In this document: piece after piece, positions 1 through 64,000 of the stretch | How the letters are laid out: each line of letters opens with the position of its first letter | Position numbering within the stretch: position 1 is the first letter of the stretch | NCBI GenBank assembly: GCA_011390635.1 | Contig: JAABSA010000002.1 | Location: 124,308 to 188,307, forward strand | Length of the DNA stretch: 64,000 nucleotides | Origin: Desulfotignum sp. | Lineage (GTDB): Bacteria; Desulfobacterota; Desulfobacteria; Desulfobacterales; Desulfobacteraceae | Direction of reading: 5' to 3' | Notes under the pieces: model-generated | Seen by the model: only the letters and a program-made list of their open reading frames with translations | Told to the model about the DNA's origin: nothing | Databases searched by the model: none | Program-made: the position numbers and the translations under genes

Positions 1-24
1 AATGGTTGTGTTGTCATCAGTCAT
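1..24 (-). CDS. Start of an unidentified gene (partial)
   Basis: An ATG whose complement is at 22-24 is preceded on the minus strand by GAGGTG with 5-base spacing, a good ribosome binding site. It opens a frame reading MTDDNTTI before the window ends. It lies about 110 bases downstream of the feoB stop in the same direction, so it could be a small feo-associated gene or an unrelated gene. Only eight codons are visible and no function can be assigned. Confidence 0.45.
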
Positions 25-135
25 ATATTCACCTCAGCTATGCGTTGGCATTTGCAATCAATAATATCTATACTATAATATTTTTTTTCCCCATGACAAC
101 CCACAAAGCCAAAATCCATACCATGGACAAAGAGA

Positions 136-2265
136 TTACGACATGATCCAGGTGGCGGTCTGGAAAAACGCGATGGACACCCCCAGGGCCAGCAGGGTGT
201 TGAACGCCATGGAAAACGCTCCCCATTTCCATGATCCTGCTTCTTTTGCAATGCAGACCACGGCAACAAAACAGGGGGAGTAAAAAATGGTGAACAGAAT
301 CAGGCTGAAGGCGGTGATGGGTCCCCATCCGGGGGCAGACTGCAGCCGCTCAGACAAAGACCCGGCATCTTCAGGGTCCACATCTCCTAAAGAATAGGCA
401 GTTCCCAGGGTGGACACCACCACCTCTTTGGCAGCAAATCCCCCCACCAGGGCAATATTGGTCTGCCAGTCAAACCCTGCCAGGCGGGTCACAGGCTCCA
501 GGACCATTCCCATGCGGCCGGCAATGGAATGCCGCAGGGCTGCGGAAGCCGGATCCACTTGTTCTTCACCTGTCTGCCAGACCGCCTCCTGTTGGGTTCC
601 TGCCGGGGCAGAATCAGCCATTATTGGGGTGTCCAGCCGGGGAAAGGTCATCATGGCCCACAGAATAATGGAAATACCCAGGATGACCGTGCCTGCTTTT
701 TTGATATACTGCCAGGTCCGCTCCCAGGTATGGATGGCCAGACCCTTGAAGGTGGGCAGCCTGTAGGGCGGCAGTTCCATGACAAAGGGGGTTGCCGGCC
801 CCTGTATGACCGTGGACCGCAGCAGCTTGGCCACCAGCAGGGCACCCACCCAGGAAATCAGGGTGATGATGAACATTACCCGGGCCTGGTTCTCACTGAA
901 AAATGCCGCCACCAGCAGTGCGTACACCGGCAGTTTGGCCCCGCAGTTCATGAAAGGCACTGTGAGCAGGGTGGCCAGCCGTTCCTTGGGAGACTTGAGG
1001 GTCCTGGCTGCCATGACACCGGGCACGGCGCAGCCCCCGGCGATGCCGCCGGAGACGATAAAGGCCATGACTGATGCGCCATGGAGACCGAACAGCCGGA
1101 AAATCCGGTCCAGCATGAATGCCATCCGGGCCAGATACCCGGTATCCTCCAGAAAGGATATTCCTAAAAACATGAACATGATCAACGGCACAAATCCCAA
1201 CACCCCGCCAACCCCGTCAATGATGCCGGAAATCACAAGGGACTTGAGCAGTCCATCGGAAAGCAGGCCGGCAACCCTGCCCGCAAGCCAGCCGAAAAAA
1301 TCTTCACACCATCCCACAGGTACCGCACTGTATGCAAAGGTGAACTGATACAATCCCATGAGCACCGCCACCATGAGCATGGGCCCCAGGAACCGGTGGG
1401 TGACGATTTTATCTATTTTATCAGAGGTCTCAATCCGGTTTTTATCCCGGGTGTGGGTCATCACCCCCTGCTTGAGAATGGATGTAATGAACCCGTAGCG
1501 CTGGTCGGCGATCATGCCTTCCGGGTGGGTGTCCAGGGTGGCATCCAGATGATGGGTCAGTTTCTGCGCCACCGATGACAGCCAGGAATCCATCTGTGGA
1601 TTCTGTTCTTTTCCCATTTCCAGGATCTGCACATCATTTTCCAGGTATTTTAGGGCCACCCACCGGGGAAGGTATCGGTCGGTCAAAAAATGTTCAGAAC
1701 TGATCTTTTCCACCATCTCATCCAGGGCTTCGTCAATGTCCCGGCCATAGGAGATTTTCAAGGGTGCGGGCCGGATTTCGGCATGTTCTGCCACTGTTTT
1801 GAGCAGATCATCTCTGCCTTTCCCGGTCCGGGCCACCATGGGCACCACCGGCAACCCCAGCAGGGAAGACAGCTTTGCAATGTCAATGTCAATGCCCCGT
1901 TTTTTTGCCACATCCATCATATTCAGCGCAATGCAGACAGGTGTACCCATTTCCATGAACTGGAGGGTCAGATACAGGTTGCGCTCCAGATTGGATGCAT
2001 CCACGATGTTGACAACCATGTCCGGCTGTTCCTTGACGATAAAATCTCTGGCCACCACCTCTTCTAAGGAATAGGCACTCAAAGAATAGGTGCCCGGCAG
2101 ATCCACCGCATGAAATTCATGGGTATTGGATACACATCTGCCCTGTTTTTTTTCCACGGTCACCCCGGGATAATTGCCCACGTGCTGTCTGGCACCGGTA
2201 AGGACATTAAACAAGGTTGTTTTCCCGGAATTGGGGTTTCCGGCCAAAGCGATAGAGATACCCAT
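136..2265 (-). CDS. feoB: Ferrous iron transporter FeoB
   Basis: FeoB is the GTP-gated inner-membrane Fe(II) transporter. The 709-residue product has an N-terminal G domain with G1 GNPNSGKTT at residues 9-17, G3 DLPG at 55-58 and G4 NMMD at 115-118. It is followed by a helical GDI-like region and a polytopic membrane half with the Gate-type segments. The ATG at 2265 is chosen because GGAGG lies just upstream; an ATG 12 codons earlier would sit inside feoA and has no such site. The gene starts one base after the feoA stop, so the two are co-translated. No FeoC is seen in the window. Length and motifs are normal for the family. Confidence 0.97.
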
Positions 2266-2266
2266 T

Positions 2267-2500
2267 TTAATTGACCTCCACAAGAATATGATCCGCTTCA
2301 TTGTTGCGCAGGGTCAGGGTGAATCCCATGATCCGCAGCGACACCGGATCATACAGCGGGGCTTTGCCCTGGATACGAATCTCTTTGCCCGGAACCAGAC
2401 CCATGTCCCGAAGCCTTGTGCCCAGTTCGCCCCTGGCCTTGATACCGGCAATGGTGCCGGTCTGATTCACCTGCATCTGTCTCAATGGAATACATGGCAT
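2267..2500 (-). CDS. feoA: Iron transport accessory protein FeoA
   Basis: This 77-residue protein is a single SH3-like FeoA domain, the small cytoplasmic partner that supports FeoB. The family pattern of a hydrophobic strand, a glycine-rich turn and a C-terminal ILVEV strand is visible. AGGAGA lies six bases before the start. It is the first gene of a feoAB operon, transcribed from a sigma70-type promoter at 2555-2583 and divergent from a DtxR-type regulator that is the obvious candidate repressor. Confidence 0.93.
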
Positions 2501-2554
2501 AGGTTTTCTCCTTTGTGTGAATGCATATGCACTGGTATGGGTTATTTTTAAAGT

Positions 2555-2583
2555 TTTATAACGCTAACTTTTAGTTTAGTCAA
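2555..2583 (-). promoter_or_regulatory. feoAB promoter with internal dyad (candidate metal-regulator operator)
   Basis: On the minus strand TTGACT (2578-2583) and TATAAA (2555-2560) are separated by exactly 17 bases. The spacer carries an imperfect dyad, CTAAC...GTTTAG on the plus strand (2564-2579), in the place a DtxR/Fur-type repressor would bind. The promoter elements are seen directly; operator function is inferred from the divergent DtxR-type gene. Confidence 0.6.
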
Positions 2584-2615
2584 TAACATTATTAAATTTT
2601 AATTAAAATATTTAT

Positions 2616-2643
2616 TTGACTTACTATATCAACAGGATATAAA
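2616..2643 (+). promoter_or_regulatory. Promoter of the DtxR/ArsR regulator pair
   Basis: TTGACT (2616-2621) and TATAAA (2638-2643) are spaced by 16 bases, about 30 bases before the regulator's start. It lies back to back with the feoAB promoter in a very AT-rich 160-base region, so both may share control. Confidence 0.5.
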
Positions 2644-2673
2644 AAGAACAGGACAAACAAAATGGAGGAAATC

Positions 2674-3087
2674 ATGGAAAAAACCATCGCCCTTTCCGAA
2701 AGCCTGGAAGATTATCTGGAAACCATACTGGATTTACAGACCAGGAATACAGTGGCCCGGTCCAAGGATATTGCGGCAAAACTCAATATCAAGAGAGGGT
2801 CTGTCACCGGCATGCTCAAAAAGCTGGCTGCCCAGAAACTGATCAATTACGAGCCCTATGGATATGTGACCCTGACCCCTGAAGGGGAAAAAATTGCAAA
2901 AAAAATTGAACACCGCCATATGGTGCTCAAGGATTTTTTGTTCAGAATACTTTCTGTGGATGAGCAGCGGGCAGATGAAACCGCCTGCCGCATGGAACAT
3001 GCCATGGACAGCCACACCTTTAAAAAATTTGTGGATTTCATTGCCACTGTGGATGCCTGCCCCCACCGCAAAGAAAATCGTGAATAA
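2674..3087 (+). CDS. DtxR/MntR-family metal-dependent transcriptional regulator
   Basis: The 137-residue protein starts with the typical SESLEDYLETIL helix, then a winged helix-turn-helix (AKLNIKRGSVTGMLKKLA) and the metal-binding/dimerisation helices (EHRHMVLKDFL). It ends without the SH3-like third domain, as MntR-type members do. An upstream ATG at 2662 overlaps GGAGGA, which is better read as the ribosome binding site of the ATG at 2674. It is divergent from feoAB, so an iron-responsive repressor of feoAB is the likely role (inference). Its TAA stop overlaps the ATG of the next regulator. Confidence 0.88.
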   Translation: MEKTIALSESLEDYLETILDLQTRNTVARSKDIAAKLNIKRGSVTGMLKKLAAQKLINYEPYGYVTLTPEGEKIAKKIEHRHMVLKDFLFRILSVDEQRADETACRMEHAMDSHTFKKFVDFIATVDACPHRKENRE

Positions 3088-3452
3088 TGGGCATGCTGCA
3101 AAAAGAGATGGATGTCTGTGCAGAAAAATGCATTGATGCCGTAAAGGCAGGCGATACCTTGCGTACCCTGCCGGATCCGGAAGATATCCTGGGGATGTCG
3201 GCCATATTCAAGGCACTGGGTGACCCTTCCAGGCTGAAGATTGTGCTGTGCCTCCTGCACCGGGAGCATTGTGTCTGTGATATTGCGGCCATCTGCAGCC
3301 AGAGTGAATCTGCTGTGTCCCACCAGCTGCGCATCCTCAGGGCTTTGAAAATCGTTAAGAACCGGCGCCAGGGAAAAATCGTGTACTATTCTCTGGACGA
3401 CGACCATGTGCGGTCACTGCTGTTCATGAGCCTGACCCATATCCGGCATTAG
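3087..3452 (+). CDS. CadC-like ArsR/SmtB-family metal-sensing repressor
   Basis: The 121-residue winged-helix protein follows the CadC layout. It has N-terminal Cys11 and Cys15, the alpha-3 motif HCVCDIA with Cys62 and Cys64, a DNA-reading helix around SESAVSHQLRIL, and an alpha-5 site with Asp105, His107, His118 and His121. In CadC the four cysteines bind Cd/Pb/Bi and the alpha-5 D-H-H-E set binds Zn; here the Glu is His. The start overlaps the preceding DtxR stop (TAATG), so the two are translated together. No cadmium or zinc ATPase lies next to it, so its target is unknown; the nearby RND operon or feoAB are possibilities. Confidence 0.88.
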   Translation: MGMLQKEMDVCAEKCIDAVKAGDTLRTLPDPEDILGMSAIFKALGDPSRLKIVLCLLHREHCVCDIAAICSQSESAVSHQLRILRALKIVKNRRQGKIVYYSLDDDHVRSLLFMSLTHIRH

Positions 3453-3643
3453 CCGGCCTCATCACCCCCTGGTGTAGTCCAGACAGCCGCAGCAGTGAGC
3501 CCAGTTTGTTTACGGCTGATCTTTCCCTTTTTTTTGAATGGACGACAGATACGTTTGAATAATCTGCATTGTGTCAAACCAGATATCGCAAAAAATGCTA
3601 TTGTCCATTGCATCTCCTTTTCACGGCTCCGGCCGGCCGGTAT

Positions 3644-6600
3644 TTATTCTTGATTTTCCCCCGGGATCAAAGAGTCACTGTTGGTGGTAAAGACACCCAC
3701 CAGATCCTGGACAACCACATACAGTGCCGGTACAAACAACAGGGTCAGGCAGGTAGCGGCCACCAGACCGAAACTGATACTCACGGCCATGGGAATGAGA
3801 AACTGTGCCTGGAAACTGGTTTCCAAAAGCAGTGGAAACAGGCCTGCCACCGTGGTAACCGTGGTGAGCAGTACCGGCCGGAAACGGTTCTTGCCGGCCT
3901 CCAGAACCGCATCGGTCATGGCCATGCCTTTGCGCATACCGTTATTGACAAAATCTACGAGAATCAAAGAATCATTGATCACAATGCCGGACAGGGCCAC
4001 AATGCCGAAGATGCTGATGATGGTAATATCCAGACCCATGATGAAATGGCCGGCAATGGCACCGATGAGGCCAAAGGGGATGGCGATCATGATGATCACC
4101 GGCTGGACATAGGACCGAAACTGGCTGGCCAGCAGGAGATACATGACCATGGCGGCAAAGGAAAACCCTTTCATCAGGCTGTCAATGGATTCTTTGGTGC
4201 GTTTGGCCTGGCCTTCCAGGTCATAGGACACCCCGGGAAACCGGGTGGCCAGGGTCGGCAGAAATCCGGTCTTGAGATCTGCCACAATTTTCTGGGCATT
4301 GGCCTTCGCTTCATCCAGATCCGATATCACCGAGATCACCCGGTGGCGGTCCACCCGCTGGATGGCGGCATATCCCTGCTTTGTCTCCAGATATGCCACC
4401 TGGGCCAGGGGAATCTGCCGGCCGTCACTGGTCCTGACCCGAAATTCATCAATACTGGCCTGGGTTTCCCGCTCTTTTTGGGCATACCGAACCATGACCT
4501 TGATATCATCTCTGCCCCGCTGCACCTTCACTGCCTCATCCCCGTAATAGGCCTGGCGCAGCTGTTTTGCAATATCCGCCATGGTAACCCCTAAAGACGC
4601 AGCCCCCTGGCGGATATGTATCTGCTTTTCCATTTTTCCGGGCCTGAAATTATCCGTGATATCAAAGGTGCCAGGATAAGCAGCGATTTCTGATTTCAAG
4701 GCATCTGCCGCATGCTGCAGCTGTTCCAGGTCAGGCCCTGTCAGTTGAATCTCAATGGGATTTCCGCCAGGCCCCCCGCTGACAATGGAATAGGTGAGCT
4801 GCTCAGCCCCCATGATATCCCCGGTCAGTTTGCGCCATCGGGCTGTCACCTCCGAAGCGGAAATACCGGGTCGCAGGGAAGCCGGCTGTATTTCAATCCA
4901 GGCCTGACCGCAATGCCCGCCATATACCCCGGGTTTCCAGTCACGCCGGGGAATGATCCCCACCAGGGAAAAATTATTTTTCACCAGATCTTTGCCCGCA
5001 GTCACCTGGTCCCGAAAATGATCATTTAAGCCAAAGGCGCCGCTTTCGATCTGTTTTATAGTGGCTTCGGTGGTCTCAAAAGGCGTTCCCAGAGGATAGA
5101 TAATTTCACAGATAACCCAGTTGGAGTCTGTTTTGGGAAAAAACACAAAAGGCACATGGCCCCCGGCCAGCAGTCCCAGGCTGAAAACAAGACAGCCCAC
5201 CCCCAGGGCCAGGGTCAAATACCGGTTCTTTACACAATAGTGCAGCAACGGTGTATACAGAACCTGAATCACCTTGTTCTGGACCTTTTCCACCCCTGCC
5301 CGAAGGTCTGCATGGACGGCAAGAATCTCTTTTTTGATCCATTCAAACCAAAAAAACATGATCCGGTAGATCCTGGATGTTTTTGGGGCAGAAGGTTTGA
5401 GGGTATGTTCCAGGTGGGCCGGCAGGATCACAAAGGCTTCCAAAAGAGAGATGGCCAGAATACAGATGACTGCCTGGGGCATGATGGAAATAAATTTTCC
5501 CATGATACCGGTGATAAACATCAGGGGGGTAAAGGCCACAATGGTGGTGGTCACCGCCATGACCACAGGTCCCCCGATCTGTTCCATGCTGTCTAAAATC
5601 GCCTGTTTGGCAGATTTTCCCGTGCTGTAATGGGAATAGACATTTTCCCCCACAATAATGGCATCATCCACCAGAATACCCAATGTCATGATAAAGGCGA
5701 ACAAGGTCAGCATATTGATGGAAGCACCCAGGTAATCCAGGACCAGGAACGCGCCCATAAAAGAAATGGGAATCCCTGCGGCCACCCAGAAGGCAAGCCC
5801 GAGGTCCAAAAAAAGGGCCAGCACGATAAAGACCAGCAAGATACCCTGCCATCCGTTCCTGAGCAGCAGGTCAATGCGCTCTTTGACCATGTCCGCCATG
5901 TCAAACCAGTACCCCAGGGTTACCCCCGGCGGCATGTTGACCTGATTTTCCCGGATATAAGAGATGGCGGTATCGGAAATGGCAATGGTGTCCTGTTCAT
6001 CGGTTCTGTTTACAGCGACCATCACAGCAGGTTTCCCGTTGAACCGGGCAAAAACATCCGTGTCTTCAAAACCATCCTGGACGGCCGCCACATCCCCCAC
6101 CCGCAGGACAGTGCCGTCTTCATGCACCACCAGGGGAATCCGGGCGAATTCTTCACCGGTGTACATTTTGCCTTTGGCCCGGACCAGAAACTCCCCGCCC
6201 GGTGTCTTGATCCGACCCCCCGGCGATTCCAGGCTCCCGGTTTTCACTGCCTGTACCACCTGGTCAAAGGACAGGTTGAATTGTCTCAAATCTGTCTCAG
6301 ATACTTCAATGGATATTTCAAAATCCCTGGCCCCGATGAGCGAAGCAAGGGAAATCGCATCCGCATCCACCAGGTCATCCCGGATTTTTTCTGCTGTGTC
6401 GCGCAGCAGCTTTTCCGGCACATCCCCGTAAACCGCAACATATATTGCCGGCTCATTGTTTTTCATTTCTGTGATAACGGGATCTTTTGCTTCTGTTGGA
6501 AAAGAATCGATCAGATCTATTTCCGTGCGGATTTCATCCAGTTTTTCATTGATATCCGTACCGGCAGCAAGCTCAATGGTTACCGACCCATGGCCTTCCA

Positions 6601-6856
6601 GGGCAGTAGCATACATGGTTTTGATATGTTCCAGGCTTTTGAGCTGTTCTTCGATCTTGATGCAGATGCCCTCTTCCACCTCTTCGGGCGAGGCCCCGGG
6701 ATAGTCCACCCCTATCGTAATCATATCCAGAGAAAACTGGGGAAACATCTCCCGCTTCATGTGCAGCACCGTAAACAGGCCGGCCGCAATCACAAACACC
6801 ATGATCAGGTTGACGGATACCCTATGCTCCACCGACCACTTTCCAAGGGATCTCAT
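3644..6856 (-). CDS. RND-family efflux transporter, inner-membrane subunit
   Basis: The 1070-residue protein has the AcrB/HAE1 plan: a first helix, a large periplasmic loop, a six-helix bundle, then the same again. The paired aspartates of transmembrane helix 4 are present in GILVDDAIIVGE, which carry protons in AcrB. The helix-10 lysine position reads INDSLILVDF, so a lysine is replaced there as in several non-AcrB branches. It follows its adaptor gene by three bases, with AGAGG at the end of the adaptor serving as ribosome binding site. No outer-membrane factor is adjacent, so TolC must be encoded elsewhere. The substrate is unknown. Confidence 0.92.
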   Translation of the reverse strand: MRSLGKWSVEHRVSVNLIMVFVIAAGLFTVLHMKREMFPQFSLDMITIGVDYPGASPEEVEEGICIKIEEQLKSLEHIKTMYATALEGHGSVTIELAAGTDINEKLDEIRTEIDLIDSFPTEAKDPVITEMKNNEPAIYVAVYGDVPEKLLRDTAEKIRDDLVDADAISLASLIGARDFEISIEVSETDLRQFNLSFDQVVQAVKTGSLESPGGRIKTPGGEFLVRAKGKMYTGEEFARIPLVVHEDGTVLRVGDVAAVQDGFEDTDVFARFNGKPAVMVAVNRTDEQDTIAISDTAISYIRENQVNMPPGVTLGYWFDMADMVKERIDLLLRNGWQGILLVFIVLALFLDLGLAFWVAAGIPISFMGAFLVLDYLGASINMLTLFAFIMTLGILVDDAIIVGENVYSHYSTGKSAKQAILDSMEQIGGPVVMAVTTTIVAFTPLMFITGIMGKFISIMPQAVICILAISLLEAFVILPAHLEHTLKPSAPKTSRIYRIMFFWFEWIKKEILAVHADLRAGVEKVQNKVIQVLYTPLLHYCVKNRYLTLALGVGCLVFSLGLLAGGHVPFVFFPKTDSNWVICEIIYPLGTPFETTEATIKQIESGAFGLNDHFRDQVTAGKDLVKNNFSLVGIIPRRDWKPGVYGGHCGQAWIEIQPASLRPGISASEVTARWRKLTGDIMGAEQLTYSIVSGGPGGNPIEIQLTGPDLEQLQHAADALKSEIAAYPGTFDITDNFRPGKMEKQIHIRQGAASLGVTMADIAKQLRQAYYGDEAVKVQRGRDDIKVMVRYAQKERETQASIDEFRVRTSDGRQIPLAQVAYLETKQGYAAIQRVDRHRVISVISDLDEAKANAQKIVADLKTGFLPTLATRFPGVSYDLEGQAKRTKESIDSLMKGFSFAAMVMYLLLASQFRSYVQPVIIMIAIPFGLIGAIAGHFIMGLDITIISIFGIVALSGIVINDSLILVDFVNNGMRKGMAMTDAVLEAGKNRFRPVLLTTVTTVAGLFPLLLETSFQAQFLIPMAVSISFGLVAATCLTLLFVPALYVVVQDLVGVFTTNSDSLIPGENQE

Positions 6857-6859
6857 GTC

Positions 6860-8164
6860 CTATCCTCTGTCCTGCATGATACCAAGGGCCATCCCCTCGA
6901 CAGCCCCTGGCAGAGGGGATACAATGATCCGGTCCCCGGGATCAAGGCCGGCATCAATAAACACAACCTCTTTCACTTTTCTGAGTACGCTGACATGGCG
7001 GATTTCAAGACGTCCGTCCGTGAACAGAAAGAGTCGGTCCCCCGGCTTGAGCAGGTGCCGGGGCACCACAGACACATGGTCAATGTGTTTTCCAAACATC
7101 CTGCATGTCACAAACGCTCCGGGTCGCAGATCAAACACCCGGCTTTGTCCTGTTTTCCGGGGCTGACCGATCTCAAGGGTCATGGGAAGGGTCCGGGTCT
7201 TTTCGTCGATGGCCGCTTGTATTCTGGCGACGGACGCATCCCATACCAGCGTTTCCTGGTTTTCAATGCCGGCAAAGATCACCCGGGCTTTGGGGGTTTT
7301 TCCCCGGAAAAATTCGTTTTCCAGCCATTTCATCTGCTCCATGGGCACCCGCACATCCACATCCAGAGCACCCTGTTCAAAAAGGATCCCCAGCTGCTGT
7401 GCCGGGGTGACGTATTCCCCGATCCGGGCGTACCTTGCCAGGACAAACCCATCAAAATCCGCTCGTATAACCGTTTTTTCCACTGCCAGATCCGTCTTTT
7501 CAAAATCAACCTGTGCCATGGCCAGGGCCGCCTGCTTCTGTTCCATGAGCGGTGCGGTCAATGCAAGGCGGCTGGTGATGTTCTGAAGTGCAATTGCGGC
7601 GGTAATATGCTGCTGTTCCGCCCTGTCCAGGGCATCTTTGGATGCAAACTCCCGCCGGGTCAAGGCCTGTACCCGGTCCAGTTCCTTTTGGGCCAGGGTG
7701 AGACTTGCCTGGTGCAGGTCTTTTTCCTGTTTCAGGTTCTTTCTTTCCTGTTCCAGACCAAGGATATCCGCTTTTGCCTGGCTGATCCGCACCTTTGCCG
7801 CGTTGCGCTCCAGAACAAAGGACCGGGAATCAATGCGCACCAGGAGATCATTTTTTGAAAACCGACCCCCTTCCACAAAATCAGGATGAAGCCCGACAAT
7901 TTTGCCGGCAACCTCCGGGGAAATTGTCACCTGTGTGCGGGGCTTCACTGTGCCCAACGCTTCCACAACCATCACCCGGGATTCGAAAACCGCCGGCATC
8001 ACGCGGACCATGGGCAACGGCGTCGCTGGTTTGTTTTTTTCGGGTATAGTCTGGTTTTCCACCAGCCACCAGGCACCTGCCCCTGCTATGGCCAGCACAA
8101 GAACCACCCGTATCAGCCGGAACATAAATGTTGCAAAAGCGGTTACCGGTGATGGAAAATTCAT
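6860..8164 (-). CDS. RND efflux periplasmic adaptor (membrane fusion protein)
   Basis: The 434-residue protein has an N-terminal membrane anchor (about residues 11-32), then a split lipoyl domain (VTISPEVAGKIVGLHPDFVEGG early, VIRADFDGFVLARYARIGEYV later) around a long coiled-coil hairpin rich in Glu, Lys and Gln. Beta-barrel and membrane-proximal domains follow. It links the RND pump to an outer-membrane channel. The start codon directly follows the nth stop and the stop lies three bases before the RND start, giving an nth-adaptor-pump operon. Confidence 0.9.
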   Translation of the reverse strand: MNFPSPVTAFATFMFRLIRVVLVLAIAGAGAWWLVENQTIPEKNKPATPLPMVRVMPAVFESRVMVVEALGTVKPRTQVTISPEVAGKIVGLHPDFVEGGRFSKNDLLVRIDSRSFVLERNAAKVRISQAKADILGLEQERKNLKQEKDLHQASLTLAQKELDRVQALTRREFASKDALDRAEQQHITAAIALQNITSRLALTAPLMEQKQAALAMAQVDFEKTDLAVEKTVIRADFDGFVLARYARIGEYVTPAQQLGILFEQGALDVDVRVPMEQMKWLENEFFRGKTPKARVIFAGIENQETLVWDASVARIQAAIDEKTRTLPMTLEIGQPRKTGQSRVFDLRPGAFVTCRMFGKHIDHVSVVPRHLLKPGDRLFLFTDGRLEIRHVSVLRKVKEVVFIDAGLDPGDRIIVSPLPGAVEGMALGIMQDRG

Positions 8165-8803
8165 TTATATCACCAGTTTTCTGCCCCGGGTGGGGCAGAT
8201 ATCAAACAAAGGACAGCTGCTGCACAACGGTTTTTTCGCATCACATATTTCCCTTCCAAAATAAATAAACTGCAAAGACAGATCACTCCAAAATGATTTC
8301 GGGATGATCTTCATGAGATCAAATTCCACTTTCACCGGATCACGGTTTTCGGTCAAACCCAGACGCCGGGAAATGCGCAACACATGGGTATCCACCACAA
8401 TGGCCTGGTGCCCGAAGGCAGCAGATCTGACCACATTGGCGGTTTTTCGTCCCACCCCGGGCAGTTTCACCAGCAGGTCCAGGTCATCTGGCACCTGCCC
8501 CTGGTGGCGGTCCAGAAGGGTTCGGGCACAGGCCTTGATGTTTTTGGCCTTGTTGTTGTAAAACCCTGTGGAGTAGATGATTTTTTTGATATCTGCCAGA
8601 CCGGCACAGGCAAGATCCGTTGGATCTGAAAACCTGGCAAAAAGTTTTTGGGTGACCTGGTTGACCTGGCGGTCCGTGCACTGGGCTGACAAGATGGTTG
8701 CCACCAGCAGCTGAAATGGTGTCTTATGGACCAGCTGGGTCTTGACAACCGGGTACCGGTCTTTTAATGTCTGCAGCAAAAAACAAATATCGGCCTTATT
8801 CAT
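8165..8803 (-). CDS. nth: Endonuclease III (DNA glycosylase/AP lyase)
   Basis: The enzyme removes oxidised pyrimidines and nicks AP sites. The 212-residue protein has the helix-hairpin-helix LPGVGRKTA with the catalytic Lys, the catalytic Asp in VDTHVLRIS, and the C-terminal 4Fe-4S ligands Cys187, Cys194, Cys197 and Cys203 with the family C-x6-C-x2-C-x5-C spacing. The N-terminus MNKAD matches the usual family start. It is head-to-head with the next plus-strand gene with only 15 bases between start codons, so each promoter must lie inside the other gene or upstream of it. Confidence 0.96.
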   Translation of the reverse strand: MNKADICFLLQTLKDRYPVVKTQLVHKTPFQLLVATILSAQCTDRQVNQVTQKLFARFSDPTDLACAGLADIKKIIYSTGFYNNKAKNIKACARTLLDRHQGQVPDDLDLLVKLPGVGRKTANVVRSAAFGHQAIVVDTHVLRISRRLGLTENRDPVKVEFDLMKIIPKSFWSDLSLQFIYFGREICDAKKPLCSSCPLFDICPTRGRKLVI

Positions 8804-8818
8804 GAAAGAAACTTATAT

Positions 8819-9820
8819 ATGAGTCTTGAAAAAAGTACAAGCCCTGTGCGGGCACTGGGGCTGTGCTCCGGAGGACTGGACAGCATGCTGGCAGGACTGG
8901 TGCTCAAACACCAGGGTATCCATGTGACATGGATCAGTTTTGAAACCCCGTTTTTTTTGTCTGCCAGGGCCCAAAAAGCCTCTGACATCTGCCGCATACC
9001 ACTGATTGTCAAAGATATCACCACAGCATACATGCAGATGATGCAGGCCCCGAAGGCAGGGTTCGGCAAAAATATGAACCCCTGCATGGACTGCCATGCC
9101 CTGATGTTTGAAAAGGCAGGCCAAATCATGAACGAACAGGAATTTGATTTTTTATTCAGCGGAGAAGTTGTGGGCCAGCGCCCCAAATCCCAGACAAAAA
9201 ACGCCCTGCAGTATGTGGAAAAAAACAGCACATTCAAAGGATATATTCTCAGACCCTTAAGTGCATTGTGCCTGCCCGAAACCCTTATGGAAAAGCGCGG
9301 CCTTGTGGACAGAACACAACTGTGTGGTATCAACGGCCGCTCCAGAAAAGCCCAGAAGGAACTGGCGGCGCACTTTGGCATCACTGAGTATCCAGCCCCT
9401 GCCGGCGGCTGCCTGCTCACGGACAAACAATTTTCCATCCGGCTCAAAGACCTGCTGACAGCGCATAAAACCCCGGATGTACGCTACCTGCATCTGCTCA
9501 GGTATGGCCGGCATTTCAGGCTTACAGATAACTGCAAACTGGTGATGGGACGGTCCAAAGCAGACAATGAGCAGATGCTGTCCTGGTATGATCCTGCAAC
9601 TGATGCCCGCCTGGATCATGTTTCTCTGCCGGGTCCCGTCACCCTGCTCACCGGCCGGTTCGACCAGGGTAATATTGAAACAGCTGCAGCCATGACAGCC
9701 GCCTATACCAAAGCCGCACCCGGCGAGCTATCAGACATCCGGGTAACAGCAAAAGGGCGGAAAACACGGCTTACGGTTACCACCCCTGCTGTTTCAGATT
9801 TCCAGGCGTTGATCATATGA
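8819..9820 (+). CDS. PP-loop ATP pyrophosphatase, tRNA-thiolation type
   Basis: The 333-residue protein opens with the PP-loop SGGLDS (residues 17-22), which adenylates a substrate with ATP. A CMDCH motif (Cys89, Cys92) and a GGCLL cysteine near residue 200 resemble the layout of MnmA/ThiI-like sulfur carriers. The C-terminal third is a separate mixed domain without a motif I recognise. A role in tRNA thiouridine formation is inferred from the family; the exact modification is not assignable. The start codon is 15 bases from the nth start on the other strand, and the gene converges on a receiver-domain gene. Confidence 0.75.
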   Translation: MSLEKSTSPVRALGLCSGGLDSMLAGLVLKHQGIHVTWISFETPFFLSARAQKASDICRIPLIVKDITTAYMQMMQAPKAGFGKNMNPCMDCHALMFEKAGQIMNEQEFDFLFSGEVVGQRPKSQTKNALQYVEKNSTFKGYILRPLSALCLPETLMEKRGLVDRTQLCGINGRSRKAQKELAAHFGITEYPAPAGGCLLTDKQFSIRLKDLLTAHKTPDVRYLHLLRYGRHFRLTDNCKLVMGRSKADNEQMLSWYDPATDARLDHVSLPGPVTLLTGRFDQGNIETAAAMTAAYTKAAPGELSDIRVTAKGRKTRLTVTTPAVSDFQALII

Positions 9821-9850
9821 CCGGCAAAATGCGGACAGATGATCAGCAGA

Positions 9851-10348
9851 TCAATAATAGATCATCTTTTCCCAGAACTCTTTTTCATCCTTGTCCCAGT
9901 CTTTGCCGAATTTTTTTTCACAAAACGAACCCAGGCGCCTGTACCAGCTGGTCCAGGGATTTTCCCCCTTTTTTTTGGCTGCAAGCACATCCAGCAGAAA
10001 GGTTTCGATATTGATCATTTCTTCTTTGGGAATATAGGAGCACGCACCCCCGAGATAGGATTTTTTGATATTTTCAGGGCTTAAGGCATGGGCTGTGAGC
10101 ATGACGGTCACAATATCTTTTTTATTGGCGGTCTCCAGCAGCTGGTAACCGTCCACCCCCATGATATCCAGTATCGCGATATCAAACTGCTGTTCCTGTA
10201 ACAGCCGGTCGGCTTCTTCAAAGGATTCTGCCCGCACCACAGTGCACATATCCAGCAACTCTTCCAGAGAATCAAGTACATCAGGTTCATCATCAACAAT
10301 CAGAATTTTTTTGTTTTCCAAACTGATATCGGCCATGACATTTTCCAT
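9851..10348 (-). CDS. Stand-alone response-regulator receiver protein
   Basis: The 165-residue protein is a CheY-like receiver. Acidic residues Asp19-Asp20 end beta-1, Asp61 in ILDIMG is the phosphoacceptor, MLTAH supplies the conserved Thr, and IPKEE the Lys. A C-terminal extension of about 45 residues (ENPWTSWYRRLG onward) is rich in Lys, Trp and Glu and has no DNA-binding domain. It may start four codons later at MADIS. No histidine kinase is adjacent, so its partner and output are unknown. Confidence 0.85.
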   Translation of the reverse strand: MENVMADISLENKKILIVDDEPDVLDSLEELLDMCTVVRAESFEEADRLLQEQQFDIAILDIMGVDGYQLLETANKKDIVTVMLTAHALSPENIKKSYLGGACSYIPKEEMINIETFLLDVLAAKKKGENPWTSWYRRLGSFCEKKFGKDWDKDEKEFWEKMIYY

Positions 10349-10425
10349 TCAATTTTATAGGTTTGCGCCATTTTTCCAGGGATGTAACATAAATGTCAAC
10401 CCATTTGTCAAAATATAAGCCTTTT

Positions 10426-11487
10426 TCAGCGATTTACAATGGCTTTGGTGTCCTTGTTCCTGGCCCGAAGCTGACCGCAGGCCGCCAGAATGTCGGCACC
10501 TTTGCTTTTCCTGAGGATGGCCGTCATATTTTTGTCCAGCAGAATCTGGAGAAATGCCTGCACCGTTTTGGAATCCGGTTTTTCCAGATCAGTGCCCGGG
10601 TGCTGATTGAAGGCAATGAGGTTGATCTTGGCCCGGATCGGGGTGAGCAGTCGGACCAGCTGCCTGGCATGGCCGGGGGTATCATTTATGCCTTTGATCA
10701 AAACATATTCAAACGTAATTTTGTTTCTGGGCTTCATGGTAAAATTCCGACAGGCAGCCAGAAGCTGTTCCAGAGGATAGGTGTTATTGACAGGCATCAG
10801 GTAGGATCTGGTCTGGTTATCCGTGGCATTGAGGGAAACCGCCAGGTTCACAGGTGAAGCCTCACCCAGTTGCAGCATCCCGGGGATCAGACCGCAGGTG
10901 GATACCGTGACCCGCCGGGCTGAAAATTTCAGGCCCAAATCCGTGTCCGTAATAATCGCAAGAGCCTGGATCAGGTTGTCATAATTGGCCAAAGGCTCTC
11001 CCATGCCCATGAACACAACATTGGATAACCGCAGGGGATCAATGCCTTTTTGCAGCAGAAAAAACCGCACATTCCGGATTTGCGCAATGATTTCTGCCAC
11101 GGTAAGATTTCTGACCAATCCGCCTTTGGCTGTCAGGCAGAACCGGCAGTTCATGGCACACCCCGCCTGGGAGGAAACACACAGGGTAAAATGGTCTTTT
11201 TCCGGTATGAGCACCGATTCAATGCGGGCGCCGTCGGACAGTCTGAACAGATATTTCCGGGTGGTATCGGCTGATACCTGCTTGTCTTCCAGGCTCAAAC
11301 AGTCAATATAAAAATGGCCCGCCAGCAGGGCACGCAGATCCTTGCCAAGATCGGTCATCTGTGCAAAATCCATGACCAGTTTCACATACAGCCATTTAAA
11401 AATCTGGCCGGACCTAAAGGAACGGATACCTTTATTTTCAAGCCACAGGGACAGGTCTTCCCGTGTATAATTTAAAATATTTTCCAT
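10426..11487 (-). CDS. rlmN: 23S rRNA/tRNA adenine C2-methyltransferase RlmN
   Basis: RlmN is a radical-SAM enzyme that methylates A2503 of 23S rRNA and A37 of some tRNAs. The 353-residue protein has the CxxxCxxC cluster motif in CAMNCRFC near residue 110, the GMGEPLANYDN motif, and the C-terminal catalytic cysteine in AACGQLR. Length is normal. It is transcribed away from ffh, and its start is 100 bases from the ffh start. Confidence 0.96.
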   Translation of the reverse strand: MENILNYTREDLSLWLENKGIRSFRSGQIFKWLYVKLVMDFAQMTDLGKDLRALLAGHFYIDCLSLEDKQVSADTTRKYLFRLSDGARIESVLIPEKDHFTLCVSSQAGCAMNCRFCLTAKGGLVRNLTVAEIIAQIRNVRFFLLQKGIDPLRLSNVVFMGMGEPLANYDNLIQALAIITDTDLGLKFSARRVTVSTCGLIPGMLQLGEASPVNLAVSLNATDNQTRSYLMPVNNTYPLEQLLAACRNFTMKPRNKITFEYVLIKGINDTPGHARQLVRLLTPIRAKINLIAFNQHPGTDLEKPDSKTVQAFLQILLDKNMTAILRKSKGADILAACGQLRARNKDTKAIVNR

Positions 11488-11521
11488 AGACTTCCTGTGT
11501 GTTTACAAATATATTATTTTC

Positions 11522-11550
11522 TTGACATAGCACGGTTTCTGGTCTAAATT
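11522..11550 (+). promoter_or_regulatory. Promoter of the ffh translation operon
   Basis: A perfect TTGACA (11522-11527) and TAAATT (11545-11550) are separated by 17 bases, 38 bases ahead of the ffh ATG. Confidence 0.7.
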
Positions 11551-11587
11551 CAATGATTTGATTTGATATTTTGAGGGTGGTCTTTTT

Positions 11588-12913
11588 ATGTTTGAAAATT
11601 TGAGTGACAGGCTTGACGCGGTCTTTAAAAAGTTAAAAGGTCATGGCACCCTGAATGAGAAGAACATTGAAGATGGTCTCAAACAGGTTAGAATGGCACT
11701 TCTTGAGGCTGATGTCAATTATAAGGTTGCAAAAACTGTCATTTCAGATATAAAGGCACGGGCCCTTGGCCAGGAAGTGATGCAGAGCCTGACCCCGGGT
11801 CAGCAGGTCATCAAGATCGTGTATGATGAGTTCACCCGGATGATGGGGTCTGAACACCAGGATCTGGATTTTGGGGGCGGCGCCATGGGGGGTGTCATGC
11901 TGGTGGGGCTGCAGGGATCCGGTAAGACCACCACGGCAGGCAAACTGGGCCTGTACCTGCGCAAGCAGGGAAGAAAGCCGTTCCTGGTGCCGGTGGATGT
12001 GTACAGACCGGCTGCCATTGATCAGTTGAAAAAGATCGGCACCCAGCTCGATCTGCCGGTCTTTGACACATCCCCTGACATGAAACCCCTTAAAATCTGT
12101 CAGGATGCCCAATTGGCAGCAAGGGAACAGGGATGCGACACCCTTTTATATGACACCGCAGGACGTCTGCACATGGATGACACCCTGATGGCGGAACTGG
12201 AAACCCTTAAAAAAGGGGTGAATCCCTCGGAAATTCTGCTGGTGGCAGATGCCATGACCGGTCAGGATGCCGTCAATATTGCCGGATCATTTGACAAACG
12301 CCTGGATCTTACCGGTTTTGTACTGACCAAAATGGACGGAGATGCCAGAGGCGGTGCTGCCCTGTCCATCAAGGCGGTGACAGGCAAGCCGTTGAAGTTT
12401 ATCGGTGTGGGGGAAAAATCCACTGCCCTGGAAGCCTTTCACCCGGACCGGATGGCATCCAAAATTCTGGGTATGGGAGATACCATCTCTTTTATTGAAA
12501 GAGCCCAGGAAGCAGTGGATGAGAAAGAAGCCAAATCTCTCGAAAAAAAACTGCGGCAGAACGCGTTTACACTGGAGGACTTCAAAAACCAGATGAAAAG
12601 CGTCCGGAAAATGGGATCTGTGAAAGACCTTTTGGGCATGCTGCCGGGGATGAACAAAAAGCAGCTCAAGGGGTTGGATATTAATGACAAGGAATTTGGT
12701 AAAATTGAGGCGATCATCAATTCCATGACCATGGAAGAGCGTGAAAAATACGCCATCATAAAGGCCTCCCGAAAAAAAAGAATTGCCCTTGGCTCCGGGA
12801 CAAGTGTCCAGGATGTCAACAAACTTTTGAAAAGCTACACCCAGTCCATGAAAATGATCAAGAAGTTTAATAAAGGCGGCATGCGGTCATTAAAAGGCAT
12901 GCTGCCGTTTTAA
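11588..12913 (+). CDS. ffh: Signal recognition particle protein Ffh
   Basis: Ffh is the GTPase that, with 4.5S RNA, targets membrane proteins to FtsY and Sec. The 441-residue protein has the N domain, the G domain with GLQGSGKTTTAGK (about residues 104-116), DTAGR and TKMDGDARGG, then the Met-rich M domain ending in KGGMRSLKGMLPF. It is the first gene of a ten-gene translation and RNA-modification operon; rpsP follows after 14 bases. Confidence 0.98.
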   Translation: MFENLSDRLDAVFKKLKGHGTLNEKNIEDGLKQVRMALLEADVNYKVAKTVISDIKARALGQEVMQSLTPGQQVIKIVYDEFTRMMGSEHQDLDFGGGAMGGVMLVGLQGSGKTTTAGKLGLYLRKQGRKPFLVPVDVYRPAAIDQLKKIGTQLDLPVFDTSPDMKPLKICQDAQLAAREQGCDTLLYDTAGRLHMDDTLMAELETLKKGVNPSEILLVADAMTGQDAVNIAGSFDKRLDLTGFVLTKMDGDARGGAALSIKAVTGKPLKFIGVGEKSTALEAFHPDRMASKILGMGDTISFIERAQEAVDEKEAKSLEKKLRQNAFTLEDFKNQMKSVRKMGSVKDLLGMLPGMNKKQLKGLDINDKEFGKIEAIINSMTMEEREKYAIIKASRKKRIALGSGTSVQDVNKLLKSYTQSMKMIKKFNKGGMRSLKGMLPF

Positions 12914-12927
12914 GGAGAAAATAACAT

Positions 12928-13194
12928 ATGTCCGTAAGAATCAGATTGACCCGCAAAGGCACCAAGAAAAAACCCTTCTACAGAATTGTGGCAGCCGACA
13001 TTGAAGCCCCCAGAGACGGCAGATTTTTAGAAGCCCTGGGCACCTATGATCCCATGACCGAACCCAATACCATCGTGCTTAAACAAGATAGAATCGCATA
13101 CTGGCTGGAGCAGGGAGCCCAACCCTCCACCACGGTGCAAAGCATTTTGAAACGCCAGGCAGCAGCGCCCGGGCAGGAAGCGGCATCCGCCTGA
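12928..13194 (+). CDS. rpsP: 30S ribosomal protein S16
   Basis: The 88-residue protein has the family start [21 protein letters not shown] and the [13 protein letters not shown] motif. AAGGAGA lies ahead of the start. It keeps the common order ffh-rpsP-khpA-rimM-trmD. Confidence 0.98.
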
Positions 13195-13264
13195 ACCAGG
13201 GCGTTTGTGACACCCGTGGTATTCCCGGTATTCTCACCCCCCATGACTGCAAGGAGATGGACGT

Positions 13265-13495
13265 ATGAAAGAGCTGATAGAATACATTGCCAAGGCACTG
13301 GTGGACAACCCTGAACAAGTAGAGGTATCAGAAGTTGTCGGAGATCAGACATCTGTTCTGGAATTGAAGGTGGCAAAAGAGGATCTGGGTAAGGTGATAG
13401 GCAAACAGGGAAGATCAGCCCGGGCCATGAGAACCATCTTGAGTGCGGCTTCCACCAAGCTGAAAAAACGAACGGTCCTGGAAATCATTGAGTAA
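13265..13495 (+). CDS. khpA: KH-domain RNA-binding protein KhpA
   Basis: The 76-residue protein is a single type II KH domain with the GxxG loop in [16 protein letters not shown]. It is a small RNA-binding protein linked to ribosome and sRNA functions and is normally found between rpsP and rimM, as here. GGAGATGGACGT precedes the ATG. Its last codons overlap the likely rimM start. Confidence 0.95.
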
Positions 13496-14027
13496 AAAGG
13501 GTTCATCAAATTCAAGTCCCGATGATCTTATGGTCATGGGAAAGATAACCGGTGTCCACGGACTGGACGGCAAACTCAAGGTGTGGTCTTTTGCGCGATC
13601 GGTTGATCCGTATTCCCCTGGAAACCAATTGTTTGTAAGGACAGAAAACAAAGATGATGCCCGGGCCTATGTCATAGAAAAATGCATTGACCGGAAAAAA
13701 GGCATCCTGCTGCACCTGGCAGGGGTGGACAAACGGGATCTGGCAGATGCACTGGTCGGCAAAGAGGTGTTAATCCGCCGGCAGCAGCTTCCGGAACCTG
13801 ATGAAGACTCCTGGTACTGGCAGGACCTTTACGGATTGACGGTGATAGACAAACACAGAGGCAACCTGGGGATCATCGACACCATATTTCCTACCGGTGC
13901 CAATGATGTGCTGGTGGTCAAAAACAACGGACGGGAAATTCTGATTCCCATGCACAGGCATTTTGTGGCATCAGTGGATCTTGAAAATAAAACCGTCAGA
14001 ACCTGTCTGCCACAAGGATATGAATAG
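13488..14027 (+). CDS. rimM: Ribosome maturation factor RimM
   Basis: RimM assists 16S rRNA processing by binding S19. The 179-residue frame has the N-terminal RimM barrel ([16 protein letters not shown]) and a C-terminal PRC barrel ([13 protein letters not shown], then [18 protein letters not shown]). The full frame begins with TTG at 13488, overlapping khpA by eight bases. ATG codons at 13530 and 13536 are nearer the usual family start but lack a clear ribosome binding site, so the start is uncertain. Confidence 0.93.
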
Positions 14028-14036
14028 ATACGTGTC

Positions 14037-14789
14037 ATGGATTTTTCCGTATTAACCCTTTTTCCCGAGCTGGTGCAGGCATTTTTTGACCATGGCATGA
14101 TCAGCCGGGCCATACGGCAGGGTATTATTTCGGGACATACCATCCAGATCCGGGACTTTGCCCGGGACCGGCACCACACCGTGGATGACCGGCCCTATGG
14201 CGGCGGCTCCGGCATGGTAATGAAGCCCGAACCCCTGGCAGCAGCCATCAGCAAGGCCAAACAAGGCGCCCCCCGGGCAAAAGTGGTATTGATGACCCCC
14301 CAGGGAGAACTCTTCCACCAGCACATGGCCATGGATCTGGCACGCAGTGAAACCGACCTGATCTTTGTGTGCGGCCGGTATGAAGGCATAGACGAACGGA
14401 TCATTTCCCAATATGTGGATACGGAAATTTCCGTGGGCGACTATGTCATGACCGGCGGTGAACTGGCCTGCATGGTTGTCATGGATGCGGTTTCCCGTCT
14501 GATACCGGGGGTATTGGGCAGCAGTGAATCCTTTCAATCTGATTCCTTTATGGATGACCGGCTGGAACATGCCCAGTATACCCGGCCGGAATTTTTTTTG
14601 AAAGAGACAGTGCCGGAAGTACTGCTGTCAGGCGACCATGGACGGATTCTGCAATGGCGGATACAATCCTCTCTGGAACGTACCTTTATAAAACGGCCGG
14701 ACCTGTTTGAAAAAAACAGCCCCAGCCCACAGGAAAAGGTGATACTGCAGCAATGGTGCAACCGTCTGGAAGCGTTGATCCATGGATAA
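14037..14789 (+). CDS. trmD: tRNA (guanine-37-N1)-methyltransferase TrmD
   Basis: TrmD makes m1G37, which prevents frameshifting. The 250-residue SPOUT enzyme shows DRPYGGGSGMVMKPEPL, the knot region VCGRYEGIDERI and SVGDYVMTGGE. It overlaps the next gene, a second SPOUT protein, by eight bases. Confidence 0.98.
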   Translation: MDFSVLTLFPELVQAFFDHGMISRAIRQGIISGHTIQIRDFARDRHHTVDDRPYGGGSGMVMKPEPLAAAISKAKQGAPRAKVVLMTPQGELFHQHMAMDLARSETDLIFVCGRYEGIDERIISQYVDTEISVGDYVMTGGELACMVVMDAVSRLIPGVLGSSESFQSDSFMDDRLEHAQYTRPEFFLKETVPEVLLSGDHGRILQWRIQSSLERTFIKRPDLFEKNSPSPQEKVILQQWCNRLEALIHG

Positions 14790-15354
14790 CCTGTACCTGG
14801 CCCTGGTCCATTTCCCGGTGGTAAACAGGAAAAATGAACCCATTGGATCTGCATTGACAACCATTGATCTGCATGATATTGCCAGGGCGTGTATGACCTT
14901 TGGGGTCAAAGGATTTTATGTGGTCACCCCGTACCAGGATCAGGCAGAACTGGCAGACCAGGTGATCCGCCACTGGCTTCATGGTGAAGGCGGCCGGCTG
15001 AATCCTTCCAGAAAACAGGCCCTGGAACGGGTTCGGGTGACCGATACACTTGAAACAGCAGCAAACCAGATCCAAAAGGAAAGAAACCAGCCGGTGGTCA
15101 CCATTGCCACCAGCGCCAAAAAACACAAGAACAGTATTTCAATCCGGCAGTTGAGACAAAGACTTTGCAGCAGTGCTTCCCATGTACTGATTTTTGGAAC
15201 CGCATGGGGACTGGCCCGGGAACTGATGGACACTTGTGACATGCAGCTGGACCCCATCACAGGGCCGGGCGATTACAACCATTTATCTGTCCGGTCTGCT
15301 GCATCCATATATTTAGACAGACTGACCAATGGCCGAAATTCAGCCGAAAGATAA
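14782..15354 (+). CDS. SPOUT-like RNA methyltransferase of the trmD-rplS neighbourhood
   Basis: The 190-residue protein begins [19 protein letters not shown] and contains [11 protein letters not shown] and [14 protein letters not shown], the pattern of the SAM-dependent RNA methyltransferase family PF09936 commonly encoded between trmD and rplS. Its RNA target is not known to me. It overlaps trmD by eight bases and lies 17 bases before rplS, so it belongs to the operon. Confidence 0.8.
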
Positions 15355-15371
15355 GGAAACCAGGAGGAAAA

Positions 15372-15722
15372 ATGACTAATGTAATTGAAAAATTGGAAAA
15401 AGAACAGATGCGCCTTGATATCCCGAAATTTGATTCCGGGGACACCATAAAAGTACATGTCAAGATCAGGGAAGGGGAAAAAGAGCGGATTCAGATCTTC
15501 CAGGGGGTTGTCATCAAAAAGACCAAAGGCCATGCCGGGGCCCGGTTCACCGTCAGAAAAATTTCCGGCGGCGTGGGAGTGGAAAGAATTTTCCCCCTGT
15601 ATTCCCCTGCCATTGATAAAATTGAAATCGTGACCAAGGGCCGGGTGCGCCGTTCCAAACTCTATTACCTGCGGAATCTGCGTGGAAAAGCGGCCAGGAT
15701 CAAAGAAAAACGCTTTGCTTGA
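15372..15722 (+). CDS. rplS: 50S ribosomal protein L19
   Basis: The 116-residue protein has the family features [26 protein letters not shown], the [13 protein letters not shown] motif and the C-terminal [24 protein letters not shown] lies upstream. The end overlaps the possible rnhB start. Confidence 0.98.
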
Positions 15723-16329
15723 ACCGGGTCCCACATGGCAGATCGAACAAATGGTCCGTCAAAACGGATATTCGCTGATTGCAGGCATTGACGAGGCCGG
15801 CAGGGGTCCCCTTGCCGGCCCTGTTGTCTCTGCTGCAGTGGTTTTGCCCCACAATTTTTGCTGCCCCGGGATTGGCGACTCCAAAAAACTGTCTGAAAAA
15901 AAAAGAAAACTTTTTTTTCCCAGGATCATGCAAAAAGCTGCGGCCGTGGGGGTAGGCATCTGTGACCCAAAAGAGATCGATGCCTCCAATATCCTTGCTG
16001 CAGCGCTTTTGTCCATGAAACGGGCGGTGGATAATCTGGATATTCTCCCTGATTTTTTACTGGTGGACGGAAAATTCACCCTTTCCATGAATATTTCACA
16101 ACAGGCAGTGGTGAAAGGGGATGCAAAAAGCATGTCCATTGCAGCAGCGTCCATTATTGCCAAGGTGACCCGGGACCGCATCATGACAAATCTGCACCAG
16201 ATGTATCCGGTCTACAATTTTATCCGGCACAAAGGCTACCCCACCGTGGCCCATAAACAAGCCATCCAGGTTCATGGTCCCTGCCCGGTTCACCGAAAAA
16301 CATTCAAGGGGGTGGTGATCCTGGCATGA
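15682..16329 (+). CDS. rnhB: Ribonuclease HII
   Basis: RNase HII removes ribonucleotides and RNA primers from DNA. The core has [15 protein letters not shown] with the first catalytic Asp-Glu pair, [12 protein letters not shown] and a later VDGKF, with the [13 protein letters not shown] motif for the remaining acidic ligand. The frame opens with GTG at 15682 inside rplS (other frame). TTG 15715 and ATG 15751 are alternatives, and the ATG would still leave the core intact. It overlaps yraN by four bases. Confidence 0.94.
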
Positions 16330-16694
16330 CCCGGTACTGCAAAGACCTGGGACGGTCAGGAGAACAGATGGCTGTACAGCATCTGGCCGAATCCGGATAT
16401 ACCATTGTGGAAACCAACTATACCACCCGGTTTGCTGAAATCGATATTATAGCAGCCATTGATGACAGCCTGGTGTTTGTGGAGGTGAAAACCCGTACCA
16501 GCCTGAAAAAAGGACTGCCCAGAGAAGCGGTCAATGCTGCCAAACAGCAAAAGATCATACTGGCGGCCCGGCAGTATATGAAAACCCGGGCATTGACCGG
16601 ACAAAAACGGATCCGGTTTGATGTCATGGAAATTTTCTATGAAAAAAACACCTGCAGTATCAATCATATTCCCCATGCCTTCTATTCAGGATAA
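16326..16694 (+). CDS. yraN: UPF0102 / YraN-family nuclease-like protein
   Basis: The 122-residue protein has the restriction-endonuclease-like core of the family: GRSGEQMAVQHLAESGY, then AEIDIIA and VFVEVKTRTS, matching a D-x(n)-ExK active site. The biological function is poorly known. ATGA overlap with rnhB shows operon membership, and the usual neighbour rnhB is present. Confidence 0.93.
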   Translation: MTRYCKDLGRSGEQMAVQHLAESGYTIVETNYTTRFAEIDIIAAIDDSLVFVEVKTRTSLKKGLPREAVNAAKQQKIILAARQYMKTRALTGQKRIRFDVMEIFYEKNTCSINHIPHAFYSG

Positions 16695-17541
16695 TAAACC
16701 AAAACAATACGGCACCCTGTATATTGTGGCCACACCCCTGGGAAACCTGGAAGACATGACCTTCAGGGCGGTGCGGACCTTGCAGGAGGTGGACCTGATC
16801 GCAGCAGAAGACACCCGCCACTCCAGAAAACTGTTATCCCATTACCATATCACCACAGATATCATCTCATGCCATGAACACAATGAACAAAAGAGGGCAG
16901 AAAAACTGATCCCCATCCTGCACCAGGGCAAAGATATCGCCCTGATCACGGATGCAGGCACCCCCTGTATCTCCGACCCGGGCTTCCGCCTGGTAACAGC
17001 CGTGCTGGCACAAGACATCCATGTGGTGCCCATACCCGGATGCTGTGCGGTTATTGCAGGGCTCAGCGCGGCCGGCCTTCCCACGGACCGGTTTATGTTT
17101 GCCGGATTTTTGCCCCGAAAAAACCTTCAGCAGATCCGGGCCATCCAGGAACTTGCACCCCACCAGGCCACCCTGATCTTTTATGAATCTCCCAGGCGCA
17201 TCAGGGCCCTGCTTGATCAGCTCATGGCAGTGCTGGGAGACCGTCAGTCCTGCCTGGCCAGAGAAATCACCAAACTGCATGAAGAATTTGTCCGGGGCCC
17301 TCTTTCTCATGTGATGACATGCATAGATGCCCGCACCCCCACCAAAGGCGAATGCACCCTGTTTGTGGCCGGTGCCGGTGAACCGGAAAAACTGTCCCAA
17401 CAGGCACTGGAAACCCTGCTCCAAAAGCGGCTGGACCAGGAGCACGGGTCCACGGCAGATCTGGCCAAAGAAATCGCAGACCAATACCGCATCTCGAAAA
17501 AACAGGTGTATGACACTATTTTACAGTTGAAATCCAGTTGA
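16639..17541 (+). CDS. rsmI: 16S rRNA (cytidine-1402-2'-O)-methyltransferase RsmI
   Basis: The product shows the SAM-binding tetrapyrrole-methylase fold: LYIVATPLGNLEDMTFRA, AAEDTRHSRKLL, LITDAGTPCISDPGF and FAGFLPRK. ATG 16639 has a weak GGA upstream. ATG 16678 gives the usual 14-residue leader before LYIVATP and is a fair alternative. The start overlaps the end of yraN. It closes the ffh operon; a 220-base gap follows. Confidence 0.95.
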   Translation: MKKTPAVSIIFPMPSIQDNKPKQYGTLYIVATPLGNLEDMTFRAVRTLQEVDLIAAEDTRHSRKLLSHYHITTDIISCHEHNEQKRAEKLIPILHQGKDIALITDAGTPCISDPGFRLVTAVLAQDIHVVPIPGCCAVIAGLSAAGLPTDRFMFAGFLPRKNLQQIRAIQELAPHQATLIFYESPRRIRALLDQLMAVLGDRQSCLAREITKLHEEFVRGPLSHVMTCIDARTPTKGECTLFVAGAGEPEKLSQQALETLLQKRLDQEHGSTADLAKEIADQYRISKKQVYDTILQLKSS

Positions 17542-17650
17542 TCCCCCGCCCCGTCGGACTTACAAAACCCCTGATCCGGTTGAATCCCTGACACCCCTTG
17601 ATTGTTTTGTCCAAAAAGTATATGTAACGGATCATTTGTTAGAATGCGGT

Positions 17651-17733
17651 TAGTGCCCTGCTCTTCAGTTCCTGTAAAAAAACAAGAAAATGAGGATGGG
17701 CACTTGGGTTGCGGATTTCCCGCGTTAGGAATC
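17651..17733 (+). repeat. Copy 1 of a dispersed 83-base hairpin-bearing repeat
   Basis: This segment matches 59021-59102 almost base for base, with one or two single-base gaps. The first 50 bases form an imperfect stem-loop closed by GTGCCC (17653-17658) and GGGCAC, with an A-rich loop. A conserved tail follows: TTGGGTTGCGG, then TTTCCC and GTTAG. It sits 30 bases before the phosphate transporter start. It has no coding frame in common with neighbours and no poly-U after the stem, so it is not a simple terminator. Confidence 0.75.
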
Positions 17734-17762
17734 AAATAGAACCATATTTAAAAGAGAAACAC

Positions 17763-20054
17763 ATGAGCCTTGAACTCTGTTATATCATCATCGGTATTCT
17801 GCTGATATTCGCCTTTTTGGATCTGATGATCGGGGTGAGCAATGATGCGGTCAATTTTTTAAACTCCTCCATCGGGTCCAAAGCGGCCCCGTTTGTTGTG
17901 ATCATGTTTGTGGCAAGCGTGGGGATTCTGGCAGGGGTGACTTTTTCCGGGGGCATGATGGAGGTCGCCAGAAAAGGCATTTTCCATCCCCAGTTTTTCA
18001 CCATGCCCGAACTGCTGGTGATTTTTCTGGCGGTCATGATCACCGATATCCTGCTGCTGGATCTGTTCAACACCTATGGTCTGCCTACTTCCACAACGGT
18101 TTCCATTGTATTTGAACTGCTGGGGGCTGCAGTGGCTGTTTCCCTGATCAAAATCATGCAGTCACCAGAAGGTGTCATGGCCCTGTGGGATTATATCAAC
18201 ACCGCCAAGGCCATGGCCATTGTGGGGGGCATCCTTTTGTCCATTGTGATCTCTTTTTTTTCAGGCGCGATAGTCCAGTTCTTTTCCAGGCTGATCTTTA
18301 CCTTTGATTATAAAAAAAGACTCAAGCGCTATGGCGCGGTCTGGGGCGGGGTGGCCATGACCGCCATCACCTTTTTCATTCTCATCAAAGGTGCCAAGGG
18401 TGCCACCTTCATGGATGAACAAACACTGGCATGGATCGATCATCATACCTTTACCATCCTGACCGGCATATTTCTCATTTCAGCCATCCTGCTGCAGCTG
18501 CTGATCTCCATTTTCAGGATCAATATCCTCAAACCCATTGTCCTGGTGGGCACCTTTGCACTGGCAATGGCCTTTGCCGCCAATGACCTGGTCAATTTCA
18601 TCGGGGTACCCCTGGCCGGTCTCAAGGCCTTTACCACGGCCCTTGCCTCCGCAAATCCCATGAGTATTACCATGGAGGCGCTGAGCAAGGCTGTCCAGAC
18701 CCAGACAAGTATCATGCTTCTGGCAGGCAGTGTCATGGTGGTTACCCTGTGGGTATCCAAAAAAGCCAGAACCGTTACCGAAACCGAGATCCGCTTAGGA
18801 CAGCAGGATGAAGGCCCGGAGCGGTTTGAATCCATCTGGCTGTCCAGAAAAATCGTGGCCCTGTTTTATTATATCTTCAGCTCCCTGCGCACGGTGCTGC
18901 CCCGATCTGTGCGGAAAACCGTTGCCGCCAGAATCACCCCTGTCAGGACCCGCCATGCCGGTGCTGCAGGGGAAAAACCTTCCTTTGATCTGATCCGGGC
19001 ATCGGTCAACCTCATGGTGGCCAGTGCGGTGGTATCCTTTGCCACATCCTTGAAACTGCCGTTATCCACCACCTATGTCACCTTCATGGTGGCCATGGGA
19101 TCCTCCTTTTCCGACCAGGCCTGGGGAAGAGAAAGTGCTGTTTTCCGCATCACAGGCGTTCTTGCGGTGGTGGGAGGCTGGTTTATGACCGCCTTTATTG
19201 CCTTTATGGTGGCCTTTATCTTTGCCAACATTATTTTTTATTTTAACGGATTCGGCATTGCAGCTCTCATGGTCTTTGCCGGGTTCATGATCTGGAAGAA
19301 CAAGAAAAAACATGACATCCATGCCAGAGGCAAGGAAGAAATGAAGATCTTTCAGTTTGAAAAAGTGGACAATTTCCAGGCTGCCGTATCCGACACCTTC
19401 GACCATTTGGCCCTGCAGCTCAAAACCATCAGGCAATCCTTTGACCTGACCTTTGATGCCCTGTTCCAGGAAGATATCGTTACCCTGCGCCGGGAAAGAA
19501 GCCGCACCAAACAGCTCCAGCTGAGCACCAATATTATTGTGGCCAATATTTTCAAGGTGCTGCGCCTGCTCCAGAAAGAAGAAAACAAGATATCCTATAA
19601 TTATTACCAGATTATCCGGCGCCTGCAAAAACTTTCCGATGGGTACAGAGATACGGTCATTCGAAGCACCATGCACGTATCCAACCGCCACAGCGGCCTT
19701 TTACCGGTCCAGATAGAAGAACTCATGGAAATCAAAAAGGTGATTCTCTATATCTTTTTGACGGTGGAAACCGCTCTGGCGAACAAACAGATTGTGGATT
19801 GTCAGGAAATTGTGGAGCAGTTTCACTACCTGCGGGAACTGGTGGATGATTTCAACGCCAACCAGATTGAACGGATCCGCAATGATTCATCCAAAACCCG
19901 GTTGAGCATTTTGTTTTACGCCATCTCCGGAAATTGCGTGATGATGGCCAAACAGACCGTCAAACTGCTGGAAATATTCAATGAGGCATTTAAACTGGAA
20001 GGCGCTGAACCCGCAGATCACGCGTCTGTGTGTTCAGACCGCAGCCTTGATTAG
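17763..20054 (+). CDS. PiT-family phosphate transporter with C-terminal PhoU-like domain
   Basis: The 763-residue protein takes up phosphate (or metal-phosphate) across the inner membrane. The two duplicated PiT signatures are seen: DLMIGVSNDAVNFLNSSIG near residue 20 and AFAANDLVNFIGVPLAG near 270, each inside hydrophobic helices. From about residue 530 the chain turns soluble and helical (FDHLALQLKTIRQSFDLTFD onward) and resembles a PhoU/DUF47 domain, usually a separate protein. ATG 17763 is chosen because the first helix starts immediately after; a longer frame from 17709 has no signal. A strong bidirectional hairpin follows. Confidence 0.9.
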   Translation: MSLELCYIIIGILLIFAFLDLMIGVSNDAVNFLNSSIGSKAAPFVVIMFVASVGILAGVTFSGGMMEVARKGIFHPQFFTMPELLVIFLAVMITDILLLDLFNTYGLPTSTTVSIVFELLGAAVAVSLIKIMQSPEGVMALWDYINTAKAMAIVGGILLSIVISFFSGAIVQFFSRLIFTFDYKKRLKRYGAVWGGVAMTAITFFILIKGAKGATFMDEQTLAWIDHHTFTILTGIFLISAILLQLLISIFRINILKPIVLVGTFALAMAFAANDLVNFIGVPLAGLKAFTTALASANPMSITMEALSKAVQTQTSIMLLAGSVMVVTLWVSKKARTVTETEIRLGQQDEGPERFESIWLSRKIVALFYYIFSSLRTVLPRSVRKTVAARITPVRTRHAGAAGEKPSFDLIRASVNLMVASAVVSFATSLKLPLSTTYVTFMVAMGSSFSDQAWGRESAVFRITGVLAVVGGWFMTAFIAFMVAFIFANIIFYFNGFGIAALMVFAGFMIWKNKKKHDIHARGKEEMKIFQFEKVDNFQAAVSDTFDHLALQLKTIRQSFDLTFDALFQEDIVTLRRERSRTKQLQLSTNIIVANIFKVLRLLQKEENKISYNYYQIIRRLQKLSDGYRDTVIRSTMHVSNRHSGLLPVQIEELMEIKKVILYIFLTVETALANKQIVDCQEIVEQFHYLRELVDDFNANQIERIRNDSSKTRLSILFYAISGNCVMMAKQTVKLLEIFNEAFKLEGAEPADHASVCSDRSLD

Positions 20055-20152
20055 GCCAGCCCCCGGTAACGAAACCCTGAGCAGCAAGGCTCCTTGATTA
20101 ACCGATGGTAATTGTGATTGCGGCGCAGCCGGCCAGGGCGTAGATTGAAAAC

Positions 20153-20197
20153 ATAAGGGGGCCCTGTTCCAGTATGTGTGGAACAGGGCCCCCTTAT
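20153..20197. terminator. Strong bidirectional hairpin terminator between pit and sat
   Basis: A perfect 18-base stem, ATAAGGGGGCCCTGTTCC, with a nine-base loop (20171-20179) and AT-rich sequence on both sides, lies between convergent genes. The 98 bases between the pit stop and the hairpin show no gene. Confidence 0.85.
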
Positions 20198-20223
20198 TAT
20201 ATTACTGCATAATCTGTTTCAGA

Positions 20224-21501
20224 TTACATTTTGCTGCCTTCTGCGTGGCTCTGGAGCTTGACCTCAACCTTGTCAGTCAGGCCGGCATAGTATTCTCTCA
20301 AAATAACCAGCACTTCTTCACGACCGAAATGATCAACCACTTCTTCGTTATTAGACAGGGCATGCCGCAGCTTGGTGCCGGACAGAATCACCCGGTCTTC
20401 TTTGGTGTGGGGGCAGGTTTTCATGGAAGCCATGCCGTCACACTTGTGGCAGTAGAATGTCCAGTCAATTTTCAGGGGTTCACACAGCAGTCTTTTGGCG
20501 TCTTCCACCGGCTGGGGAATCTGGTCAAAGATCTCCTGGGCCTCGAACAGGGTGTAAAAGTCACCAACACCGGCATGATCGCGGCCGATGATCATTCTGT
20601 TGACACCGTAGTTCTGGCGGAAGGTGGCATGGAGCAGGCCTTCTCTGGGACCGGCATATCTCATGTCAAGGGGGTAACCGGCATTGACCACATGCTCGGG
20701 CACAAAATAGTCTTTGATCAGGGTGTCAATGCATTTAATCCGGACGTCTGCCGGGATGTCACCGGGTTTGAGGTTTCCGATGAGAGAATGAATCAACACA
20801 CCGTCACACACATCCAGGGCGATTTTGCAAAGATGTTCATGGGATCTGTGCATGGGGTTTCTCAGCTGCATGGCAGCCACGTTGGCCCAGCCTCTTTCAT
20901 CAAAAATGGCACGGGTTTCAGCAGGTGTCAGGTAAACCCCTTTAAATTTTTCAGGAAATTCGCCCTCGGAAAGCACTTTGACCGGACCGGCAAGGCAGAA
21001 CTCTTTTCTGGCCATAACCATCTGAACTCCCGGATGATCTTCCATGGCAACTTTCCAGAAGACATCATCTGCAGACTCTTCGCCATGGCCCTTGTAGACC
21101 TTTTCACATTCCCATTTTTTCTCGTCTTCACCCATTTCAAACTTTTCTTCCACCTTCATGGTGGCAAAGATCTCACCGTTTCTTTCCAGGGCGATTTCAT
21201 CCCCTTCATTGATCTCTGCGGCATCTTCCTTGGAAGCATCCAGCATCACCGGTACCGGCCAGAATGTTCCGTCAGCCAGCTGATAATCTTCACAGACACT
21301 TTTCCAGTCCGCTTTGGTCATGAAACCGCTCAACGGGCTGAACCCGCCGATTCCCAGCATGATCAGATCCCCTTTTACCTGGGAAGAAATTTCGATCTTT
21401 TTCAGACCCTGGGCTTTTTTGCGTTCCGCTTCCAGCTCAGCACCTTCAAGTTTGCAGCATACCAGACCTTTTCCACCGTGGGGGGCTACTAATTTAGACA
21501 T
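20224..21501 (-). CDS. sat: ATP sulfurylase (sulfate adenylyltransferase)
   Basis: Sat makes APS from sulfate and ATP, the first step of sulfate reduction. The 425-residue protein begins [15 protein letters not shown], typical of dissimilatory Sat. It has the active-site loop [13 protein letters not shown] with the HxxH pair, the [11 protein letters not shown] motif and a C-terminal Cys/His cluster (CHKCDG, then CPHTKED) that binds zinc in related enzymes. The ATG at 21501 is preferred: AAGGAG lies 10 bases upstream, whereas the ATG at 21510 is only two bases from it. It has its own promoter with two palindromes and ends at a strong terminator, so it is monocistronic. aprBA is not in the window. 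Confidence 0.97.
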
Positions 21502-21541
21502 ATAACGCATTCTCCTTACAGTTTATGTATTAACCCAAAAA

Positions 21542-21564
21542 ATAAATGTTGCTTCAACATTTAT
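21542..21564. promoter_or_regulatory. Perfect 23-base palindrome in the sat leader
   Basis: ATAAATGTTG, then CTT, then CAACATTTAT form a perfect 10-base inverted repeat 41 bases before the sat start. It could be an operator or a leader hairpin. Confidence 0.55.
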
Positions 21565-21580
21565 ATAAAATTTTTGTTAA

Positions 21581-21596
21581 AAATCTTGTAAGATTT
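21581..21596. promoter_or_regulatory. Palindrome overlapping the sat -10/start-site region
   Basis: AAATCTT-GT-AAGATTT is a perfect 7-base inverted repeat. It lies immediately downstream of the proposed -10 hexamer, the classic position for a repressor operator. Confidence 0.5.
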
Positions 21597-21620
21597 AATG
21601 ATGATTGGCAAATTTGTCAA
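21592..21620 (-). promoter_or_regulatory. sat promoter
   Basis: On the minus strand a perfect TTGACA (21615-21620) is followed after 17 bases by TAAATC (21592-21597). The -10 is weak, which would fit an activated or regulated promoter. It lies just after the stop of the upstream HAD gene. Confidence 0.5.
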
Positions 21621-21625
21621 GAATT

Positions 21626-22258
21626 TTATTCATTTATCTGTAAAACCCGGGAAATATCCTGCATGGCCATAGCATGAATATCTGCTTCAAGACCAGGCTT
21701 CTTAAAGGCGGCAAACACGGTTCCTGCTGCCCTTGCGGCCTGCTGGTCATAGATGGAATCGCCGATGAACAACACCTGGTCAGGACCTAAAGAAAACCGG
21801 GCCATGATTTTTTCAAGCTGTTCCGGATCAGGTTTTGCTTTTTTGACATCCGCAGCCGTGACCACCATGTCAAACTTGTCCGTAAGGCTGTAATCCGCCA
21901 GAACTTTTCCCATGGTATCGGTGCGATTGGTCGCGACAGCCCTGATAAACCCATGGGATGCCAGGTCGTCCAGAAGCCCTTCAAGCCCGTCTTCGATTTT
22001 CATGTACCGGATGAATTTTTCGTATCCGATCTGTTTGAGGCATTGGAACACGGGTCCATGGTCGGTAATTTCCGGGAACAGGTATACAACCGCATTGGTC
22101 ACCGTCATCATGTGGACCTGCAGAAATTGTTCATCTGTCAGGGAAGGTCTGTCAAAATTTTGCAGCACCTCATCATAAAATTTGCGGTTGGCCAGGGCGG
22201 TATCAAACATCACCCCGTCACAATCAAATACCACGGCTTTAATCTTTGATATATTCAT
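21626..22258 (-). CDS. HAD-superfamily phosphatase, phosphoglycolate-phosphatase-like
   Basis: The 210-residue protein has motif I DCDGVMFDT, motif II VATNRTD, motif III Lys in KKAKPDPEQL and motif IV GDSIYDQQAA, with a helical cap between motifs I and II. GAGG six bases ahead supports ATG 22258 rather than 22264. It overlaps the end of pabBC and is the last gene of the long minus-strand block. The substrate is not assignable from sequence. Confidence 0.85.
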   Translation of the reverse strand: MNISKIKAVVFDCDGVMFDTALANRKFYDEVLQNFDRPSLTDEQFLQVHMMTVTNAVVYLFPEITDHGPVFQCLKQIGYEKFIRYMKIEDGLEGLLDDLASHGFIRAVATNRTDTMGKVLADYSLTDKFDMVVTAADVKKAKPDPEQLEKIMARFSLGPDQVLFIGDSIYDQQAARAAGTVFAAFKKPGLEADIHAMAMQDISRVLQINE

Positions 22259-24512
22259 AAACATCCTCGTCCGGGGTCAGAAGTTGCCTTCTGACCCCAT
22301 TGTTTACCATTTCACACACCCCGGGTTCATGGGTGATTTTTTTTCCATCCACATGGTCTACCCGCACCGCCCCCATCAGGGCATTGGTTAAAAGGATATT
22401 GGAGCAGGATGCCAGATCCCGGGCATGGATGGGTTTACGTTCTGTCACATACCCCTGACGTTCCAGCCCGGATACGGCAGCAGCAAGGGTCACTCCGGGC
22501 AGCACATGGGGTGATACCGGGACAATGATCCTTGTGCCCGCAATGATCAGGATGTTGCAGGTGTTGGTTTCAGATATGGTTTGATCCGGGTTCAGGATCA
22601 GTGCCTCGTCTGCATGATTGGCCTTTGCATACTCTCCTGCCTGGTCATAATACAGGTAATTCAAGGTCTTGTGGCCGGCCAAAGGAGTCTGTCTGGGATA
22701 TGGATAGGTCACAAGGTCCAGTCCGGTTTTGCCGGAACCATCGAGGCGGTGGCGGTAGTGCCGGGCAAAGGCGGCCAGAAAACCGGGTCTGGCCATTATG
22801 AGTTTGACGGCAGCTGTGGTGGTTTCAAGATTGTTTTCTCCAATTAAAAGATCCACCACCTTTGACCAGGTGATATCCGGCGGGTCTGCGCCGAACAATG
22901 CCTGCCAGGAGCGTTGCATGCGGTTGATATGGGCGTTCAGCCGCACCGGATGGCCTTTTTCCACCCGGATGGTTTCAAAAACCCCTGCCCCGTATTGAAA
23001 TCCCGGGATATCTGCCCTCAGCACTGTTTGATCCTGATCCACCATTTTGCCGTTAACCCAGGCTTTGGGACCTTGTTCACAATAGCCCTCTGCACCCTGG
23101 ATCAGAGTGTCCATGATAGTCTTGCCCTTGTCCAGGGTTTCCTGGAACTCTTTGTGTGGATCTGAATCATATACAATGCCGCCGCCCACTGAAAAGAAAA
23201 TCCGGTTGTCTTGTATGGTGGCGGTGCGGATGGCAATGGACAAATCCATGGTGTCATGAAAACTGATATACCCTATGGAACCGGTATAGACATGTCGCTT
23301 CACCGGTTCCAGTTCATCGATAATCTCCATGGCCCGGATCTTGGGACATCCGGTGATGGAACCTCCTGGAAAACATGCCCGCAACAGGTCCACGCCGTTT
23401 TTTCCGGGCAGCAATGTCCCTTTTACTATGGAAACCAGATGAAACACGTTGTCATAAGGTTCCAGGCGTTTGTGTTCCACAACTTTCACAGATCCATGGG
23501 TGGTGACTTTGGACAGATCATTTCGCATGAGATCCACGATCATGGTCAGTTCTGCATCATCTTTGATGCTGGTGCACAGTATCTGGCCGTTTTTTTCATC
23601 CTCCTGCCGTGTGGCTCCCCTGGCAATGGTGCCTTTTATGGGCCGGGTTTCCACCCGGTTCCCCGTTTGCCGGATAAAGCGTTCCGGTGAGGTGGAAACA
23701 ATCTGGTGATCCCCGGCCTGGACAAAGGAAAAAAACGGGGCCGGGTTCCGTTGAAACAACGCCAGAAACAGGGCATAGGCATTGCCTGAAAACCCTGCTT
23801 CAAACCGCTGGGACAGATTGGCCTGGTAGATATCCCCGGCCCGCAGGTACTGGATGATTTTTGTTACCGCCTCCAGGTACTCATTTTTGGTAAACCCGGA
23901 CACAATCCCCCTGGCATCAATACAAAATCCCTTGTATGCATGCGCTGTCCGGGTGTCATCCCATAAAGTTTGTTTTAACCGGCTGACATAGGCCTTTGGT
24001 GAAAGGTCATCCCCGGTGTTTTCCATGATGGGAATACAAAGCGTGGTCTTCTGCAGGATGCGGTTGTGCACAAGAATCATGGAAGGCGCATACAGACAGA
24101 TGTCAGGCAGACCTGTATCAACACAGGTTTTTGGCAGATTTTCAATCTGATCCTTGAGGTCATAGGCAACATACCCCATAAGCCCCGCTGCCATGGGCGG
24201 CAGCGTATCACAATCTTTTAGGTGAAAGTGGTCCACCAGGGTCTGCAGACAGGAAAACGGATCTGCATCCAGTCTCATGGTTTTTGCCTGACAGGTAACG
24301 GCAATTTTTTTACCGACTGCTTTTACTTCAAGCCAGGGCAATATCCCCAGAATATGATATTGGGATGCATCCAGATCTGAACCGGACAAAAGCACAACCG
24401 TACCCGGCCTGTGGCTGAACCGGGCGGCAAACTGCCCAAAGGGTTCAGGCAGAACAATCTCTTCCTGCCAGACAGAAGCCACGTTTGGCAGTTGTGCCAC
24501 CCATTGGCTCAT
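22239..24512 (-). CDS. pabB: Aminodeoxychorismate synthase component I fused to aminodeoxychorismate lyase
   Basis: The 757-residue fusion makes 4-aminobenzoate for folate. Residues 1 to about 460 are the chorismate-binding PabB part, with STSPERFIR, the RPIKGT lysine motif and GCPKIRAMEIIDELE. From about 480 a class IV PLP aminotransferase (PabC) follows, with FQYGAGVFETIRV, the catalytic Lys in GHKTLNYLYYD, and ISETNTCNIL. PabBC fusions are known in many bacteria. A glutamine amidotransferase (PabA) is not next to it. It overlaps the upstream hydrolase by ATGA. Confidence 0.95.
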   Translation of the reverse strand: MSQWVAQLPNVASVWQEEIVLPEPFGQFAARFSHRPGTVVLLSGSDLDASQYHILGILPWLEVKAVGKKIAVTCQAKTMRLDADPFSCLQTLVDHFHLKDCDTLPPMAAGLMGYVAYDLKDQIENLPKTCVDTGLPDICLYAPSMILVHNRILQKTTLCIPIMENTGDDLSPKAYVSRLKQTLWDDTRTAHAYKGFCIDARGIVSGFTKNEYLEAVTKIIQYLRAGDIYQANLSQRFEAGFSGNAYALFLALFQRNPAPFFSFVQAGDHQIVSTSPERFIRQTGNRVETRPIKGTIARGATRQEDEKNGQILCTSIKDDAELTMIVDLMRNDLSKVTTHGSVKVVEHKRLEPYDNVFHLVSIVKGTLLPGKNGVDLLRACFPGGSITGCPKIRAMEIIDELEPVKRHVYTGSIGYISFHDTMDLSIAIRTATIQDNRIFFSVGGGIVYDSDPHKEFQETLDKGKTIMDTLIQGAEGYCEQGPKAWVNGKMVDQDQTVLRADIPGFQYGAGVFETIRVEKGHPVRLNAHINRMQRSWQALFGADPPDITWSKVVDLLIGENNLETTTAAVKLIMARPGFLAAFARHYRHRLDGSGKTGLDLVTYPYPRQTPLAGHKTLNYLYYDQAGEYAKANHADEALILNPDQTISETNTCNILIIAGTRIIVPVSPHVLPGVTLAAAVSGLERQGYVTERKPIHARDLASCSNILLTNALMGAVRVDHVDGKKITHEPGVCEMVNNGVRRQLLTPDEDVYEYIKD

Positions 24513-25129
24513 CGCAAAAAAGGATTCATCCGTTTTTCATTCATGAGGGTGGTTTCCGGGCCATGTCCGGTATAGACCCTGGTATCTTCCGGCAGGATCA
24601 GCAATTTTTCTTTGATGCTGGCAATGAGGGTATCATAGTCCCCGCCGGGCAGGTCTGTTCTGCCGATAGATCCGGCGAACAGGGTATCTCCGGCAAACAG
24701 ATGACCTTTGGTATACAGGCAGATACCGCCCCTGGAGTGGCCCGGGGTATGGATGACCTCCAGGGTAATCTTGCCGAAAGTGATCTTATCCCCGTGGTTG
24801 AGCAACAGATCCGGTTCAGGGGAATTTTCAGCAGCCAGACCGAAGCTGGCGGCTGATCTTGACAATTCCCCGAGCATGGGAACATCATCGGGGTGGATGG
24901 CCAGAATTGCCCGGGTCACGTCTTTCATCCGCTTGTTGGCACCCACATGATCAAAATGGCCATGGGTATTGATCAGATACGTGACTTTCAATTCAGCCTT
25001 GGCCAGTTCCATGAGTATCTTGTCGGCTTCATCTCCCGGATCAATCACCACTGCTTCCCTGGTGTCTTCACACCCTAAAATAAAGCAGTTGGCCATGATG
25101 GGTCCGACTTCCAGTTTTTTTATAATCAA
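24509..25129 (-). CDS. MBL-fold metallo-hydrolase, glyoxalase II-like
   Basis: The protein has the metallo-beta-lactamase motif THGHFDHVG, later TPGHSRGGIC, GDTLFAGSIGRTD, and GHGPET near the end, the set of metal ligands of small GloB/YcbL-like hydrolases. A perfect AAGGAGG five bases before a TTG at 25129 makes that the likely start (LIIKKLEVGPIMANCF). An ATG at 25165 lacks such a site. The substrate is probably a thioester, but this is family inference. Confidence 0.85.
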   Translation of the reverse strand: MIIKKLEVGPIMANCFILGCEDTREAVVIDPGDEADKILMELAKAELKVTYLINTHGHFDHVGANKRMKDVTRAILAIHPDDVPMLGELSRSAASFGLAAENSPEPDLLLNHGDKITFGKITLEVIHTPGHSRGGICLYTKGHLFAGDTLFAGSIGRTDLPGGDYDTLIASIKEKLLILPEDTRVYTGHGPETTLMNEKRMNPFLR

Positions 25130-25189
25130 AACGCCCTCCTTATGGTGTTTTCTCTTGTGCTGCATATGCGGTATTTTCCCGTGATGGGG

Positions 25190-25609
25190 TTACCGGTCTA
25201 AAGACAGGCGGATCTGGTCCAAAATACCATTGACAAACGGCCCGGAGTCCCGGGACCCGAATTTTTTTGCGATATCCACTGCCTCGTTGATGGTGACCGA
25301 AGGGGGGATATCCATCCGCTGGAGCAGTTCAAAGGTGGCGATGCGCATGATATTGCGGTCCACCCCCGGCATTCTGGACACTTTCCAGTTTTTGGAATGG
25401 ATTTTCAGCAGCGGGTCAATTTTATGAGATGCTGCTATCACCCCCTGGACCAGATCCATAAAAAACGGCTTGACCTTCGGGGTAAGCAGATCCTCATTTT
25501 CCTGACAAAAGGCATCCAGATCCGACTGAAAATCGGCCGTTGCATTCATGTCCCAAAAAAACAGGGCCTGGAGCGCCAGCTCCCTGGATAGCCTGCGATC
25601 ACCCATCAA
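25190..25609 (-). CDS. nusB: Transcription antitermination factor NusB
   Basis: The 139-residue all-helical protein has SRELALQALF at the start, MPGVDRNIMRIATFEL and PPSVTINEAVDIAKKFG, the standard NusB motifs. It abuts ribH (stop next to start), as in many bacteria. Confidence 0.96.
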   Translation of the reverse strand: MMGDRRLSRELALQALFFWDMNATADFQSDLDAFCQENEDLLTPKVKPFFMDLVQGVIAASHKIDPLLKIHSKNWKVSRMPGVDRNIMRIATFELLQRMDIPPSVTINEAVDIAKKFGSRDSGPFVNGILDQIRLSLDR

Positions 25610-26086
25610 TTATTCCACCTGCCCGAGGAGTTCTCCCAGATTGGCCATCTCAATGGCGCCCATGGCCACCTCAAATCCTTTGTTGCCGGCCTTGGTGCCG
25701 GCCCGTTCAATGGCCTGTTCAATGGTTTCCGTTGTCAGGATACCGAACATGACCGGCACGCCGGTATCCATACTGACACTGGCAATGCCCTTGGAAACCT
25801 CGGCACACACATAATCATAATGGGAGGTGGCCCCCCGGATCACGGCTCCCAGACAGATAATGGCATCATATTTTTTGGCAGCCGCCATTTTCTGGGCCAC
25901 CAATGGAATTTCAAAGGCCCCCGGCACCTTGACAATAACAATATCCTGGTCCCGGGCATCACTGCGGATCAAGGCATCCAAAGCCCCGTCCACCAGCCTG
26001 GATGTGATAAAATCATTAAACCGGGACACGATAATCCCGAATTTTTTGCCCTTGGCACTGAGTTTTGCATCAATCATCTGTGGCAT
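25610..26086 (-). CDS. ribH: 6,7-dimethyl-8-ribityllumazine synthase
   Basis: RibH makes lumazine from the RibA/RibD and RibB products. The 158-residue protein shows [48 protein letters not shown] and [12 protein letters not shown], the substrate-binding motifs. It is part of a complete riboflavin set in the order ribD-ribE-ribBA-ribH. Confidence 0.97.
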
Positions 26087-26117
26087 AGCTGTCTTTTCCT
26101 TGCATCGATCTGGGTTA

Positions 26118-27329
26118 TCAGTTTTTATCCATGTGAAGCAAATGGCCCATCTTGGCTTGTTTGCATTTCAGGTATCCCAGGTTGTGGCAGTTGGGGGGCA
26201 CTTCAATGGGAATCTGTTCTTCCACACAAAGGCCGTATCCTTCCAGGCCCACCATCTTTTTGGGATTGTTGGTCAGCAGCCGCATTTTTTTCACCCCGAG
26301 ATCCACCAGCATCTGTGCCCCGATACCGTAATCACGCATATCTGCGGCAAATCCAAGCTTTTCATTGGCCTCCACCGTATCCAGTCCATGGCGCTGGTAT
26401 TCATAGGCCTTGAGCTTGTTCACCAACCCGATGCCCCGGCCTTCCTGCCGCAGGTACAGCAATACCCCGCTGCCTTCTTCTTCCATCATTTCCATGGCCC
26501 GGTGGAGCTGGTCCTGGCAGTCGCACCTGAGGGATGAAAAAATATCACCGGTCATGCATTCGGAATGCACCCGCACCAGAATCGCTTTATCCGGGTCGAT
26601 CTCTCCTTTGACCAACGCGATATGGGTGAGGTTGTCCAGGTCATTTTCATAGGCAATAATCTTGAACTCCCCCCCGAAACGGGTAGGAATAACAGTCTGG
26701 GCCGCCCGGTTCACAAAACTTTCGGTCTGCAGCCGGTATTTCACCAGGTCCGCCACCGTGCAGATGCCGATGCCGTGCTCTTTGGCAAATTTTTCAAGAG
26801 AAGGCATTCTGGCCATGGTTCCGTCATCATCCATGATTTCACAGATCACACCGGCGGGTTTGAGACCTGCAAGCCGGGCCAGATCCACAGACCCCTCTGT
26901 CTGGCCGATCCGGACCATGACCCCGCCGTCCCTGGCCCGCAAAGGGAAAATATGGCCGGGCCGGGCAATGTCGGCAGGCGTGGTGTCATCTGCCACGGCG
27001 GTCAAAATGGTGGTGGCCCGGTCTGCTGCTGAAATACCTGTGGTGACACCTTTTTTGGCTTCAATGGACACGGTGAAGCCGGTTTCAAACTGGGAGGTGT
27101 TGTTCTCCACCATCATGGGCAGGTCCAGGCGGTCTGCAATGCTGGAATCCAGGGAAAGGCAGATCAGCCCCCTGCCGTATTTTGCCATGAAATTAATCGC
27201 TTCCGGCGTCACCGCCTCGGCAGCCATGGTCAGATCCCCTTCATTTTCCCTGTCTTCATCATCCACAAGAATGACCATTCTGCCATTCCGTATATCTTCA
27301 ATTGCCTGTTCAATGGTTAAATGCGGCAT
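26118..27329 (-). CDS. ribBA: Bifunctional DHBP synthase / GTP cyclohydrolase II
   Basis: The 403-residue protein starts both branches of riboflavin synthesis. The N-terminal RibB part has [16 protein letters not shown]. The C-terminal RibA part has [17 protein letters not shown], which supplies the three zinc cysteines, and [12 protein letters not shown]. Both active sites look complete. Confidence 0.97.
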
Positions 27330-27351
27330 TTTTTATGTTGTCCTTACAGAT

Positions 27352-28011
27352 TTATAAAAATCCATTCTTTGCAAGCAGCGCCATGCTGATCTCTTTTTTC
27401 TTTTCGGTTGATCCGGCACCTGCTTTCCGGGTTAAAAATTTTCTCACATATTTGCCTATCATGTCGGTTTCAATATTCACAAGATCTCCGATCTGTTTGA
27501 TACCGATGGTGGTGACCTTTGCGGTATGGGGGATGATACTCACACAAAAGTGTGTGTCCGCGCACTGGTTGATGGTCAGGCTGATCCCGTCCACGGCCAC
27601 GGACCCTTTTTCAATCATATCCCCGGCCAGAGACCTGTCCACTGCAATGGTCCAGATGACGGCATTGCTGTTTTGTTCAATGGCGGAAATGGTGCCGGTG
27701 CCGTCTATGTGGCCGGACACCAGGTGCCCGTCAATGCGGGAAGACAACTGCATGGCCCGTTCGATATTCACCCGCATACCAGAAGCAGCCGTTTTAAAGG
27801 TGGTCCTGGCAACGGTTTCAGGTGCCATATCAACGGAGAATTCATTTTTTTTCAGGCTGACGGCTGTCAGGCAGGCCCCGTTCACGGCAATGGAATCACC
27901 GATCCGGGTATGGGTCAGGTCCAGGTCACACCGGATATGAAGGATCTTTCCCTCTCCCCGGGATACGACCCGCTGGATGGTGCCCAGACTTTCAATAATA
28001 CCGGTAAACAT
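27352..28011 (-). CDS. ribE: Riboflavin synthase (alpha subunit)
   Basis: The 219-residue protein starts MFTGIIESLGTI and contains two lumazine-binding repeats (SIAVNGACLTAV, and GSVAVDGISLTINQ in the second), each with the expected GHIDGTG-type or related segment. It lies between ribD and ribBA. Confidence 0.96.
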   Translation of the reverse strand: MFTGIIESLGTIQRVVSRGEGKILHIRCDLDLTHTRIGDSIAVNGACLTAVSLKKNEFSVDMAPETVARTTFKTAASGMRVNIERAMQLSSRIDGHLVSGHIDGTGTISAIEQNSNAVIWTIAVDRSLAGDMIEKGSVAVDGISLTINQCADTHFCVSIIPHTAKVTTIGIKQIGDLVNIETDMIGKYVRKFLTRKAGAGSTEKKKEISMALLAKNGFL

Positions 28012-28052
28012 GTTGCCTTTTCCCCGGAACCGGCGGCTCCCCCTTCCTTATA

Positions 28053-29147
28053 CTATTTTATATATCCCTGTACCAGGATATCTGTATCAAAAAATGTCAC
28101 AGCTGTTTTGTGCAGTGCAATTGCATGTGCCAGCTTTTGTACCCCTTTGCCTTCAAACACGGCCCTTCCGTCGCTTCCCCCCAGCAGTTTGGGGGCGATA
28201 AAATACAATATCTTGTTGACGACACCTTCTGCCAGGGCATTTGCCGCAACGGTTCCGCCCCCTTCAATAAGCAGGCTTGTGATGGACATCCCCCCTAAAG
28301 TAACCATGAGTTGTGACAAATCAAGTTTGTTGTCTTTTATCCCCGCCTCCAGCACCTTCACCCCCTTTTGAACGAGACGTTCTTTTTTTGCAGCTGGTGC
28401 ATGGGGGCCTGTTACAAGGATGGTGGGGGCATCTGATGTCTGATTGATCACCTTCGCATTTTCTTTGATGGAAAGGTGGGTATCCAGGATCACCCGGGCC
28501 GGATCACGGGTCTTTTTTTTGCTGATCCGGCAGGTCAAAGAAGGGTTGTCTGCATGCAGGGTACCGGAGCCCACCAGCACGGCGTCCACCTGATGACGGA
28601 TTTCATGGCCATAGGCCCTGGATGCGGCATTGGTGATCCATCGGGATTCTCCGGTGGATGTCGCAATGCGCCCGTCCAGGGTGGCCGCGCATTTCAAGGT
28701 CACAAACGGGGTGCTGCCATGGGTGACATACCATAAGAAATCTTCTATCAATGTTTCGGCCTGGTCCCGGAGAACACCCGATTCCACCTGGAGCCCTTTT
28801 TGCTCCAGAAACCGGATACCGCCGGCGGCAATGGGATGGGGGTCTGGACACGCCACCACCACCCGCCTGATGCCGGATGCCAGTATTTTATGGGTACAGG
28901 GAGGGGTTTTGCCAAAATGGTTGCAGGGTTCCAGGGTGACGTACAAAGTGGCACCTTCGGCAAGATCCTTTGCATCATCAATGGCATCCACTTCAGCATG
29001 GGGCATGCCGAATGCCCTGTGCCAGCCTTTGCCCACTACCCGGCCATCCTTGACCACCACCGCCCCCACACAGGGATTGGGGGAGACAAATCCTTTGCCC
29101 CTGGCGGCCAGGCGCAGCGCCAGCTCCATGTAGTCATGATCAGTCAT
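28053..29147 (-). CDS. ribD: Riboflavin deaminase/reductase RibD
   Basis: The 364-residue bifunctional protein has an N-terminal deaminase with the zinc motifs MPHAEVDAI and PCNHFGKTPPC, and a C-terminal DHFR-like reductase (FVTLKCAATLDGRIATSTGESRWI, LIEGGGTVAANAL). It overlaps the nrdR end by eight bases, so it is co-transcribed with nrdR. No FMN riboswitch is seen upstream. Confidence 0.97.
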   Translation of the reverse strand: MTDHDYMELALRLAARGKGFVSPNPCVGAVVVKDGRVVGKGWHRAFGMPHAEVDAIDDAKDLAEGATLYVTLEPCNHFGKTPPCTHKILASGIRRVVVACPDPHPIAAGGIRFLEQKGLQVESGVLRDQAETLIEDFLWYVTHGSTPFVTLKCAATLDGRIATSTGESRWITNAASRAYGHEIRHQVDAVLVGSGTLHADNPSLTCRISKKKTRDPARVILDTHLSIKENAKVINQTSDAPTILVTGPHAPAAKKERLVQKGVKVLEAGIKDNKLDLSQLMVTLGGMSITSLLIEGGGTVAANALAEGVVNKILYFIAPKLLGGSDGRAVFEGKGVQKLAHAIALHKTAVTFFDTDILVQGYIK

Positions 29148-29652
29148 CTGGTATGTCCGATGGCGTGTCTAAAATCTGATCCGGTTCATCGGGCGGGCAC
29201 TCTTGGGGAAGCAGGCCCTTGAGTTCCTGGATAAAGTCCGTCACGGCCGTAAATTCCCGGTACACCGAGGCGAACCGCACATAGGCCACATCATCCAGTT
29301 TTTTTAATGCCTGGATGATATGTTCTCCCACCACTTTGGATGACACTTCCCGTTCATTACTCTCGCGCAGTTGCCTTTCAATGCCGTCCACCATTTCCTC
29401 AATGAGATCCATGCTGATGGCCCGCTTTTCACAGGCTTTTTTGATCCCTTTCAGCACTTTTTCCCGATCGTATTCTTCTCTTCTGCCGTCTTTTTTAATG
29501 ATCATGACAGGCACCTGCTCCACCCGTTCATAGGTGGTAAACCGCTGGGAACAGTTCTGGCATTCCCGCCGCCGCCGGACTTCCAATTCAATTTTGCCTG
29601 GCCTGGAATCCACCACCCGGGTATTGGGTATGCCGCAATAGGGACATTTCAT
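29140..29652 (-). CDS. nrdR: Ribonucleotide reductase repressor NrdR
   Basis: NrdR represses nrd operons in response to ATP/dATP. The 170-residue protein starts MKCPYCG with the zinc-ribbon cysteines (CPYC and CQNC), followed by the ATP-cone (VMIIKKDGRREEYDREKVLKG). A C-terminal tail of about 20 residues rich in Pro and Asp is longer than usual. AAGGAA supports ATG 29652. Confidence 0.96.
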   Translation of the reverse strand: MKCPYCGIPNTRVVDSRPGKIELEVRRRRECQNCSQRFTTYERVEQVPVMIIKKDGRREEYDREKVLKGIKKACEKRAISMDLIEEMVDGIERQLRESNEREVSSKVVGEHIIQALKKLDDVAYVRFASVYREFTAVTDFIQELKGLLPQECPPDEPDQILDTPSDIPDD

Positions 29653-29665
29653 GTCATGGAATTCC

Positions 29666-30121
29666 TTACAATTTCGACAGCACCACCCCTGCCCTGTCAA
29701 ACATGTCCAGGGCCAGGGGATCATCATAGCCGTCCCGGTAATATACCTTTTTGATCCCGGCATTGATGAGCATTTTGGCACAGATGGAACAGGGCTGGTT
29801 GGTGCAGTAAAGGGTGGCCCCGGCCACGGCAACACCGTGGAAAGCCGCCTGGATAATCACATTCTGCTCGGCATGGACACCCCGGCACAACTCATGTTTC
29901 ACGCCTGAGGGCACCTGCAGCTGTTCGCGCAGACACCCGGTTTCTTTGCAATGGGCCACACCTGCGGGTGCACCATTGTATCCTGAACACAGAATCCGCC
30001 TCTCCTTGACCAGCACCGCCCCTACCTTGCGCCGGGTACAGGTTGCCCGGCAGGCTACCAGATCGGCGATACCCATGAAATACTCGTTCCAGGAAGGCCG
30101 GGTGGACATATCAGGCAGCAT
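29666..30121 (-). CDS. Deoxycytidylate (dCMP) deaminase
   Basis: The 151-residue protein has the zinc deaminase motifs GVHAEQNVI (His-Ala-Glu) and [11 protein letters not shown], and the insert with ETGCLR typical of ComEB-type dCMP deaminases, which make dUMP for dTMP synthesis. GGAGG at the end of glyA is six bases before ATG 30121, which overlaps the glyA stop. Longer starts inside glyA are less likely. Confidence 0.93.
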
Positions 30122-31356
30122 CATACCCCTCCGGGATACAGCGGATACTGACGGCATAAATCCTTGACCATGGGTGCCACCCGCTTGACAGCAGATGCAT
30201 CATCCAGAATATCGCAGATACACCCTGCAATCACCCGCATGGTTTCCTGCTGCATGCCCCGGGACGTTACCAGAGACACCCCGATACGGATGCCACTGGT
30301 GACAAACGGGCCTTTTTGGTCATTGGGAACGGTGTTTTTGTTCACGATAATATCGGCACGGCCCAGGCGGTCCTCGGCCTCTTTGCCGGAAATATCTCTG
30401 GTTGTCAGATCCATCAATACCATGTGGTTATCCGTGCCGTTGGACACCAGTTTACAGCCCCGATCCATGAGTTCTGCTGCCAGAACAGCGGCATTTTTCA
30501 CCACCTGCTTCTGGTATGCTGTAAATTCCGGCTGTAATGCCTCATGAAAGGCAACCGCTTTGGCCGCGATCACATGCATGAGCGGACCGCCCTGGATCCC
30601 CGGAAAAATCTGGCTGTTGATTTTTTTTGCAAATGTGTCTGCACCCAGGATCAGTCCCCCCCTGGGGCCCCGCAGGGTTTTATGGGTGGTGGAGGTGATG
30701 ACATCCGCCAGCCCCACAGGCGTGGGATGCACCCCGGCAGCCACGAGACCGGCAATATGGGCCATGTCCACCATGAACAATGCACCCACAGAGGCGGCGA
30801 TATCGGCAAATCCTTTAAAATCAATTATCCTGGGGTATGCACTGGCCCCGGCCACAATCAGTTTCGGCCGAAAGGTTTTTGCCAGATCTTCCACCTGGTT
30901 CATATCAATGGTCTGGGTATCAGAGGACAGGCCGTAATGGGAAAAATCAAACAGCCTGCCGGAAAAACTGGCTGCAGCACCATGGGTGAGGTGACCGCCG
31001 TGGGAAAGATCCATGGCCAGTATCCGGTCTCCGGGATCCAGCAGGGCGAAATACACCGCCATATTGGCCTGGGACCCTGAATGGGGCTGGACATTGGCAT
31101 ATGGTGCATGGAACAGTTTTTTTGCCCTGGCAATGGCCAGGTCCTCCGCCTGATCCACCACATCACAGCCGCCATAATACCGCCGTGACGGATAGCCTTC
31201 CGCATATTTGTTGGTGAGGATTGATCCCTGGGCCGCCAGAACAGAAGGGCTGACGGTATTTTCAGAAGCAATAAGATTCAGGCCCGACTCCTGGCGCAGG
31301 GCTTCTCTTTCAATTACTGCGGCTATTTCCGGGTCATTTGTTACCAACGCTGCCAT
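30121..31356 (-). CDS. glyA: Serine hydroxymethyltransferase
   Basis: GlyA interconverts serine and glycine with tetrahydrofolate. The 411-residue PLP enzyme has [13 protein letters not shown], the [13 protein letters not shown] motif with the PLP lysine and [15 protein letters not shown]. It is coupled to the dCMP deaminase and follows rpiB after 162 bases, a common order. Confidence 0.98.
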
Positions 31357-31401
31357 ATCGGCTTTCCTTTTTCCAGACCGGCAGGGCCTGACAAATCTGC
31401 T

Positions 31402-31433
31402 TTTAGCTGTTAGCTGTTTGCTTTCAGCTAAAA
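31402..31433. repeat. AGCTAA-type short repeat, copy 1
   Basis: The segment is built from TTAGCTGTTAGCTG and its complement CAGCTAAAA, a small dyad in the rpiB-glyA gap. Related tracts lie at 32901-32939 and 42661-42685. Confidence 0.5.
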
Positions 31434-31517
31434 ACCTGAGAGTTTGGAGTTCAATGCAACTTCCTTTACTATCAAGGTATCTGCCGATCTTAACAGGTAC
31501 GGATGTAATGGTCCCTG

Positions 31518-31949
31518 TCAGTCCATGGACCGGATCCGGTCAAGATGCCTGCCGCCCTCAAATTGTGTTTCAAGAAACGTATCCACCAGGGCAAAGGCAA
31601 GGACTTCTCCAATGATCCGTCCCCCCAGTACCAGAATATTGGCATCGTTATGGCGCCGGCTCATGGTGGCGGAAAAAAGATCCGAACACAGGGCTGCCCT
31701 GACCCCGGCATAGCGGTTCGCCACCATGGACATGCCAAGACCGGATCCGCACAGCAAAATTCCTTTGGCAAACCTGCCCGCTGATACGGCAGCAGCCACT
31801 TTTTTTCCGTACTCCACATAATTGACTGACGCTTCACTGAAGGTACCGGCATCTTCCACCGCATACCCTTTGGAAGAAAGATATGTGCGCAGTTTTTCCT
31901 TTAATTCAAAACCGGCATGGTCGCTGCCGATGATAATGGCGGTATCCAT
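31518..31949 (-). CDS. rpiB: Ribose-5-phosphate isomerase B
   Basis: The 143-residue protein has the RpiB/LacAB fold signature [16 protein letters not shown], the active-site cysteine in [13 protein letters not shown], and [15 protein letters not shown]. It lies 21 bases after acpP and upstream of glyA. Confidence 0.96.
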
Positions 31950-31970
31950 AGGTGTTCCTTTGCCGGGATC

Positions 31971-32204
31971 TCAGGATTTGGACGTGATAAAATCGATGGC
32001 ATCCTGAACCGTCTTAATGGTTTCAGCTGCATCATCATCAATTTCAATGGCAAAAATTTCTTCCATTGACATGATAAGCTCCACAATTGTCAGAGAATCA
32101 GCCCCTAAGTCATCAATAAGAGAGGCCTCTGGTACCACATCTTCGATATCAATATCAGGAATCTTTTCTGCAATTATCTTTTTAACCTTTGTTTCAATCG
32201 TCAT
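31971..32204 (-). CDS. acpP: Acyl carrier protein
   Basis: The 77-residue acidic protein carries the phosphopantetheine site Ser in [11 protein letters not shown] and the usual helix pattern. It sits directly between rpmF and rpiB. The plsX-fabH-fabD-fabG set usually found between rpmF and acpP, and the fabF usually after acpP, are absent here. Confidence 0.97.
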
Positions 32205-32249
32205 GAAAAACCCTGCTCCTTACGATTTTTTATGTGCGTTTTTTTTACT

Positions 32250-32432
32250 TTACGCATCATCTCCGGCTTTTACATTTCTGTCCTTGTAGGCACCGCATTC
32301 AGGGCAGGCTGTATGGGGAAGTTTGGCTTCCTGGCATTCCGGACAAACGGTCACAGTGGGGGCCTGGGTTTTGTAATGGGTCCGTCTTTTTCTGCCCCTT
32401 GCCTTGGAGCTTTTCTGCTTTGGTACTGCCAT
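32250..32432 (-). CDS. rpmF: 50S ribosomal protein L32
   Basis: The 60-residue protein starts MAVPKQKSSKARGRKRRTH and has the two zinc CxxC motifs CPEC and CPEC. AGGAGA lies before the start. It is the first gene of the long minus-strand block. Confidence 0.98.
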   Translation of the reverse strand: MAVPKQKSSKARGRKRRTHYKTQAPTVTVCPECQEAKLPHTACPECGAYKDRNVKAGDDA

Positions 32433-32605
32433 TGGTCTCTCCTAAAGTATTAAGTATCCGGTTAATTCAGTGTATATGTCATTATTGCATCATATGATGA
32501 TAAAACACATCTATCTACCGCAAATTGGTGTATGTGTCAACTGGATATTTGCTGTCAGCATGCCGGAATTTCGACGGTTCCGTGCAGCAGTCAATCCCGA
32601 ACCCC

Positions 32606-32768
32606 GCCCCTGGTGGTGTCCTGTGCCCGGCCCGAGATCCTGCGGGGGCCTGTCTGCATCAGGACAATGAAGTGCGGGTAAGCCGTCCTCTGGTTGAAAA
32701 CCATCCCGACATATCGTACCAGGCCCCCTCCGGCTCTGACGGTCCGTTCACAGGACACCACCAGGGGC
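32606..32768. ncRNA. Structured RNA or inverted-repeat element of unknown class
   Basis: A perfect stem of 20 pairs joins 32606-32625 (GCCCCTGGTGGTGTCCTGTG) to 32749-32768. Inside it, after an 18-base/20-base internal loop, a second perfect stem joins GGGGGCCTG (32644-32652) to CAGGCCCCC (32720-32728). The apical part has smaller hairpins, AGGAC/GTCCT and TGGTT/AACCA. A long closing stem, a central bubble and an apical stem resemble 6S RNA architecture, but I do not recognise its conserved bases. It lacks the signature bases of SRP RNA, RNase P RNA and tmRNA. The strand cannot be decided. A miniature transposable element with 20-base terminal repeats is the alternative. Confidence 0.55.
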
Positions 32769-32900
32769 TCCCCGCAAGTGGATGAATTATGGATATGGTA
32801 TTGCGTGTGGGTGTGTTTTATGGTACCTAATAGCCCTTATTTTCGGCTGGATGTAATTGATATAGTATATGGATTTAATTGCATAGTATAGCTGTCAGGG

Positions 32901-32939
32901 TGTTAGCTAACTGCTAAACGCTAACAGCTAACAGCTAAA
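32901..32939. repeat. AGCTAA-type short repeat, copy 2
   Basis: TGTTAGCTAACTGCTAAACG and then tandem CTAACAG units form a small imperfect hairpin in the gltX leader. They match the tracts at 31402-31433 and 42661-42685 in composition. Confidence 0.5.
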
Positions 32940-32971
32940 CACCCGCGCGATTGTGCGCGAACGGAGATACC

Positions 32972-34372
32972 ATGAAACCCATTGTCACCCGATTTCCCCC
33001 CTCCCCCACGGGATTTCTTCACATCGGCGGGGCCAGGACCGCTTTGTTCAACTGGCTCTATGCCAGAAAAACCGGTGGAAAATTTATTTTGCGCATTGAA
33101 GATACAGATGAGGCCAGATCCACCAAAGATTCCGTGGATGCTATTTTAGAGGCATTGCAATGGCTGGGAATCGACTGGGATGAAGGCCCGTACTTTCAAA
33201 CCGAACGAAAAGAGATTTACAGCCGGTATATTGAAAAACTGGTGGAAACCGGCCATGCCTATTATTGTTCGTGCACCCCGGATGAGGTCAATACCATGCG
33301 CGAAGCTGCCCGGGCCAAAGGCCTTAAACCCATGTACAACGGCAGATGCCGGGAACAGGGCCTGGCTTGGGCAGATAATACCGTGGTCCGGCTGAAAACC
33401 CCGGTTACAGGTGTTACCGTGGTGGAAGACATTGTCAAGGGAGATACCGCCTTTCAGAACGCAGAAATGGATGATTTTATTATCCAGCGCTCTGACGGAT
33501 CAGCCATGTACAACCTGGCCGTGGTGGTGGATGACCTGACCATGGGCATCAACACCATTATCCGGGGAGATGACCATCTGATCAACACGCCGAAACAGAT
33601 CCTCATCTACCGGGCCCTGGGCGCGGACCTGCCTGCTTTCGGCCATGTGCCCATGGTGCTGGGACCTGACAAAGCCCGGTTGAGCAAACGCCACGGGGCC
33701 ATGTCCGTTGATGAATACCGGAAAATGGGGTATCTGCCGGATGCCGTGATCAATTACCTGGTACGGCTGGGATGGTCCCACGGAGACCAGGAGTTTTTTA
33801 CCCGCATGGATCTCATAGAAAAATTTGATCTGGAACACCTGGGCCGGTCTGCTTCCATGTTTGATATGGAAAAGATGACCGCCTTGAATGCCAAGCATAT
33901 CCAGGCAAAAGAACCGGGTGCGCTGGCGCCTTTTGTGTTGCCCCATTTACAGGATCTGGGCATTGACGCCTGTGATGATACCTTTACCAGCAAGGTGATT
34001 GAAACCCTGCAGCCCAGAAGCAAAACCCTGGTGGAGATGGCCGCTGCTGCACGGTTTTACTATGTGGATGAACCGGAACTGGATGAAAAAGCCGCTGCCA
34101 AATTTCTTACTTCAGAAGCTGCCGCCATGCTCATTCAGGCTGCTGATGACATAGAAGCCCTGCCTGAATTTACCCAGGCCGCATTGGAGGATGTTTTCAC
34201 AAAAATCATGGCGGATTCTGGTCTCGGCTTTGGCAAAATCGCCCAGCCGTTGCGGGTGGCGGTCACCGGTACCACGGTGAGCCCGGGCATTTTTGAAATG
34301 CTGCTGGCCCTGGGAAAAGACAAAACTGTCCAACGCATCCGGCGCGCGGTTGCCTGGATCCAAAACCAGTGA
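32972..34372 (+). CDS. gltX: Glutamyl-tRNA synthetase
   Basis: The 466-residue class I synthetase has the HIGH-type motif FPPSPTGFLHIGGARTALFN at its start and the KMSKS-type loop ARLSKRHGA near residue 240. GGAG before ATG 32972 fixes the start. Because gatCAB is also encoded in the window, this enzyme probably misacylates tRNA-Gln with glutamate for amidation; that is inferred from context. Confidence 0.97.
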   Translation: MKPIVTRFPPSPTGFLHIGGARTALFNWLYARKTGGKFILRIEDTDEARSTKDSVDAILEALQWLGIDWDEGPYFQTERKEIYSRYIEKLVETGHAYYCSCTPDEVNTMREAARAKGLKPMYNGRCREQGLAWADNTVVRLKTPVTGVTVVEDIVKGDTAFQNAEMDDFIIQRSDGSAMYNLAVVVDDLTMGINTIIRGDDHLINTPKQILIYRALGADLPAFGHVPMVLGPDKARLSKRHGAMSVDEYRKMGYLPDAVINYLVRLGWSHGDQEFFTRMDLIEKFDLEHLGRSASMFDMEKMTALNAKHIQAKEPGALAPFVLPHLQDLGIDACDDTFTSKVIETLQPRSKTLVEMAAAARFYYVDEPELDEKAAAKFLTSEAAAMLIQAADDIEALPEFTQAALEDVFTKIMADSGLGFGKIAQPLRVAVTGTTVSPGIFEMLLALGKDKTVQRIRRAVAWIQNQ

Positions 34373-34385
34373 TTTGAAAAATCTG

Positions 34386-35246
34386 TCAATCCCTCCCATA
34401 CAGCAGGCCGGTGTAGCCCACAAAAGAATCTGACCCGGTTTTGTCAAAACTGGTGGCGTAATCAAGGACCAGTGCCTGGTTTGCGCCCATTTTTTTGGCA
34501 GCCGCAGCAGTGGCAGCCGCAGCCCCGGGACAGCACATATTGTGATGGTCCAGCCCCTGGGCAATAATCTCCTTGTCATCCATGTTTTTCATGGCTGCAA
34601 GGGCTGCTGCATCATTGCTGGTTGTGACCCATTCCACGGCAGTTTTACCGGTGCCGGCCGGGGTAAAACCGAAATCCGGCCCGTAATGGGTCATGTCCGT
34701 GGACCCGATCACCCGGATGGTTCTTTTCAGGGCATTGGCGGTTTCAACCGCCATGGTGCCGATGATGGGGGCAAAAAAAGAGGGAGCCACCCCGCAGACC
34801 ACTATCTTGGCTTTCGGAAAAAAATATTTGATAAACGGGTATTGCAGTTCCAGGGTGTTCTCATCAACAAATTTTACCGGTGACCGCTTGCGGATGCTGA
34901 TGCTGTCTGCCAGGGCTTCCACCATCTCTGCATCCACTGCAATATCTCCCAGGGGGGTTTCAATGGCACCTTGGGTCATGACAAAGGGCTCTGACTGCCT
35001 GTGCATGTGAGCACCGAACAAAACAATTGTATCCACGGGTTTTTCCCCGGACGGCACCAGGCTGGCAATGGTCCGGCAGGCAATGCTGCCGGAGTATACC
35101 CACCCGGCATGGGGAACAATCCCGGCGGTAAAATCACCTGTGGCCGGGCCGGTTTTTTCTGACAAAAATTGCAGGATCTCTATGTTACACGCTTCTGCCG
35201 AGGCCGGATACCAGGTGCCGGCAAATGCGGTTCGTTTTTTTTCCAT
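34386..35246 (-). CDS. amrB: MEMO1-family protein (AmmeMemoRadiSam system protein B)
   Basis: The 286-residue protein shows the MEMO fold motifs AGTWYPAS at the start, GIVPHAGWVYSGSIA, GAHM, GSTDMTHYG and CCPGAAAATAA. The family is related to ring-opening dioxygenases but its reaction is unsettled. The AMMECR1 and radical-SAM partners of the three-gene system are not adjacent. It follows hypB in the same direction. Confidence 0.9.
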   Translation of the reverse strand: MEKKRTAFAGTWYPASAEACNIEILQFLSEKTGPATGDFTAGIVPHAGWVYSGSIACRTIASLVPSGEKPVDTIVLFGAHMHRQSEPFVMTQGAIETPLGDIAVDAEMVEALADSISIRKRSPVKFVDENTLELQYPFIKYFFPKAKIVVCGVAPSFFAPIIGTMAVETANALKRTIRVIGSTDMTHYGPDFGFTPAGTGKTAVEWVTTSNDAAALAAMKNMDDKEIIAQGLDHHNMCCPGAAAATAAAAKKMGANQALVLDYATSFDKTGSDSFVGYTGLLYGRD

Positions 35247-35295
35247 GGCACCTCCGAATATTGGTTTTGGGTTTTGTCATGGGGGGTCACCCTGA

Positions 35296-35961
35296 TTACC
35301 CTGTTTTTTCAGTCACTTTCTGCCGAAGCCACGCCAGCCAGGGATCAAATCCTTCCCCGGTTTTGGCGGACAATGCAAACACCGGTATGCCCGGATGCAC
35401 TTTTTTCATGTTGTCCACGGCCAGACCTGCATCATAATCCAGATACGGCAGCAGGTCCACCTTGTTTAAAATAGCGGCATCCGACACCTGGAACATCAAA
35501 GGATATTTCAAGGGCTTGTCTTCTCCTTCGGTGACGCTCAACACCACCACCCGGGCATTTTCACCGATATCAAATTCCGCCGGACACACCAGGTTGCCGA
35601 TATTTTCCACAATCAGCAAATCCAGGTCTTCGCATCCCAGACCACGGGCCGCGGTATCGATCAGCGGGGCAGCCAGGTGGCAGTCCCCCCCGAACTGGTC
35701 GGTATTGATCTGGGTAACCCTGGCCCCGGTAACGGACAGGCGGTCGGCATCATTGGTGGTACAGATATCTCCCACTATCACCCCCACCCGGATATCGGGC
35801 ATCAGATGCTTCAGGGTTCTGCACAGGGTTTCGGTCTTGCCGGAACCTGGTGAGGACATCATGTTCAGCACGAATACATGGTGCTCTTTGAAGTAGTTGC
35901 GGTTTTTATCCGCCTCTGTAAGATTTTTTTCCAGGACCTGTTTTCGAATTTTGATTTCCAT
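35296..35961 (-). CDS. hypB: Hydrogenase nickel incorporation GTPase HypB
   Basis: HypB is the GTPase that helps load nickel into NiFe hydrogenase. The 221-residue protein has the P-loop SSPGSGKTET, GDICTTNDADR, DLLIVENIGNLVCPAEFDIGE and ILNKVDLLPY. The N-terminus lacks both the CxxCGC site and a His-rich stretch, so metal storage is not expected. It is separated from its usual partner hypA by an inserted hicAB pair. Confidence 0.96.
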   Translation of the reverse strand: MEIKIRKQVLEKNLTEADKNRNYFKEHHVFVLNMMSSPGSGKTETLCRTLKHLMPDIRVGVIVGDICTTNDADRLSVTGARVTQINTDQFGGDCHLAAPLIDTAARGLGCEDLDLLIVENIGNLVCPAEFDIGENARVVVLSVTEGEDKPLKYPLMFQVSDAAILNKVDLLPYLDYDAGLAVDNMKKVHPGIPVFALSAKTGEGFDPWLAWLRQKVTEKTG

Positions 35962-36026
35962 ATAACTTAGGCCTTTCTTTTTCTCAGGGTCAGTGCAAGT
36001 TGGACATCACCGCTGCAGATACAAGA

Positions 36027-36386
36027 CTAATGTCCCGGGCGGGTTCTTTGGGTTGATGAAATGAATTGTTTAACAGCGGCCGCAAGGAGTTCGGATCGCT
36101 TCATGCCATATTTTCCCCTGTATTCATCTACATCTGAAAGAAGAGAGGCTGGAAAAATTACATTAAACCGTTTTTTAGGCTCACTGTTTTTTTTATTTTT
36201 CGGTCTGGGAACGGGTTTGCCATATTTTTTTGCGGCCTCAATCCACAATTGCATGGCTGTTTCGATTTCCCGCAACGCTTCCTCCGGTGTTTCACCAAAT
36301 GCAGAACAGCCTTTAAGCTCTTCTATTTCAGCTATATAATCCCCTTCTCCCTCTGGATCAGGAAAAATTTTTACCGTATATTCCAT
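36027..36386 (-). CDS. hicB: HicB-family antitoxin
   Basis: The 119-residue protein has the partial RNase H-like HicB domain (DYIAEIEELKGCSAFGETPEEALREIETA) followed by a C-terminal ribbon-helix-helix type segment (RFNVIFPASLLSDVDEYRGK) for DNA binding. It lies two bases after the HicA gene, which it should neutralise. Unlike its neighbours hypA and hypB the pair is AT-rich. Confidence 0.9.
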   Translation of the reverse strand: MEYTVKIFPDPEGEGDYIAEIEELKGCSAFGETPEEALREIETAMQLWIEAAKKYGKPVPRPKNKKNSEPKKRFNVIFPASLLSDVDEYRGKYGMKRSELLAAAVKQFISSTQRTRPGH

Positions 36387-36388
36387 AT

Positions 36389-36646
36389 TTACTCTCCATC
36401 AATCATTTTCATGGCTTGCTTTATTTGATACGCTTTTGCCGTTCCATCCTTCTTTTTTTGGGCATTTACAGGGGTTTCAATAATCGGGTGAACAAAAATA
36501 TGGTGACTGCCGCTTACCCGATGGAGCACAAACCCATTTTCTTCAAGCCAAGACACAAAATCATGAAACTTGACATTGTTTTGATTTTGCCTGATCTTCT
36601 GATTTTTCTTATGGGATTTTGTCATCTGTGAATAATTTTTTCCCAA
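36389..36646 (-). CDS. hicA: HicA-family mRNA interferase toxin
   Basis: The 85-residue frame contains the HicA double-stranded RNA-binding-like core LEENGFVLHRVSGSHHIFVHP with the catalytic His in GSHHIF, and a KAYQIKQAMK end. The N-terminus is about 25 residues longer than usual and starts with TTG; ATG 36625 is an alternative. HicA cleaves mRNA; HicB follows directly. The pair interrupts hypA-hypB. Confidence 0.85.
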   Translation of the reverse strand: MGKNYSQMTKSHKKNQKIRQNQNNVKFHDFVSWLEENGFVLHRVSGSHHIFVHPIIETPVNAQKKKDGTAKAYQIKQAMKMIDGE

Positions 36647-36719
36647 AAAAAAATTATCTCCATAAAAACTAATGTGTTTTTACACATCCGTCAATGAATT
36701 ATTAACCAAATAATTGATA

Positions 36720-37067
36720 TTAATCGAAAAGTTCCATAGAAATGATTTCAATTTCCCTGCCTGACAACATTTCCACCTTCCCTTGTTCACAATCCGAACA
36801 CTGAAATACCGGGGTGTCGGCTTCCCATTCTTTGCCGCAGCCGGTGCAGCGGATGCGTACCGGCACCGATTCAATATCCAGGCGGGCATTTTCCAGCGGG
36901 GTGTCTTTGGTGATGATCTCAAAACAGAAGGTCAGGCTGTGTTCCACCACAGAGGAAAGCTTTCCGATCTTCAGATTCAGGGTTTCGACCTGTGGATTTT
37001 CCAGATCCTTTGGCAGCGCATCCAGTGCGATTTTCACCAGTTCCTGGGCAATTCCCATTTCGTGCAT
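36720..37067 (-). CDS. hypA: Hydrogenase nickel incorporation protein HypA
   Basis: HypA binds nickel and delivers it with HypB. The 115-residue protein starts MHEMGIAQELV, whose His2 is a nickel ligand, and has the zinc site CTGCG...CSDCE. AAGGAG lies nine bases before ATG 37067. It follows tgt by 28 bases. hypCDEF are not in the window. Confidence 0.95.
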   Translation of the reverse strand: MHEMGIAQELVKIALDALPKDLENPQVETLNLKIGKLSSVVEHSLTFCFEIITKDTPLENARLDIESVPVRIRCTGCGKEWEADTPVFQCSDCEQGKVEMLSGREIEIISMELFD

Positions 37068-37095
37068 AGCATTCAGCTCCTTCGGTCGGGGGTCG

Positions 37096-38241
<1,146 letters not shown>

Positions 38242-39309
38242 TTATTCAATGAGCATGGCATCCCCATAGCTGAAAAAACGGTACCCATGGGCCACCGCCG
38301 TTTCATAGGCATGCAGGATTTTTTTGCGGTCATAAAAGGCTGACACCAGCATGAGCAAAGTGGATTTCGGCAGATGAAAATTGGTGATCACGGCATCCAC
38401 GCAGTGATAGGCAAACCCCGGATAAATATAGAGATCACACATACCGGCGCCCGGCTTTACCATCCCTGTTTCATCGCATAAAAATTCCAGGGTCCGCACC
38501 GATGTGGTGCCCACCGCCACCACCCTTCTTTTCTGCACTTTGGCGGCATTGATCTTCCGGGCCGCCTCCGGGGACAGTGAAAAATACTCGGAATGGATCT
38601 GGTGTTCCCGGATATCTTCCACCCGCACCGGCACAAAGGTACCGTATCCAACATGCAGGGTGATATGGGCCGTATCAATGCCTTTTTGCGCCAGCTGGGC
38701 CATCAGGGGGCGGGTAAAGTGCAGCCCTGCTGTGGGAGCTGCCACAGCCCCGTCAGCCTGGGCATACACGGTCTGGTAGTTTTCCCGGTCCATGGCAGAC
38801 AGATCCGTCGTGTCCTGGCTGCGCTTGATATAAGGAGGCAACGGCAGATGTCCGGCGGTTTTCATATAATCGATAAAATGTCTCCCCCCTGAAAAACAGA
38901 TCTCGCAGATCCCGCCATCGACTGCCTGCACCCGGCCTGTGATCTGGTCTGTGAAATCAATGCCAGTGCCTGTTTTCGGCATTTTTGATGCCCGTACCAG
39001 GCACTGGCATTGAAAGCTTCCGGTTTTTTCCAGGTGTTTTATTCCCGCTGCATAGTCTATGATCAGCACTTCGACCCGGCCGCCGGTGGATTTTTTGCCG
39101 AACAGCCGGGCCGGGATCACCCGGGTGTTGTTCACCACCAGCAGATCCCCCTGCTGCAATAGATCCGGCAGAAGGGAAAACCGATGATGGGAAATGGTGT
39201 TGCTGTTTTTTTGAATACGCATCAGTTTTGCATCACTGCGGTTGTCACAGGGCTTCTGGGCAATGCGGTCATCCGGCAGCTGGTAGTCGTAATCAGATAA
39301 CAGATACAT
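38242..39309 (-). CDS. queA: S-adenosylmethionine:tRNA ribosyltransferase-isomerase
   Basis: QueA converts preQ1 in tRNA to epoxyqueuosine. The 355-residue protein starts YDYQLPDDRIAQKP and has AAPTAGLHFT, LHVGYGTFVPVR and ITNFHLPKSTLLMLVSAF, the family motifs. Its start overlaps the stop of the small upstream membrane gene by one base. Confidence 0.97.
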   Translation of the reverse strand: MYLLSDYDYQLPDDRIAQKPCDNRSDAKLMRIQKNSNTISHHRFSLLPDLLQQGDLLVVNNTRVIPARLFGKKSTGGRVEVLIIDYAAGIKHLEKTGSFQCQCLVRASKMPKTGTGIDFTDQITGRVQAVDGGICEICFSGGRHFIDYMKTAGHLPLPPYIKRSQDTTDLSAMDRENYQTVYAQADGAVAAPTAGLHFTRPLMAQLAQKGIDTAHITLHVGYGTFVPVRVEDIREHQIHSEYFSLSPEAARKINAAKVQKRRVVAVGTTSVRTLEFLCDETGMVKPGAGMCDLYIYPGFAYHCVDAVITNFHLPKSTLLMLVSAFYDRKKILHAYETAVAHGYRFFSYGDAMLIE

Positions 39310-39500
39310 CAGGCTGCCTTCATGGCTGCGTACACAACACCTAAACCGGCCGCCATGAGGATAAAGCCGAACCGCCGCAGCCGGTCATTTTCCTGGCCCG
39401 CAATGATCTGGACCATCTCCTTCATCCGCTCGGGAAAGGCAAAATAGGGCAGACCTTCCACAATCATTACCATGCCCACGACACATAAAAAGAATTTCAT
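39309..39500 (-). CDS. DUF2065 (YjeT-like) small membrane protein
   Basis: The 63-residue protein has two hydrophobic helices (residues 2-20 and 43-60) around EGLPYFAFPERMKEM and RLRRFGF, the DUF2065 pattern. Function is unknown. It is coupled to queA by a one-base overlap. Confidence 0.85.
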   Translation of the reverse strand: MKFFLCVVGMVMIVEGLPYFAFPERMKEMVQIIAGQENDRLRRFGFILMAAGLGVVYAAMKAA

Positions 39501-39606
39501 ACGGTATGCTCCCTTTTTAATCCTGTCTTTTGATCTGATGCGTTTATATCATTTTATCACTGAAAATTCATGACAAAATATCAGCGGGAAGGGACCATCG
39601 AAAAAG

Positions 39607-40272
39607 TCAGACCGTATGAAAGCGATCATTTTTATCAAACGCTATATATTGAATCAGGGCCATGATAAAAAAGACAGGTATGAAAAGTTCCAGACATTCC
39701 TCCATGATACCCGAAAGAACCCTGGGATTTTCCAGTACGGGCAGAAGAAAAGCTATCATCCCGGAGTTTCCGTCCAGGACCAGTTTACTCACCAGGGCAC
39801 AGGATACTCCGCACACAACCGAAACCGCCCAGGGCCTGGCATCCAGCAGGGCCTTTTTCCACCCGGGCAGAATCTTCCTCACATAGACAACCCCATAGGC
39901 CAGAAGTCCGACAATCAGCAGCGTCACCACCATTTTTTCGGGCCAGGGAACTTCCGGGCTGAGAAAGAACTTGATCTTGAACATGCCCATGGTGGTGAAC
40001 CGTTCATGAAAATCCAGCTCCCGCAGGCCCAGAAGCAGGACAAACAATCCCGGGGCCGGCCCGGTCCTGACCGTACCCGTCAGGTTCAGATACAGCAAAA
40101 TCAGGCAGAAAAAAAAGTAGCCGCCTGCGGATAAATTCTCCACCGCACCATTTTCCCGAACCAGTTCAGAGGGAAGATCTCCGGGCATCAGATAGATGCC
40201 GAAGACCATCAGGACATACAAAGCCAGAACCCCTGCAACAAACAGGGTGTTTTCCCGCGTCTTTGCCTTCAT
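39607..40272 (-). CDS. Unknown polytopic membrane protein
   Basis: The 221-residue protein has about six hydrophobic segments. Conserved-looking polar groups lie near membrane ends: LRELDFHERFTTMG around residue 84 and MEECLELF near 190. Acidic and His residues at membrane boundaries recall membrane hydrolases, but I cannot place it in a named family. GGGAGGTG seven bases before the ATG makes it a convincing gene. It is not clearly in an operon with DUF2065 (106-base gap). Confidence 0.7.
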   Translation of the reverse strand: MKAKTRENTLFVAGVLALYVLMVFGIYLMPGDLPSELVRENGAVENLSAGGYFFFCLILLYLNLTGTVRTGPAPGLFVLLLGLRELDFHERFTTMGMFKIKFFLSPEVPWPEKMVVTLLIVGLLAYGVVYVRKILPGWKKALLDARPWAVSVVCGVSCALVSKLVLDGNSGMIAFLLPVLENPRVLSGIMEECLELFIPVFFIMALIQYIAFDKNDRFHTV

Positions 40273-40360
40273 TTTTTGACACCTCCCTTTTGCTGGGTTT
40301 TGTCTATATCATTTTACGAATAAAAATTCATGGAAAAATTGTGAACCTGCTCACTGAATC

Positions 40361-40427
40361 AGAAATTATTCTTGCCCTGTATATGACAAAAAGATACGCC
40401 CGGAAAAACACCAGACAGAATGTCTGA
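40361..40427 (+). pseudogene. Relic of a BrnA-type antitoxin 3' end
   Basis: A frame reads LALYMTKRYARKNTRQNV then stop. The end of the intact antitoxin at 44901-45125 reads LLPIMKRYSRKKNKQDA then stop. The DNA is also similar to 44571-44622. No complete gene remains in the 269-base gap between the membrane protein and gatB, which otherwise holds nothing I recognise. Confidence 0.4.
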
Positions 40428-40541
40428 TCAAGCAAATATCCAGAACCATAAAATTTCATTGATAAATCACGCCATCAGGGTTATATAAACAGGTTGTTGC
40501 AAAAGTGACCAAAAAAAATTTCAAAAGGGAAAAAACCGTTT

Positions 40542-41981
40542 ATGGAGTTTGAACCTGTTATCGGCCTTGAGGTCCATGCCCAGCTGAAAACCGAGACCAA
40601 AATTTTTTGTTCCTGTACCACAACATTCGGCAATGCACCCAATGCCAATACCTGTCCTGTGTGCACCGGCATGCCCGGGGTTTTGCCGGTATTGAACAAA
40701 AAGGCGGTAACCTTTGCCATCAGGGCGGCTTTGGCCACCCATTGCACCATTGCCGAAGAAAGCCGGTTTGACCGGAAAAACTATTTTTACCCGGACCTGC
40801 CCAAGGGATACCAGATCTCCCAGTATGCGGCCCCCATTGCAGAGCATGGCCATCTGGACATTGCAACCGACCGGACCGGAGAAAAAACCATCGGTATCAC
40901 CCGGATCCACATGGAAGAAGATGCAGGCAAACTGATCCATGATCCTGCCCGGGGAAAGAGCCTGGTGGACTTGAACCGCACCGGAGTGCCGTTGATTGAA
41001 ATCGTCAGTGAACCCGATATCCGGACCCCGGCCGAAGCAGGGGCTTACTTGCGCAAACTGCATGCCATCCTCAAATATATTGATGTGTGTGACGGGAACA
41101 TGGAAGAAGGCAGCTTCCGGTGTGATGCCAATATTTCCCTTCGGCCGGCAGGGCAGCAAGCCTTCGGTACCAGAACCGAACTGAAAAATTTGAACTCTTT
41201 CCGCCATGTGGAAAACGCCATCCAGTATGAAATAGAGCGCCAGACCCATGTACTGGAGCAAGGCGATGCCGTAATCCAGGAAACCCGGCTGTGGGATCCT
41301 GCCAAAAACAAAACCATGTCCATGCGGGGCAAGGAACAGGCCCATGATTACCGGTATTTCCCCGATCCGGACCTGGTTCCCCTCATCGTGGACCAGCACT
41401 GGATACAACAGGTGGCAGACCAGATGCCGGAACTGCCGGAAGCAAAAAAAGCCCGGTTCATTTCCCGATACCAGCTGTCTGACTATGATGCCGGGATATT
41501 GACCGCAGACATCCATCTGGCGGATTTTTTTGAAGCCGCCGTGGCGGATCTGTCCAATGTCAAACAGGCAGCCAACTGGATTACCACCACCCTGCTGGGC
41601 CTGCTCAATGCCCGGGGCCTGGACATCACCCGATCTCCGGTGTCAGCGAATGATTTTGCCGCTCTCATGGGCCTGCTGGAGTCCCAGAAGATCACTGCCG
41701 CAGTGGCAAAAACCGTGTTTGAAGAAATGGCACAGACCGGTGCCGATCCAGGGACCATTGTACAACAAAAGGGGCTGGAACAGGTATCTGACAGTTTGGC
41801 GCTTCAAACCCTGGTGGATGCTGTGCTGGTGGAAAACCCGGATGAAGTGGCGGCCTTTAGAAGCGGCAAGACCAAACTGTTCAGCTTTTTCATGGGACAG
41901 ATCATGAAAAAAACCCGGGGCAAGGCTGATCCGAAAACCCTGACCCCTATATTGCAATCCAGACTCCATCAGGAGAAGTGA
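40542..41981 (+). CDS. gatB: Asp-tRNA(Asn)/Glu-tRNA(Gln) amidotransferase subunit B
   Basis: GatB binds the misacylated tRNA and activates it for amidation. The 479-residue protein starts [22 protein letters not shown], has the zinc cysteines ([19 protein letters not shown]) and [10 protein letters not shown], and ends with the YqeY-like tail. gatA and gatC lie together 12 kb away. Confidence 0.97.
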
Positions 41982-41982
41982 C

Positions 41983-42663
41983 ATGAGATATTGTAAAACA
42001 GTTTTTCCGGTTCTTTGTTTTTTGATGCTTACCTTTGCCCTGCCCTGTACTATTCTGAAACATGATGTCCCGTTTTCCTCCATGGCCGGGGCAGCCACCC
42101 CTGATACCGGGGTGCAGCTTCCTGCAACCATTGCGGTGCTGCCCTTTACCATCCATGCATCGGAAGATATTTCCCATATACAGCAGGGTGTGGTGCATAT
42201 GCTTCATTCCCGCCTGTCCTGGCCGGATCGTGTCCGGGTGGTCCCCAGACGGCAGGTAGCTGCTGTTGTGCAAAAACTGAACGGGGCAGACAAACACCAG
42301 GTCATTCAGCAGGTGGCACACCAGACCGACAGCAACCTTGTGCTGATCGGCAGCATCACCAGACTGGCCGGATCATTCAGTATTGATGCCATGGTATATG
42401 ACATGGAAAACAAGCGGCATATGGCCTTTTTTGAACAATCCAAGAACAGTGATGAACTCATTGACAAAGTGGGCAGGATTGCCGCGGGAATCAACAAACA
42501 GGTGTTTGACCGGTCAACGATTGCCTGGGAAAAAATCGAGCAGGAGCGCCAGGCCCGGATCAATGAATTGAAACGCCAGAATCCGGAAAACCTGATGCAG
42601 AACCCCCGGTGGCAGCAGCAGGATGATTCGCCCGGCTGGAAAATATGGAAATATTTGTTTTAG
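41983..42663 (+). CDS. Exported protein with FlgO/TolB-N-like domain
   Basis: The 226-residue protein has an N-terminal signal segment and then a domain beginning ATIAVLPFTIHASEDISHIQQG that resembles the curli-CsgG/FlgO/TolB-N type fold. It is clearly paralogous to residues 30-190 of the FG-GAP protein at 48782-50410: both have an I/VAVLPF...L-SRLS/W-D start, the LIGSIT/LFGSLT core, S-DA-MV-D and FFEQS-N. The C-terminal 40 residues are charged and end in a WKIWKYLF motif. AGGAG seven bases ahead supports the start, and it is one base after the gatB stop. Function is unknown. Confidence 0.75.
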   Translation: MRYCKTVFPVLCFLMLTFALPCTILKHDVPFSSMAGAATPDTGVQLPATIAVLPFTIHASEDISHIQQGVVHMLHSRLSWPDRVRVVPRRQVAAVVQKLNGADKHQVIQQVAHQTDSNLVLIGSITRLAGSFSIDAMVYDMENKRHMAFFEQSKNSDELIDKVGRIAAGINKQVFDRSTIAWEKIEQERQARINELKRQNPENLMQNPRWQQQDDSPGWKIWKYLF

Positions 42664-42685
42664 CGGTTAGCTTTTAGCTTTTAGC
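42661..42685. repeat. AGCTAA-type short repeat, copy 3
   Basis: TAGCGGTTAGCTTTTAGCTT and TTAGCC follow the stop of the exported protein and lie in the gap before the convergent ATPase gene. They are the same repeat type as at 31402 and 32901. Confidence 0.45.
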
Positions 42686-42693
42686 CTGTACAG

Positions 42694-43602
42694 ACTACAT
42701 CCCCCAGACCTTGATATCTGCTCCCTGGTATGTTTCCATACGGCGGAAGATCTTGTCTTCCCAGGGGACTTTTGCATCACGGTTGAAGATCACCAGGTGG
42801 CCTTCTTTCGTACCGCAGGTGTCCATGTAACTGCGGGTCTGTTCCAGGCCCGAAAAAATGGTGCTTTCCAGGCTTTTGTGCAGCACTTTCAGCTCCACCA
42901 CTATTTTTTGCACCGGACCCTGCCACCGGACCCAGTCCGGTTTCTCCTCTTGTGCAGGTGCCAGGGGCCACAGCACCAGCAGGTCCACCCGCTGCCTGCC
43001 CAGGCCGTATTCCCGCTCGATCCTTCCCCCGGAATTGATGACCCGCTGCAAAAATGCCTGGAGCAGCAGCTGGGGGCCGGCCTCCTTGTACTGGAACCGC
43101 TCCAGCCAGTGCGCGGAATGCTCCTGGAAAAACTGCTGGAAGGCTGCCATGAGTTTGTCCATGTCCAGCCGGTTGTCCGGGGTGATATACCAGGCGGTCT
43201 GGTGAGACAGGGTATCCTGAATGGTGGCGGTCAGCATTCTGGGAATAATTTCCCGGTAAATGGGATTGGCAATGGCAAGCTGGGGTTTGCGCCGGATCAG
43301 GCCCAGATCTGTCACATACTGCACATCATCTTCGGGCAGATCCCCCGGCGAATCCATCCGCCCGCTTAAAATACCTGCCACCACCCGGTGAACCCGGGGC
43401 TCCTGCAGCTTGTCCCCCAGCTGGTCCAGGTGGGTTTCCCGACGGATGATCAGGTTTTCTTTTGCCTGGTCCACCATCTCCTTGTTAACAGGCCGGCTGC
43501 GGTCTCTGCCCTCTTTCATTTCAAAACAGACCTCATAGGCCAGGGCATTTACCAGCCAGGGTTGTCCCTGACTTAAGTGCCAGATACAGGAGACGGCATC
43601 CG
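42694..43602 (-). repeat. Direct repeat, parent copy of the ATPase/nuclease 3' part
   Basis: This stretch is repeated in the same orientation at 45168-46093. The terminal few hundred bases are almost identical; divergence rises toward the break near the GQAFTP codons. Confidence 0.9.
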
Positions 43603-44314
43603 GGGTGAACGCCTGGCCGGTTTCTGTGGTATGCTGCTGCAGGAGAAACTGCACCTCCTCCTTGACAAAATCACCCATCCGAAGGGATTTTGCCTTAATA
43701 TTGAATGCACTGCCGCCAGTGATGACCTCTTGGCCACTGCCGGAGTGAATCCGGTAGTCCCGCACATCCCGCACCCCGCAAAGAATAATGGAAGAGGGAA
43801 ACTGCTCCGGCCGCTGGGTATAACCAGAGCGGATCTGACGCAGCACTGAAATCAGGGTGTCTCCCACCAGGGCGTCTATCTCATCCATGACCAGTACCAC
43901 CGGAAGTACACTGAACTGAGAGAATCGACTTAAAGCCACCATCAATGCATCATGCTCACCAGACTCAGACAATATCTGTTCACGGTTTTTCAACAGAAAA
44001 CCATCACCCAGATCATTGGCTGCCCTTGTGCCCAATGCCATTAGAATACTTTTCATTCCTTTGGCCACATCCTCTCTGGCCGTCTGTGCCGTTTCCACAT
44101 TGCAGTACAGTCCCCGGTACCGGCCCCCGGCATTCAGATAATCCACCAGTGTCAGCATGGACGTGGTCTTGCCGGTCTGGCGCGGGGCATGCAGCACAAA
44201 ATATTTTTTCTGCGTCAGCAGCATTTCAATCTCTGAAAGATCAAATCGTTCGAGGGGTGGCAGACAATAATGGTCTGTACAATTCACCGGGCCGGCTGTA
44301 TTAAAAAATCGCAT
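42695..44314 (-). CDS. AAA-like ATPase with C-terminal PD-(D/E)XK nuclease domain
   Basis: The 539-residue protein has a Walker A HAPRQTGKTTS (residues 42-52) and Walker B VVLVMDEIDALV near 140. A helical and winged-helix region follows, then a C-terminal domain with GRQRVDLLVL and KIVVELKVL, which fits the D...ExK core of a restriction-type nuclease, and ends with GHLVIFNRD. Such proteins are widespread in Desulfobacteraceae, often as several copies; their function is unsettled, with mobile-element or defence-linked roles proposed. A direct, truncated copy of its C-terminal 300 codons lies at 45168-46093 beyond a BrnTA pair. Confidence 0.8.
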   Translation of the reverse strand: MRFFNTAGPVNCTDHYCLPPLERFDLSEIEMLLTQKKYFVLHAPRQTGKTTSMLTLVDYLNAGGRYRGLYCNVETAQTAREDVAKGMKSILMALGTRAANDLGDGFLLKNREQILSESGEHDALMVALSRFSQFSVLPVVLVMDEIDALVGDTLISVLRQIRSGYTQRPEQFPSSIILCGVRDVRDYRIHSGSGQEVITGGSAFNIKAKSLRMGDFVKEEVQFLLQQHTTETGQAFTPDAVSCIWHLSQGQPWLVNALAYEVCFEMKEGRDRSRPVNKEMVDQAKENLIIRRETHLDQLGDKLQEPRVHRVVAGILSGRMDSPGDLPEDDVQYVTDLGLIRRKPQLAIANPIYREIIPRMLTATIQDTLSHQTAWYITPDNRLDMDKLMAAFQQFFQEHSAHWLERFQYKEAGPQLLLQAFLQRVINSGGRIEREYGLGRQRVDLLVLWPLAPAQEEKPDWVRWQGPVQKIVVELKVLHKSLESTIFSGLEQTRSYMDTCGTKEGHLVIFNRDAKVPWEDKIFRRMETYQGADIKVWGM

Positions 44315-44638
44315 CTGTTATTTTATCCTGTTATATTTCAATGTATTCATGCAGTCAGCCACATAAAACCGGTTGTTGTTGAGATCAAAAAATTCAACGG
44401 CTTGTTGCGCTGGTCTTTCCCCGGATATGGACACTTGAAACCTAAAATAGCCCTTTTAGTGCTTTAAATCAAGACAACAGTTGAATTTTTCCCCATATTT
44501 CAAGCAGTTGTCAAGATCCATCACTTTGTAAGCAAAGACTCTTCTCAAAAGGCCAAACAGGAGATCACTGATAAATTCTGCTTGCCCTGTTTATGGGAAA
44601 AAGATACTCTTCAAAAATATTGGAGGAGAAAATAAAAT
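44315..44638. other. Gap between the ATPase/nuclease and brnT
   Basis: These 324 bases hold no intact gene. The segment 44571-44622 resembles 40361-40412 and, read as protein, gives LALFMGKRYSSK, like the end of a BrnA-type antitoxin. The last 20 bases provide GGAGGAG for brnT. Confidence 0.6.
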
Positions 44639-44920
44639 ATGCTGACATTTGAATGGGACCGGAAAAAGGCAAAAAGCAACGAACAAAAACATGGCATCAA
44701 CTTTCATGAGGCAAGCACTGTCTTTGCTGATTCTGTTTCTTTAACAATCTGCGATCCCCTTCACTCTGATGATGAGAAACGGTTTATCATTATCGGAATC
44801 TCATACAGAAATCGGATTTTGGCCGTTGTGCATACGTCGTGTGATGATAATATTAGAATAATAAGTGCCAGAAAGGCTACAAAAAAAGAGAGGTCATACT
44901 ATGAACATTATGAAAAATGA
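44639..44920 (+). CDS. brnT: BrnT-family ribonuclease toxin
   Basis: The 93-residue protein shows the BrnT pattern FEWDRKKAKSNEQKHGINF, EASTVFAD, EKRFIIIG and the end IRIISARKATKKERSYYE. BrnT is a RelE-fold RNase neutralised by a downstream DNA-binding antitoxin. GGAGGAG is placed ahead of the start, and the antitoxin gene overlaps its 3' end by 20 bases. Confidence 0.92.
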   Translation: MLTFEWDRKKAKSNEQKHGINFHEASTVFADSVSLTICDPLHSDDEKRFIIIGISYRNRILAVVHTSCDDNIRIISARKATKKERSYYEHYEK

Positions 44921-45125
44921 TGCTGACATGTTGGAGGAATATGATTTTTCCAACGGCGTAAGGGGAAAATATGCAGCAAAGTATGCTGAAGGGACTAATG
45001 TTGTAATCATTGATCCCGATGTCGCCCAATATTTTTCTGATCCTGAATCAGTTAATGAGGCGTTGCGATCTTTACTCCCCATTATGAAAAGATACTCCCG
45101 GAAAAAAAACAAACAAGATGCCTGA
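44901..45125 (+). CDS. brnA: BrnA-like antitoxin
   Basis: The 74-residue protein begins MNIMKNDADMLEEYDFSNG and has GTNVVIIDPDVAQYF and DPESVNEALRSLLPIMK, the ribbon-helix-helix-like pattern of antitoxins that follow brnT. Translation from ATG 44901 overlaps the brnT end. It should bind and silence BrnT and autoregulate the pair (family knowledge). Confidence 0.82.
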   Translation: MNIMKNDADMLEEYDFSNGVRGKYAAKYAEGTNVVIIDPDVAQYFSDPESVNEALRSLLPIMKRYSRKKNKQDA

Positions 45126-45167
45126 GCATGGAAAGATCCAAAACAGTGTTTGAAGAGATGGCGCAAC

Positions 45168-46093
45168 CTACATCCCCCAGACCTTGATATCTGCTCCCTG
45201 GTATGTTTCCATACGGCGGAAGATCTTGTCTTCCCAGGGGACTTTTGCATCACGGTTGAAGATCACCAGGTGGCCTTCTTTCGTACCGCAGGTGTCCATG
45301 TAACTGCGGGTCTGTTCCAGGCCCGAAAAAATGGTGCTTTCCAGGCTTTTGTGCAGCACTTTCAGCTCCACCACTATTTTTTGCACCGGACCCTGCCACC
45401 GGACCCAGTCCGGTTTCTCCTCTTGTGCAGGTTCCAGGGGCCACAGCACCAGCAGGTCCACCCGCTGCCTGCCCAGACCGTATTCCCGCTCGATCCTTCC
45501 CCCGGAATTGATGACCCGCTGCAAAAATGCCTGAAGCAGCAGCTGGGGTCCGGCCTCTTTGTACTGGAACCGCTCCAGCCAGTGCGCGGAATGCTCCTGG
45601 AAAAACTGCTGGAAAGCGCCCATGAGTTTGTCCATGTCCAGCCGGTTGTCCGGAGTGATGTACCAGGCGGTCTGATGGGACAAAGTGATCTGCGTGCTGT
45701 ACGTCAACATCCGAGGAATGATTTCCCGGTAAATGGGGTTGGCGATGGCAAGCTGGGGTTTGCTGCGGATCAGTCCCAGATCGGTCACGTACTGCACATC
45801 ATCTTCCGGCAGATCCCCCGGCGCATCCATCCGCCCGCTTACAATACCTGCCACCACCCGATGGACCCGGGGCTCCTGCAGCTTGTCCCCCAGCTGGTCC
45901 AAGTGGGTTTCCCGCCCGAGGATCAGGCTTTCTTTTGCCTGGTCCACCATCTCCTTGTTAACAGGGCGGCTGCGGTCTCTGCCCTCTTTCATTTCAAAAC
46001 AGACCTCATAGGCCAGGGCATTTACCAGCCAGGGCTGCCCCTGGCTCAGGTGCCAGATGCAGGACACGGGACCGGGGTAAATTCCTGGCCGGG
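45168..46093 (-). pseudogene. Truncated duplicate of the ATPase/nuclease gene
   Basis: It encodes residues about 241-539 of the parent gene at 42695-44314, including the whole nuclease domain, but lacks the ATPase. Upstream of the open 299-codon stretch the match continues for about 25 bases with one base missing (CCGGTCCCGTGT against CCGGATGCCGTC), a frameshift. It then breaks off at a terminator hairpin. No ribosome binding site is seen for a shortened product, so it is probably not expressed as a functional protein. Confidence 0.85.
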
Positions 46094-46097
46094 CTAT

Positions 46098-46129
46098 AAA
46101 AAAGGCCCGGCAATTGCCGGGCCTTTTTT
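46098..46129 (-). terminator. Intrinsic terminator of the first porin gene
   Basis: AAAAAAGGCCCGGC, AATT, then the exact complement gives a 14-base stem with a run of T on either side, 46 bases after the porin stop. The T-run on the minus strand follows the stem directly. Confidence 0.9.
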
Positions 46130-46174
46130 ATTTCCAGGTGGTAATGGTACGATTATTGTCAGGCAGGGTCCTGT

Positions 46175-47275
46175 CTAGAAATTAATCTGCCACTTAATAC
46201 CGTAATACGTAACTTTGGCATTTTCCTGATCCAGATCAATCACACCGATTTCAGGTGTCAGGAAAACCCCGGGTGCCAGAAATATGGTGGACTGTACATA
46301 AAAAGTATCTGCATCATCCGTAACTGCGCCCGGAACATCCAGTTCGGTTGCCACATACCCGTAACCGGCTTCCAGGTAAAGCCCTTCCCGGATTGCATAA
46401 CCGGCGATCAACAGACCTGCCAGAGCGTCCTTGTCTATAACATCAGTGCCGTTAAACACCGCATATCCCCAGCCGTCACCATCCAGGTTGGGAGGCCCGG
46501 ATGAAAGCGCATTGTTCACCAGAATGTCCGCCATGTTACCCACGTTCTGGCCGCCCCAGATATTGCCCTTGAAATAGGCGGCACCAATGTCAAACCTGCC
46601 GCCAATGCCCACTATCCAGGAATCAACGGAATAATCTTTGTTATTGGCCTTGATATCAAAGGTCTGGTATCCACCGGCAAACCGCAGGTGCCATTTGTTG
46701 CCGTCAATGCCGTACTTTGCCTGGATGGACGGCATCTTGGTTTCCGTGCTCCACCCGAAGTTGTTCTGCAGAAATGTCTGGTTGGTATATACATTCTTAG
46801 GTTCCACCGCTGCAATCTCAAAATCACCGAATGTCAGGCGGACCATGGCTTTTCTGTCACCATAAAGCATACCGAAGGCGCTCATGTTGATATCGCCCTT
46901 GTTGAACCCGGCAATGTTGTACACCTGGTTGGAATAGGGAAACAGCAGCGGGGTATAGTTTTTACCTACTCCCAAAGAGCCGGCACCGAAGTTCCATTCA
47001 CCCCACAAAATACGGGTATTGACATTTCCTCCCTGGGCACCGTATTCAAACCGGCCGGTCAACGCATCATTCACCGTGACATTAGCCCCGATACGGGCGT
47101 TGCCGTGCAGATTCTGTTCATAGTCGTCAGAATCAATCCCGCCTTTAAACGGGTTTTTTTCAAAATCCGAATAAAAGGTAGAAACCCGGGCAGACCCGTA
47201 AAAATTCCAGTCAGCCGCCACTGCCGGGCCTGCCAGGAACACCAGCGCTGCAGCCACCACCATTAGTTTTTTCAT
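46175..47275 (-). CDS. Outer-membrane porin (first of a tandem pair)
   Basis: The 366-residue protein has a signal peptide ending near AVAAD, starts WNFYGSARVSTFYSD, shows the alternating pattern of beta strands and ends in KWQINF with the C-terminal Phe used by the Bam machinery. It is similar over its length to the next porin. Its promoter reads TTGACA and TTAATA at 47425-47454 with 18-base spacing, and AAGGAG precedes the start. Confidence 0.85.
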   Translation of the reverse strand: MKKLMVVAAALVFLAGPAVAADWNFYGSARVSTFYSDFEKNPFKGGIDSDDYEQNLHGNARIGANVTVNDALTGRFEYGAQGGNVNTRILWGEWNFGAGSLGVGKNYTPLLFPYSNQVYNIAGFNKGDINMSAFGMLYGDRKAMVRLTFGDFEIAAVEPKNVYTNQTFLQNNFGWSTETKMPSIQAKYGIDGNKWHLRFAGGYQTFDIKANNKDYSVDSWIVGIGGRFDIGAAYFKGNIWGGQNVGNMADILVNNALSSGPPNLDGDGWGYAVFNGTDVIDKDALAGLLIAGYAIREGLYLEAGYGYVATELDVPGAVTDDADTFYVQSTIFLAPGVFLTPEIGVIDLDQENAKVTYYGIKWQINF

Positions 47276-47424
47276 CTTTTCTCCTTTTGTTTAAATAGTC
47301 CACCAAGCAATTGCCTGCATCCCGTACCACCCGGGGTCAGAAAAGCAGAACGTTCCTTTTAATCGCCTGTCTTTTCTGCTGAAAAAACACCTAACATTTT
47401 TTTAATAAACGATGTTCACCCACC

Positions 47425-47454
47425 TATTAATCAGGTTATAGCACCTTGTGTCAA
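47425..47454 (-). promoter_or_regulatory. Promoter of the first porin
   Basis: TTGACA (47449-47454) and TTAATA (47425-47430) on the minus strand, 18 bases apart, leave a leader of about 140 bases. Confidence 0.5.
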
Positions 47455-47512
47455 TCTTTTTTTTATAATACATTCTTTTATTGAAAAAACCGTCCCTGAA
47501 AATATAAACAAC

Positions 47513-47546
47513 AATGGCCCGGTGATGATAATATCACCGGGCCATT
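47513..47546 (-). terminator. Terminator of the second porin
   Basis: AATGGCCCGGTGAT, a six-base loop and the exact complement form a perfect 14-base stem about 70 bases after the stop, followed on the minus strand by a T-rich stretch. Confidence 0.75.
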
Positions 47547-47614
47547 GCAAAAATTCAGGTGGTTGTGGTAGAACTGCGGGTAATGCTTCTACATCAGATT
47601 ATACAAATCCAAAA

Positions 47615-48643
47615 TTAGAAGTTGATCTGCCATTTGGCACCCACATAGGTAAGTTCTCTGCTGCCGGCTTCATCACCGTCAAATCTACCGATTTCAGGGG
47701 TAATAAACACACCGGGAGCCAGGGTGATCGTAGACTGCAGATAGTATGCCTGCACTTCGTTTTCAACACTGAGAACATCTGTTTCTGCCCAGCCGTAACC
47801 AACTTCAAAGGCCAACATGTCAGTGGCTTTAAAACCAGCGGCAATCATGAAACCCATAACATCATTGTCTTCAATTTTATTGTTTACTGCATCATATGCT
47901 GCAAAGCCGTCATTCCATGCATTGTCACCATCAACGGAAACTGCAATCAGGTTACCGGCATTTTCACCAGTATACACATTACCGCCAACATAGAATGCAC
48001 CCAGGTCTGCTCTTGCACCAACGGCAACAACCCAGGAATCAACATCATTATCGCCCAGTTCATAGGTCTGGTAACCACCGGCAAAGTGTGCGCTGAAGGC
48101 ATCCATTTTCAAAACATAGGATGCTTCGATTGCCGGAAAATCAACTTCTGTACCGAAACCGGTACCAAGACCATTGGTATTGGTATCTGTGGCTGCGATT
48201 TCAAAATCACCGAATTTCAGGCGGATCATGGACTGACGACCGGAGTATACACCACCCTGGGCCAGCAGGTCGTTGTCAGAACCGAACACCTGGTTTGAGT
48301 AGAACATGTTCAGCGGGGTATAGTGCTGACCAATACCCAGAGAGCCTGCACCAAAATTCCATTCACCCCAGAGGATACGGACATTGACGCCTGTGCCGTA
48401 TTCAAAACGGCCGGTCAGTTCGTCAGATACTTTTACACTGGCACCGATACGGGAGTTGCCCTGCAGGTTCTGTTCGTAATCTGTGGTGTCACGCAGGTCA
48501 TTAAATTCTATATTGTCATCTCTGTCCACAAGAAAAGTGGCAACACGGGCAGACCCGTAAAAATTCCAGTCAGCTGCTGCTGCTGTCATTGCAGAACCTG
48601 CAACCAAAGCAAGGGCTGCAACCAAAACCATTAATTTTTTCAT
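47615..48643 (-). CDS. Outer-membrane porin (second of a tandem pair)
   Basis: The 342-residue protein has a signal peptide (MKKLMVLVAALALVAGSAM, cleavage near AAAAD), the WNFYGSARVATF start, RILWGEWNFGAGSLGIGQHYTPL in common with its neighbour, and the final KWQINF. AAGGAG lies before the start. Tandem porins with separate promoters and terminators suggest independent expression. Confidence 0.85.
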   Translation of the reverse strand: MKKLMVLVAALALVAGSAMTAAAADWNFYGSARVATFLVDRDDNIEFNDLRDTTDYEQNLQGNSRIGASVKVSDELTGRFEYGTGVNVRILWGEWNFGAGSLGIGQHYTPLNMFYSNQVFGSDNDLLAQGGVYSGRQSMIRLKFGDFEIAATDTNTNGLGTGFGTEVDFPAIEASYVLKMDAFSAHFAGGYQTYELGDNDVDSWVVAVGARADLGAFYVGGNVYTGENAGNLIAVSVDGDNAWNDGFAAYDAVNNKIEDNDVMGFMIAAGFKATDMLAFEVGYGWAETDVLSVENEVQAYYLQSTITLAPGVFITPEIGRFDGDEAGSRELTYVGAKWQINF

Positions 48644-48730
48644 CTTTTTCTCCTTAAAATTTTGTAAATAACCACCTGAAATTCAGCGCCATGCCTTCCT
48701 TTTAAGGGCATGACACCAAATCAGTATCCC

Positions 48731-48759
48731 TTTTAAAGCAGTTTATATAACATTGTCAA
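48731..48759 (-). promoter_or_regulatory. Promoter of the second porin
   Basis: TTGACA (48754-48759) and TTAAAA (48731-48736) are separated by 17 bases on the minus strand. Confidence 0.5.
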
Positions 48760-48781
48760 TCATTTTTTTATTATTTTCCCA

Positions 48782-50410
48782 TTATTTCAATTCATAGGAA
48801 ATAATACTGGAGGCTTTGTCCTTGGATAAAATCGCCAGTTTTGTCTGGGTCACCACGGACACAACCAGTTCATCTTTACCATCCCCGTTGATATCGGCAA
48901 CAGCAAAATCACTGATCCATCCCTGAAGGGCGCCGGTCTGGAAGATCGGTGCCAGGGCGATCCCGTTCCAGGAAAGCACCTGTATGGAACCGTTTTTAAA
49001 CCGCTTGTACCTGCCCATGGCCCCACCACCAAACTCATTGTTCTGCACAGCTAAAATTTCCGGTTTGTCATCTTCATCCATATCATGCAGTATAATTCTT
49101 GGATGAAGATAGATCCGTTCCCGGTAAGAGGCATCTGTGTCATTGCTCGGCATGAGCCACACATGGGCCGTGCCCCCGTATTTATCCGTGCTTTCCCATT
49201 CAATGGTACCGGTGTCACCGGTCACCACCAGGCGGCCGAACCGGTTGGTCATCACATACTCTTCAGCAGTCTCACTTGTAACAGGGCCTTTGGCCAGAGA
49301 CAGTATGGAAGTGTTTCTGGGAAACCGCATCTGCTTTTGCCTGGTATAGGTGGAACCTTCCGCCTGCATGATGGAAATACGTCCATCAAAGGGGCTGTTG
49401 CCGGTATACTGGCCCAGGAGGGTGGGGGTGGTGTCCGGTGTTTGTATGATCCGGTAATAATAGGACTGGTTGTCCACCAGGGTCACATAATCGGATCCAT
49501 TGTATTCCACCACAAAGGACTGGAGGCTGTCTCTGTGAATACTCAGGCTGGTGACAAAAATTTCCGGAAAACCGTTTCCGTTGATATCTGCAATGTCCAG
49601 GGACACGATGCGGTTGGTGGAGGAGTATTCCAGCTGCTTTTCCAGCACCAGCTGGTTTCCGGACATCTGATGGATCATGAGCGTATCGTCCGTGGCTGCC
49701 ACCACCTGAATGGTGCCGTCTTTGTTCAGATCCCCGGCCGCCATGGCGGTGATGACCCCTTCAAAGGCCAGGTGGGTGGCAAATCCTTTGCCCCCGGGCT
49801 GCTGCAGGTTGACAAACCCGCCCTGGTAAGCCGCACCCTGTCCTGCAGCCTGAAATCCTCCCGGCGCCTGGGGGCCTTCCGGGGCGGGCTGGACATACAG
49901 TTCATTGGCAATGGAACGGTTGAACACCTTGAGGTTGATATCCCCGGCAAAGGTGTTCACCAAAGGAATCACATCCCCCATGTTGTTGCTCTGCTCAAAA
50001 AAGGTCAGGGCCGGCGCATCGCCTGCAACATCCACCATGGCGGCATCCAAACTGACGCTTTCCCCGAAATGGGTCAGGCTGCCGAACAGCACATAATCCG
50101 CACCCAGCTGTTCCCCGATGGCCATGGCCCGGTCCCGGGTCAGGGCGGTTGCGGTATCTGTGGATGCCCGGGCCATGGCAGCGTCAACGGTGGCCCGGTC
50201 CAGCACATCCACCTTTCCCGGATCGGACAGACGGGATGACAGCATGGAAAAAAGTCCATTCTGCAGAAAGGTCAGATCCTGGGGGGAATTCATGGCAAAA
50301 GGAAGAATGGCCACGGTTTTGGGTGCAGCATATACCGCCGGGGTGATGCCGGCAAGTATGATTATTGATACTATACACCCGGATAATACTGCAAATAGTC
50401 TGGATTTCAA
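48782..50410 (-). CDS. Exported FG-GAP/VCBS-repeat protein with FlgO/TolB-N-like domain
   Basis: The 542-residue protein has a signal peptide (to about residue 28), then the same VAILPFAMNSPQ domain as the exported protein at 41983-42663, up to about residue 190. A Pro/Gly/Gln linker follows, then FG-GAP-like repeats with calcium-loop patterns DLNKDGT, DINGNGFPEI, DMDEDDKPEI and DINGDGKDEL, probably a beta-propeller. It is likely periplasmic or outer-membrane linked. Function is unknown. Confidence 0.8.
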   Translation of the reverse strand: MKSRLFAVLSGCIVSIIILAGITPAVYAAPKTVAILPFAMNSPQDLTFLQNGLFSMLSSRLSDPGKVDVLDRATVDAAMARASTDTATALTRDRAMAIGEQLGADYVLFGSLTHFGESVSLDAAMVDVAGDAPALTFFEQSNNMGDVIPLVNTFAGDINLKVFNRSIANELYVQPAPEGPQAPGGFQAAGQGAAYQGGFVNLQQPGGKGFATHLAFEGVITAMAAGDLNKDGTIQVVAATDDTLMIHQMSGNQLVLEKQLEYSSTNRIVSLDIADINGNGFPEIFVTSLSIHRDSLQSFVVEYNGSDYVTLVDNQSYYYRIIQTPDTTPTLLGQYTGNSPFDGRISIMQAEGSTYTRQKQMRFPRNTSILSLAKGPVTSETAEEYVMTNRFGRLVVTGDTGTIEWESTDKYGGTAHVWLMPSNDTDASYRERIYLHPRIILHDMDEDDKPEILAVQNNEFGGGAMGRYKRFKNGSIQVLSWNGIALAPIFQTGALQGWISDFAVADINGDGKDELVVSVVTQTKLAILSKDKASSIISYELK

Positions 50411-50493
50411 AACAATACTCCTACATAATGGTATGGGGTTGATGATCCGTATAATATTTTTTTGTTTCCGGCACTATATATCAACCGGAATTA

Positions 50494-52434
50494 TCAGACA
50501 ACCCTTTTGAACAGCTTTTCCATCCGGGTTTTGTCAAAGCTCACCATGGTGGGCCTGCCATGGGGGCAGTGAAAGGGATTGTCACAGGCAAACAGATCTT
50601 TTATCAGGGATTCCATCTCCTGCAGGGACATGGATCTATTGGCCTGTACGGCATGGTGACAGGCCATGGAGATAAGACAGTTTTCCAGCCATTGTTCTGT
50701 GACGGCAGTGTCGGAGGTTTCCATGAGGGTTTCCACAATACCCTGCACCAGAGATGTCACTGTTTTTTGTGCCAGAAGACCGGGCACTGCCTTGACCACG
50801 AAAGTTGTGCCCCCAAAGGGTTCGATGACCAGGCCCAGATCCGCCAGTTCCGCCAGGATGCCGGACAGAAGATCCGCCTCCCCTGCACTGAATTCCAGGG
50901 TTTCCGGCACCAGCAGGTACTGGCTGTCTTTGGGCAGATGTGCATGCCGGTGTTTCAATGCCTCGTACACCACCCGTTCATGGGCTGCATGCTGGTCCAC
51001 CAGTAGCAGACGTCCTTGCTGCTCTGCAATGATATAGGTGCCCAGCACCTGGCCCAAAACCGTGGGACCGGTCCGGGCGGCAGCATCATCAGAGGTCTGC
51101 CTCTCCGCAGGGGGCAAAGGACTTCGGGTCCGGTCCGCCTTACCTGCAGGGACTGGCATGGACTGGTGTAATGGGGTTGAGGGGTTTGATGAATCCGGTG
51201 ATGGTGTTTCTCCCGCCTGGTTTGCAGCAAAGATTGATGACCTACAGAATGCATCAGATCCACCTGATAGGTCTGACGGGCCTTGCTGAGCCATATTGTC
51301 TGGCGCGGTCGCCCTTCTTCCCTCGCCCCATTGGAGGGGTGCCTGAACCGATCTATATTCCCGGCCCGGTTCTCCCCATGACCTGTCCAGGGACTCGGAA
51401 GTCCGGGACCGGGGCATCTGCCGTGATCCCGTATAGGAGGTGACTGTCTGCTGGGCCGCAATCAGGGCCGTTTCCACCGCCTGCACCACCGCCTGGTACA
51501 CCGGCCGGGGGGACAAAAACTTTATTTCCCGTTTGGAGGGGTGGACATTCACATCCACCTGGTCGCAGGGCAGATCACAGCAGACAACCGCCACAGGAAA
51601 CCTTCCTTTCATGATCCGCCCGGCAAACCCTCGGAACACGGCCGCCACAATACCTTTGTCATACACCAGGCGGTTGTTCACAAACAGATAGATGCGGTTG
51701 GAGGTGGACCTTGTCACGGCCGGGTTGGCGCAGACCCCGGATATGCGGATATCACCGGCCCTGTGATCCATGGGATAGAGCTGGTCTGCCACATCCTTTC
51801 CCAGCACCAGCATGGACCGGTGCAAAAGATCCTGGTCCGGAGGAAAATGCCTGATAAGCTTTTTACCGGCAAACAACCTGAATCCCACTTTTGGATTTCC
51901 CAGGGCCATGCCGGAAATGGTATCTGTAATATGACCGGCTTCGGTGGTGTCGGCCTTGAGAAATTTACGCCGGGCCGGGGTGTTGAAAAACAATTGCTTT
52001 ACTTCCACCATGGTGCCGGCCGGGGCCCCTGCATCCGACACGTGCAGCAGTCTGCCCCCTGCCATTTCCACCCTGGCGGCAATATCGGCATCCCGGGGTC
52101 TGGTCACCAGACAAAACCGGGACACCGATGCAATGGAGGGCAACGCCTCTCCTCTGAATCCAAAGGTGGCAATGGCAAACAGATCCTTCTGGTCGAAAAT
52201 CTTGCTGGTGGCATACCGTTCAATGGCCAGCAGGGCCTGGTCCCGGGACAGTCCTGCCCCGTCATCAGACACCCGGACCAGTGACTTGCCCCCTTTTTCA
52301 ATCTCAATGGTAATGCGCGTAGCACCTGCATCGATGCTGTTTTCCACCAGTTCCTTTACCACGGATGACGGCCGCTGCACCACCTCTCCGGCCGCAATCT
52401 GATTGGAAAGGATTTCCGGCAGAATACGGATCAA
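50494..52434 (-). CDS. mutL: DNA mismatch repair protein MutL
   Basis: The 646-residue protein has the GHKL ATPase motifs NQIAAGEVVQRPSSVVKELV, DDGAG and TRGEALPSI-like (FGFRGEALPSI), a variable linker, and a C-terminal domain with DQHAAHERVVYE, the DQHA(x2)E(x4)E endonuclease motif, plus CPHGRPTM. So it should be a nicking MutL; mutS and mutH are not in the window. The start is TTG 52434, overlapping the stop of the small upstream gene (TTGA). Confidence 0.96.
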   Translation of the reverse strand: MIRILPEILSNQIAAGEVVQRPSSVVKELVENSIDAGATRITIEIEKGGKSLVRVSDDGAGLSRDQALLAIERYATSKIFDQKDLFAIATFGFRGEALPSIASVSRFCLVTRPRDADIAARVEMAGGRLLHVSDAGAPAGTMVEVKQLFFNTPARRKFLKADTTEAGHITDTISGMALGNPKVGFRLFAGKKLIRHFPPDQDLLHRSMLVLGKDVADQLYPMDHRAGDIRISGVCANPAVTRSTSNRIYLFVNNRLVYDKGIVAAVFRGFAGRIMKGRFPVAVVCCDLPCDQVDVNVHPSKREIKFLSPRPVYQAVVQAVETALIAAQQTVTSYTGSRQMPRSRTSESLDRSWGEPGREYRSVQAPLQWGEGRRATAPDNMAQQGPSDLSGGSDAFCRSSIFAANQAGETPSPDSSNPSTPLHQSMPVPAGKADRTRSPLPPAERQTSDDAAARTGPTVLGQVLGTYIIAEQQGRLLLVDQHAAHERVVYEALKHRHAHLPKDSQYLLVPETLEFSAGEADLLSGILAELADLGLVIEPFGGTTFVVKAVPGLLAQKTVTSLVQGIVETLMETSDTAVTEQWLENCLISMACHHAVQANRSMSLQEMESLIKDLFACDNPFHCPHGRPTMVSFDKTRMEKLFKRVV

Positions 52435-52616
52435 TCCTGGTTTTCCTGTTTCACAAACCGCATCAGAAAGTCAGAGTCTTTGGGGCTCAGGTCAAACTGC
52501 AGGGCTGCGTCATTGGCCAGTTTTGTTGCCGGGGTATCCGGTGATTTTCTGCGCTCATCACTGATCCACTGGATCGCTTTTTTCAGGGCTTCCCCCTGGG
52601 GTTGGACAGTACTCAT
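52431..52616 (-). CDS. Small conserved protein upstream of mutL
   Basis: The 61-residue protein, MSTVQPQGEALKKAIQW and then a helical SPKDSDFLMRF end, is compact and charged, without a motif I can name. It lies 15 bases after gatA and overlaps mutL, so it is expressed with them. Confidence 0.75.
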   Translation of the reverse strand: MSTVQPQGEALKKAIQWISDERRKSPDTPATKLANDAALQFDLSPKDSDFLMRFVKQENQD

Positions 52617-52631
52617 GATTTTTTCCTTTTT

Positions 52632-54104
52632 TTACAGGGTCGGGAACAACTGGTCCAGGCCCAGGGATTTTTCCATCCCGTATCCAGCCCGCACCAGAGA
52701 CAATTCATCAAACCGGCCTGCCATCATCTGGATGCCGATGGGAAGGCCTTTGGCACTGAATCCGCCGGGAACCGAAATGCCGGGCACCCCGGCCATGTTG
52801 GCGGACAATGTAAAAATATCGGTCAAATACATGGTCAAAGGATCATCGGTTTTCTCTCCAATACGAAACGCAGGGGTGGGTGCCACCGGTGCAAGCAGAA
52901 TATCACAGGTTTCAAATGCCTTTGAAAAATCAGCCATGATCATGGCCCGCACCTGGGAGGCTTTGCCGTAATAGGCATCATAATACCCGGCAGACAGGGC
53001 ATAGGTGCCGATGATGATCCTGCGCTGGACTTCCTGGCCGAACCCTTCAGACCTGGTGTGTTTGTACATATCCATGAGATCACGGGGCTGTTCGGCCCGG
53101 AAACCGTATTTCACCCCGTCAAACCGTGCCAGGTTGGAGCTGGCTTCACACGGGGCGATGATATAATAGGCTGCCACCACATATTGTGTATGGGGCAAAG
53201 ACACCTCCACGGTGGCTGCTCCCAGGTCTTCCACCAAACGCCGGGCGTTTTCAAACACTGCCAGCACATCCGGATCAATGCCTTCCATGCCCAGGTATTC
53301 TTTGGGGATCCCCACTGTCATGCCGGAAAGGCCGTCCCTGTCAAAGGCGGCCAGTCCATCGGTGAAATCGGGCACATCCTTTGGCGCGGAGGTGGAGTCT
53401 TTCGGGTCATGGCCGGCAATGAGGTTCAGCACCATGGCCGCATCTTCCACGGTGCGGGTGATGGGTCCGATCTGGTCCAGAGAAGAGGCATAGGACACAA
53501 GACCGAACCGTGACACCCGGCCGTAGGTTGGTTTGAGCCCCACAACCCCGCAATGGGAGGCGGGCTGACGGATGGAGCCGCCGGTATCGGAGCCCAGGGC
53601 TGCACAACAGAACCGGGCTGCCACGGCAGCAGCAGATCCCCCGCTGGAGCCGCCGGGCACATAATCGGTGTTCCAGGGGTTTTTGGTGGGAAAATAGGCG
53701 GAATTTTCCGTGGACGAGCCCATGGCAAATTCATCCATATTGGTCTTGCCGATGATCACCCCATGGGCCTGTTTGAACTTTTCCACCACAGTGGCATCAT
53801 ATCGGGGTATGAAATTATCCAGCATTTTGGACCCGCAGGTGGTACGCATCCCCCTGGTGCACAAAAGGTCTTTCATTGCAACGGGGATACCTGTAAAAAC
53901 CGTGTGTTTTCCGGCTGCTATCTGTTGATCGGCCGCTTTGGCAAGGGCAAGGGCATCTGCCTTGTCCACAGACAAAAAACTGTTGATGGCATCATCATGG
54001 GTGTCAATACGGTCCAGAAATGATCGGGTAAGTTCCAGAGAGGATATTTTTTTTTCCCCCAGCAGCCGGGAGGCTTGCGCCAGGGTCAGCGTGTGTAAAT
54101 CCAT
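52632..54104 (-). CDS. gatA: Asp-tRNA(Asn)/Glu-tRNA(Gln) amidotransferase subunit A
   Basis: GatA releases ammonia from glutamine for the amidation. The 490-residue amidase has the catalytic Lys in PVAMKDLLC and the GSSGGSAAAVAARF and GSDTGGSIRQPASHCG segments with the Ser-cisSer pair. It follows gatC after 29 bases. Confidence 0.97.
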   Translation of the reverse strand: MDLHTLTLAQASRLLGEKKISSLELTRSFLDRIDTHDDAINSFLSVDKADALALAKAADQQIAAGKHTVFTGIPVAMKDLLCTRGMRTTCGSKMLDNFIPRYDATVVEKFKQAHGVIIGKTNMDEFAMGSSTENSAYFPTKNPWNTDYVPGGSSGGSAAAVAARFCCAALGSDTGGSIRQPASHCGVVGLKPTYGRVSRFGLVSYASSLDQIGPITRTVEDAAMVLNLIAGHDPKDSTSAPKDVPDFTDGLAAFDRDGLSGMTVGIPKEYLGMEGIDPDVLAVFENARRLVEDLGAATVEVSLPHTQYVVAAYYIIAPCEASSNLARFDGVKYGFRAEQPRDLMDMYKHTRSEGFGQEVQRRIIIGTYALSAGYYDAYYGKASQVRAMIMADFSKAFETCDILLAPVAPTPAFRIGEKTDDPLTMYLTDIFTLSANMAGVPGISVPGGFSAKGLPIGIQMMAGRFDELSLVRAGYGMEKSLGLDQLFPTL

Positions 54105-54133
54105 TTGAATTGTCCTTATGCAATCTATCGGGA

Positions 54134-54421
54134 TTATGTGATCACCCGTGGTACCAGATAATAGTCTTCGTCTTTTTCCGGGGCGTTGGCCAGGGTGACC
54201 TTTGGACCGGGACTTGGAAAAACCTTGTCTTCCCGCAGGACATTCTGCATGAATGCGGCCCCGGATGCCGGTTTCACCCCTGTTACATCCACATGGGCAA
54301 GTTTGTCCATGTAATCCAAAATACTGCTCAGCTGCTCACAAAGGGCCTCTTTGTGCTGGTCATCAATTTCAAGACGTGCCAGATGGGCGATGTTTTCCAC
54401 TTCTTGTCGGGATATTTTCAT
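54134..54421 (-). CDS. gatC: Asp-tRNA(Asn)/Glu-tRNA(Gln) amidotransferase subunit C
   Basis: The 95-residue protein has the family pattern VENIAHLARLEI, LSSILDYMDKLAHVDVTGV and the C-terminal NAPEKDEDYYLVPRVI. It overlaps the upstream SPOR gene by four bases. Confidence 0.95.
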   Translation of the reverse strand: MKISRQEVENIAHLARLEIDDQHKEALCEQLSSILDYMDKLAHVDVTGVKPASGAAFMQNVLREDKVFPSPGPKVTLANAPEKDEDYYLVPRVIT

Positions 54422-55218
54422 GGGTTTTCCTCTTTAATGATCATGCCGTTGATACCGGCCTGGTTCAGCTTTTCAAGATACCTGAGCGCTGCATCACGGG
54501 TGGCAAAGTCCCCTACCCGCACCCGGTACCAGGTCACACCGTCTATTTTTTTGCTGGTACGGGTCGCGGCAAATCCCTTTTCATCCAGGATGGCGGTCTG
54601 GGTGACCGCATCGGTAAAGGTTTTAAAGGCAGCCACCTGGATGGTGTAGGCGGCACCGGCATCCCCGGGGGACACTGTTTTTGCGGCAGTCATCTTTTTT
54701 TGCGCTGCCGTTGATGCGTGGTCAGCAGGCGCTGAATCATCAGATACGTGATCTTCAGGTGCGGCATCTGTTTTGTCAACCATTCTTTTGAACGTGGCGG
54801 CTTTTTTACTGGTTTTCACCGGAACCGCATCCGATAGTTCCGGTACCGCCTGTTCACCCCGGGGCGGTGCAGCCTGGACAACCTGATCCACAGTTGCCGT
54901 ATCAGCGCCGTGCGTGCCCGACTTATTACCCCGTGCATCGTTGCCGAAATCTGCAAACGCTCTGGTTTCCAGCGCCTGCTGCTCTGGTTCAACAGGATTG
55001 TTCAGGGCATCATAATAATACAACGCAATTTTTTCATCCTGTTTTGCCGGATGTTCCAATGTTTGCGTTTTTTTGACCATGGCCTGGAGCCGTTCCTGAA
55101 ATCCTTTGGTTTCAAAAGTCACCGGCGCTGTTCCCCGGCCCACCATGATCCCCAGCAAAAACATCCATGCGCCGATAAATATATAAATGCTATATTTTAT
55201 GGTCCCTTTAAAGGACAT
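54418..55218 (-). CDS. SPOR-domain membrane protein
   Basis: The 266-residue protein has a short cytoplasmic start, one membrane helix (residues 9-27, IYIFIGAWMFLLGIMVG), a long low-complexity linker rich in Ala, Asp and Lys, and a C-terminal SPOR domain (about 190-263, YTIQVAAFKTFTDAVTQ, GVTWYRVRVGDF). SPOR domains bind denuded septal peptidoglycan. It sits between argS and gatC. Confidence 0.9.
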   Translation of the reverse strand: MSFKGTIKYSIYIFIGAWMFLLGIMVGRGTAPVTFETKGFQERLQAMVKKTQTLEHPAKQDEKIALYYYDALNNPVEPEQQALETRAFADFGNDARGNKSGTHGADTATVDQVVQAAPPRGEQAVPELSDAVPVKTSKKAATFKRMVDKTDAAPEDHVSDDSAPADHASTAAQKKMTAAKTVSPGDAGAAYTIQVAAFKTFTDAVTQTAILDEKGFAATRTSKKIDGVTWYRVRVGDFATRDAALRYLEKLNQAGINGMIIKEENP

Positions 55219-55220
55219 GG

Positions 55221-56888
55221 TTACATTCTTTCAGGCGCAGACACCCCTAAAAGTGCAAGTCCGTTACGGATCACTTTTTTCACGGCCATCACCAGGCAAA
55301 GCCTTGCCTGTGACAAAGAACTGTCTGCGGTGATCACCTTATGCCGGTTGTAATAGACATGAAACGCCGATGCCAGGGACATGAGATAGGTGAAGATCAC
55401 ATGGGGATGGCAGGTGGCTGCACTTTTTTGCACCTGTTCAGGAAATCCTGCCAGGATCTTGATCAGATTGATTTCTTCTTTTTCCACAAGAAGATGCAGA
55501 TTTTTGCCCCTGGTAACATCTTTGTCCGCTACCAGGTTCTGTTCTGCTGCCTTGGACCAGATACCGGCAATCCTTGCATGGACATACTGGACATAATAGA
55601 CCGGGTTGTCACTGCTCTTCTGCTTTGCCACTTCCAGGTCGAAATCCAGGCCGGAATCATAGCTGCGGCTTAAAAACATAAACCGTGCTGCATCCTTTCC
55701 CACCTCATCCACAATATCCTTGAGGGTAACAAATTCTCCGGCCCTGGTGGACATCTGCACAGGCTTACCGCCCCGCAGCAGGTTCACCAGCTGCACCAGA
55801 ATGACCTGAAACTGTTCCCGCTTTTTCCCCAGGGCAACGATTGATGCGGCCATACGGTTGATATACCCGTGGTGGTCCGCACCCCAGACATCGATGACCC
55901 GGTCGAATCCGCGTTCATATTTTTCCTGGTGATAGGCAATATCCGAGGCAAAATAGGTGGTCATGGCGTTGCTTCTCACCACAACCCGATCTTTTTCATC
56001 CCCGAAATCACTGGTTCTGAACCACAGTGCCCCGTCTTTTTCATACACCAGGTCCAAGGCTTTGAGATCTGTGATGGTTTGTTGAAGCCGGCCTGAATCA
56101 TACAGGCTCTGTTCACTGAACCACTGGTCAAAGGCCACGCCGAACGATGCCAGATCATTGCGGATATCCCCAAGAATCTGTTGGGCCGCATACCTGGCAC
56201 ACACCGCAATGGCCGCATCATCGCTCAGGTTGACAAAATCCGGGCCTTCCGCTGCCAGGACCCGGCCTGCCAGGTCTTTGATATACTCTCCCTTGTAGCA
56301 GTCATCGGGAAAATCGATACTGCGGCCGGCCATCTCCAGAAGCCTGAACCAGACCGATGTGCCCAGGGTTTTTATCTGCCTGCCTGAATCATTGATATAA
56401 TATTCTTTGGACACCGAAAACCCGGCAAAGGCCAGAATATTTCCCACGGCATCCCCCACGGCAGCTCCCCTGCCATGCCCCACGTGCAGCGGTCCGGTGG
56501 GATTGGCACTGACAAATTCCACCTGGACTTTTTCGTTCCGGCCAAAATCCGATGCCCCGTATCGTTCATCTGCTGCAAGTACCTGGTCCACCACAGGGTG
56601 CCAGGCTGACGGCCGCAGAAAAAAATTGATAAACCCGGGCCCGGCCACTTCGACTTTATCAATGAAATCAACGGGATCCATGGCTGCAATAAGGGCCTTT
56701 GCAATTTTTCGGGGGGCCATTTTCTGGATGCCTGCAGACACCATGGCAAAATTGGTGGACAAATCCCCCTGGGAGTCATGTTTAGGGGCTTCTATCTCCA
56801 TGTCCGGCATCTGGCTTGATGGCAGCATATCGTTGTCAAACGCCTTTTGGGCGGCATTTTGAACAATGTCTTTTACTAAATTTTTCAT
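55221..56888 (-). CDS. argS: Arginyl-tRNA synthetase
   Basis: The 555-residue class I synthetase has the HIGH motif [20 protein letters not shown] near residue 115, the GADHHGYI segment and the KMS-type [19 protein letters not shown]. The stop lies two bases before the SPOR gene start. Confidence 0.97.
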
Positions 56889-56912
56889 AAGGTCCGGTAT
56901 TTTATCTGCTTT

Positions 56913-57365
56913 CTAATTTTCATGTTCAGAAATATCTTCAGGGGTAAATCTCGGGGTATCATCATCAGAATCGATTTCTTTAATTTCATCTTCTTTGGAA
57001 TCACCATCTTCATCCAAAAGCGCATCCAGCTCAACATCTTCATCTTCCAGCACAAATTCTTCCTCTTCTGCCAGGGTTTCAGAATCCTTAAATTCCACTA
57101 TCACTTTTTCCTGGGTTTCATCGGTGAAAAAATCACCGGTTTCTTCATGGAGTTTGACACACAGATCCCGGGTGGGGAAAAAAGACCTGCGCCGCAGCAG
57201 CCGGGTAAAGGGTTCCAATCCTTCCTGTGCTGCTTTGGTCATCTGGGCAAGATCATATTCTTCTTCATGCAGCGGCATGACAACACCGGGATCCACTTCA
57301 CTGGATTCAAGCACCGTCATGATATTGTCTTTCACATTTTTTTCAAAACGAATTTTCTGCTTCAT
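56913..57365 (-). CDS. Acidic protein of unknown function upstream of argS
   Basis: The 150-residue protein has an ordered N-terminal part (KIRFEKNVKDNIMTVLESSEV, LLRRRSFFPTRDLCVKLHEE) and a very acidic, probably disordered C-terminal third (about residues 100-150, dozens of Asp and Glu). AGGAG seven bases before ATG 57365 supports the start. No family is recognised. It may be co-transcribed with argS, whose start is 25 bases after its stop. Confidence 0.7.
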   Translation of the reverse strand: MKQKIRFEKNVKDNIMTVLESSEVDPGVVMPLHEEEYDLAQMTKAAQEGLEPFTRLLRRRSFFPTRDLCVKLHEETGDFFTDETQEKVIVEFKDSETLAEEEEFVLEDEDVELDALLDEDGDSKEDEIKEIDSDDDTPRFTPEDISEHEN

Positions 57366-57480
57366 CAATTATCTCCTGTAAATTGTCTTCTGTAAATTCA
57401 TTGGCCTGAAACCTCTTAATATAGCGCAACCATTCTTTGTGTCAATAAGAAGATGCGCTTTAAAAAATCCAAGTTAGGTA

Positions 57481-57509
57481 TTGACCTGTTTTGGCCAAGA
57501 TGATATATA
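57481..57509 (+). promoter_or_regulatory. Promoter of the tRNA-Ser pair
   Basis: TTGACC (57481-57486), 17 bases, then TATATA (57504-57509) end 16 bases before the first tRNA. Confidence 0.75.
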
Positions 57510-57525
57510 TTTTGGGTTAAATTTT

Positions 57526-57613
57526 GGAGGAGTGGCCGAGCGGCTGAAGGCGGCGGTCTTGAAAACCGTTAAGTGTCAAAGCTTCGTGGGTTCGAATCCT
57601 ACCTCCTCCGCCA
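57526..57613 (+). tRNA. tRNA-Ser (anticodon TGA)
   Basis: An acceptor stem GGAGGAG/CTCCTCC, a D-arm TGGCCGAGCGG, an anticodon loop CTTGAAA with anticodon TGA, a long variable arm as in class II tRNAs, a T-loop TTCGAAT and encoded CCA are all present. Confidence 0.97.
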
Positions 57614-57626
57614 CAAAAAATATCAC

Positions 57627-57718
57627 GGAGAAATGGCCGAGTGGCTGAAGGCGCTCGCCTGCTAAGCGAGTATGGGGGGAAACTTCCATCGAGAGTTCGA
57701 ATCTCTCTTTCTCCGCCA
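57627..57718 (+). tRNA. tRNA-Ser (anticodon GCT)
   Basis: An acceptor GGAGAAA/TTTCTCC, anticodon loop CTGCTAA with anticodon GCT, a long variable arm and encoded CCA are present. It lies 13 bases after the first tRNA-Ser and ends at a terminator. Confidence 0.97.
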
Positions 57719-57723
57719 GCATC

Positions 57724-57767
57724 AAGGGTTCGCAGGTTGAAATAACCATACCGCGGACCCTTTTTTT
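57724..57767 (+). terminator. Terminator of the tRNA pair
   Basis: GGGTTCGC pairs with GCGGACCC, with an inner GGTT/AACC stem, followed by seven T. Confidence 0.8.
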
Positions 57768-57768
57768 A

Positions 57769-58962
57769 TCACGCCTTTAACAAAGAATACACCTGCAAAG
57801 GCTGTGTAATCCCTTTTACCTGCACCTTTTTTTTGTCATATACCGGCCACAGCCCGTCTATCAGGTCTTTGGTGGCCTGGCTGATGAGGATATCGCCGCC
57901 TGTGGCAAGATCTGACAACCGGGAGGCAATGTTGGTCACGGACCCGGATGCGGTGAAGGTCATACGGGTATCCAGAAGTCCTTTGAACCGGGTCATTCCC
58001 ACTAAGGCGGTGCCGGAATTGATCCCCATATTTACCTCCATGGGAACCGCCATGCCTGAAAGGATGTTTTCTTTGGAAAGGGACTGGTTGACAGACCGGT
58101 TTCTGGCAGCGATCTCAAAGGCAGCCTTCACTGCGTTCATGGCATTGGTTTTTGGATCATGGTCCTTGAAAATAATCATGAATGCATCCCCGCTGGTCTC
58201 GTTTATCTCACCATGGGAACGGTGGATGGGATCCACAAAACTGGAAAACATCTTTTCAATGATGGCATTCATCTCTTCTTCAGACCGGGTGGCGCTCAAC
58301 GCGGTATACCCTTCCAGATCCAGAAACAGAACGCTCACCTGTTTCTGCTCTTTTTCCCGGGTCAGCAGATCCGGGCTCTTGTCTGCCATCCGGCGCACAG
58401 ATCCAGGTACAAAAGGAGACAGGTTTGCCAGGGTCCTGCTGATGCGGATTTTTTCTCTGGTCATTTCCCATTGCCGTTTGGCATTTATTATGATGGTACC
58501 CAGAATACCGGCAAAATCGCGTATCAGATAAAAATCTTTGCGGGTATACCGGGTCAAGGGCTGGATCACGACACTGATAATGGCCAGCACCCGATCTTCC
58601 ACAAACACCGGCATGGCATATTCCGGACCCACTGCCACCAGGGTCCCGTCCGGTCTGACAACCGGTTCACTTTTCGACACCACCACGGCTTTTTTTTTCC
58701 TGATGGCCCGCTGCACTGCAGGCCGGTCCCGTTTGCAGGACTGGCAGCTCACAGGACGTTCATACAACGCACATTGCAGGGGGCTTGTATACTGCTCGGC
58801 ATCAGGATCCAAGAGCAGCACGCACACCTCCATGGCGCTGGGAATAAGGGTGCGCAAATCTTCCCTCACCGTTTCAATGATCTCACTGACCTCCATGAGC
58901 GGGGCGATTTTTTTGATCAGGTCCTGCTGGACATGGAACCGTTCTTTATAATAATGGTCCAT
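57769..58962 (-). CDS. GAF-domain class III nucleotidyl cyclase
   Basis: The 397-residue protein has an N-terminal GAF domain (about residues 10-165) containing the unusual SCQSCKRDR cysteine pair, and a C-terminal class III cyclase domain. The first metal Asp is in LFLDLEGYT and the second in ETSGDAFMI. The substrate-choosing position in TASGSVTN is Ser rather than Asp or Thr. The transition-state Asn and Arg are kept in TNIASRL. It probably makes cAMP in response to a small-molecule or redox signal (inference). Confidence 0.85.
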   Translation of the reverse strand: MDHYYKERFHVQQDLIKKIAPLMEVSEIIETVREDLRTLIPSAMEVCVLLLDPDAEQYTSPLQCALYERPVSCQSCKRDRPAVQRAIRKKKAVVVSKSEPVVRPDGTLVAVGPEYAMPVFVEDRVLAIISVVIQPLTRYTRKDFYLIRDFAGILGTIIINAKRQWEMTREKIRISRTLANLSPFVPGSVRRMADKSPDLLTREKEQKQVSVLFLDLEGYTALSATRSEEEMNAIIEKMFSSFVDPIHRSHGEINETSGDAFMIIFKDHDPKTNAMNAVKAAFEIAARNRSVNQSLSKENILSGMAVPMEVNMGINSGTALVGMTRFKGLLDTRMTFTASGSVTNIASRLSDLATGGDILISQATKDLIDGLWPVYDKKKVQVKGITQPLQVYSLLKA

Positions 58963-59020
58963 TTTGTGGCCTTTTTTTGTGTTTTTCCTCGGGTTATATC
59001 CCCCAAAAGGACAGAGCTGA

Positions 59021-59102
59021 TTGGTGCCTTACTCCTCAGTTCCTGTCAAAAAAACAAGAAAATGAGGGGGCACTTGGGTTGCGGGTTTCCCTGGTTAGAA
59101 TC
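59021..59102 (+). repeat. Copy 2 of the dispersed hairpin-bearing repeat
   Basis: It matches 17651-17733 in the same plus orientation: GGTGCC...CAGTTCCTGT, an A-rich loop, ACAAGAAAATGAGG, GGGCAC, then TTGGGTTGCGG, TTTCCC and GTTAG. It lies between the PagL-like gene stop (10 bases away) and the cyclase gene, both on the minus strand. Confidence 0.75.
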
Positions 59103-59111
59103 GGTCTGGTT

Positions 59112-59654
59112 TTAAAAATGCCAGGCCACCGTGCCCAGCCAGATATCAATACCGTCATTGGGTGATTTGATGGAGGCATTAGAATAATGCATGTACCCCA
59201 GCTTGATGTCAACACGATTAATGATAAAACCCATGCCGATGCGGTTTTCAAACTGAAAATTGGTGGACAGATTCCGGTCCGCGATGGTGTAGTCATCAAT
59301 ACAGGCTGCCCCGATGCCGCCTTCCACATACGGGGTGATACCCCTGGAGCCTCCCGCACTGAAAGAATAGACAAATACCGGAGAAAATGCCACGCCATGG
59401 ATTTTTTCACCCGATTTTTCCCACAGATTACAGGACAGTTCAAAATAACCGGACAAAACCCCCATACGGGAGTCAAACCAGCGGGAGGAAAATTGTTTGT
59501 GCACACCCAAGCGGTAAATACCAATATTGTCCGGGCTCTGTCCATACCCCGCCAAAATGCCATACCCCGGCGGGCCTGCCATGGCACTGGTACAAAAAAC
59601 CAATGCGCTTACAACAAAACCTGCACATACTGCCGGCAGAAACCTTTTTTTCAT
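59112..59654 (-). CDS. PagL-like lipid A deacylase / outer-membrane barrel
   Basis: The 180-residue protein has a signal peptide (cleavage near AMA, residue 26), a pattern of eight short strands and the motif HYSNASIKSPNDGID near the end, followed by a terminal WHF. PagL removes the 3-O acyl chain of lipid A using His, Ser and Glu; His and Ser are present with the right spacing, and the Glu position reads Asp. It may alternatively be a non-catalytic relative. Confidence 0.75.
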   Translation of the reverse strand: MKKRFLPAVCAGFVVSALVFCTSAMAGPPGYGILAGYGQSPDNIGIYRLGVHKQFSSRWFDSRMGVLSGYFELSCNLWEKSGEKIHGVAFSPVFVYSFSAGGSRGITPYVEGGIGAACIDDYTIADRNLSTNFQFENRIGMGFIINRVDIKLGYMHYSNASIKSPNDGIDIWLGTVAWHF

Positions 59655-59944
59655 CCTGTTTTTTCCCTTCCTTTCATTTTTTTAATGCATTAGCGTACTT
59701 TTGCCAGACATCTGAATTCTGTAAATGTAAAAAGATATTATGGATACCGTAAATTGTAAGAAAAAGAAAGATACAATCCGGTTTTTGGCCGCGCGTATTC
59801 TTTTTGTGTAAGAATCAGGAAGGTGCCCCGGTATTGCTGAAAGCATGCTTTTACCCTTGACATACAATTTGAGTAAGTTTATATCCTTCTAACAATTATC
59901 ACGGGCAGTATTGCTGAACAAACCAGGAAAGTTGCATAATAGAT
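59655..59944. other. Intergenic region ahead of the dsr locus
   Basis: No gene is seen in these 290 bases. They hold the palindrome AAAGCATGCTTT (59840-59851), the dsr promoter (59857-59885) and two copies of GTATTGCTGAA (59831-59841 and 59908-59918) on either side of it. Confidence 0.7.
59857..59885 (+). promoter_or_regulatory. Promoter of the dsrMKJO locus
   Basis: A perfect TTGACA (59857-59862), 17 bases and TATATC (59880-59885) end 59 bases before the first start codon. The 12-base palindrome directly upstream of -35 and the flanking 11-base direct repeats are candidate control sites. Confidence 0.6.
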
Positions 59945-60460
59945 ATGACCATCAAACAATGCCTTACAGACAACCACACCCTGTTGCTGAAAAAATGGTT
60001 TAAGGCAACCATCGATACCTACCCGGCCCAGAGTGCCAGGATTCTGGGCAAAGATGCCGACCGGTTTGACAACCCGGTGGGCGCGGTCACCAGAGAAACG
60101 CTGGAAGATATACTGCACCTTCTGGCATCCGATTATACCAGTGAGACCCTTGAAAAAGCATTGGACCCCGTTATCCGGATCCGGGCGGTCCAGGCCTTTT
60201 CCGCAGCCGAGGCAGTCAGCTTTATTTTTGCCCTCAAAGACATTGGTGAAACAGTCATGGATTCAGCCCTTGTCCGGGAGTTCGACCGGATGGTGGACCA
60301 GGTCGTTCTGGCAGGGTTCAACCGGCTGATGAAATGCAGAGAAGATATATTCCTTTTAAAGGCCACGGAAAGCAAACGGCGCATTCATGCGGCCTTTGAA
60401 AGGGCAGGTTTGGTACAGGAGCTCAAGGAGGAGGACCTGCTTGGCTCAAAAAAATCTTAA
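59945..60460 (+). CDS. RsbRD_N-like helical protein in front of dsrM
   Basis: The 171-residue all-helical protein (LTDNHTLLLKKWFKATIDTYP start, FDRMVDQVVLAGFNRLMKCREDI later) resembles the RsbT co-antagonist N-terminal domain family (PF14361), which has a globin-like sensor fold. No STAS domain follows. It is the first gene after the dsr promoter and 54 bases before dsrM, so a sensing or assembly role for the Dsr complex is suggested by context. Confidence 0.7.
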   Translation: MTIKQCLTDNHTLLLKKWFKATIDTYPAQSARILGKDADRFDNPVGAVTRETLEDILHLLASDYTSETLEKALDPVIRIRAVQAFSAAEAVSFIFALKDIGETVMDSALVREFDRMVDQVVLAGFNRLMKCREDIFLLKATESKRRIHAAFERAGLVQELKEEDLLGSKKS

Positions 60461-60514
60461 CCTGCATGACAAAATTCAGGTTTGTCATGCAACCAATCAA
60501 GAGGTGGTTATAAC

Positions 60515-61519
60515 ATGACACAAAAGTACTTGATCCCCCTGGCAGCAGTTTTTCTGCTTTTTCTAGTGGCCTACACAGGGGCGGGAGCAGGGCTTGGGTG
60601 GTTCTTCGGGATTGTGTTCCCGTATCTGGCGATCATTGCCTTTCTGGTCGGCTTTGTCATTAAAGTGATGGGTTGGGCAGCCTCTGCGGTTCCCTTCAGA
60701 ATCCCCACAACCTGCGGACAGCAGAAGTCACTTGACTGGATACAACAGAACCGCATTGACAACCCTGACACCACGCTCGGTGTGTTCGTACGGATGTTGC
60801 TTGAAATATTTACGTTCAGGTCTCTGTTCCGTAACACCAAAGCCGCTTTCAACCGCAATGCCTCCAACCGTATCACCTATTCCTGGGAAATTTTTCTGTG
60901 GGTGGCGGCCCTGGCATTTCACTACGCATTTCTGGTGGTACTGCTGCGGCATTTCAGATTTTTTACCTCCCCGGTACCCGGGGTTGTGCAGTTTTTGGAA
61001 GCCCTTGACGGTATCGTCCAGGTGGGGCTGCCCGGGCTGTTTTTATCCGGCGTGGTCCTGCCGGCAGCGGTCCTGTTTCTTCTGGCGCGCCGGCTGTTTG
61101 ACGCAAAGCTAAGATACATATCCCAGGCATCTGATTACTTCCCCTTGTTTCTGATACTGGGCATTGCCGCCACAGGGATTTCCATGCGGTATTTCACCAA
61201 AGTGGATGTGACCGGCATCAAAGAGATGACCATGGGACTGGTCACCCTCAGTCCCACCATACCCGACGGTATCGGCGGACTGTTTTACGGCCACCTCTTT
61301 CTGGTGAGCATTCTTTTTGCCTATTTTCCGGCAAGCAAGCTCATGCATCTGGGCGGCGTATTTTTAAGTCCCACCCGGAACATGGCCAATAACACCCGGG
61401 CCAAAAGACATGTGAACCCCTGGAATTATGATGTGCCTATACACACCTACCAGGATTACGAAGATCACTTCAGAGACAAAATGATTGAAGCTGGGCTGCC
61501 AGTGGACAAGAAGGAGTAA
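60515..61519 (+). CDS. dsrM: Dsr complex membrane subunit DsrM
   Basis: DsrM is the NarI-like b-type cytochrome of the DsrMKJOP complex, thought to exchange electrons with menaquinone. The 334-residue protein has several membrane helices with His residues placed for haem b (AFHYAFLVVLLRHFRF, FYGHLF). AGAGGTGG supports ATG 60515. It is followed after three bases by dsrK. Confidence 0.95.
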   Translation: MTQKYLIPLAAVFLLFLVAYTGAGAGLGWFFGIVFPYLAIIAFLVGFVIKVMGWAASAVPFRIPTTCGQQKSLDWIQQNRIDNPDTTLGVFVRMLLEIFTFRSLFRNTKAAFNRNASNRITYSWEIFLWVAALAFHYAFLVVLLRHFRFFTSPVPGVVQFLEALDGIVQVGLPGLFLSGVVLPAAVLFLLARRLFDAKLRYISQASDYFPLFLILGIAATGISMRYFTKVDVTGIKEMTMGLVTLSPTIPDGIGGLFYGHLFLVSILFAYFPASKLMHLGGVFLSPTRNMANNTRAKRHVNPWNYDVPIHTYQDYEDHFRDKMIEAGLPVDKKE

Positions 61520-61522
61520 TCA

Positions 61523-63172
61523 ATGGCCGACGAACTAACACCGGATGAATTACTGGATAAAATAGACTATGGTGCGGATTCGGGCAATTGGATGGATACC
61601 ACCAAATCCGTTCAGATCCGGCCGGGCATGTACTGCTATGCAGCAAAAGCGGAAAGCGTGGAAACCCTGGGGCTGCCCAATGCCAGGCCATGGAACCCCG
61701 TAGAGGAAGACTGGAAGCTGCCCGACGACTGGCAGCAAATATTGCACAACGGCATCAAGGAACGACTGGAACGGTTCAGGACATTCAAGATATTCATGGA
61801 TGTCTGTGTGCGCTGCGGTGCCTGTGCGGACAAATGCCATTTCTTTTTGGGCACCGGCGATCCCAAAAACATGCCGGTGCTCCGGGCCGAGCTGCTCAGA
61901 TCTGTGTACAGAAATGATTTTACCACCGCAGGAAAAATCCTGCAAAACATACCCGGTGGACAGCGCCTGGGGGGAAACCGCCCCCTGACCCTGGATGTCC
62001 TCAAGGAGATGTGGTATTATTTTTTCCAGTGCACGGAATGCCGCAGATGTTCCGTGTTCTGCCCCTACGGCATTGACACGGCGGAAATCACCATCATGGC
62101 AAGAGAATTGTTCAACCTTATCGGGCTGAACATCGACTGGATCGCCACCCCGGTGTCCAACTGCTACCAGACCGGCAACCATTTGGGGATTCAGCCCCAT
62201 GCGTTCAAGGATATGCTGGAATTTTTTGTGGAGGACTTGGAAGACATCACCGGTGTGGACTGCACCCCCAATTTCCAGAAAAAAGGGGCGGACATTTTGT
62301 TCATCACCCCGTCAGGGGATGTATTTGCCGATCCCGGCACCTATACCTGCCAGGGATATCTGATCCTGTTCAAATACCTGAAAGACAAATACGGCCTGGA
62401 TGTCACCTGGTCCACTTACGCATCAGAGGGCGGCAACTTCGGGTTCTTTACCTCCCATGAAACCATGAAGCGGCTCAACGCCAAAATGTATGCCGAAGCA
62501 AAACGCCTGGGGGTCAAATGGATCCTTGGGGGAGAATGCGGCCACATGTGGCGGGTGATCCACCAGTACATGGACACCATGAACGGACCTGCCGACTTTC
62601 TGGAAGTGCCGGTGAATCCCATCACCGGAACAAGATTTACCAATGCCGCCTCCACCAAGATGGTGCATATCACGGAATTCACCGCCGATCTGATCAAGCA
62701 TGGCAAGCTGGAACTGGACAAGGGCAGGAACGCAAACCGGATCATGACCTTCCATGATTCATGCAACCCTGCCAGGGGCATGGGCCTTCTGGACGAGCCC
62801 CGGTATGTGATCAACAATGTGTGTGACAATTTCTATGAAATGCCGCCCAACACCATTCGTGAAAACACCTTTTGCTGCGGGTCCGGCGCCGGTCTCAATG
62901 CCGGTGAAAACATGGAGCTGCGCATGGCGGGAGCATTGCCCCGGGCCACGGCATTGAAACATGTTCATGAAAAATACGGGGTCAACACCCTGGGCACCAT
63001 TTGTGCCATCGACCGGGCAGCCTTATCCACCCTGTGTGAATACTGGGTGCCGGAAGTGGAAGTGGCCGGCATACACGAACTGGTGGGCAACGCGTTGATC
63101 CTGCCGGGTGAAAAAGAACGGACCGAAGACCTGAGAATGGAACCCCTGCCAGGTTGCGAGGAGGAGGAATAA
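61523..63172 (+). CDS. dsrK: Dsr complex iron-sulfur subunit DsrK
   Basis: DsrK is an HdrD-like cytoplasmic protein thought to reduce the DsrC disulfide/trisulfide. The 549-residue protein has two 4Fe-4S motifs (Cys95, 98, 101, 105 and Cys170, 173, 176, 180) and a C-terminal CCG-type site (HDSCNPARGM, then FCCGSGAGL). It is one base from dsrJ. Confidence 0.97.
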   Translation: MADELTPDELLDKIDYGADSGNWMDTTKSVQIRPGMYCYAAKAESVETLGLPNARPWNPVEEDWKLPDDWQQILHNGIKERLERFRTFKIFMDVCVRCGACADKCHFFLGTGDPKNMPVLRAELLRSVYRNDFTTAGKILQNIPGGQRLGGNRPLTLDVLKEMWYYFFQCTECRRCSVFCPYGIDTAEITIMARELFNLIGLNIDWIATPVSNCYQTGNHLGIQPHAFKDMLEFFVEDLEDITGVDCTPNFQKKGADILFITPSGDVFADPGTYTCQGYLILFKYLKDKYGLDVTWSTYASEGGNFGFFTSHETMKRLNAKMYAEAKRLGVKWILGGECGHMWRVIHQYMDTMNGPADFLEVPVNPITGTRFTNAASTKMVHITEFTADLIKHGKLELDKGRNANRIMTFHDSCNPARGMGLLDEPRYVINNVCDNFYEMPPNTIRENTFCCGSGAGLNAGENMELRMAGALPRATALKHVHEKYGVNTLGTICAIDRAALSTLCEYWVPEVEVAGIHELVGNALILPGEKERTEDLRMEPLPGCEEEE

Positions 63173-63173
63173 A

Positions 63174-63569
63174 ATGACAAAAAATATGATTATGGGCGGA
63201 CTGGCTGTCTTTGTTCTGGCCGTGCTCTCACCTTTCTGGTTCAACATGGTGACCACCACCCAGGCGGCACCCGAACCGGAACTGCTGGGCAACGCCAAGA
63301 AAGCCACAAAATGTGTTCTGGATAAATATGACATGCGGGCCAACCACATGTCTTTGCTGGATGAATGGCGGGATGCGGTGGTGCGTGATGCCGACCGGAT
63401 CTACGTGGCTGCCAACGGCAAATCCTTTAACATGAGCCTGTCAACAGGGGAAAATTCCTGCCTGGGCTGCCATGAAGACAAGGCCAAATTCTGTGACTCC
63501 TGTCATAACTATACATCGGTAAACCCCTATTGCTGGGAGTGTCACACAAACCCCAAGGAGATTGAATGA
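63174..63569 (+). CDS. dsrJ: Dsr complex triheme cytochrome c DsrJ
   Basis: The 131-residue protein has an N-terminal signal anchor (residues 7-25) and three haem c sites: CLGCH (96-100), CDSCH (107-111) and CWECH (120-124). Cys47 in TKCVLDKYDMRANHM matches the conserved cysteine that is a distal haem ligand in characterised DsrJ. AGGAGGAGG lies before the start. It acts in the periplasm. Confidence 0.97.
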   Translation: MTKNMIMGGLAVFVLAVLSPFWFNMVTTTQAAPEPELLGNAKKATKCVLDKYDMRANHMSLLDEWRDAVVRDADRIYVAANGKSFNMSLSTGENSCLGCHEDKAKFCDSCHNYTSVNPYCWECHTNPKEIE

Positions 63570-64000
63570 TGGAAAAGAGCAGAAGACGCTTTCTGAAAGT
63601 TGCAGGCATTGCCGCCATCGGGTTGGGTGCTGCGCCGGCAATGAACTTTGCCGCATTGGATTCCCATGGTTCGGCCAGTGCCGTAAAAACCAAACATCCG
63701 GATGTCCTGGTTGCCAAACGATGGGGCATGGTGATTGATACAGAAAAACTCAACGATAAAATACTCAAACAGATCACCAACGCCTGTCATATCCACCATA
63801 ATGTGCCGGACTTCAACCATGAAGTGGACAAAGAAAAGTTTCCCAAAACCCGGCCGGTGAACCATAAACAGGAAATAAAATGGCTCTGGAAGGAAAAATT
63901 TCACTATGCGTTTCCGGACAAGGAAGATGAATTTCTGAATGAAAAATTCCAGAACATGTCCTTTCCGGTGCTGTGCAACCACTGCAAAAATGCGCCCTGT
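63566..64000 (+). CDS. dsrO: Dsr complex periplasmic iron-sulfur subunit DsrO (partial)
   Basis: The first 145 codons are present; the gene runs off the window. The start has the Tat motif SRRRFLK and a hydrophobic stretch. The first 4Fe-4S motif begins at the edge (CNHCKNAPC), as in DMSO-reductase-B type ferredoxins. ATG 63566 and 63569 are both in frame behind AAGGAG, overlapping the dsrJ stop. dsrP is expected next. Confidence 0.94.
   Translation, partial: MMEKSRRRFLKVAGIAAIGLGAAPAMNFAALDSHGSASAVKTKHPDVLVAKRWGMVIDTEKLNDKILKQITNACHIHHNVPDFNHEVDKEKFPKTRPVNHKQEIKWLWKEKFHYAFPDKEDEFLNEKFQNMSFPVLCNHCKNAPC

Follow-up and report, generated by a model that had tools for sequence, protein, structure and literature searches.

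A probable degraded miniature mobile element carrying a covarying palindrome between rpmF and gltX of Desulfotignum

We analyzed a long hairpin at positions 32606–32768 of a 64,000-nucleotide stretch of Desulfotignum DNA (the window) and concluded that it very probably belongs to a degraded copy of a nonautonomous miniature mobile element (MITE) of the DDE type, which carries what we read as a DNA-level palindrome, its arms probably kept matched by template switching. The first-pass annotation, made from the sequence alone, had offered a divergent 6S RNA, a new noncoding RNA, and a miniature mobile element as candidate readings; the last of these proved right, given that copies are scattered, that some of the others are flanked by target duplications, that an autonomous relative shares the ends, and that related genomes have empty sites. 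The element is thus of an ordinary kind with an unusual cargo, and we consider the transposon's spacing preference toward −35-like boxes and the modularity of the palindrome more novel than the hairpin itself. The features of the locus, in window coordinates, are as follows:

32250..32432, − strand: rpmF (from the list of open reading frames; gene name from the first-pass annotation)
32517-32512, − strand: TAGATA, putative −10 element of the rpmF promoter, judged from sequence
32535..32540, − strand: TTGACA, abutting the insertion point and a putative −35 box for rpmF
32541..32772, + strand: MITE copy of class A with the right arm deleted, right border approximate (BLAST match of relatives and junction alignment)
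32541..32556, + strand: left terminal inverted repeat CTGGATATTTGCTGTC, with two mismatches against the consensus
32557..32605, + strand: left arm, from terminus to hairpin (homology with other class A copies)
32606..32625, + strand: outer stem, 5′ arm, pairing with 32749-32768 and covarying in 26 copies
32628..32637, + strand: conserved core, 5′ side, CGGCCCGAGA
32644..32651, + strand: inner stem, 5′ arm, pairing with 32721-32728
32652..32720, + strand: variable apical region, missing from the short (~72-nt) form
32721..32728, + strand: inner stem, 3′ arm
32735..32746, + strand: conserved core, 3′ side, TCT(GA)CGG(T)CCG
32749..32768, + strand: outer stem, 3′ arm
32972..34372, + strand: gltX (ATG chosen by eye, the listed open reading frame starting at 32951; gene name from the first-pass annotation)

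Folded as RNA, the region 32606–32768 reached −94.8 kcal/mol on the + strand (z −7.9) and −99.5 on the − strand (z −7.4), with none of 200 shuffles as good in either case; folded as DNA, it reached −48.2 (z −6.8). The folds of both strands bear out the perfect 20-pair closing stem reported earlier. The open bubble of 18 and 20 bases described within it does not hold, as the folds and the aligned copies show a kinked helix in which CGG(C)CCG-AGA is paired with TCT(GA)CGG(T)CCG and in which a C·T mismatch and a two-base GA bulge are conserved. In the inner stem, 86% of cells are paired among 26 copies, one pair being unpaired in 11 of them. The gap is indeed free of genes, the hairpin being covered by short mechanical open reading frames only, and rpmF and gltX diverge from its two sides. 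The 20-base arms, previously considered as possible inverted ends of an element, are not its termini; the true ones are the CTGGATATTTGCYATA inverted repeats outside the hairpin. Both the chosen ATG of gltX (three aligned relatives) and the TTGACA at the insertion point are also present in the orthologous sites of relatives. Just upstream of gltX, at 32860–32960, about 100 bases with GCTAACAGCTAA-like repeats are missing from three aligned relatives, and this stretch is possibly another small insertion.

The termini, for the transposon and MITE family also written CTGGATATTTGC, mostly lie about 65 bases to the left and 34–49 bases to the right of the hairpin. Allowing at most four mismatches, CTGGATATTTGCYATA-like ends were found on both sides of 44 of the 83 hairpins examined, on one side of 14, and on neither side of 25. 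In its own genome, the terminus pattern had 39 matches with at most one mismatch and a reversed control had none; within the window alone, three matches with at most three mismatches are little above chance, as shuffled sequences average 0.89 and 5 in 100 of them have three. The window copy keeps the left terminus alone, the right one being lost. Exact target duplications of 7–9 bp flank 15 of the 44 two-ended hairpin MITEs (8 bp in seven, 7 bp in five, and 9 bp in three), and the other 29 have no exact duplication of 5–11 bp. The missing duplications might fit old copies, yet they weaken this line of evidence.

Elements other than the hairpin MITEs have the same ends. In genome G033, 15 pairs of terminal inverted repeats (TIRs) bound a longer element, nine of them enclosing exactly 2545 bp, with 0–13 base differences from the first, and the others 2543 to 6759 bp; 14 of the 15 copies have exact 7–9 bp duplications. 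The 110-bp MITEs of G007 and G038 have exact 8-bp duplications in all three cases. An element copy in G007 contains an intact 556-aa open reading frame matching DDE_Tnp_1 (E 4e-14), while in the G033 copy that was read the frame is split and its longer piece matches at E 2e-13. The hairpin's own genome has, on contig C73, an open frame 81% identical to that of G007 (DDE_Tnp_1, 2.8e-16); the frame stops about 270 bases away from a terminus, and the other end of the element is beyond the contig. Compared with NCBIfam, the transposase stayed below the cut-offs of all families touched, the best being IS4 with 29.3 bits against 115, and it had no match in the plasmid collection. A YREK signature is named as a feature of IS4 transposases in PMC2266710. 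The family resembles MITEs of DDE insertion sequences (IS4-like superfamily) in having TIRs common with an autonomous DDE_Tnp_1 element, 7–9 bp duplications, and tens of copies that are mostly intergenic. Unlike usual MITEs, it has a conserved covarying palindrome as its interior and favors insertion sites 15–17 bp from a TTGACA-like box.

A BLAST search of the own genome with a 221-base query gave at least 79 rows, including partial and both-strand matches (40 of 64 candidates were scored), and 27 full-length hairpins were collected there. Such a search had been proposed as the way to tell a single-copy gene from a mobile element, and the many scattered copies point to the latter. Model R1 was built from 26 of the 27 hairpins, leaving out L014, in which the BLAST match did not extend over the outer stem, as well as the incomplete copies L024–L026 and L029–L031. 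It matched 12 of 86 genomes of the family, all within the 13 of the genus Desulfotignum, and none of the 73 from other genera; among 198 genomes drawn from the phylum, it matched the own genome only. As the genome searches used stricter filters, scored limited candidates, and counted both strands of the palindrome, copy numbers are rough. The core word is a poor guide to the palindrome in other organisms and was rejected as such: a scan gave at least 113 stretches in many taxa, and R1 matched just 15 of the 80 taken as named loci, all of them, among the matches listed, in Desulfotignum or in Desulfobacteraceae MAG35, whose match coordinates equal those of a same-genus genome (G085). So far, the palindrome is found only in the genus Desulfotignum. 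Among the papers listed, from outside the subscription journals, none described this repeat. Elsewhere in the window, positions 38956–39014 form a short hairpin (ATGCCAGTGCCTG.../CAGGCACTGGCAT) with a weak R1 match (12 bits), in which the core was not seen. For one copy, L327, the left flank matches L013 and the right flank matches L320, as if the hairpin copies marked rearrangement breakpoints or a further repeat adjoined them.

At the rpmF–gltX site, homology to six relatives in BLAST ends at 32540, immediately ahead of the left terminus. Ten other Desulfotignum genomes could be read on both sides of the site; nine of them lack any insert, and the tenth, G020, carries a different one. Absence from relatives, raised earlier as a point against an RNA gene, is thus what these genomes show. 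Alignment with G031, G084, and G041 shows that the right arm has been deleted and that host sequence resumes at or just after the 3′ end of the hairpin. The insert of G020 is a second MITE (L270:1900–2060), with different ends and a short palindrome, that was independently inserted in the same gap: AAATCCCTGC stands on both of its sides, and the unoccupied site of G084 has a single copy of it.

We found it highly improbable that the hairpin is a gene for a trans-acting RNA, be it a divergent 6S RNA or some other, a reading suggested by its general shape, a long stem with an interrupted middle, and by its very low folding energy. At gathering score, Rfam matched two tRNAs and no other family in the whole 64-kb window, in agreement with the earlier remark that the hairpin shows no recognizable conserved bases of 6S, SRP, RNase P, or tmRNA, and a permissive scan of 32440–32990 gave sub-threshold matches only. 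The matches to MIR8670 in that scan, which scored 24.8 and 23.7 bits where 150 is required, resemble generic long hairpins and were set aside. The 6S RNA of the genome lies elsewhere, as the one RF00013 match of 107.4 bits on C23 (L001:1501-1688 = G000:C23:50201-50388); the likeness of the Desulfotignum hairpin to 6S RNA is limited to the long interrupted shape, whereas it is multicopy, lacks synteny, and has no RF00013 match. The suggestion of a new single-copy syntenic RNA gene fails on the dozens of copies and on the empty orthologous sites in nine of the ten genomes. The position of the window copy between divergent genes also speaks against an RNA gene, as does the share of G·T among imperfect pairs, which at 5/24 and 4/26 is not above the estimated chance of about one in six. 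A cis-acting RNA, such as a 3′ UTR stabilizer or a terminator, scattered by the MITE and kept where transcribed, has somewhat more in its favor and is still very unlikely. According to raw counts from gene calls made by a simple codon score, the 27 copies of the own genome consist of 11 between divergent genes, nine in tandem and three in convergent contexts, two in a called open reading frame, and two unresolved. The tandem and convergent placements would be transcribed, and the apex and arms of the element are less conserved than the core and stem; against this stand the 11 divergent placements, the presence of both strands in tandem contexts (six and three), and the small number of G·U pairs, and a single transcript strand does not fit the orientations seen. 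Some hairpin copies may have a transcribed role, but for the window copy the RNA-gene reading is rejected on present evidence.

We studied the pairing of the outer stem in 26 copies picked by BLAST and not by structure, giving 520 cells, 96.3% of which pair. Both-sided changes affected 12 of the 20 pairs and left 49 cells Watson–Crick paired, a count reached by none of 500 shuffles and compared with 2–7 cells for slid partners; the imperfect cells comprised 5 wobbles versus 19 mismatches. Compensatory changes, proposed earlier as a check, are present among these copies, as strong arm covariation in which wobbles are scarce. Transversions make up 30 of the 49 both-sided changes, and for these no G·U pair can serve as the single intermediate. 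Wobble intermediates are expected to be favored in RNA, and their scarcity here argues for a DNA rather than an RNA reading. The short form showed 106 both-sided changes, 4 wobbles, and 22 mismatches among 600 cells in 30 hairpins, all of which were found via structure-aware models and are biased toward paired arms.

In 11 pairs of orthologous copies (redundant L005/L339 dropped; L312 in two pairs), we counted 6 co-changes versus 17 single-sided changes; as the single changes outnumber the co-changes, homogenization is slow and stems do decay. Five left-out pairs with one flank matched contained 3 co-changes and 26 single changes, 13 of the latter from L013/L327, where the arms are out of register. 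In L038/L321, two adjacent stem pairs changed together from TT/AA to GG/CC. Three of the six co-changes concern the same pair (pair 6, G–C to T–A) at different loci, and conversion between copies may lie behind this repetition. Inversion of the apex, which template switching can also leave behind, was absent from all 17 pairs. Stem and core differed at 55/835 (6.6%) and apex and arms at 259/1782 (14.5%; Fisher p 1.4e-9); the far flanks, partly coding, were 8.9% and 15.8% divergent, so that stem and core evolve just slightly slower than the left flank. For RNA genes, template switching has been described in the literature as a process that maintains stem arms (PMC8794818). A neutral MITE interior, with arm covariation stemming only from several active master copies with different arms, would agree with the excess of single changes between orthologs. 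We regard it as unlikely, as the six co-changes in orthologous loci compare with about 0.1 estimated from the single-change rate, and the apex and arms diverge faster than the stem and core.

The short form of the palindrome measures about 72 nt and lacks the variable apex. The short model, R2, matched 12 of the 86 family genomes, all Desulfotignum, and R1 and R2 together cover 13 of 13. Some short copies sit in a second MITE family with ends like GGCAATCGCATGTA, the G020 insert at rpmF–gltX being one of them; others have no recognizable element ends and, judged by eye, show just a CC ahead of the hairpin and a TC behind it. At a locus common to G000, G020, and G031 (L011 and L314 by BLAST; L354 by eye), G000 keeps one terminus intact and neither G020 nor G031 has a recognizable one, but the hairpin persists, once as the short form. 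A third element, considered for 64 identical bases after the hairpin in L009 and L027, was rejected, as L027 meets a contig end and the identity is a probable assembly overlap.

Among known systems, integron attC sites are imperfect hairpins of variable sequence whose unpaired bases mark the strand, and the Desulfotignum palindrome may be similar to them in these respects. The REP and REPIN elements with TnpA-REP (RAYT) are likewise dispersed extragenic palindromes with complementary stem changes, as described in PMC8266576, PMC3116915, and PMC3733652, and a conserved mismatch or bulge in the stem is reported for E. coli REPs in PMC8266576. In contrast to the 20–50 nt of REP and REPIN elements, the Desulfotignum palindrome has about 70–170 nt and lies inside DDE-type MITEs, and G·T pairs, frequent in REP stems by the account of PMC3733652, are rare in it. 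REP elements have a conserved tetranucleotide tag (GTAG or CGTC) at one end; the edges of the Desulfotignum palindrome, read by eye, are CC-hairpin-TC(C), which is GGAG-like on the minus strand, without a clear GTAG.

These similarities raise the alternative of a giant REP-like element that has an HUH transposase (RAYT or IS200-like) of its own as the mover and was captured by two MITE families, a scenario that we consider rather doubtful. The copies without recognizable termini and with CC-hairpin-TC edges are consistent with it, as are the presence of one palindrome in two MITE families whose termini differ, the conservation of mismatch and bulge in the manner described for E. coli REPs (PMC8266576), and the occurrence of a Y1 transposase in 12 of the 13 Desulfotignum genomes (45 Y1 matches). 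However, R2 matched no hairpin beside 20 of the 45 Y1 loci or beside three transposase loci, and G057 has hairpins and no Y1 match, and a RAYT as the mover is not supported; furthermore, some seemingly lone copies are class A copies with decayed termini (L011/L314, and L354 by eye). At L033:369–1034 (G000:C83), a RAYT-like Y1 transposase gene is flanked by GGGGACACCATACTTAATT repeats, which form a different repeat family.

The degraded DDE-type MITE remains our preferred explanation. The strong covariation of the arms, the few G·T pairs, and neighboring genes facing all ways lead to the reading of a DNA-level, REP-like palindrome, and such a role is our best guess. Under this explanation, the MITE was inserted next to the −35 box of rpmF, between the two divergent genes, and would be mobilized in trans by the autonomous DDE_Tnp_1 element. 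The long arms would be extruded or would fold in single-stranded DNA; the C·T mismatch and GA bulge, both conserved, could mark one strand for a protein, by analogy with REP elements. Template switching during replication would then copy changes from arm to arm, as suggested by the Watson–Crick co-changes and the slower divergence, and selection or repeated conversion would maintain the core. The case illustrates how a palindrome present in many copies can be mistaken for a structured RNA: it has a strong fold and strong covariation, but scarce wobbles and empty orthologous sites. Its tens of natural copies provide material for weighing template switching against selection in bacteria.

To study the target sites, we searched for hexamers matching TTGACA in at least five of six positions, located outside the terminus and pointing outward, and compared each count with that of the best other three-base window (loci L213–L232; TIR ends in L002–L068 and L300–L359). 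TTGACA-like hexamers were found at 15–17 bp from 25 of 46 ends in the own genome (best other window 4) and, for hairpin loci in other genomes, from 21 of 74 ends, a set including orthologous insertions (best other window 3). The hexamer test was weak for the G033/G007/G038 set, with 8 of 38 ends (best other 5), and for other TIR loci, with 5 of 35 (best other 4). In a test per insertion, framed after viewing the flanks, TTG occurred at 15–17 bp on at least one side in 16 of the 19 copies of the long and 110-bp types, where other windows averaged 2.9 and did not exceed 7. Among hairpin copies, which include orthologous insertions, the count was 34 of 42, where other windows averaged 5.1 and did not exceed 11. 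A −10-like hexamer followed 16–18 bp further at 15 of the 25 and 14 of the 21 ends, compared with 2–9 and 1–7 at control spacings, and at 4 of 8 ends in the G033 set, compared with 1–3. At the window copy, TTGACA lies directly at the terminus and not at 15–17 bp. That near-identical G033 copies show the spacing suggests target choice rather than later selection. It also led us, together with the duplications abutting the TIR, to reject the TIR as a regulator site of the host, an idea prompted by the distance to the −35 box. We read the pattern, on sequence grounds, as a preference of the transposon family for sites 15–17 bp from a TTGACA-like (−35) box, be it a true promoter or a TTG-like word; among the papers listed, from outside the subscription journals, none described promoter-spaced insertion by an IS4-like element.

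A wider proposal, which we put forward only tentatively and hold to be possible rather than probable, is that Desulfotignum has a superfamily of large, genus-specific DNA palindromes with a conserved strand-marking core that are bound in vivo by a host or HUH protein, ride in at least two MITE families, and are perhaps mobile alone, and that the transposon reads sigma-70-type promoters. If so, insertion at a fixed distance upstream of a −35 box would land between promoters and spare the genes, and the fixed spacing, if confirmed, would be a simple means for a transposon to find safe sites. The same family appears to include a minimal MITE, L057 (G000:C39:74532-74579), a 48-bp palindrome consisting of two termini and little else.
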